Of a DNA stretch of 28,935 nucleotides, positions 1-28,935 are shown one piece after another. Both the position numbers and the translations under genes were made by a program. Position 1 is the first letter of the stretch; every line of letters starts with the position of its first letter. The notes below the pieces were generated by a model. That model searched no databases. It had not been told where the DNA came from and saw only the letters and a list, made by a program, of their open reading frames with translations. The stretch comes from a virus, in the IMG/VR virus record IMGVR_UViG_3300020454_000057, positions 1 through 28,935 of that record. One strand, written 5' to 3'.

Positions 1-519
1 GAAGATAATATTAAAGGACATCCCACGAACAGCAGAAGCAGAAGTAGATGAAGCAAGGAGACGAGATCCGTTCTCCAATTCGACTGACCCCTTGTTCCAA
101 CCAACAATACCCTGCTGCATCCATTTAGGAAGGTTCTCATAAGATAACTGTAAGCGTCCCAACATTTCTCTAGCAGTCGGGGCTTTGTTTGCGAGGATTG
201 CGACATTGACATTATCGTTGAATATTACATACCATAAAAGATATGATGTTACAATGGTTGATTTACCAGACTGACGTGGCAACTTTGCTATATTAAATCT
301 ATTCTCGTGAAAACTATGTACCATCTCCTCTTGGAAATCGTACATATTAAAAGGTATAACACCTTCATCTAGAGATACAATCTTAATATAGTTACGAATA
401 AAATATGCAGGATTTTTACTACACTTAATAAACTCTCCAACTTGTTCTGGGGTGAAGTGAGTTGGTACGTTTGCCTTCTTAAGGTTTGGATTACCTAAGT
501 ATATTTGATTTTCTGCCAT
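1..519 (-). CDS. 17: Terminase large subunit gp17, N-terminal part (runs off the left edge)
   Basis: This is the N-terminal 173 codons of the T4-type large terminase, the packaging ATPase/nuclease that docks on the portal and pumps DNA into the prohead. The frame is open to base 1. Visible in the sequence are an adenine-motif-like segment with YDFQ near residues 60-63 and a Walker A motif PRQSGKST at residues 81-88, a variant of the SRQLGKTT type in T4 gp17. The last residues, SFNIIF, are where Walker B would begin, so that motif and the nuclease domain lie outside the window. The ATG shares one base with the pcyA stop (TAATG), so translation is probably coupled. A late-promoter-like GATAAATA lies 43 bp upstream. 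The neighbourhood (gp13 to gp16 upstream) supports the call. Confidence 0.95.
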   Translation of the reverse strand, partial: MAENQIYLGNPNLKKANVPTHFTPEQVGEFIKCSKNPAYFIRNYIKIVSLDEGVIPFNMYDFQEEMVHSFHENRFNIAKLPRQSGKSTIVTSYLLWYVIFNDNVNVAILANKAPTAREMLGRLQLSYENLPKWMQQGIVGWNKGSVELENGSRLLASSTSASAVRGMSFNIIF

Positions 520-1211
520 TAATTCTTACTCCAAGGTTTGTCAAATAAGACATTGTTTATATATTTATCTGCCCACTCGGTATTAAACCACTGTGATAAT
601 ACTGCTTTAGTTTTTTTATTCTTTCTTTGGGATATACAATACCAAGTTTGATCATCCAATCTTTTCATTGTAGGTATCCAATGTGAGTGTGGGTCTTTCT
701 TTCCTACCTTTACAGCATCACAATATATTTTTAAATACTCTTTAACTACATTGAAGTAATCATCTCTTGCTTCTTGATCTTTCAATCTAGCAAATTTACA
801 GTGAGGTGAAAAGATCGACTCTGCCCATAAAGGCAAAGGTCTCTCATCTTTAAAATTATATTTTTTACTAACTACAGAGAGTTGATCGTCGAGATCCATC
901 CCGTGTACAGGAGACACATCGACAATAGCAGCAGTAATAGTTGTAGGCGTTTGGATAATGTCACAACCAAAAATAGGTAAAGAATATTCTGGATCTGGAT
1001 AGAAGACACAATGAATAATTTCTATCTTGTCAGTATTCGCTCTTTCTAGATGTAATTTCCTTACTCCTTTACATTTCCACATCTCATTGTGTATAGTCAC
1101 TTTCTCGTGCTTTATTACACTATGGTCTGTTTCCTTGATCTGAAGATCAGGCAAGTCATCAATACTCGTACGAATTAGATCCGCTAACGCATCACAAAGA
1201 TTTTCTGTCAC
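519..1211 (-). CDS. pcyA: Phycocyanobilin:ferredoxin oxidoreductase (PcyA-like bilin reductase)
   Basis: This is a 230-residue ferredoxin-dependent bilin reductase. PcyA reduces biliverdin IXalpha to phycocyanobilin in the cyanobacterial cytosol, feeding phycobiliproteins or phytochromes. The sequence follows cyanobacterial PcyA closely: RKLHLE (residues 51-56), IIHCVFYPDPEY (65-76), LPIFGCDI (78-85), AAIVDVSP (94-101) and a VLFD tail. By alignment from memory to Synechocystis PcyA, His54, Glu56, His67 and Asp84 correspond to the active-site His74, Glu76, His88 and Asp105, so the enzyme looks intact and is PcyA rather than the two-step phage enzyme PebS. The start is GTG at 1211 with an AGG six bases upstream, inside the end of the nuclease gene; the next Met is residue 44. 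No heme oxygenase is in the window. It is a typical cyanophage metabolic cargo gene beside the terminase. Confidence 0.93.
   Translation of the reverse strand: MTENLCDALADLIRTSIDDLPDLQIKETDHSVIKHEKVTIHNEMWKCKGVRKLHLERANTDKIEIIHCVFYPDPEYSLPIFGCDIIQTPTTITAAIVDVSPVHGMDLDDQLSVVSKKYNFKDERPLPLWAESIFSPHCKFARLKDQEARDDYFNVVKEYLKIYCDAVKVGKKDPHSHWIPTMKRLDDQTWYCISQRKNKKTKAVLSQWFNTEWADKYINNVLFDKPWSKN
562..569 (-). promoter_or_regulatory. Possible late promoter GATAAATA inside pcyA, ahead of gp17
   Basis: GATAAATA on the minus strand lies 43 bp upstream of the gp17 ATG, within the 3' end of pcyA. It could give terminase extra late transcription independent of the cargo genes. In AT-rich DNA a chance match inside a coding region is quite possible. 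Confidence 0.35.
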
Positions 1212-1213
1212 AG

Positions 1214-1678
1214 TTAACCTGCTACAAGTGTGCCAAATGATCTACGTATCTCACGTAGTTCCTCAAAGTTTTTTTGTTTTGTTCCACCGTCATATGCCCA
1301 AGCATATCCTTCGGTTATCATTTGTTCGTTGAGCGATACTTCAGCATCACCAATATATAACCAACCAAGCAAACGCCCATACTTACCCATCCCGCCTTTG
1401 AGTTCAGTTCGTATAGTAAGTTCAGACTCTCCATCAATAGCACCCTCTAATTTTTCTTTCATCCAATTAGTAGCATCTATACCCAATGCTTTCTCTTCTA
1501 AGTCACGAGTGCGTTTCTCAGGAGTATCGACTCCTGCTATTCTCACCCTTTCTTTTTTGTATAGATCAAAACCTAGATCAATAGTAACATCGATAGTGTC
1601 ACCATCAACTACTCGGTTTATCTCCGTCACTCGGAAGTTGTAGCAACTCTTCCTGCTTGGTGGAACCATTGCTCCCAT
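1214..1678 (-). CDS. Thermonuclease-type (SNase-like) nuclease
   Basis: This is a 154-residue protein of the staphylococcal nuclease superfamily, which cleaves DNA or RNA with a single Ca2+-type metal site. Visible motifs are VVDGDTIDV (residues 23-31), RIAGVDTPE (46-54) and GKYGRLLGW (98-106). They supply the expected Asp25/Asp27, Arg46, Asp51, Glu54 and Arg102, matching the known Asp, Arg35, Asp40, Glu43 and Arg87 of SNase, so it should be catalytically competent. It has no signal peptide, so it likely acts inside the infected cell, perhaps in host DNA breakdown (inferred). The ATG at 1678 has GGAG seven bases upstream; a second ATG at 1669 has worse spacing. Its first 74 bp overlap the 3' end of the small membrane-protein gene in another frame. 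The stop lies two bases before the pcyA GTG. Confidence 0.9.
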   Translation of the reverse strand: MGAMVPPSRKSCYNFRVTEINRVVDGDTIDVTIDLGFDLYKKERVRIAGVDTPEKRTRDLEEKALGIDATNWMKEKLEGAIDGESELTIRTELKGGMGKYGRLLGWLYIGDAEVSLNEQMITEGYAWAYDGGTKQKNFEELREIRRSFGTLVAG

Positions 1679-1778
1679 CGTTCATCTCCATAAATGCCAT
1701 CCTTAGTATATAGACGATATACCAAGTAACTAATACAACAAGTATTCCTACCATCCAGATGACACCCCAGACAACCAT
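1605..1778 (-). CDS. Small single-pass membrane protein (57 aa), unknown function
   Basis: This is a short ORF. The protein begins MVVWGVIWMVGILVV and has one hydrophobic segment at about residues 4-26, then a short basic/polar junction and an acidic, polar tail ending DGDKPSS. The predicted topology is a small inner-membrane anchor with a roughly 30-residue tail. Its ATG shares a base with the oxygenase stop (TAATG), the same coupling seen at other real junctions here, and it fills what would otherwise be a 99-bp gap between the oxygenase and nuclease genes. Its last 74 bp overlap the nuclease start in another frame. No family is recognised. Holin-like, spanin-like or host-membrane roles are possible, but nothing in the sequence decides between them. 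Confidence 0.6.
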   Translation of the reverse strand: MVVWGVIWMVGILVVLVTWYIVYILRMAFMEMNDGSNGSTKQEELLQLPSDGDKPSS

Positions 1779-2395
1779 TAGTTTTGATTATGTATTATAG
1801 TATGATTTCCATACCACTGACCGTGTAATGGAAACTCACCAGTTTTGTTTATAGTTACATTGAACCCTATAGAGTACTTTTGATCTAAAGATTGGTTCTG
1901 TGTTGTAGAATGTTCTAACCAAGATGGAAATAGTATTAGAGTATTAGGGAATGTTTCTACTGCCATCTCTTTATATGTACCATAACAATCCATTCTTGCC
2001 TGTACAAGTGGACTATGAAAATTAATTAGACCTTGTTCTGGACTTGTCTTATGGTAATAACATCCTGATAACTCAAATCCAGGGTGCATATGTTGATTCT
2101 GATTAGAACCTTTAGGATATATATTCAACCACGACTCAGGTATCTTCCAATTAGTATGACCAATATAATGATTGATACACTCTGCCATATAAGATTCTAG
2201 ATTAGGTAATTCATATGAACACAAAAAATCCCTCCAATGATCTTGCTTGGAAGGATCGTCTCCAAAATGGAGAACTAATTGCTCTTTCTCTTGTACTTCA
2301 CTTATAACATTATCCAACTCAGTTTCTATATCAGAGTCATCGTGTCTGAATCTTAGAACTGTAGATGGAAATAAATCAATAACGTCAGGTTGCAT
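1778..2395 (-). CDS. 2OG-Fe(II) oxygenase-like protein (TIGR02466-type)
   Basis: This is a 205-residue double-stranded beta-helix dioxygenase of the kind common in T4-like cyanophages. The family uses Fe(II) and 2-oxoglutarate to hydroxylate or demethylate a substrate, which is unknown here. The core is visible as WLNIYPKG (residues 89-96), QHMHPGFELSGCYY (101-114), INFHSPL (124-130) and LFPSWLEHSTTQN (155-167). His102/His104 and His162 are the probable iron ligands. The position after the distal His that usually carries the 2OG-binding Arg is Lys173 in KYSIGFNV, a possible substitution. There is a 22-bp gap from the upstream 584-residue gene and a TAATG overlap with the small membrane protein downstream. 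Family placement is by motif pattern from memory; the substrate and biological role are open. Confidence 0.85.
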   Translation of the reverse strand: MQPDVIDLFPSTVLRFRHDDSDIETELDNVISEVQEKEQLVLHFGDDPSKQDHWRDFLCSYELPNLESYMAECINHYIGHTNWKIPESWLNIYPKGSNQNQHMHPGFELSGCYYHKTSPEQGLINFHSPLVQARMDCYGTYKEMAVETFPNTLILFPSWLEHSTTQNQSLDQKYSIGFNVTINKTGEFPLHGQWYGNHTIIHNQN

Positions 2396-2417
2396 AATAA
2401 AGTTTCTGTTACACTAT

Positions 2418-4172
2418 CTATGACTTACGACAGTTCCATTTTTTAAGTGCTAATGCTTTACGAGTTGGTCTACCTTTCTCATCTTTCATAGGTCCTTCCA
2501 TTCCACCCATTCTGGCACAAAAACTATTTTGTCTTTTATCTGCCTTACTACCTTTCTTTGGACTACCTGTCACAGGTGCTTTGAGATCTGAACCAGGATT
2601 CTCACGTTCGTAAGACTTTCTTCCTTTCTCATTTAACCCACCACTAGAATTTTTTCCTTCTTTACGTTGCCAAGCAGATTCCTTGAAACTCTTTAAACCA
2701 CTTTTAAGATTGCTTGCCTTACCTGTCTTTGTGTGACCATACTTAGCAAGATCCTTATGTAGTTCTCTATGCTGTGCTTTACTATCACCAGATCTTTTGT
2801 TTGACTGATCCATTCTTTTATTTTTACCAACAGGTTTATAACCACCTGTAGTATATCTTTTTTGATAAAATTCTTCTTTATATGATTGCACTCTAGTCTT
2901 ACCAAGAATGTATTTTGGATCATTCTTCATTGCTTTCTGTGCATCTGCCTCATCATTTTTATTCACATTTATAATTGTCTTCCCACCTTTCTTACTTTTA
3001 GTGTGAGATATATTACCCATTTCTTCTTTTACTTCTTTTTTCTTTTTAGTTTTCTTAGTAAACGCTGCCATAGCACCTGATGGTTTACCAGTTCCCTTGT
3101 AGAGACCATAAGAAGTTCCTTCACTTTTCATTTTTGCTTTTGCTGCTTTGATTCTATCAAGAAATGCTTGTCCACCTTTTTCTTTCTTGATCTCATCATC
3201 AGTCCTTGCTCTACCCATACTATTATTCTTAGCATATAATTTACTCTGCATAGAATTAACGCTAGTCATTCTACTTTCTTTGTACATACTAATCAATTCA
3301 TTTCTTGCTTCTCTCTTACTTGGTTTACGATAGCGACCAACTTCTGTGACCTTACCATCTTTACCGTAATGAGTTCCTCTCTTTCTATTGACGTGATCTG
3401 TCATTGCAGTATCTACCTCTTTAGTGCTTCTAGCATACTGAGTAGACTTATCTTTTAAATTAACTTTCTCTAATTGTACTTCTTCCTTGTGTGTCTTACC
3501 AGGCATCACAGTTCCATCAGGCATCTTGTGTGCGTTCTTGTCTTTTCCGTATGTGATACAAGGATCTTGACCACATCCACAATTCTTTTTACCCTCCCCT
3601 AATTGTACCTCTTCATTTTTCTTCTTACTTACATCCATTATCGCACCTTTACCATACTTATCAGTTATGCTTTTTTTAACCATCTCAACTGCTTTAGCAC
3701 TATTCTTTTGCTGTCTTAACATACGTGCTTTTCTTTGAGCATCAGTCTCATTGTTTCTTGTATGGTTAGCAGTAGTTGCATCAGATTTTTTAGGTGAACT
3801 TGGATCACCACCTGCCATTACAATATTATCTTTATACCTATCATATCCTTCTTCACTCATAGATCTTATTGCCATCTTCACTTTCTTACCTGCTGAATAT
3901 GGATTCTCTTTCTGCTGTCTTCTCTTAGTGTCTGCTTTTATAGACGACATCTTCAAAGCATTAGAAAGTTTAGCACGCTTACTATTGTACTTTGGTTTAT
4001 TTTTAAACGTTGAATCAATCGCACGAGCAAGTTTTAATCGTGCTCCTACTCTAGGATCACCATATTCTTTTATGATCTCTTCTTTAGTAATTTTAGATTT
4101 CTTTTTCTTGTCGTCACTATGATCGCAACCACAAGATTCAGCATAGTTTTGGAATGATTGAAGATTAGTCAT
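2418..4172 (-). CDS. Lys-rich virion-associated-like protein with C-terminal DUF6321-like domain
   Basis: This is a 584-residue, strongly basic, low-complexity protein rich in Lys, Ser, Gly and Asn. The conserved part is the C-terminus, residues about 498-584: ESAWQRKEGKNSSGGLNEKG, SPKKGSKADKRQNSFCARMG and ALKKWNC. I associate this with a domain (DUF6321, name from memory) found in cyanophages and algal viruses. There are two EEVQL segments (188-192 and 230-234); the first continues LGEG, which fits the T4 prohead protease consensus (I/L)xE before G/A. Cysteine clusters occur at the N-terminus (CGC, 14-16) and at 198-205 (CGCGQDPC). The composition suggests a DNA-binding or packaged internal head protein (inferred). 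The ATG overlaps the zinc-finger gene stop by 8 bases. No enzymatic motif is seen. Confidence 0.75.
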   Translation of the reverse strand: MTNLQSFQNYAESCGCDHSDDKKKKSKITKEEIIKEYGDPRVGARLKLARAIDSTFKNKPKYNSKRAKLSNALKMSSIKADTKRRQQKENPYSAGKKVKMAIRSMSEEGYDRYKDNIVMAGGDPSSPKKSDATTANHTRNNETDAQRKARMLRQQKNSAKAVEMVKKSITDKYGKGAIMDVSKKKNEEVQLGEGKKNCGCGQDPCITYGKDKNAHKMPDGTVMPGKTHKEEVQLEKVNLKDKSTQYARSTKEVDTAMTDHVNRKRGTHYGKDGKVTEVGRYRKPSKREARNELISMYKESRMTSVNSMQSKLYAKNNSMGRARTDDEIKKEKGGQAFLDRIKAAKAKMKSEGTSYGLYKGTGKPSGAMAAFTKKTKKKKEVKEEMGNISHTKSKKGGKTIINVNKNDEADAQKAMKNDPKYILGKTRVQSYKEEFYQKRYTTGGYKPVGKNKRMDQSNKRSGDSKAQHRELHKDLAKYGHTKTGKASNLKSGLKSFKESAWQRKEGKNSSGGLNEKGRKSYERENPGSDLKAPVTGSPKKGSKADKRQNSFCARMGGMEGPMKDEKGRPTRKALALKKWNCRKS

Positions 4173-4296
4173 TGTTATTATCAGGATTTCTTGGACAATT
4201 TTTTTCGTGTTTTTCCATCCACGTTTTTGGTCTCCAGTGTCCTTGAGGTGATGTCAAACCACAATGAGCACATACCCACTGACCATTAGTATTCAT
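4165..4296 (-). CDS. Small C2HC zinc-finger-like protein (43 aa)
   Basis: This is a short ORF reading MNTNGQWVCAHCGLTSPQGH, then a Trp/Lys-rich stretch and an Asn/Asp tail. Cys9, Cys12, His30 and Cys34 form a C-x2-C-x17-H-x3-C pattern, a plausible single zinc-binding site. It fills most of the 133-bp interval between the 183-residue gene and the 584-residue gene, and its stop overlaps the next ATG (ATGACTAA, 8 bases), the kind of overlap seen at other junctions. The role is unknown; a nucleic-acid or protein-binding accessory factor is the simplest guess. No homologue is recognised. Confidence 0.68.
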   Translation of the reverse strand: MNTNGQWVCAHCGLTSPQGHWRPKTWMEKHEKNCPRNPDNNND

Positions 4297-4305
4297 TTCC
4301 ACGGA

Positions 4306-4857
4306 TTAACCTCCGACAATTTGTACTTGTTCTACAACTACATCAGCAGAACCTGCTGTTAGTTTAACAGTTCTTTGCAACATAGGTACTGTGTTAGCAA
4401 TTACATCAGCATCACTGATTGTGTATGCAGAACCTGCACCTGACGCATCAATATCTGTAGTGATTGTTATGTCACCAACTGCTGTAACTTTCTTACCTGC
4501 TGATGCAGCAGATTCAAAGTCTGTTCCAAAACCATTTGTGTCACCACCATCTATAGTCTGAACAAAATCTCCTACAGCAAAACTGTGACGACCACCTGCT
4601 CCTGTACCGTGTCCACCACCTGCAACAGTAAATACTGCACCATTGGCATTAGTTCCACCAGTAATACTGATATTTTTTGATTTACCTACTGAAAGCAAAA
4701 CTGCTTCCCCTGCTGCAAGTGTAATAGCAGGACCGCTATCAAACTTTATGGTTGATGCAGATGCAGCATATGCACGTACAACTCCACTTTTAACGACGAT
4801 GTAAGCAGTACCTGAACCACTCACTGTCGTAGTATCTAAGACATTTAATACAGACAT
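4306..4857 (-). CDS. Putative virion structural protein (183 aa)
   Basis: This protein is not recognised by family. It is rich in Ala, Gly, Val, Ser and Thr, with alternating hydrophobic and small residues typical of beta-rich phage surface proteins. It contains a Gly/His-rich stretch (VAGGGHGTGAGGRHSF, about residues 78-93) and ends VVVEQVQIVGG. It has no signal peptide or membrane segment. It follows gp16 by 27 bp and has its own late-promoter-like GATAAATA 29 bp upstream of the ATG, so it is probably expressed strongly late. That and its composition suggest a head decoration or other virion protein; this is inference. It is the first gene of the segment that separates gp16 from gp17. Confidence 0.7.
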   Translation of the reverse strand: MSVLNVLDTTTVSGSGTAYIVVKSGVVRAYAASASTIKFDSGPAITLAAGEAVLLSVGKSKNISITGGTNANGAVFTVAGGGHGTGAGGRHSFAVGDFVQTIDGGDTNGFGTDFESAASAGKKVTAVGDITITTDIDASGAGSAYTISDADVIANTVPMLQRTVKLTAGSADVVVEQVQIVGG

Positions 4858-4884
4858 CGACTTTTTGACACAAGATTGTTTTTA

Positions 4885-5343
4885 CTATTTATCCTCTTTC
4901 TGTTTCTGTTTGAGGAATTTTGCAAGATCAGCAGTGCTACCAACAAACATTGTGTTGTTAGTAACGTTACCTGATACATTACCTTTTGGACCTTCATCGA
5001 GTTCTTGCATCTTTTTCTGAAGGTCTATTAGTTTGTCCGTGGCATCTGCCACGTTCTTAATTAGATTACCTGCTACCTCATAGGCACGTGGTGAATCTGT
5101 TTGTTGTGATAGTTCTAGGATTCCGTCTACCGCTTCCTGTCCTTTATCAATTAACGAATACAAATTACCACGAGTATATTCGTAGTCTTTTTTAACTGCT
5201 TCGTTTTGCTTTGCAGGTGTATCTTCTACTTTTGTTAGTGGAGGTTTCTCATCTTTAACGATGGATGTCTCTACATCAAGAGCGTCCTCGATACCGTCGA
5301 ATTTACTCGTCGTTTCCTGTGGTTGCATTTCTTGATTTTCCAT
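4885..5343 (-). CDS. 16: Terminase small subunit gp16
   Basis: T4 gp16-type small terminase, a ring-forming regulator that recognises concatemeric DNA and stimulates the gp17 ATPase and packaging. The core DYEYTRGNLYSLIDKG...DSPRAYEVAGNL...LQKKMQEL matches the helical central domain of T4 gp16 (RRNMHFQQQ, DSPRHMEVFATL, LHKDMKDI). The C-terminal NVTNNTMFVGSTADLAKFL matches NIQNATVFMGSPTEL. The N-terminus is acidic and probably disordered. The start is uncertain: the frame is open to an ATG at 5385, but that would overlap gp15 by 83 bp, so I chose ATG 5343 (MENQEMQPQ). ATG 5328 (MQPQETT) has a weak GGA ten bases upstream and is also possible. All options overlap the gp15 3' end. Confidence 0.88.
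   Translation of the reverse strand: MENQEMQPQETTSKFDGIEDALDVETSIVKDEKPPLTKVEDTPAKQNEAVKKDYEYTRGNLYSLIDKGQEAVDGILELSQQTDSPRAYEVAGNLIKNVADATDKLIDLQKKMQELDEGPKGNVSGNVTNNTMFVGSTADLAKFLKQKQKEDK
4886..4893 (-). promoter_or_regulatory. Late promoter core GATAAATA, 183-residue virion gene
   Basis: The minus strand reads GGATAAATAG, overlapping the gp16 stop codon, with its end 29 bp upstream of the ATG at 4857. Spacing equals that of the other late-promoter candidates, which supports it despite the variable first base. Confidence 0.6.
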
Positions 5344-6100
5344 CATTGAATTCACTGTATATTTCGTTGAAACCAAAATCATCATCTGGGTCAGAGGTGA
5401 GTGGGTCTGGTTGGACCGTGTATCTCATTTCACGAGGTGCACTAGATTTACTGTCAGTAGCAGTATCGACGATTGCCTTACGTATAAGGTCTTTCTCACC
5501 GTCAAGAACGGGACCGTAGATGTATGTTTTGCAAGTAAAACTTAGTGTATATATTAAAGTTCTTCGTGTTGTATAATCTCCTTCATAATCATCATCGTAA
5601 GATATTGTATTTAAAACTGTGGGAAAATCTTTTTTCTCCTGTAACTGATCGTTCAGTTGTACAGTGATATTGAATGTGGGTTGGAAGTATGGAAGTATTT
5701 GTTCTAAGATTTGTAAACCGTCATCTTGATTCTTTGATAGTATTGCTAACTCAAAGTCAACGTTGTACGGTACTGGCATAAACGCTTTTTGTAGGTCAGT
5801 TCCAACAGCAGTCCTAACTCTCTGTGTTGGGGAGACCTTTCTGGTTGCGTCGTAATTGAAGCCAGAAATCTCAAACGAAATCCTAGGAAGCGTAATTTGA
5901 GTCGCATCTTTCCTAGTTAAATCTCCTACTTGTTGGAGTCTTGCTAAAAACTTTTGTTTAGGTCCGTATGCCAATGGCACTTTCATATATTCATATTCCG
6001 TAGCACTTTTCTTTCTACGGATTTCTATGTTATTAAACAAAGTACCGAATGCCACAACTGACTTTCGGAATATTTCGTTGTATGTGTATGTACCTAACAT
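5303..6100 (-). CDS. 15: Proximal tail sheath stabilisation/completion protein gp15
   Basis: This 265-residue homologue of T4 gp15 is the hexameric terminator that caps the finished tail and sheath and joins the tail to the neck on the head. Diagnostic stretches are the start LGTYTYNEIFRKSVVAFGTLFNNI (T4: FGYFYNSSFRRYATLMGDLFSNI), KVPLAYGPKQKFL near residue 40, ITLPRISFEI near 69, and LQILEQILPYFQPTFNITV near 130-148, which is nearly identical to T4. The C-terminal tail is acidic (SDPDDDFGFNE) and is encoded by DNA that also carries the candidate gp16 starts. The ATG shares one base with the gp14 stop (TAATG). It is in T4 order between gp14 and gp16. Confidence 0.95.
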   Translation of the reverse strand: MLGTYTYNEIFRKSVVAFGTLFNNIEIRRKKSATEYEYMKVPLAYGPKQKFLARLQQVGDLTRKDATQITLPRISFEISGFNYDATRKVSPTQRVRTAVGTDLQKAFMPVPYNVDFELAILSKNQDDGLQILEQILPYFQPTFNITVQLNDQLQEKKDFPTVLNTISYDDDYEGDYTTRRTLIYTLSFTCKTYIYGPVLDGEKDLIRKAIVDTATDSKSSAPREMRYTVQPDPLTSDPDDDFGFNEIYSEFNDGKSRNATTGNDE

Positions 6101-6966
6101 TAATTTGCACCTCCAAAGTCACCAAAGGGATTACCCTCTGAAAAATCTATGATACCATCTGCGATGGTCTCAAACGAACTATTAGAATCATATTCGCTTG
6201 ATGTATTATTTAGGGTATTATATGATGCAGTCGTCCAAGCAGCACTTGATGACTGTCCTGTTACAGTTTCTGGTATGGTGAATATACCAGTTCTATTAAA
6301 GACTTGTAACTGTCTGTTAGCAGAATCCCAAGACTTAACCTCTGCTGTAATATTAGAGGTTCCACCTGCTACTATCTCACCGACTGTAAAGTCTCCAGTT
6401 CCACCTGTAGCAAAATTGACAGTGATAGATACAGAAAAGTCTTGTTCGATTTGATCGATTGCAGTAACTCCTGTATCGAACTGCTCGTCGCTGAACTCGA
6501 ATAGTTCACACTTAAGACCCCATACGTGGATCTTTCCTAACTGGTAGAAAGGTTGTTCGTGCTCAACAAACATAATCTTGAATATTTTATTTGCCATAGG
6601 GAAGTAAACCAAGTCTCCTTCGTTAGGTCTTCCTTCTACAATCAGTTGTGCATTGTCATCAACTGCTTCTGTAAATCTTTTTCTTGATATTATAAACGTA
6701 ACTTGATCAGAAATCCTTACACCAAACTTAGTAAAGAGATCACCATCACCAGTAAATCCAGTTGGATCTTCAATATATGCTTCTATCTCATAGGCATCAT
6801 CAAATTTAGACAAAGCATCTTCAGTAAATGTTGTATCTTCATTTACTAAAGTTCTAGGCATATAGAAGACATTCTTTCCAAACATCTTTATCTGTTCTAT
6901 AACAAGATTCTCTATAAGATCTTGTTCCCCAGTTGTGCCTTGTGTAAAGTATGAATTAGTTGCCAT
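6100..6966 (-). CDS. 14: Neck protein gp14
   Basis: This 288-residue T4 gp14-type neck protein, with gp13, completes the head after packaging and forms the tail docking site. Recognisable parts are YFTQGTTGEQDLIENLVIEQ (residues 6-25), KNVFYMPRTLVNEDTTFTED (31-50), the region around RPNEGDLVYFPMANKIFKI (113-131) and CELFEFSDEQFDTGVTAIDQ (153-172). Residues about 190-245 form a beta-type segment (DFTVGEIVAGGTSN, AEVKSWDSANRQL, GIFTIPETVTGQSS) that resembles segments in gp8, the 623-residue protein and the 2397-residue protein of this window. The C-terminus is acidic and Ser/Asn-rich, ending FGDFGGAN. TAATG overlaps join it to gp13 and gp15. The family call is firm; the origin of the shared segment is not known. 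Confidence 0.94.
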   Translation of the reverse strand: MATNSYFTQGTTGEQDLIENLVIEQIKMFGKNVFYMPRTLVNEDTTFTEDALSKFDDAYEIEAYIEDPTGFTGDGDLFTKFGVRISDQVTFIISRKRFTEAVDDNAQLIVEGRPNEGDLVYFPMANKIFKIMFVEHEQPFYQLGKIHVWGLKCELFEFSDEQFDTGVTAIDQIEQDFSVSITVNFATGGTGDFTVGEIVAGGTSNITAEVKSWDSANRQLQVFNRTGIFTIPETVTGQSSSAAWTTASYNTLNNTSSEYDSNSSFETIADGIIDFSEGNPFGDFGGAN

Positions 6967-7760
6967 TATCCAATCATATCCATTGGTGGAGTTTCGTATG
7001 TATTACGAAGTTGTTCATCTAACTGTTGAAGTTCTTCTACAGCATCACTGTAGATCTTCTCACCATTTAGAGTAACACCACCAGGAAGTTGAACGTTTTG
7101 GAACTTAGTTAAATTTGTTCCCCAATATTTCTTAATCATTGCTGTAGTATAATCTTTAACCCACATCTCATTATAGATCTTTGTAAAGTTAACTGGATCT
7201 AATGCACGAACACAATCCATAACAATATACTCACCTTCACGAATATCAGTCTGGGTATCAAAGTCAATATATAAACGACCTGTTGTATGTGCAAATCTTG
7301 TAGGTTTCATTCCTTCTAATAAGAAATTAATAGTCTCAAGATGAGTCTGAATCATATAGTAATGATAGAACTGTGTTGATGTAAAATCAAACAAGTCATT
7401 CAATCTTAACTGATAACGAATGTCAAACATATTAGCAGTACCTTTATCTTGGAAAGTAAAGATTCCATTCACTGCTGTTATATAATCTGGTAATTGTAAG
7501 TAGTTATTTTGATATTTAAAATCAACACCATTTACTGTTTCGGTACTATCTGCTTGAAACGCAGCGACTTCAGCAGCACTCATCTGATGTTTTAGATAAA
7601 CTTTTTCTGCACCACCGTAATGATAGATTTGAAACTTCTCGATTACGTAATCGATAGCATCATCTATTTGATCATCAGAAACGTTGACTTCTAGTACAGG
7701 TTTACCTAATCTGCGAAGTGCGTATTCTTTGAGTGTTGCTTTACTATTTGGAGTTGCCAT
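6966..7760 (-). CDS. 13: Neck protein gp13
   Basis: This 264-residue T4 gp13-type neck protein, a partner of gp14, closes the packaged head at the portal and receives the tail. The N-terminal signature LKEYALRRLGKPVLEVNVS (residues 10-28), then DQIDDAIDYVIEKFQIYHYGGAE, is characteristic of gp13. Later conserved parts include LPDYITAVNGIF and the C-terminal AVEELQQLDEQLRNTYETPP. It has no membrane segment. The stop shares a base with the gp14 start (TAATG), and the upstream small exported-protein gene ends one base before its ATG, so all three are read from one transcript. Confidence 0.94.
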   Translation of the reverse strand: MATPNSKATLKEYALRRLGKPVLEVNVSDDQIDDAIDYVIEKFQIYHYGGAEKVYLKHQMSAAEVAAFQADSTETVNGVDFKYQNNYLQLPDYITAVNGIFTFQDKGTANMFDIRYQLRLNDLFDFTSTQFYHYYMIQTHLETINFLLEGMKPTRFAHTTGRLYIDFDTQTDIREGEYIVMDCVRALDPVNFTKIYNEMWVKDYTTAMIKKYWGTNLTKFQNVQLPGGVTLNGEKIYSDAVEELQQLDEQLRNTYETPPMDMIG

Positions 7761-7761
7761 A

Positions 7762-8085
7762 TTAGTGCTTTTGTAATTTAACCATTACAGTCTCCTTTTG
7801 CATAGGAGCGACATCATTTAATCCATTAGCATCAAACCAAGGAGCATTCTCCCAGTCGAATCCTTCACCGAATGTATTGTCGGGTGCCATAACATACCAA
7901 TGACATTTAGCATCTGGAATATCTACAGCACACACTGCCCAGTCATCTGCCCATTGAGGAACTTGTACATACATCACTGGCAAGTGATTAGCAAGTACGG
8001 GTACCACATTTATAGTAAGTGATGCTATGCAACACAGTACAAATAATAAAGGGACAAATTTAAGTGGGAATGGTTTTTTGTTCAT
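7762..8085 (-). CDS. Small exported protein with signal peptide, unknown function
   Basis: This 107-residue protein has a clear Sec-type signal peptide: a basic start (MNKKPFPLK), a hydrophobic core VPLLFVLCCIASLTINVVPV and a likely cleavage after VLA at residue 32. No canonical lipobox is present. The mature part, about 75 residues, is Trp- and Asp-rich (YVQVPQWADDWAVC, GFDWENAPWFDANG) and has two cysteines, 52 and 61, that could form a disulfide in the periplasm. It sits between the large tail fibre and gp13, separated by two and one bases. A secreted protein in a late virion operon might act on the host envelope, for example in lysis or superinfection exclusion, or be matured onto the virion; the sequence does not decide this. 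No family is recognised. Confidence 0.75.
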   Translation of the reverse strand: MNKKPFPLKFVPLLFVLCCIASLTINVVPVLANHLPVMYVQVPQWADDWAVCAVDIPDAKCHWYVMAPDNTFGEGFDWENAPWFDANGLNDVAPMQKETVMVKLQKH

Positions 8086-8087
8086 AA

Positions 8088-11000
8088 TTATAAAGCAGCG
8101 ATTGCAGACTGGAACGCAGCATAAGTAGCGGAGTTCGCAGCAGCAGTTTTGAGTTGTGCTAGTGTAATTGTCTCTGCTTGTAATGCAGAGTCTGCCTTGA
8201 CACCTTGGGCAGCAGTAGCGTATGCAGTTGATGCAGTCGCAGCAGCAGTGCCTAGTGTAGGTTTGCCACTTAAATCATTATATGCACCAGAGAATAATGA
8301 AGGTTTGCCAGTTAGATCATTGTATGCTCCACTGGTTGCTACAGTTGACAAGTCACCTGGTTGTGTAGCAGAAGCAGCAAGTGTACCCTGTGCAGCAGTT
8401 GCATAAGCACTTGAAGCAGTGGTAGCAGCAGATCCAAGTCCAAGAGTTGTTCTTGCAGCAGATGCTGATGCGTCATCAACCAGTGTTAGACCAAATGTGC
8501 TGATTGCAGAAGCATCAAGTTTTCCAGTGATACCTGCAACAACACGAGCATCTGCTCTAGCATTTGTATAGTATAGATTTGTTGATCCCTCTGCTACATC
8601 ATCAGTATCGTGGTTAGATAGTGATGCAATAGTTGAAGGAATAGTATATGATATTACACCAGTAGAAGAATTATATCCTAGATCTCCACTGACTGATATG
8701 TGTCCACGAGTTCTTGCAGCAGTGGTGAATAGGTTGGTTGATCCTTCTGTGATATTATCTGTATCAATGTCTGACTGAGTAACAGACAAAGTACCAGAAG
8801 AGTGTGTAATACCTGTTCCATATGTAAAGTGTGTTCTGGTTCTAGCAGCAGTGGTGAATAAATTTGTTGATCCTTCAGTAACGTTGTCAGTATCGATGTC
8901 TGCCTGTGTTACAGATAGAGTACCACCAGAGTGAGTGATACCTGTGCCATATGTGAAGTGAGTTCTTGTACGAGCAGCAGTAGTAAAGAGATTAGTTGAT
9001 CCCTCAGTAATATTATCAGTATTAATATCTGCCTGAGTTGCACTCAAGGTTAAGATATTTCCTGCATCATCGTAAGTAGCAGTAATACCTGTACCACCTG
9101 TGATTAGAGCGTTAACTCTGTCATCAACTCTTTCATCTGTGAAGTATAGATTTGTAGATCCTTCTGTAAGAGCATCTGTATTATGGTTACTAATGTCACC
9201 AACCTGTGACTCTTGGAACGTAATAGTTCCAGTAACGTTCATATTACCTTGAACTTCAAAGTTTGTAGAACAAACAAAGTTACTTACAGATAAAGTATTT
9301 GAACTAGGAACATATTTAAAGTTATCTGAGTCAGTTCTTATTTCAGTGTTTCCAGTTGTAGCAGAAACAAATGTTGGGAAGAATGTAAGGTTAGAACCTG
9401 TTGTGTTTGTGACATCAACTAGAGATGCAGTATCTGCATTACCTGTCAACGCACCAGTTACGTTACCAGTGATCTGACCTGTGACTCCAAGTGTGCCTTG
9501 TAAAGTTGTATCATCTTGAACAGTAAGTGTTCCAGTAATATTGGTGTTACCTGTAGGTCCGTCAACAGTAAATTTAACTCCTGCTGATCCACCAACTGAT
9601 AAGTCATCACCAACATATGCTTTTTTCTTAACTGATAAACCACCATCTGTATGTACAGAAGCAGCACTATCGTTATATGCAGAAGAATCTGTTACGTTAT
9701 TTGCTTGTACAAGACCTGCAAATGTAGCAGCACCTGCTGTGACATCTATACCAGAATTAAAGTCTGCGTTACCATCTACATTCAGAGTTGAATCAAAGTC
9801 AACTGCCTGTACAACATCAAGTGTACCTGCAATATCAGTATTACCACTTGCAGATGCAACGTTAAATTTATTAGTGTTGATGTTAAATCCACCACCAACG
9901 TTTAAGGTTGATTGTAAGTTTGCTGTAGAAGTAGCAATGATTGAAGATAGGGTTGTTGTTCCACCTGTTATATCGAGTGTTCCACCAACAACTGTGTTAC
10001 CTGATGGTCCATCTACAGTAAAACTACCTCCACCAATGTCAAAGTCATCTCCAATATATGCCTTCTTAGTAACTGCTAAACCACCTGCTGTAAATATTGC
10101 AGCACCGTTATTGTTTGCAGCAGTTGCCTGTGCAGTAGAATTTGCTCTTAGTTTCTCTGTTAATGATACAATACCACCAACTCCAAGAGTTCCATCTATT
10201 GTACTGTTTGTATATACTTTTAAGTCTCCACCAATACCAGTATTACCTGCAACAGATAAACCACCTGCTGATACTCTTAACGCACCATTAGATGCCCAAG
10301 ATCCACCAAGAGTTGCATTGGTAGAATTTGTAAGAGTTGTTATTCCAGTTACACCTAAAGTATTAGTAATATTTGTAACACCAGATACATCTAGGGTGTT
10401 ATTTAAAGTCGTCCCTAACGTTACTCCTAGCGTCCCTGAGAGCGTTGTATTGTTTGTGACACCCAAAGTACCACCAACAGTTAGATTAGAACCTGATCCA
10501 ACAATATTAACAGTGGAATTTAATGTAGATATTCCATCTGCTCTAAAGGTTCCTGCTACTAATGTATTACCTGTTGATTGAGCAACCGTAAATTTATTTG
10601 TATTAACTCTAAAGTCATTTGTTACATCGAGTGTACCAGTAATATCAACATTTCCACCAAACGATCCGTCGTCACCTACTATAAGATCATCACCAACTTG
10701 TAGATCTAGTCCAATACCTGCACCACCACCAACAATAAGAGCACCTGTAGAAGAATTAGTTGCGTTTGTAGTATCAAATAATTTGATAGAACCTGCATCA
10801 ATACCAGATCTAGTACCAGAAAATACTTCAGAACTATTAGTAGCATTGTGATAAACAGCAAATCTAAGTGCTGAATCATCCCATCCGAAGAATCCTAGTT
10901 TAGCATTTGAATCATAATATCTAAACTCTACACCACGATCTTTTGCGTCGTCAGATGCAGGAGCAGTATCTCCACCCAGTGTGATGATAGGATCGTCCAC

Positions 11001-14000
11001 AGTAATAGTAGTACTGTTTACTGTAGTTGTACTACCGTGAACTGTTAAGTTACCATCAACTATGGCATTACCACCAACATTAAGGTCTTGTCCAGAACTC
11101 AGGGTGACGGGTGCCGTGAATTGAGACGTAGCATTTACCGTTAATGCGTCACCAGATGCGTCACCGATGGTATTCTGTGCACCATTTAAAGTGACATCTC
11201 TATTTAAAGTAACATCTCCGTGGACGGTAAGTGTTCCTACTGTTGCTGAACCTTGTCCAGTTCTACCTATTGTTGTATTACCAGACTCTCCAAGAACTGT
11301 AAATTCTGTTGTGTCTCCAGAGTTAAGTTTACCAATATAAAGGTCATCACCAATATAAAGGTCGGTAGCAATACCTGCACCACCATAAACTCTTAAGTTT
11401 GAAGTATTATCTGTAGCATAAGATGGAGTATAAGCAGCAGTAAATCCTGTACGAAGTTTATAACGTACACGTAGATAGTTCTGTGTACTGAATGTCTCAG
11501 TGGTTCCTAAGTCTTTTTGGTTAATAGAACCGTTAATGTATAAATCTGAGTTAAACAGAGTGTCACCTTCAATGTAACCACCACCATCAAAACGGAAAGA
11601 CCCGTAATCTCCACCAGATATGACGAAATTGTCTTGAGCATCTGTTCCTATAGTTGGTACATCAACATCCTCGTGATGGAAGAAATTACCTAGATTTAGA
11701 GTACCCTCAATATCGGTATTACCATTCGTGGTGCTGATTTGAAATTTTTGTGCACTACCATTTGTAAGAGTAAATGTCTTACCAGTAGTGTCCATCAAGA
11801 AATCATTATGTAAAGTTACATCGTCATCAACATCAAGTGTTGCATTAAAAGTAACATCGCTGTCTACATTTAGAGTTGAATCAAAGTCTACTCCTTGTTT
11901 GGTGTTGAGTGTTCCTTCGATAACTGTATTACCGTTATCAGTGTCAACCGTAAACTTATCAACACTACTAGCAGTACGGATTTTGAATTCTTTTGCATCG
12001 GCAGTAACAATTAAATTGTCTGTGATTTCAGTTTCTAACTGTACATCTAATGTACCTTCAATAATAGTATTACCATTATCTGAATCAACTGTAAACTTAT
12101 CTACACCCGCAGCAGTTTGTATTGCAAATTCTTTGTTATCTGCTTTAATAATTACGTTATTATTAATTTCTGATTGACCTGCAATCGTAACAGTACCACC
12201 AACGTGTGCGTTCTCAGAAAGTCCAAGTCCACCAGTTACAACTAATGTACCAGTTGTAGTTGATGTAGAACCTGTATTTGTTGTAAGTGCTAAGTTACCT
12301 GCAATTAGAGGAGCATCAGTACCAGAGAAAACTTCGGATGTATTAGTTGCATTATATAAGAATCTATATCCACCTGTACCTGACCAAATATTTGAGTTAG
12401 CATAATCTTCATCCCAACCAAAGAATCCAACACGTGCCTGAGTATCGTAGTATTTAATCTCAACACCACGATCTTTATTATCATCAGTAGTGGGGGCAGT
12501 GTCTCCACCAAGAGTAATGATGGGGTCATCTACCGATATTGTTGTACTATTTACTGTGGTAGTAGTTCCGTCTACTTGTAGATTACCACGTACTTGTACT
12601 AAACCTGTTGCAGCATCATCGTCACCTGGATCTAATACCATAGTGGCATCACTGGTTCCGATAGTGTTCTGCTGTAAGTAGAAATCTTCTACTTGAACTT
12701 TTGAAGCAACATTAGTTGCTGTGATAACAATACCATCATCTGATGTTACGTTTATCACTGATGTTCCTGATCCTGCATTATTTGAAATAATGTCAAGAGT
12801 TCTATTTACAGAAGAGTTTACATTATGATGTATTTTTAAAGAACCTGATGAACGTTCTATTGTTTGTAGAGGTGTGTTTCCAGGTCTGTCAAGTTTTATA
12901 AGTGCACCACTAATATGAGTATCAACATTAATGTCTACTCCACCTGCACCAGTATTATCTACATTGTTAGCAGTAAATAATAAATTTCCACTGGTATCAT
13001 TTACAGTAACATAATTAAGATAATTAAATCCTCTATATCCTGTTGTCGCTGTTAATTCTTGATCTAACTCAAAAGTTTCTACAGTATTACCATCAGCAAA
13101 TCCCACCCTATTGTTTTGCATTTGAGTGTTATCGACTGCAAGTGCTGCAATAGTAACGTGACCATTTGCATCTACATCAAAATCTTCTTGAGCAAATGAT
13201 GCTAAACCTTTCTGTTCTGTAGCAGCAGCAGCGAGGTATCTCCAATTACTTACATCTCCACTTGTATGAGTAGGTGCTCCTTGTCCTGCACCAATATCTG
13301 TTATTGCCTGATATACTTTGCTTGCATTCTCCAGAATATCGTATCTATTATATGTTGAACCTGCATTATAGGTTGCATACTTTGAACCTTCAGTTGCAGT
13401 GGCAATCGGTACAACGGTTGCTTGTGTAATTCTTCCATATCTGTCAACAGAAAATTTAGATGCGTTTACAGTTTCTGTTCCGTATGGTTCACCATTAGCA
13501 CCATTAGCGTCTACAGATGTTAATGCTTCAACATTATATGAACCCACAACAACCGCAGTATCAGCAAGGTCGATAAATGGGTTAGATGCTACACCATCAG
13601 GTGTAGTAAATATAATTCTACCTGCACCACCAGTTAAGTTTCTAGTAGTGATTTGTCCTGTAGCAGTTCTAGCAAGCATACCAAATGTGGTTATGTTCGC
13701 TAATGCTGTTAAGTCACTATCTAATCCTTGTGCGTCAGTAATTCCATACTCAGCAAGTGTAGATGCTAAACTAGCACCAACAACCCTACCTCTTGAATCA
13801 ACTTGAACTCTAGAATATAGAGCAGTTGCATCAGGATCGTTAGCATTATAATGTGGAAGAGATGTAACTAATTCTAAGTTTGTAGCAAGGTTTAGGTTAG
13901 AAGAACCATCAAAAGAACCTGATCCAGTTATAGAACCTGTTAATTGAATTTGTCTTGCAGATGCAAGTCTTGTAGAAGTAGAAGCATTTCCAATTAACGT

Positions 14001-14240
14001 AGCACTAATAGCACCCGCCTCAAAGTTACCGTCAGCATCTCTTTTAACGAGAGTGTTAGCAGCGTTTGATTCAGTTTCTATTGGTCTCTCATATCTAAGA
14101 GAGTTCCAAGGCGTTACACCATCTCCGATTTTGATACGTGAAGTATCAATCTCGATGCCAAGTTCACCTTGTGCCAAGATAGGGTTGATGTTTGCCCACT
14201 GTTGAGCACCATCACGTCTTAATTGGAGTCTATTTGCCAT
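8088..14240 (-). CDS. Giant repeat-built tail fibre protein with MTD-like N-terminal domain
   Basis: This 2050-residue protein is probably the long tail fibre or its proximal part, used in host recognition. Residues about 4-49 (LQLRRDGAQQWANINPILAQ, IDTSRIKIGDGVTPWNSL) match the N-terminal domain of the Bordetella phage major tropism determinant, widespread at the virion-proximal end of tail fibres. The body is beta-repeat material: eight segments of the type KFTVDxxxGNTxIxGTL, two copies of a VDDPIITLGGDTAP/DRGVE/GFFGWD module near residues 570 and 1080, and a 43-residue repeat STNLFTTAARTRTHFTYGTG. The last 120 residues have the YNDLSGKPTL and TAYATAAQG fibre repeats. There is no S74-type self-cleaving chaperone domain and no adjacent fibre chaperone. 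A terminator and late promoter lie just upstream. Confidence 0.87.
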   Translation of the reverse strand: MANRLQLRRDGAQQWANINPILAQGELGIEIDTSRIKIGDGVTPWNSLRYERPIETESNAANTLVKRDADGNFEAGAISATLIGNASTSTRLASARQIQLTGSITGSGSFDGSSNLNLATNLELVTSLPHYNANDPDATALYSRVQVDSRGRVVGASLASTLAEYGITDAQGLDSDLTALANITTFGMLARTATGQITTRNLTGGAGRIIFTTPDGVASNPFIDLADTAVVVGSYNVEALTSVDANGANGEPYGTETVNASKFSVDRYGRITQATVVPIATATEGSKYATYNAGSTYNRYDILENASKVYQAITDIGAGQGAPTHTSGDVSNWRYLAAAATEQKGLASFAQEDFDVDANGHVTIAALAVDNTQMQNNRVGFADGNTVETFELDQELTATTGYRGFNYLNYVTVNDTSGNLLFTANNVDNTGAGGVDINVDTHISGALIKLDRPGNTPLQTIERSSGSLKIHHNVNSSVNRTLDIISNNAGSGTSVINVTSDDGIVITATNVASKVQVEDFYLQQNTIGTSDATMVLDPGDDDAATGLVQVRGNLQVDGTTTTVNSTTISVDDPIITLGGDTAPTTDDNKDRGVEIKYYDTQARVGFFGWDEDYANSNIWSGTGGYRFLYNATNTSEVFSGTDAPLIAGNLALTTNTGSTSTTTGTLVVTGGLGLSENAHVGGTVTIAGQSEINNNVIIKADNKEFAIQTAAGVDKFTVDSDNGNTIIEGTLDVQLETEITDNLIVTADAKEFKIRTASSVDKFTVDTDNGNTVIEGTLNTKQGVDFDSTLNVDSDVTFNATLDVDDDVTLHNDFLMDTTGKTFTLTNGSAQKFQISTTNGNTDIEGTLNLGNFFHHEDVDVPTIGTDAQDNFVISGGDYGSFRFDGGGYIEGDTLFNSDLYINGSINQKDLGTTETFSTQNYLRVRYKLRTGFTAAYTPSYATDNTSNLRVYGGAGIATDLYIGDDLYIGKLNSGDTTEFTVLGESGNTTIGRTGQGSATVGTLTVHGDVTLNRDVTLNGAQNTIGDASGDALTVNATSQFTAPVTLSSGQDLNVGGNAIVDGNLTVHGSTTTVNSTTITVDDPIITLGGDTAPASDDAKDRGVEFRYYDSNAKLGFFGWDDSALRFAVYHNATNSSEVFSGTRSGIDAGSIKLFDTTNATNSSTGALIVGGGAGIGLDLQVGDDLIVGDDGSFGGNVDITGTLDVTNDFRVNTNKFTVAQSTGNTLVAGTFRADGISTLNSTVNIVGSGSNLTVGGTLGVTNNTTLSGTLGVTLGTTLNNTLDVSGVTNITNTLGVTGITTLTNSTNATLGGSWASNGALRVSAGGLSVAGNTGIGGDLKVYTNSTIDGTLGVGGIVSLTEKLRANSTAQATAANNNGAAIFTAGGLAVTKKAYIGDDFDIGGGSFTVDGPSGNTVVGGTLDITGGTTTLSSIIATSTANLQSTLNVGGGFNINTNKFNVASASGNTDIAGTLDVVQAVDFDSTLNVDGNADFNSGIDVTAGAATFAGLVQANNVTDSSAYNDSAASVHTDGGLSVKKKAYVGDDLSVGGSAGVKFTVDGPTGNTNITGTLTVQDDTTLQGTLGVTGQITGNVTGALTGNADTASLVDVTNTTGSNLTFFPTFVSATTGNTEIRTDSDNFKYVPSSNTLSVSNFVCSTNFEVQGNMNVTGTITFQESQVGDISNHNTDALTEGSTNLYFTDERVDDRVNALITGGTGITATYDDAGNILTLSATQADINTDNITEGSTNLFTTAARTRTHFTYGTGITHSGGTLSVTQADIDTDNVTEGSTNLFTTAARTRTHFTYGTGITHSSGTLSVTQSDIDTDNITEGSTNLFTTAARTRGHISVSGDLGYNSSTGVISYTIPSTIASLSNHDTDDVAEGSTNLYYTNARADARVVAGITGKLDASAISTFGLTLVDDASASAARTTLGLGSAATTASSAYATAAQGTLAASATQPGDLSTVATSGAYNDLTGKPSLFSGAYNDLSGKPTLGTAAATASTAYATAAQGVKADSALQAETITLAQLKTAAANSATYAAFQSAIAAL
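8690..9046 (-). repeat. Tandem 129-bp (43-residue) repeat in the tail fibre gene
   Basis: Near-identical units occur with a period of exactly 129 bp: the string gttgatcc recurs at 8737, 8866 and 8995. Each encodes TEGSTNLFTTAARTR followed in the first units by THFTYGTGITHS and LSVTQ. Degenerate flanking units (TEGSTNLYFTDERVDDRV and AEGSTNLYYTNARADARV) suggest an older array. The reading frame is kept because 129 is a multiple of three. Confidence 0.88.
9520..12105 (-). repeat. Eight dispersed KFTVxxxxGNTxIxGTL repeats in the tail fibre
   Basis: Eight related segments are spread over this part of the fibre: KFTVDSDNGNTIIEGTL, KFTVDTDNGNTVIEGTL, KFQISTTNGNTDIEGTL, EFTVLGESGNTTIGRTG, KFTVAQSTGNTLVAGTF, SFTVDGPSGNTVVGGTL, KFNVASASGNTDIAGTL and KFTVDGPTGNTNITGTL. 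They alternate with xLxVxxDxxFxSTLxV-type strands, as expected for a trimeric beta-helical shaft. Confidence 0.85.
10811..11041 (-). repeat. Tail fibre module, copy B (GGDTAP/GFFGWDD)
   Basis: This encodes TTTVNSTTITVDDPIITLGG, then DRGVEFRYYD, LGFFGWDD and NATNSSEVFSGT. It is a second copy of the module at 12317-12576, about 1.5 kb (about 510 residues) further along the protein. Confidence 0.85.
12317..12576 (-). repeat. Tail fibre module, copy A (GGDTAP/GFFGWDE)
   Basis: This encodes TTTVNSTTISVDDPIITLGG, DRGVEIKYYD, VGFFGWDE and NATNTSEVFSGT. Copy A carries an extra YANSNIWSGTGGY-type insert compared with copy B at 10811-11041. The pair indicates internal duplication of a fibre segment. 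Confidence 0.85.
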
Positions 14241-14270
14241 TGTTTATTAAGGACACTATTGCCTCTTTGA

Positions 14271-14278
14271 TATTTATA
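14271..14278 (-). promoter_or_regulatory. T4-like late promoter core TATAAATA, tail fibre gene
   Basis: The minus strand reads TATAAATA, the T4 late consensus, with its 3' end 31 bp upstream of the fibre ATG at 14240 and just after a terminator-like hairpin. T4-like cyanophages use the same core with the gp55-type sigma factor. Confidence 0.75.
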
Positions 14279-14280
14279 AG

Positions 14281-14307
14281 CAAAATAGAAAGGGACTCAA
14301 TGTCCCT
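14281..14307 (-). terminator. Rho-independent terminator after the small coiled-coil genes
   Basis: In the RNA sense this is a stem AGGGAC / GUCCCU with a five-base loop, followed by UUCUAUUUU. It lies just after the 67-residue gene and just before the late promoter of the tail fibre, so the fibre gene appears to be its own transcription unit. Confidence 0.7.
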
Positions 14308-14311
14308 GACG

Positions 14312-14515
14312 CTATTCTGCTGTTAGTTCGTCTACCGTATTAGTTTTTAGATATTCGAGTGTTTCAATAGCACCTTGCAATTTGAGCATTTGAGTCTCGT
14401 TATCTTTTACTTTTGCTACGAGTTGTTGGTTTTCATCACGTAGTTTAGTGTACCTACCTTTAAAATCGTCGAGAAGTGCTTTCTCGTCCATTGTCTCAGG
14501 TGTGTCTACAGTCAT
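14312..14515 (-). CDS. Small coiled-coil protein (67 aa), unknown function
   Basis: This acidic, helical protein (KALLDDFKGRYTKLRDENQQ, then VAKVKDNETQMLKLQGAI) has heptad-like spacing of Leu/Val over about residues 13-57, indicating a coiled coil. It has no membrane segment or signal. Its ATG overlaps the stop of the preceding 73-residue gene by four bases (ATGA), and a terminator follows its stop, so it closes the baseplate operon. A role as a structural adaptor or assembly chaperone for the neighbouring baseplate or fibre proteins is a guess from position only. Confidence 0.75.
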   Translation of the reverse strand: MTVDTPETMDEKALLDDFKGRYTKLRDENQQLVAKVKDNETQMLKLQGAIETLEYLKTNTVDELTAE

Positions 14516-14733
14516 TGGTTTTTCTCCAGGAATGATTTTAATAGAGATTTGATCTCAGTCAATTCAGATTTTAGCACGCTTACATCAGATTGGAGGTCGG
14601 AAAACTCGTCATCTTTCAACTTGCGTTTTTTTGCTGCACTACCATTAGTAGCATTAATATTTAGCACAGCACCAGAAGAGGAATCTCGTATTAAGTTTGG
14701 ATGACCCTCGACTCTCTGGTATTTTGGTTTCAT
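14512..14733 (-). CDS. Small virion-associated-like protein with C-terminal coiled coil (73 aa)
   Basis: The N-terminus MKPKYQRVEGHPNLIRDSSSG resembles a short motif common in T4-like cyanophage small proteins (from memory). A basic linker AAKKRKLKDD follows, then a heptad-like helix LQSDVSVLKSELTEIKSLLK at residues about 47-66. It is coupled by TAATG to the giant baseplate-type protein upstream and by a four-base overlap to the 67-residue gene downstream, so the three are probably made together. The function is unknown. Confidence 0.76.
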   Translation of the reverse strand: MKPKYQRVEGHPNLIRDSSSGAVLNINATNGSAAKKRKLKDDEFSDLQSDVSVLKSELTEIKSLLKSFLEKNQ

Positions 14734-17700
14734 TACAGATCACTAAGTGCAATAACTCTAAGGTTCTTGACCTCTGGGACGTAGCACTGATTAGACGAAG
14801 TTAAAATAATTTTAACCTGTGCTATCGTAAATTCAGTTCCCTCGAAGGTGTACTCAAAATCTCTATAAAGAAGACTTTCAGTTTTCTGAATTGTTTTGTC
14901 CTCAAGACCATTACCATTAAAATATGTATAACCTATTTCATTGACTGGAATTGTAGTTCCAACAGGTACAATTTTATACATAACTTTTATCTCTGTAGCA
15001 GGATGTCTCCATCCTTCAAATCTTACTCTAAGTGAGTTAGCAGGGTTAATAAGATTCATTACCTTAGTAACGTAAACTGCATCATCAAGATCACCTACAG
15101 CACTCTCTGCGTTGTTACTACCAACCGCAAGGTCATTAACTCTGTTCATAGTAGTAATAAGAGAGCAACGATCTGTGTCAAGAACAGGAGATATGTTTGC
15201 ATTAGATGTTGTCATTATCATTTGTACGTTCAATGATTTAGAACCAGATAATTTAGCATCTTCATTTACTTGTGAGCAAACCATCTTAGGTTCGTCAAGA
15301 TAATTATCCTCATTAGGAATCATATCGTAGTAAATACCATCATTAATAAATGACGCTTGAGTTACATTGTTACCATCCTGTATTGATGTACCAGATACTG
15401 AGTTAATTCTAGGAACAACATCTGTCTCAGGATATACTGTCATTTGTAACTGAGGATATAGTTGATCAAACTGTATGTTCTGTGTAGCAACTACATCAAA
15501 ACCACCACTTACAATACCTGCTGTAGATACTGATGATACTTGAAGTTTATATGTATCAAGTGTTGGACTACCAACAGCAGTGTGTAATTTATTGATTTCT
15601 GTTAAAGGAATACCGTCAAGGTTATAACATTCAACTATGCTGTTAGCACTGTGTGCTATTGCAGTAGTACTTGCTTGTCCACGAGAACCTGATGGTAATG
15701 TAAATATTTTACCGTCACCAGATATGCCAGTATATTCAATAATTTCAAAATGTTGTCTAGGAATTTCTGGATCACGAATAAGGATATAACCTTTATTAGA
15801 TGTGCCTACTGTAGAACCGTTGATAACAGTGTGGAATGCAGCACCATCCATAACGTGTAACTGGAATGAACCTGTAACACCATCACTTGCTGTAATACCA
15901 TTTGTATGATATGCAGAGTCTATTATAGTTGGTGATACTTCAGATTTAACACCACTCATCAATACTGAGTTAGAACCATCGTGCATACAATGGTTTGAAT
16001 GACGTACTTTAATTTCAGTTGCTCTGTTAAAGTATGAGATAGGAGCAGATGGATAATCATTAATATCATCACCTTGGAAACTTGTACCACTTGTTCCAAT
16101 AGTTCCTGATCCAGTTGTAGCAGAAGCAATCACCTGAGTAATTGCATCTCCATCAGCAAATGTACCTGTAATTGATTTAACTGTTACAACTCCTGTTCCT
16201 GCGTTCCAGTCAGTAACCATAGCAGAACCACCAGTACCATTTGTCACTACTGTTCCAGTAGCAAATGTACCAGATACACCAGTTAATGTAATAGTACCAA
16301 CAGATCTTGAGGATACAAGTCTATAGATGAAACTAGAACCAGATGCAACACCTTCTCTAAAAGTTCCTACAACATCATCAAGTATTAAGTATGCGTTAGA
16401 TGAACCTGACACACCTTGTACAACTTCACGAACAATAGCAGATGGAGCAGGAGATACATCAGTCTGTGTAAGTTCAGCACCGATTGTAAAGTTAGCAACG
16501 TGGTCTGCAAGTATTATTTTAATCTCTGGTTTTGTAGTTTCTATAGGATCTAATCTTAGTCTTGATATACCAAAGTTACCCTCTGCAAGTTCTGCGTTAT
16601 TGAACCAAGCAGTTCCAGATCCTGCTGTATCAAATACCGCTTTATATAATGTAAATTTAAGATCTTCATATTGATCAGCAGTCCAAGTAGATGCGTTCTG
16701 TGATTTGAATAAAACACCTGCATATGGTTGTTCAGATATTGTTCTATCAGATGTAACATCATCTTCACCCATTCTTGAGATCCAAAGTTTATATTCATTG
16801 GAGTCAGAAAGTATAACTGCACAGTAGTCTCTATTCTCAGTCACATATACAGGTGATGGGAATGTAAACTTAGTTGGTATTGTACCATTTTCAGATAAGT
16901 TAATATCAGATGGTAGTAATGTTACGTCAGAGAAAGCAAGAACTTTTGTAGTTGGATAACCATTCGCCATCTCTCTGATCTGACAAGATACAGGGATTCT
17001 TTCATCACGAGTTCTAAAGTAAATATCGATACTTGTTAAGAATGCACCACCCTTAGATTCAACCAAGAATGATTGTGCAAGAGGGTCATACCATCCAGTA
17101 TCTCTAACAGTTAATGATGTACTGTTAACTGTACGATCTTGTGTTACTGTGTCTCTTACGACATCAGCATTTCTAACTGCAAGAATTGTTTGTTGCTGAG
17201 TTTCGATAACACCAGATGCAACATAGTTGTGTTGTGCAGCAGAGTCAACTTCACCAGGAACTCTAGAGTCAGTGGAAGATGTTGTTACACGAATAACACG
17301 AGTACCAGTAGCAAATCTTGGGTTGGTATTAACAGCAGGATTAGGAATCCACATAATACCTTCCATATCACCATTAGTATTAGCAACTAATCTCTTAGGT
17401 TTAACAACAGCACGAGCACCAGATGTAGCACCTACAAGAATTTCTCCTTCTAATGGGTTTCCATAATATGTACCTGCAACTGTATCTGACATTGTTCTAG
17501 TGTCAATGTTAATGAATCCAGTAGTAGAAGCGTATGATGTAGGTAATTCACTCTGATCATAAGGTGATAAACCATCAGTAAATCCTTGATTAGGATCAAC
17601 AAGTTTTAAACGACATTGTGATGTCTGTCCTACAACAGTTTCACCAACAACAAATGGTGTATCATTAGTACGAATATCCTCAACAGTATTCTTAATAACC

Positions 17701-20700
17701 TCAAGTAGTCTTGGTGATGTGTAGAAGTTTACATCTACATTATCAATAAATGAGTAGAATCTTGTATTAGGTTTTAAACGTTGAATCTTAAAGGCAATAT
17801 TTCTAGATCTAATAAATGGAACTACAGTTCTTTCAATAACACGATCACCTAATGACTGACGGTCAATTCTAGGAGTAATACGAGTTCTTAAACCTTGTCT
17901 AGTTTGTGAACTTGTTGTGTTACTTACATTAAATGTAATCTGTCTAATACCACGTCCACGCATATGTAAGGTAGAAGAAGATGTTGTTGTAGATGACCAG
18001 TTAGTTCTCCAAGAGTTCCATTGTACAGGAGCAAATCCAGTGTTTGTATCAGCACCACTTGCTATCATTGATGCTTCAAAACTTCCTTCCATATTAACAA
18101 TTCTATCTGGAGCACGACGTGTATCTACCCAGTCATCAGATGATGGATATAAATCAAGACGACCAATGTATGCAAATACGTTAAATGGGTTTACATTCTC
18201 AACTCTAGAAGCATAAGGTTGAACAATAAATCTTGTTTCTGTATAAGGTCTTGTAATTGTACCTGTATCGTGAACAGTAACACCACTAGATTGTGTAGTA
18301 CTAAACTCTAACGATACATTTGTAGTGTAGTGAGAAGGACGTAAAACACCTTCTTGGAAATCTAACGCTGCACCAAAATCTTCGTGAGTAGTATCTGTAG
18401 AATCAAAACTTGTAAAGTTGTCTACAAGGAATCCGTTTTTAAATTTATCAAATCCATCACTATCTTTTATAGGTAATGAACTTGTTTCTAATTCAAGCAA
18501 ACTAAGAGAAGTATAATATTCTAATTGGTCAACACGTTTCTCAATAGCACCGATGTCACGCATAGTGAATCTACGATTATTCTCTCTTGAGATTCTTACA
18601 TCTTCTGGAGAATATCCATATGGTCTATGAACCATAGTTGCTAGTAACATTGCATTATCAATGTTTGCAGGAATCTCTTGCTGTTCTCCAGATATACCTT
18701 TAACAACTTTAAATTGTTGCTGATCAGTTAAGAATACTTTATCTACTCTACCAAGATAGAAATCGTAGTCACAACGGAAATCAGATTCTGGTTTAGGAAT
18801 ATCGATAACAGTAGCATTATTAGATACGCCTCCTGATGCAAAACTACGATCTTTAAAGTCTAATGATGCACAGTTAACAAAGTATGGTGCACCGATGGTT
18901 CCTGATCCAGATAATACAGGAGTTACACCTGGACGGAAATCAAGAACATCTCTAAGTTCTTTTGCAACACCGTTCTCAACGTACTGTGGAATGTCATCAT
19001 AATCTACACCAACATATGATTCAGATGCGAAATAGTCACCAGTTGCTTCGTGAACAAACCTATTAAATACAACTTTTAATTTTCTTAATGGTTTAGTTGA
19101 TGCTGCAAATCTAATTAGTTTTGAAATATCATAGTAATGTCCTTGTTGGTTAGGATCAAGGAAGAATGATGTTGTTATATTTTTACTACCGTTTTCAATA
19201 GAACCATCAGCGTCATTAATAATACCACTAATAACTACATTGTTAGCATTGAAACCTTGTACAGTTTCACCTAGTTGGAAAAACTTATCGTTCTCATATA
19301 CAAAATGACAGATATATGAAACAGAATTAAAGTTTACAACACGTGCTTTTGCTTTAGATGTTTGTCCTTCAATAATTGTACCTTTCTGGAAGATAGTAGC
19401 ATCCTGCATTGTAATGAAAGGAACCTTTGCAGAAAGGTCATCTAATGATTCATATACTGCGTGTACCTTATAAACGTCAGAAGATCCCAAAGATATTTCT
19501 TCATCTTCAATACGTGTACCATATAATGATCCATAAGAAAGACCATACTTAGGAGCGTCAGAAGATATGTTTGTTTTCTCAATCTTCATCACTTCCATTT
19601 CTGTAGCGTTCTTTAACTTCTTCTCTGCTTGGTTTTTAGATACAGAAGTAATTAAACGACAAGATGTAACACCTGTTAAACCAGAAACTGTTAAAGATGT
19701 TCTAGGAGTACCAGTGCTGTTAAATGATAAGTTAGGTTCAATATCAATCAAAGTACCTGCTGTAGGTGCTAATTCTACTAACTGATAATGATCCTTATCA
19801 TACGCAAGGAACTGTTCATCAGCAGGTAGAGATATTGTAAAGTCATTAGATCCAGTAACTGTTATATCATCAAAAGATCTTGCAACTATAACTGATTCGT
19901 CTGTGATGCTTCTAATAGATTCTTTAGGCATCTCAATTAGAAGATCAGCAGTTTCTTTATCATATACTTGTGCTCTACGACGAACCATAAATGAGTAGTC
20001 GCCATTACTCAAACCACTTGCAGTACCACTTGCATTTAAAGCAGATGTAATATTATTTGTTATTGTACTTGCAGATATAGGATATATCTTATCCATTGAG
20101 AATGTATTCACACCGTTTGGTGTTAGAACATCTCCAGGACGTAAATCAAGAGTAAAGTTTGAGTTTGTACCTGTAAAGGTAGTACCGTTAATATTAAAGT
20201 TAACACCACTAATAATAGTTTCCTGATCAAGAAGTAGATCTCCTGCAAATGTAATTGCATTTGTATCTGGATCTCTACCAGTTACACCTTTAGCATCTGT
20301 AATTTGGAAACTAAATGAATTTGTAAGAGTTCCAATTTCTACACCATCTTTTTCTATAACTTCTCCTGCACGGAATGTACCAAATACTTGATAGACTTTA
20401 AATACAGTTTGTGCTGATATAGCATCTACAACAAATGCTTTTGCTCTGGATGTTCTACCACGAATAACAGCACCTTGTCCCGCAGTCACAGCAGCAGACA
20501 TTTGGAATGTAGTTAGTGGTTGAATATCAAAAATATATGTTTTAAATACTGTAGCGGATGATGTTACATTAGTACCACTATGATATTCATATGCAGCACA
20601 ACGTGCATAACCTATAACTTCACCTGCTCCAGATAATGATCCACCTGGTGCAGTATCTCTAAACTCAAGAACCTGATAGTTTGCTGTTACATTATTACCA

Positions 20701-21926
20701 TTAACTATAGGAGAACCTTTTACATTATTCATCAGCATATAATTGCCGAGTTCAAATGGAACTATAGAGTTTTGTAATGCTTTTGTATCTCTTGGTTTCT
20801 GTACATCAATAAAAGTAGGAACTAGGGTTTCAATCTCAAATCCTCTTACGTACGCTTTTCCTGGGGATACTTCTAACGCATAATATGCAGAAGTAGATGC
20901 AATTCCATTTGGAGATGTTCTACCTGGAAGATATACACCATTATTTTCACCATCGTCTTGATGCTCACGCATCCTTAGATCAAACTCTCTGACACTGTAA
21001 TCACCAGACTCATCAAATGTACGACGAGCAAGTTCTCTTTCTATCTCATTATATGCTGTTCTTTCTACAAATGATTCTACTGCTGAATTATTAATACGCA
21101 ATAGTTCAATAAAGTTTTTATCTGTGTCATCATCAATAACTTTCTTTGTTAATGAACAACGAATTCTAAATCTATGTGCACCAGGTGCTGAATAGTTTGA
21201 TGTTCCAGTTGCATTATCGTTTAATGATGGATCATCTTCTGGAGTTACAATAGATTCAAATACTTCTAATCCAACTCTGTAAGAAGGACTGTTTGTATAT
21301 TGATCAAGAATAATTGTTTGCTCAGTTACATCAACAAAATAACCACGTATAAAATATACACCAGTAGCGACTGTAGCAGTAGAACCAACAGCAGTAGCAG
21401 TTGTAGGTAACAACTGTGCAAATGGTGTGCCAACTTCAATTAGAGTAGATCCAAAAGTAAGTTCAGCATCAGCAACTAACTGTTCATTTGCAGTGAAAGT
21501 TCTAGTGTCACTATCTGATCCACCTGATGTAATATATTTTAAGTATAGAGTTATGTAACCACGTTCTGATTCTGTAGCAGATATAGAGAATATAACTTTT
21601 GCTTTGATACCAGTTGTAAGACCTGTAACTATTCTTCCTTCTAATTGTGAACGATATAACTCAACGTTTGTTCCTAAGAAACTTGCTTGTAACAATACTG
21701 CTTTTGCATCTAAGTCATAACCTATTTGTCCAGGGATGACCATTGCACCATCCTTAAACATATGAGTTCCCATCGACTCAACTTGATTCTGCATCAAGGA
21801 TTGAAGCGTGGTTAATTCTCTTGCCTGTATCGGATACCCAGGACGGAAAAGAACTTTATAAAAGTTATTAGCAGCACTGAAGTCGTCGTAATAAGGACTT
21901 ATATTGAGGTTGGTATTCTGTGGCAT
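14733..21926 (-). CDS. Giant virion protein with DUF4815-like N-terminus, probable baseplate component
   Basis: This 2397-residue structural protein occupies the slot after gp8 where T4 has gp9 to gp11. The N-terminus (NISPYYDDFSAANNFYKVLF, RPGYPIQARELTTLQSLMQN, GAMVIPGQIGYD, then VYFIRGYFVDV near residue 200) matches the phage structural family I know as DUF4815. A middle part has SRENNRRFTMRDIGAIEKRV and LEYYTSLSLLELE near residue 1150, a likely helical turn region. A later part has DPLAQSFLVESKGGAFLTSI followed by beta-rich segments. Several FxxGExVxGxTS segments recur (for example FVVGETVVGQTS and FRAGEVIEKDG). It is likely peripheral baseplate or the fibre-attachment plate (inferred). 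TAATG couples it to the 73-residue gene; three bases separate it from gp8. Confidence 0.8.
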   Translation of the reverse strand: MPQNTNLNISPYYDDFSAANNFYKVLFRPGYPIQARELTTLQSLMQNQVESMGTHMFKDGAMVIPGQIGYDLDAKAVLLQASFLGTNVELYRSQLEGRIVTGLTTGIKAKVIFSISATESERGYITLYLKYITSGGSDSDTRTFTANEQLVADAELTFGSTLIEVGTPFAQLLPTTATAVGSTATVATGVYFIRGYFVDVTEQTIILDQYTNSPSYRVGLEVFESIVTPEDDPSLNDNATGTSNYSAPGAHRFRIRCSLTKKVIDDDTDKNFIELLRINNSAVESFVERTAYNEIERELARRTFDESGDYSVREFDLRMREHQDDGENNGVYLPGRTSPNGIASTSAYYALEVSPGKAYVRGFEIETLVPTFIDVQKPRDTKALQNSIVPFELGNYMLMNNVKGSPIVNGNNVTANYQVLEFRDTAPGGSLSGAGEVIGYARCAAYEYHSGTNVTSSATVFKTYIFDIQPLTTFQMSAAVTAGQGAVIRGRTSRAKAFVVDAISAQTVFKVYQVFGTFRAGEVIEKDGVEIGTLTNSFSFQITDAKGVTGRDPDTNAITFAGDLLLDQETIISGVNFNINGTTFTGTNSNFTLDLRPGDVLTPNGVNTFSMDKIYPISASTITNNITSALNASGTASGLSNGDYSFMVRRRAQVYDKETADLLIEMPKESIRSITDESVIVARSFDDITVTGSNDFTISLPADEQFLAYDKDHYQLVELAPTAGTLIDIEPNLSFNSTGTPRTSLTVSGLTGVTSCRLITSVSKNQAEKKLKNATEMEVMKIEKTNISSDAPKYGLSYGSLYGTRIEDEEISLGSSDVYKVHAVYESLDDLSAKVPFITMQDATIFQKGTIIEGQTSKAKARVVNFNSVSYICHFVYENDKFFQLGETVQGFNANNVVISGIINDADGSIENGSKNITTSFFLDPNQQGHYYDISKLIRFAASTKPLRKLKVVFNRFVHEATGDYFASESYVGVDYDDIPQYVENGVAKELRDVLDFRPGVTPVLSGSGTIGAPYFVNCASLDFKDRSFASGGVSNNATVIDIPKPESDFRCDYDFYLGRVDKVFLTDQQQFKVVKGISGEQQEIPANIDNAMLLATMVHRPYGYSPEDVRISRENNRRFTMRDIGAIEKRVDQLEYYTSLSLLELETSSLPIKDSDGFDKFKNGFLVDNFTSFDSTDTTHEDFGAALDFQEGVLRPSHYTTNVSLEFSTTQSSGVTVHDTGTITRPYTETRFIVQPYASRVENVNPFNVFAYIGRLDLYPSSDDWVDTRRAPDRIVNMEGSFEASMIASGADTNTGFAPVQWNSWRTNWSSTTTSSSTLHMRGRGIRQITFNVSNTTSSQTRQGLRTRITPRIDRQSLGDRVIERTVVPFIRSRNIAFKIQRLKPNTRFYSFIDNVDVNFYTSPRLLEVIKNTVEDIRTNDTPFVVGETVVGQTSQCRLKLVDPNQGFTDGLSPYDQSELPTSYASTTGFINIDTRTMSDTVAGTYYGNPLEGEILVGATSGARAVVKPKRLVANTNGDMEGIMWIPNPAVNTNPRFATGTRVIRVTTSSTDSRVPGEVDSAAQHNYVASGVIETQQQTILAVRNADVVRDTVTQDRTVNSTSLTVRDTGWYDPLAQSFLVESKGGAFLTSIDIYFRTRDERIPVSCQIREMANGYPTTKVLAFSDVTLLPSDINLSENGTIPTKFTFPSPVYVTENRDYCAVILSDSNEYKLWISRMGEDDVTSDRTISEQPYAGVLFKSQNASTWTADQYEDLKFTLYKAVFDTAGSGTAWFNNAELAEGNFGISRLRLDPIETTKPEIKIILADHVANFTIGAELTQTDVSPAPSAIVREVVQGVSGSSNAYLILDDVVGTFREGVASGSSFIYRLVSSRSVGTITLTGVSGTFATGTVVTNGTGGSAMVTDWNAGTGVVTVKSITGTFADGDAITQVIASATTGSGTIGTSGTSFQGDDINDYPSAPISYFNRATEIKVRHSNHCMHDGSNSVLMSGVKSEVSPTIIDSAYHTNGITASDGVTGSFQLHVMDGAAFHTVINGSTVGTSNKGYILIRDPEIPRQHFEIIEYTGISGDGKIFTLPSGSRGQASTTAIAHSANSIVECYNLDGIPLTEINKLHTAVGSPTLDTYKLQVSSVSTAGIVSGGFDVVATQNIQFDQLYPQLQMTVYPETDVVPRINSVSGTSIQDGNNVTQASFINDGIYYDMIPNEDNYLDEPKMVCSQVNEDAKLSGSKSLNVQMIMTTSNANISPVLDTDRCSLITTMNRVNDLAVGSNNAESAVGDLDDAVYVTKVMNLINPANSLRVRFEGWRHPATEIKVMYKIVPVGTTIPVNEIGYTYFNGNGLEDKTIQKTESLLYRDFEYTFEGTEFTIAQVKIILTSSNQCYVPEVKNLRVIALSDL

Positions 21927-21929
21927 TGG

Positions 21930-23465
21930 TTAGAACTCTACAACGATTTTAATGTCTTCAATTTGGTCGCCCGCCCTTGAGATTGCTCTCCTATTGTCTA
22001 TGTAGATCACTTTACCTGAATCCTTTTTCACTTCAGGTTTGGCGTAACCAGATGTGAATGACATACCTAAATCATACTCCGTGTTGTTTATGACACGTGT
22101 TGCTTCACCAGGAACTACAGGGAAGTTGATGTCAGGGTCAACAGACGTACCAGAACCCGAACCAACAATGGTGTTACCACCAGAAAACTCAACTTTATTA
22201 CCAGTAATCTCAGGGAATATACCATCTACTCTGTTTTGATAAAATTTCAAAACTTTTGTTAAGGAGTTCCAAGAAACTACACGACCACGGGCAGTGACCT
22301 GTTGTCCACCCACAGTACGAGTTTGAGTTATGATTTCATCAGTATTAAATGATCCTGTGAAATCAGGAGAAAATATTACAGCATTAGATGCTGATAAAGT
22401 AATAGCGTCTGCTAATTCTTCGGTACCATACTTAAATGGATTAAGAGTTAATCCAATACGACGGTAATCATTATCAGTAGGGAAGTCTCCTGATCCCTCT
22501 GAGTATGTAAATTTGGTGTTGATCATAACACGGAATCCACCTAACTCAATAGCAGGAGTAGATCCGTGACCACCTTTAGGTGGAATAATAACGTCAATAG
22601 CACCACCAGATCCTGTACCAGAACCAATACCATTAACTTCATCAACAACGATTTTACCGAAGGAATAGTTAGATCCTCCAGAAGTCACAGTTGCAGATAC
22701 AATACGACCACCATCAACAACGACAGAAATACGTCCACCAGTTCCATCACCTCTTAGAGGGATATTTTCATATGTACCATTGTTATATCCAGAACCAGAT
22801 GATTGAATAACAACAGTGTCAATCTCTCCTCCAACAGCATCAGATTGAACAGCACTGTCAATTAAAACAGGCATATAATCTGCTGAGAAGAATTTCAGAA
22901 CCGATCCCACTGGGATGGTGTACATATACTTCCAACGATAACCATCAGCAGTGGTGATAATAGAAGTAGAAGTGCCAGTGGGTTCGATCGTACTAGGTTT
23001 ACCGTTCGGATCAGAGGGTGACGTTCCATTGTAGATACACTTATATGTTTGATAAGATGAGTTAACAACATAGAAATCAGCATCATATAGTTTAGTAGCA
23101 CCACTAGAAGCAGTCTTACTAGATGAGTAGTCGTTACGATACATATCGTAAACATAACCTAAACCACCAGTAGTTTGTTCTGGGGGTATCCAGTCAATAC
23201 GACGTACGACTTGAATAGCGTCACTGGCAAGTACACGCTTCATAGAAATCATATCGTCATATGCGTCTGAGAACTCTTGAAAAGAGTCTATAGGGGTAGG
23301 AGGATTATTCTCATTATCCCATTCTTGAGGGCGACCAATGAAAACATACAAACGGTCACGATTTGCACCCGCAGCGATGTCACTCTGAGTCGAATCTGGT
23401 CCCTCAAGTGATTTGATGAATTTTTCAGCGGTGAAAATTCTAAATTGATCGGTAAGTAATGCCAT
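21930..23465 (-). CDS. 8: Baseplate wedge protein gp8
   Basis: This is a 511-residue homologue of T4 gp8, a dimeric component of the baseplate wedge. Shared landmarks in order are the start DQFRIFTAEKFIKSL, YVFIGRPQEW (T4: FITFGRSEPW), VVRRIDW (T4: VIPRRDW), YKCIYNG, TIEPTGTS...TADGYRWKYMYTIPVG (T4: TIEPGDGYVWEYLFEIPP), and the C-terminus SGKVIYIDNRRAISRAGDQIED (T4: GEMIYMENRPPIIMAMDQTEE). It is longer than the 334-residue T4 protein because of an insert of Gly-rich repeats near residues 210-300 (SGSGYNNGTYENIPL, TSGGSNYSFGKI) and a beta module near 365-440. A late promoter TATAAATA and an AGGAAGG stretch lie upstream. Confidence 0.88.
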   Translation of the reverse strand: MALLTDQFRIFTAEKFIKSLEGPDSTQSDIAAGANRDRLYVFIGRPQEWDNENNPPTPIDSFQEFSDAYDDMISMKRVLASDAIQVVRRIDWIPPEQTTGGLGYVYDMYRNDYSSSKTASSGATKLYDADFYVVNSSYQTYKCIYNGTSPSDPNGKPSTIEPTGTSTSIITTADGYRWKYMYTIPVGSVLKFFSADYMPVLIDSAVQSDAVGGEIDTVVIQSSGSGYNNGTYENIPLRGDGTGGRISVVVDGGRIVSATVTSGGSNYSFGKIVVDEVNGIGSGTGSGGAIDVIIPPKGGHGSTPAIELGGFRVMINTKFTYSEGSGDFPTDNDYRRIGLTLNPFKYGTEELADAITLSASNAVIFSPDFTGSFNTDEIITQTRTVGGQQVTARGRVVSWNSLTKVLKFYQNRVDGIFPEITGNKVEFSGGNTIVGSGSGTSVDPDINFPVVPGEATRVINNTEYDLGMSFTSGYAKPEVKKDSGKVIYIDNRRAISRAGDQIEDIKIVVEF

Positions 23466-23487
23466 TGGATACTATGTACCTTCCTTT

Positions 23488-23495
23488 TATTTATA
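23488..23495 (-). promoter_or_regulatory. T4-like late promoter core TATAAATA, gp8 gene
   Basis: The minus strand reads CTATAAATAA in the 35-bp gap before gp8, with the core ending 23 bp upstream of the ATG at 23465. A perfect 6-bp inverted repeat (TACTAT/ATAGTA) flanks the core and the AGGAAGG stretch. Confidence 0.72.
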
Positions 23496-23500
23496 GTAGT

Positions 23501-25372
23501 TTAGTCAGGTTCGTTTCTGATATAGGATGGATAATTTATAAATTGGATAACACCTATGGCACCTGACGTACCTCCAGTGATATTTTCGTTCTTATTCCAG
23601 AGGTAATTTCCACTATTTGCAACTGGATTTTTGATAACAAGTTTCTTTGTAGTTGCATCCCAAGATTCAACTGTTCCTGTTACTCCACTTAAACTTCCTG
23701 TTATTGTTTCACTCTGAACAAAGTCATTAGTGTTATTCATTGTACGGAAAGTAAACTCAATAGTTGCAACGTGTGCATCTCCATCACCTAAAGCACCTGC
23801 AATAGAAACAGTTGGTGATCTAGCAGGAAGAGACGCATCTGTCATTTGGTCTCCAACTTGGAACAATGAAGTGTTTTGTCCACCTAATGTTTCCTCAATA
23901 CCATATAGAGATGATGCAATACCTCCATCAAGACTTATTGCACCTGCATAGTCTGTATTAGTATTTACCAGATCAGGAATACCATCTCCTGCTCCTTGTA
24001 ATTCATCATCATCTTCAAACTTTTTATCCTGTATTAGACCTATAGGATCTGTTAACTGAACTATATTGTCACCTATAGACTCTACTAATACGTGTGGTTC
24101 AACACCAGTTTCAGTAGATCCTGCTGTACCTCCTACAAAGTCAATAACTGCTGACAATGTATTAGATGATCCACCATCAATAAATGCTAGTTTATCAACT
24201 TCAAATGTCAAATACAGTGCATTTATTGCAGGTCTCCAATCATAAACACGAGCAATCTTATTACTAGAACTTTCAGAAGTTCTTATAACACGATCTCCCA
24301 CATTAAAAATATACTGACTGACACCATTAACATCATCTGCGAGTGAATCTAATGTTACTTTTTGATCATATCTAAAGTTAACAGCACGGTCACAACCAAC
24401 AAAAGATGTAGCAGTTTTACCTGTATATCTAATAACTTCACTTCCAATTAATATTTTTCCTGATCCAGGATAAGGTGAAGTAGTCTCAACAAATATTGTT
24501 TGATCAGATATACCCACATTATTAATAAGACCAGTTATATTATATAAAAATGAGTTAAATGCTTGTCTGTTTCTAGACCTTTTTATTAAATCAGTATTTC
24601 TAGTAAAAATTACTGAAGGTTCTGATGAAAAACCACCACCAGGATCAAGAACATTTATAGCAGTGATAGCACCTAAATCTACAGTAGCAACTGCTCTGGC
24701 ACCACCTCCACCTCCACCATTGAGTAAAATAACAGGAGGAGTTTGGAAATACTCACCTGCGTTCGATATATTTACTGCTTTAACAATACCAAATTCATCT
24801 ACCTCTGCAACACCAGTAGCACCCTGTCCTCCTCCACCAGATACAATAATATTAATATCACCATTCTCATAATTTGATCCAGTATCTTCTAAAGATAAAC
24901 CAGTAAGTAATCCAGTAACAGGTCTGAGTTCAGCACCTGCACCACCACCACCTTCAATTACAGCAGTGGTTAGATCATTAAAATACTGATCTCCATTCGA
25001 TAACATTTGAATGTATTGAATAGCACCCGCAGGTGCTATTAATGTTCCATCAGCAGCATATTGATCAGCATCCCATAGGATTGCTTTTGCCTCTGCTCCA
25101 TATCCTAAACCTGCTGTTGTTAAAGTAATTCTAAATGGATCATATCCTTCACCTGGATCTAATACTTTTACAGCAGCAATTTGACCATTAGTAATAACAG
25201 GTTCAAGTATTGCTTCTCTTAATGGTGTTCCACAATTTCCAACTTTTAATTCTGGAGGGTCCCCTGCGACATAACCAGTCCCCCCATCATTAACAAATAC
25301 GTCTTTTATACCATACGTACTGTTAAAGATAGGTTCTATAACTGCTCCTGATCCTGGGACTGTTCTTGTCAT
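23501..25372 (-). CDS. Gly-rich virion structural protein, probable baseplate component (623 aa)
   Basis: I do not recognise a T4 homologue. The N-terminal 270 residues are a degenerate repeat of GGGGxGAxAxAxVxxxGxIxAINVxDPGxGYxxxPxVxF type (GTGYVAGDPPEL, VLDPGEGYDP, NAGEYFQTPPVILLNGGGGG, LDPGGGFSSEPSVIF). The middle has LYNITGLINNVGISDQTIFV and IGSEVIRYTGK, a common cyanophage virion segment. The C-terminus (FVQSETITGSLSGVTGTVES, WDATTKKLVIKNP) matches the beta module also seen in gp14 and gp8. Position directly before gp8 suggests a baseplate-wedge role in the gp7 slot, but the sequence does not show gp7 homology that I can verify. The ATG is coupled by TAATG to the upstream fibre-like gene. 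Confidence 0.72.
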   Translation of the reverse strand: MTRTVPGSGAVIEPIFNSTYGIKDVFVNDGGTGYVAGDPPELKVGNCGTPLREAILEPVITNGQIAAVKVLDPGEGYDPFRITLTTAGLGYGAEAKAILWDADQYAADGTLIAPAGAIQYIQMLSNGDQYFNDLTTAVIEGGGGAGAELRPVTGLLTGLSLEDTGSNYENGDINIIVSGGGGQGATGVAEVDEFGIVKAVNISNAGEYFQTPPVILLNGGGGGGARAVATVDLGAITAINVLDPGGGFSSEPSVIFTRNTDLIKRSRNRQAFNSFLYNITGLINNVGISDQTIFVETTSPYPGSGKILIGSEVIRYTGKTATSFVGCDRAVNFRYDQKVTLDSLADDVNGVSQYIFNVGDRVIRTSESSSNKIARVYDWRPAINALYLTFEVDKLAFIDGGSSNTLSAVIDFVGGTAGSTETGVEPHVLVESIGDNIVQLTDPIGLIQDKKFEDDDELQGAGDGIPDLVNTNTDYAGAISLDGGIASSLYGIEETLGGQNTSLFQVGDQMTDASLPARSPTVSIAGALGDGDAHVATIEFTFRTMNNTNDFVQSETITGSLSGVTGTVESWDATTKKLVIKNPVANSGNYLWNKNENITGGTSGAIGVIQFINYPSYIRNEPD

Positions 25373-27048
25373 TACCTAATTTCTAATGTTCCAGACATAT
25401 CGTTGTGGATTGTACACTGATAATATAGAGTGGTAGGTGCATCAAATGGAACTGTAAATGACTGCATAGCAGTGCTAGATCCACTAATACCTGTAGTATA
25501 TGGGGTTCCTGATGTTCCAGTTGTGGACTGAATTCTTAGTGGATGAGATGCTCCAGTAGTATTATTGAAATCATATGTAAATCCACGATAAAGAATTATA
25601 GTAGGATCTGTTGATCCTCCAGATGGTAATCCAGGTCCGTTTACTGTATAGTTTGATTGTCCAACTGCACTAAAAACATATAGAAGTGTTGGAGATGGTT
25701 TATATACAGTTGCATTATTATATCCTTTAATAGGAGTTGATCCTGCGGGAGCACTTGTACCTTGACGTTTGAATCCTCTATCAACGTCTTCAAAAGTTGA
25801 ACCATCGTTAGCAACTTGTAATTCACCGTTGGTATCAAGTTTTATTCTCTTAGTACCAATCTTAATTTCAGCACCATCTGCTAATTCTAAGTTGTTACTT
25901 GCATCAAGTGATAATTTTTTAGTACCACCACTACCAAATCTAATCTCTGCTGATTCTGGAATTTCTAAGTTACCAGATCCATCAAATTTAATTGCTTTAT
26001 TAGCATCACCACCAAAACGAATATCTGTTCCTGTAGGTAAATCTAAGTTATTGTTTCCATCAAACTTAAGTTCTTTAGTAGATCCACTTGCACCAAAACG
26101 AATAGAAGCAGCAGCAGGTAGTTCTAATACATCAGAATCAAATGATAATTCTTTACCAGTATCAAACTTAAGTTTCTGTCCTGCAAGATCTACAACACCA
26201 TCTTCATCTTGAGTAACTAATTTATTCTTAGATGAAATCTTAACATTACCTGCTACACCTAGTTCTTGAGTTTGGTTTGCAGTTCCTGTAGCGGTAACTG
26301 TAACACTACCACGAGTAGCACCTGCTTCAGCAGTAAATGATGCAAATGCTGCATCAATTTTATTACCAGTAGAATCTTCAATCTCTAACTCAGTACCAAC
26401 TTTCATAGCACTGAAACGTGTACGAAGTGCTTCTTCTTGTGTTGAGTTCTCTGATGCTAGTTTAGATGTGATAGTACGAGTTGCACCTGTGTCTATACTA
26501 TGAACAGTATGTTCTACTCTTTTTCTACGAGTAACTTCTTGGTCTGATCCTATAGAAATACCTGTATCATCCATCCAAATAGTAGAACTGGATAGATATA
26601 AATCCCTAAACTTAAGTGCTGAACTACCTAAGTCATATGTGTTATCGGTGTTTGGTAAAAGATGAGTTGAAATAACAACGTTGTTTGAACCATTGTTAGT
26701 CAAATTAGTAATGGCACTGCCCCCACCGCCACTACCTTGTAAGTCATCACCAGGTTGGAATCTTGAGTTTGCTGTATTCCACTTCAATACTTGACCATTC
26801 GTAATACTCGTTAGGTCTATATCTGTTAAATTAGATGATGCCAGATCACCTTCTGTAAATACTGAACCATTCCATTTTAGGACTTGGTTTGTTGATGGTG
26901 ATCCAACACTAATTTGTAAGTTAGTATCATCACCTAATTGGGTGTATAACTCATTAATAACGTTATTAATTTTTATAGCACCGTCTCTGAGGGTATCTCC
27001 TGTACCATCATTTGCCGATACACCGACGTTTACATTCTGCTTAGCCAT
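25372..27048 (-). CDS. Fibre-like virion protein with C-terminal cupredoxin-like domain (558 aa)
   Basis: The N-terminus (NVNVGVSANDGTGDTLRDGA, IKINNVINELYTQL) is the adaptor found on many cyanophage fibre proteins. It is followed by a DLGSSALKFRDLYLSSS fibre motif (140-155) and then a tandem repeat of about 27 residues at 292-413 (KELKFDGNNNLDLPTG, TDIRFGG and relatives). Residues about 450-558 look like a cupredoxin: TIILYRGFTYDFNN, SHPLRI with His502, and LYYQCTIHNDMSG with Cys545, His548 and Met551. The four type-1 copper ligands are therefore present, with the short C-x2-H-x2-M loop known from amicyanin. It is probably a virion appendage with either a copper site or a fold used for binding (inferred). 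A late-type CATAAATA lies upstream; no clear Shine-Dalgarno is seen. Confidence 0.8.
   Translation of the reverse strand: MAKQNVNVGVSANDGTGDTLRDGAIKINNVINELYTQLGDDTNLQISVGSPSTNQVLKWNGSVFTEGDLASSNLTDIDLTSITNGQVLKWNTANSRFQPGDDLQGSGGGGSAITNLTNNGSNNVVISTHLLPNTDNTYDLGSSALKFRDLYLSSSTIWMDDTGISIGSDQEVTRRKRVEHTVHSIDTGATRTITSKLASENSTQEEALRTRFSAMKVGTELEIEDSTGNKIDAAFASFTAEAGATRGSVTVTATGTANQTQELGVAGNVKISSKNKLVTQDEDGVVDLAGQKLKFDTGKELSFDSDVLELPAAASIRFGASGSTKELKFDGNNNLDLPTGTDIRFGGDANKAIKFDGSGNLEIPESAEIRFGSGGTKKLSLDASNNLELADGAEIKIGTKRIKLDTNGELQVANDGSTFEDVDRGFKRQGTSAPAGSTPIKGYNNATVYKPSPTLLYVFSAVGQSNYTVNGPGLPSGGSTDPTIILYRGFTYDFNNTTGASHPLRIQSTTGTSGTPYTTGISGSSTAMQSFTVPFDAPTTLYYQCTIHNDMSGTLEIR
25810..26175 (-). 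repeat. Tandem ~27-residue LKFDGxxNLxLPxxxxIRFG repeat
   Basis: Four to five degenerate units, inside the 558-residue fibre-like protein: KLKFDTGKELSFDSDVLELP, ELKFDGNNNLDLPTGTDIRF, IKFDGSGNLEIPESAEIRFG, LSLDASNNLELADGAEIKIG and a short final IKLDTNGELQV. Regular alternation indicates a beta-solenoid shaft. Confidence 0.85.
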
Positions 27049-27072
27049 AGTAGGGGGGTTTTTCTACAGTTT

Positions 27073-27080
27073 TATTTATG
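27073..27080 (-). promoter_or_regulatory. Late promoter core CATAAATA, 558-residue fibre gene
   Basis: The minus strand reads CATAAATAAA, ending 25 bp upstream of the ATG at 27048 and overlapping the stop region of the YHYH gene. It differs from TATAAATA only at the first base, which is variable in cyanophage late promoters. An AAAAACCCCCC tract separates it from the start codon. Confidence 0.55.
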
Positions 27081-28443
27081 TCATATCGAAAGATTCTGAC
27101 GTATTATCCAAATTTACATCTTGTCTAGTAAAGTCAGGATTGTTATTATCCCGATCAAATGTAACTGGAGTCATATCGTACTTTCCAATACCAGTGTCAA
27201 ATTTAAGGATAGAGGAATAATCTATAGACGTTCCAGAACCTGTTACAGTAAGGATCGCTAGATTGCTTATTAAAGGTGAGTTTTGTGCTTGTGTTGATGA
27301 ACCAACTGGACCAGTTAATACACATCTATAACGATAACCCGTCATAAATGGTTGAGCATTTACTGTTAAAGTTGCAGTAGTATCACCAGTCAAATTAGAC
27401 CAAGCAAATCCACCATCTGTTGATACTTGCCACTGATACGCAATAGTATCATTTTGTGGTTGTATCTCTGCTAACAAACTAAACTGTTGTGTATTACCAC
27501 TTTGAACAGTAGCGTTTGTTGGTTGATTTGTTATAACAAGAGTAGGAGGTTGAGCAGGAGTATCACCACTTCCACTGTCACCACCAGTAGTTTGTGTAAA
27601 ACCACTATTTGCAGGAACTGACATTGCCTCTTTCGAGGTCAGACCCATCATAAAAGGAAATACAGGATTTCCAGAAACATCTTCGGTAAGAAAATATGCA
27701 AAAGTACCACTAGGATACTCAGGTGTCACACAATATCTACCATTGTGTGTATCTAATTTACCTGTTCCACCAGTGTATTCCCAGTCTTCCATAAACACAC
27801 CTGCGGGGTATGTTCCACTATAACCAGGTCTACTAGGTGCTTCCTCGCTCCTTACTGTCCATCCAGAGGACATTCTGATAACAGATGTAACATTACTGTT
27901 AGGATCTGTATATCCCCAAGGACCATATACAGGATAACCGTCAAAAGCATAACCAATTATTTTAGAGTGTCCATCAGGATGTCTAATATTATCACCATTA
28001 TATTGAGATGAACCATAATAATCATTATATCCTGCCATCGCCTGATTGTTATTCCAACAATCTAAGAAGTCGCTGTCGTTATAACGGTACTGACCAGTTG
28101 ACTCAGGATAACCACCACAACTATCTTCTCCATAATTAAGAGCAGAACTAATACCCGCTGCCACGTAGGAAAATCCTGACGGGGGCGATCCATCATTTCC
28201 TGCACTAGGATTAAAGAAGACGACACCGTTTGCAGCAATACCAATAGCACCCAGACTGACAACCCCAGAATTAGACGTGTTTGATCCACCTCTGTGAACA
28301 AAGTTGTGGTTGAAAGTATATGATGTAATAGTATTTGTGTTATTGGCATTAGGAAATGTTCCCGAAGTTACTGGAAAAGGTAAACCATTACCAGTTACTG
28401 TTAGGACATTATTACTGCTGTTATAGGTTGCATTTGCTGCCAT
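27076..28443 (-). CDS. YHYH-domain plus Ig-like domain virion protein (455 aa)
   Basis: Residues about 45-268 match the YHYH domain family: SCGGYPESTGQYRYNDSDF (108-126), HPDGHSKIIGYAFDGYPVYG (155-174), LDTHNGRYCVTPEYPSGTFA (230-249) and FPFMMG (262-267). The eponymous Tyr-His-Tyr-His is replaced by Tyr-Arg-Tyr-Asn, and the usual Gly-Gly-His-Pro is Gly-Gly-Tyr-Pro, so a metal site based on those histidines would be lost. Residues about 302-400 form an Ig-like domain (AYQWQVSTDGGFAWSNLTGD, YRCVLTG, AILTV) closely related to the one in the preceding gene. It has no signal peptide. Ig-like domains are typical of phage surface decorations, so carbohydrate or cell-surface binding is plausible (inferred). 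It lies 8 bp after the upstream gene. Confidence 0.82.
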   Translation of the reverse strand: MAANATYNSSNNVLTVTGNGLPFPVTSGTFPNANNTNTITSYTFNHNFVHRGGSNTSNSGVVSLGAIGIAANGVVFFNPSAGNDGSPPSGFSYVAAGISSALNYGEDSCGGYPESTGQYRYNDSDFLDCWNNNQAMAGYNDYYGSSQYNGDNIRHPDGHSKIIGYAFDGYPVYGPWGYTDPNSNVTSVIRMSSGWTVRSEEAPSRPGYSGTYPAGVFMEDWEYTGGTGKLDTHNGRYCVTPEYPSGTFAYFLTEDVSGNPVFPFMMGLTSKEAMSVPANSGFTQTTGGDSGSGDTPAQPPTLVITNQPTNATVQSGNTQQFSLLAEIQPQNDTIAYQWQVSTDGGFAWSNLTGDTTATLTVNAQPFMTGYRYRCVLTGPVGSSTQAQNSPLISNLAILTVTGSGTSIDYSSILKFDTGIGKYDMTPVTFDRDNNNPDFTRQDVNLDNTSESFDMT

Positions 28444-28451
28444 AAGAGTAT

Positions 28452-28935
28452 TTAGTCGTCGTCAAAGATTTGTGTAGGTGTGAAGGAACTAAGTGTTGTA
28501 GCACCGATGTTAACGGTGAGAACAGCAGAAGTTGATAGAACAGGAACCGCACCATTAGATGTGATACCAACACGGAATTCATCATTTGTATCTGCTTGTG
28601 TAGTAGCATCAGTTGTGAATGTAGAACTGGTTGCTCCAGTAATATTATTCCAACTTGTTGTTCCGTAATCTTTCTTCTGCCATTGATATGATAGAGTTCC
28701 GTTATTAACATTGATTGCTGAACCCATATATTGATGAGCACCACATACGTAATTAAGGGTAGCAGGAGCATCAGCAGCAACCGTGATACTAACACTACGT
28801 GTTGTAGCAGCATTAAATCCTGATGCGTAGGTTGCGTAATCTGCAACTTGATTACCGTTAAGACGATATACAACACCTGTTTCATATCTACTATTTCCAC
28901 CGTAAGCAGTTGCATCTTCACTAAAGTAAAGTGCG
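28452..28935 (-). CDS. Virion protein with cupredoxin-like and Ig-like domains, C-terminal part
   Basis: The frame is open to the right edge, so only about the last 160 residues are seen; the Met at 28727 is internal, not the start. The visible N-terminal part (ALYFSEDATAYGG, YRLNGNQVADYATYASG, DAPATLNYVCGAHQYMGSA) is the end of a cupredoxin-like domain with a C-x2-H-x2-M loop. Comparison with the 558-residue protein suggests the upstream His (in a HP motif) lies just outside the window. An Ig-like domain follows (LSYQWQKKDYGTTSWNNITG, FRVGITSNG, AVLTV), and the end is acidic (TQIFDDD). It is likely a virion decoration or fibre protein in the same transcript as the YHYH-domain gene. Confidence 0.8.
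   Translation of the reverse strand, partial: ALYFSEDATAYGGNSRYETGVVYRLNGNQVADYATYASGFNAATTRSVSITVAADAPATLNYVCGAHQYMGSAINVNNGTLSYQWQKKDYGTTSWNNITGATSSTFTTDATTQADTNDEFRVGITSNGAVPVLSTSAVLTVNIGATTLSSFTPTQIFDDD

What the first reader, a model, noticed from the sequence alone, without database searches (positions are those of the whole stretch)
25375..25695. Complete type-1 copper ligand set in a phage fibre protein
The last ~105 residues of the 558-residue virion protein look like a cupredoxin, and all four canonical ligand positions are filled: His502, Cys545, His548, Met551. The loop is CTIHNDM, the same C-x2-H-x2-M spacing and length as the CTPHPFM loop of amicyanin, the shortest loop among well-known cupredoxins. 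A redox-active or metal-scavenging site on a virion appendage, late in infection of a photosynthetic host, would be unexpected. The alternative is that the cupredoxin fold is only a binding scaffold.
Basis: partly seen in the sequence, partly recalled or inferred. Interest (0 to 1): 0.72.

Follow-up and report, generated by a model that had tools for sequence, protein, structure and literature searches.

The report
Copper-site cupredoxin on cyanophage baseplate protein
A baseplate/tail-fibre protein of marine cyanobacterial viruses ends in a domain built like blue-copper proteins, with all four copper-holding residues kept by natural selection across many relatives, so these virus particles probably carry metal, most likely copper, on their host-contacting machinery.

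Summary
Residues 447-558 of the 558-aa protein (25372-27048, minus) form a confident beta-sandwich (AlphaFold2 pLDDT 93.9) whose 50 best PDB fold matches are almost all type-1-copper cupredoxins. His502, Cys545, His548 and Met551 fill the four ligand positions. The protein is gp9/gp10-like: a T4 gp9/gp10 baseplate anchor, a fibre-like repeat region, then the cupredoxin at the C-terminus.

Of 79 distinct C-termini, 77 carry the domain and all 77 keep all four ligands (median identity 49%), across three ligand-loop lengths. Over all copies in several virion proteins, ligands are present or lost as a set. The only substitution is axial Met to Gln, known from stellacyanin. A ligand-free sister domain keeps the fold, so these residues are not needed merely to fold.

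At least 319 phage records carry the domain, almost all cyanophages. No paper linking cupredoxins to phage virions was found. Selection for a type-1-like metal site is strongly supported. Copper itself, ligand geometry and function are untested. Preferred role: a metal-clamped head used in adsorption or assembly.

The parts
25372..27048 (-). gp9/gp10-like baseplate wedge / tail-fibre connector protein, 558 aa
   Evidence: PHROG 677 'baseplate wedge tail fiber protein connector' E 7e-72; Pfam T4_gp9_10_N 45 bits
26770..27042 (-). N-terminal baseplate anchor (residues 3-93)
   Evidence: PF07880 T4_gp9_10_N; PDB T4 gp10 E 7e-7 and gp9 E 0.003 over residues 3-50/61
25819..26127 (-). fibre-like repeats, residues 308-410, four copies about 26 aa apart (L-x-[LIV]-[PA]...I-[RK]-[FI]-G...)
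   Evidence: read directly from the sequence; shaft role is inference
25375..25710 (-). cupredoxin domain (residues 447-558)
   Evidence: AlphaFold2 pLDDT 93.9, pTM 0.85; Foldseek best hits cupredoxins, prob 1.00
25543..25545 (-). codon of ligand His502 (first His, just before a strand)
25414..25416 (-). codon of ligand Cys545 (end of the penultimate strand, only Cys of the protein)
25405..25407 (-). codon of ligand His548
25396..25398 (-). codon of axial ligand Met551
28704..28934 (-). second, truncated copy of the cupredoxin module at the window edge (CGAHQYM loop at 28725-28745); a complete relative is in L205 (THAIYF ... CGNHPYM)
27076..28443 (-). YHYH-domain virion protein between the two cupredoxin-bearing genes
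   Evidence: PF14240 E 1e-34; PHROG 25852 virion structural protein
21930..23465 (-). gp8 baseplate wedge gene (synteny anchor)
   Evidence: PHROG 438, PF09215

Best explanation
The C-terminal 112 residues are a cupredoxin domain with a selected type-1-like metal site (His502, Cys545, His548, axial Met551), placed after an N-terminal T4 gp9/gp10-type baseplate anchor and a fibre-like repeat region. Shown: fold (by prediction), ligand set, its selection as a unit, and wide distribution. Inferred: the protein is a trimer on the baseplate, so several heads face the host or neighbouring fibres; each head binds copper tightly, either in the cell or from the lysate and sea water; the metal clamps the 502/545-551 loops and shapes an exposed patch around His548 used for adsorption or for docking to another baseplate or fibre part. 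Redox activity would come with such a site but need not be its function.
For: Fold: pLDDT 93.9, with Cys at the end of the penultimate strand, His/Met in the next loop and His502 just before a strand; PDB fold hits are nitrite reductase, rusticyanin, amicyanin, AcoP, plastocyanin and laccase. Ligands: 77/77 distinct orthologous domains keep H, C, H, M although fetched by N-terminus or gp8, domain identity 30-99%, median 49%; His/Cys codons vary synonymously. Loops of different length keep the ligands: C-x2-H-x2-M 262, C-x4-H-x2-M 7, C-x2-H-x3-M 1 over all copies. Census over all virion proteins: 270 H/C/H/M, 9 H/C/H/Q, 49 copies or fragments lacking Cys and second His together, none lacking just one of those. 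In loci fetched without the domain: 85 HCHM, 6 HCHQ, 1 lost. Natural control: sister domain B has lost Cys/His/Met but its model still matches cupredoxins. A homologous domain in the P-SSM2 tail fibre passes Pfam's PF00127 Copper-bind cut-off (23.3 vs 21.2 bits). A cellular relative is a 136-aa protein with a lipoprotein-like signal and the same ligands.
Against: No metal measurement exists; the ligand distances were not measured; the window's own domain gives no Pfam Copper-bind hit; sequence similarity to solved cupredoxins is weak; TM-scores to solved structures are modest (about 0.5). The residue after the first His is Pro here, not the Asn usual in amicyanin and plastocyanin (own knowledge). 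Domain B shows that phages can use this fold without ligands. No experiment ties the domain to adsorption, and the trimer and tip position are inferred from T4 relatives.
Confidence: 0.6

Rival explanations
1. Redox role: the copper cycles Cu(I)/Cu(II) and exchanges electrons with a host surface or periplasmic partner, or detoxifies oxidants, during adsorption.
For: Full type-1 ligand set, with the axial position limited to Met or Gln, the classic tuning position of blue copper sites.
Against: No redox partner is known on a virion; baseplate proteins stay outside the cell; type-1 sites bind copper tightly without turnover. Nothing here tests electron transfer.
Confidence: 0.15
2. Structural site for another metal, such as Zn(II): the same residues bind zinc for rigidity.
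For: Cupredoxin sites accept Zn and Ni in vitro (own knowledge); several phage tail tips carry structural metal (own knowledge).
Against: The His/Cys/His/Met set with Met-to-Gln axial variation is typical of copper; zinc sites rarely keep an axial Met (own knowledge).
Confidence: 0.13
3. Metal-free binding scaffold: a cupredoxin fold used only for protein-protein or receptor binding, with the four residues kept for packing.
For: Sister domain B keeps the fold without the ligands; a few orthologues replace the whole domain with another C-terminal domain (L247, L248, L274).
Against: If folding were all that mattered the four residues should drift one at a time; they do not, and they persist through loop insertions.
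Confidence: 0.07
4. Copper scavenging or delivery: virions pick up copper from lysate or sea water and carry it to, or keep it from, the next host (a copper analogue of the Ferrojan horse idea for iron).
For: Marine distribution; several virion proteins of one phage carry sites, so one particle could hold many atoms.
Against: Even tens of sites per virion are little next to a cell's copper quota (own estimate); no evidence of release; the idea is an analogy (papers mention the iron version).
Confidence: 0.05

Closest known systems
Amicyanin / plastocyanin (type-1 copper cupredoxins, PF00127)
   Same: Beta-sandwich, four ligands in the same order, ligand loop after the penultimate strand; C-x2-H-x2-M as in amicyanin
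   Different: Fused to a baseplate/fibre protein, no Asn after the first His (Pro in 77/77), no PF00127 hit for the window domain, role unknown
Rusticyanin, AcoP and copper nitrite reductase domains
   Same: Best fold matches in the PDB; C-x4 spacing as in some gp9 variants
   Different: Longer proteins or enzymes with known redox partners; about 13-24% identity
Cyanophage plastocyanin PetE (auxiliary metabolic gene, T4-GC 225)
   Same: A blue copper protein gene carried by the same phage group (PMC3037559)
   Different: There a free 324-369-base host-derived gene for photosynthesis; here a C-terminal module of a virion protein near gp8
T4 gp9 / gp10 baseplate proteins
   Same: N-terminal anchor, gene near gp8 and baseplate wedge genes
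   Different: T4 gp9 has no cupredoxin (own knowledge); here a repeat region and cupredoxin replace its C-terminal part
Other cyanophage virion proteins with the same module (T4-GC 399 protein, P-SSM2 proximal tail fibre, S-SCSM1 fibre)
   Same: Homologous domain with the same ligands
   Different: Other carrier proteins; the T4-GC 399 protein adds a ligand-free second copy; some fibres use axial Gln

Membership tests
Type-1 copper cupredoxin | Cupredoxin Greek-key beta-sandwich | tested here: met
   AF2 pLDDT 93.9; Foldseek PDB hits prob 1.00, cupredoxins throughout the top 50; prediction only
Type-1 copper cupredoxin | His, Cys, His plus axial Met/Gln in canonical order and loop position | tested here: met
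   Gln variants in relatives
Type-1 copper cupredoxin | Ligands conserved as a set | tested here: met
   77/77; all-or-none census
Type-1 copper cupredoxin | Bonding geometry of the four side chains | not testable with these tools
   model coordinates not released; only secondary structure and fold matches available
Type-1 copper cupredoxin | Recognised by the curated profile PF00127 | tested here: inconclusive
   window domain has no hit; 7 of 24 relatives hit below cut-off; the P-SSM2 fibre paralogue passes
Type-1 copper cupredoxin | Binds copper, ~600 nm absorbance | not testable with these tools
   needs protein
Amicyanin | C-x2-H-x2-M loop | tested here: met
   73 of 77 orthologues
Amicyanin | Small free periplasmic partner of methylamine dehydrogenase | tested here: not met
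   domain is fused to a virion protein
Cyanophage PetE plastocyanin | Stand-alone plastocyanin gene | tested here: not met
   558-aa fusion in the baseplate gene cluster
T4 gp9/gp10-like baseplate protein | N-terminal anchor domain PF07880 | tested here: met
   45 bits vs cut-off 25; T4 gp10 E 7e-7
T4 gp9/gp10-like baseplate protein | Position beside gp8 and baseplate wedge genes | tested here: met
T4 gp9/gp10-like baseplate protein | Trimer on the baseplate | not testable with these tools
   inferred from T4

The most novel reading that the evidence does not exclude
Marine cyanomyoviruses carry an array of type-1 copper centres on the baseplate and fibres, reused in several virion proteins, and the metal (its binding or redox state) takes part in host recognition or in triggering the tail: a metalloprotein-based infection machine.
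Probability: 0.25. Interest if true: 0.88.

Novelty: new variant of a known kind. Interest (0 to 1): 0.66.

Why it matters
T4-like cyanophages are among the most abundant ocean viruses, and how their baseplates and short appendages contact the host is poorly known. A conserved metal site there would be an unrecognised bioinorganic part of the infection machine, link marine copper chemistry to phage infection, and give a direct handle (copper, chelators, ligand mutants) to test adsorption. It also warns that cupredoxin hits in cyanophage genomes are not all photosynthesis genes: one such virion-cluster gene is annotated PetE.

Tried and rejected
Single-sequence searches of the window domain gave no significant Pfam or PDB hit; only profile and fold searches did. 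The 24-row alignment A1 was pre-filtered for C..H..M, so its invariance was not used as evidence; the unfiltered sets were. A first scan of bacterial genomes with the single domain found nothing, and a first alignment was too diverse to scan with. The profile scan gave 25 loci, several of them clearly cyanophage gp9 contigs inside MAGs (L100, L103-L105), others cellular, such as the Jejuia protein with a lipoprotein-like signal. Inter-subunit disulphide by the single Cys was considered: it would not explain conservation of the two His and Met. Acquisition from host plastocyanin (petE) was considered but not tested with a tree; the phage domain is far from PF00127. No paper linking cupredoxins to phage virions was found in seven searches aimed at it, and the A-1(L) tail structure paper has no cupredoxin. 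Literature in subscription journals is not covered.

Full report
What was checked. The protein belongs to PHROG 677 (baseplate wedge tail fiber protein connector, E 7e-72); residues 3-93 match Pfam T4_gp9_10_N above its cut-off, and residues 3-50 match T4 gp10 (E 7e-7) and residues 3-61 T4 gp9 (0.003) among solved structures. Residues 308-410 hold four similar stretches about 26 aa apart that look like a fibre shaft (by eye). The neighbour gp8 (21930-23465) and other baseplate genes lie in cyanophage order. A bilin reductase gene at 519-1211 and best DNA matches to cyanophages P-RSM6 and P-SSM7 make this a cyanophage.

Fold. AlphaFold2 with 24 relatives gives pLDDT 93.9 and pTM 0.85: nine strands, His502 just before one, Cys545 at the end of the penultimate strand, His548 and Met551 in the following loop. 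Foldseek against the PDB gives 25 matches at E <= 0.001; the top 50 are copper nitrite reductase, rusticyanin, amicyanin, AcoP, plastocyanin, pseudoazurin, laccases and a few relatives. TM-scores are modest (about 0.5). Profile search of PDB sequences puts nitrite reductases first and amicyanins and plastocyanins among the best matches. Coordinates are not released by the tool, so ligand distances were not measured.

Are the ligands selected? To avoid circularity, orthologues were fetched by the first 116 residues of the protein or by gp8. Of 79 distinct complete C-termini, 77 carry the domain, and all 77 keep His, Cys, His and Met, at pairwise identities of 30-99% (median 49%). These four are among only 15 fully invariant columns of 120. 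The other two end in an unrelated domain. Three orthologues have a C-x4-H-x2-M loop and one C-x2-H-x3-M, with ligands intact. His and Cys codons vary synonymously. The loci kept are the best 80 per scan, so close relatives are over-represented.

Other copies. The same module occurs in the T4-GC 399 baseplate protein (220 phage records), tail fibres of P-SSM2, S-SCSM1 and Sf-CH5, and a gene whose 5' part is cut by the window edge (28704-28934). Over all distinct copies: 270 H/C/H/M, 9 H/C/H/Q and 49 copies or fragments without Cys and second His; no copy has lost only one of these. The Gln copies (e.g. CHYHTGQ) match the axial Met-to-Gln change known from stellacyanin (own knowledge). In loci fetched without using the domain the counts are 85 HCHM, 6 HCHQ, 1 lost. 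The T4-GC 399 protein also holds a second domain, B, without Cys, second His or Met; its profile is related to the first (hhalign 96.8%), and its model (pLDDT 81) still has cupredoxins as best PDB matches. So the fold survives without the ligands, and where ligands remain they remain as a set. This is what a metal site predicts and what a pure scaffold does not.

Membership. A P-SSM2 tail-fibre copy passes Pfam's Copper-bind cut-off; the window copy does not. Fold, ligand order and set-wise conservation of type-1 cupredoxins are met; geometry and copper are untested. It is not amicyanin (no free periplasmic protein) nor the phage petE gene. It works like a blue copper site as far as sequence can tell.

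Spread. 319 INPHARED records match at E <= 0.01, almost all Synechococcus or Prochlorococcus phages; gp8 relatives are found in 487 records. Structural relatives in the viral library include Marseillevirus and Pithovirus 'beta-sandwich proteins'. Cellular relatives with the same ligands exist, for example a 136-aa Jejuia protein with a lipoprotein-like signal; one of the two scan patterns that found these included the Cys, so mainly the other three ligands are informative there.

Mechanism. The best-supported reading is a metal-loaded head at the C-terminus of a baseplate appendage. Binding of copper is inferred from the ligand set; position and trimer state from T4; the use in adsorption or docking is inference. 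Electron transfer is not excluded but has no partner and no test. Literature searches found no report of cupredoxins in phage virions; plastocyanin in cyanophages is known only as a metabolic gene in what I read (PMC3037559). That study also detected 41 proteins in S-SM1 virions, but the table naming them is not in the text read.

Noticed in passing
28704-28934 (-), complete relative in L205:3-3011: A second cupredoxin copy with a CGAHQYM loop at the window edge, near the end of a ~1000-aa virion protein and followed by Ig-like sequence.
   Followed up: partly
27076-28443 (-): YHYH-domain (PF14240) virion protein between two cupredoxin-bearing genes; in some relatives (e.g. L219) the ORF at this place carries a cupredoxin loop CTAHSGM instead.
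   Followed up: partly
L193:2795 ORF, L161, L194, L267, L270, L271, L309, L316, L318: Virion proteins with axial Gln in place of Met (CHYHTGQ / CHHHTGQ), a stellacyanin-like ligand set.
   Followed up: partly
L159:2794 ORF residues ~562-700 and relatives (T4-GC 399 protein): Ligand-free sister cupredoxin fold (domain B) beside a ligand-complete copy in one protein; a natural negative control.
   Followed up: yes
L066:5800-6306 (PQ898602, S-SCSM2R): 168-aa gene annotated PetE, lying beside large fibre/peptidase S8 genes and related to this virion domain; probably not plastocyanin.
   Followed up: partly
L102 (Nonlabens xiamenensis, 188-kb contig) and MAG loci L100, L103-L105: Cyanophage-type gp9 genes inside bacterial assemblies; likely phage contigs mis-binned or contaminating.
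   Followed up: no
8088-14240 (-): 2050-aa protein with an Mtd_N (major tropism determinant N-terminal) domain.
   Followed up: no
519-1211 (-): Ferredoxin-dependent bilin reductase (PF05996), a cyanophage auxiliary gene, beside neck and packaging genes.
   Followed up: no
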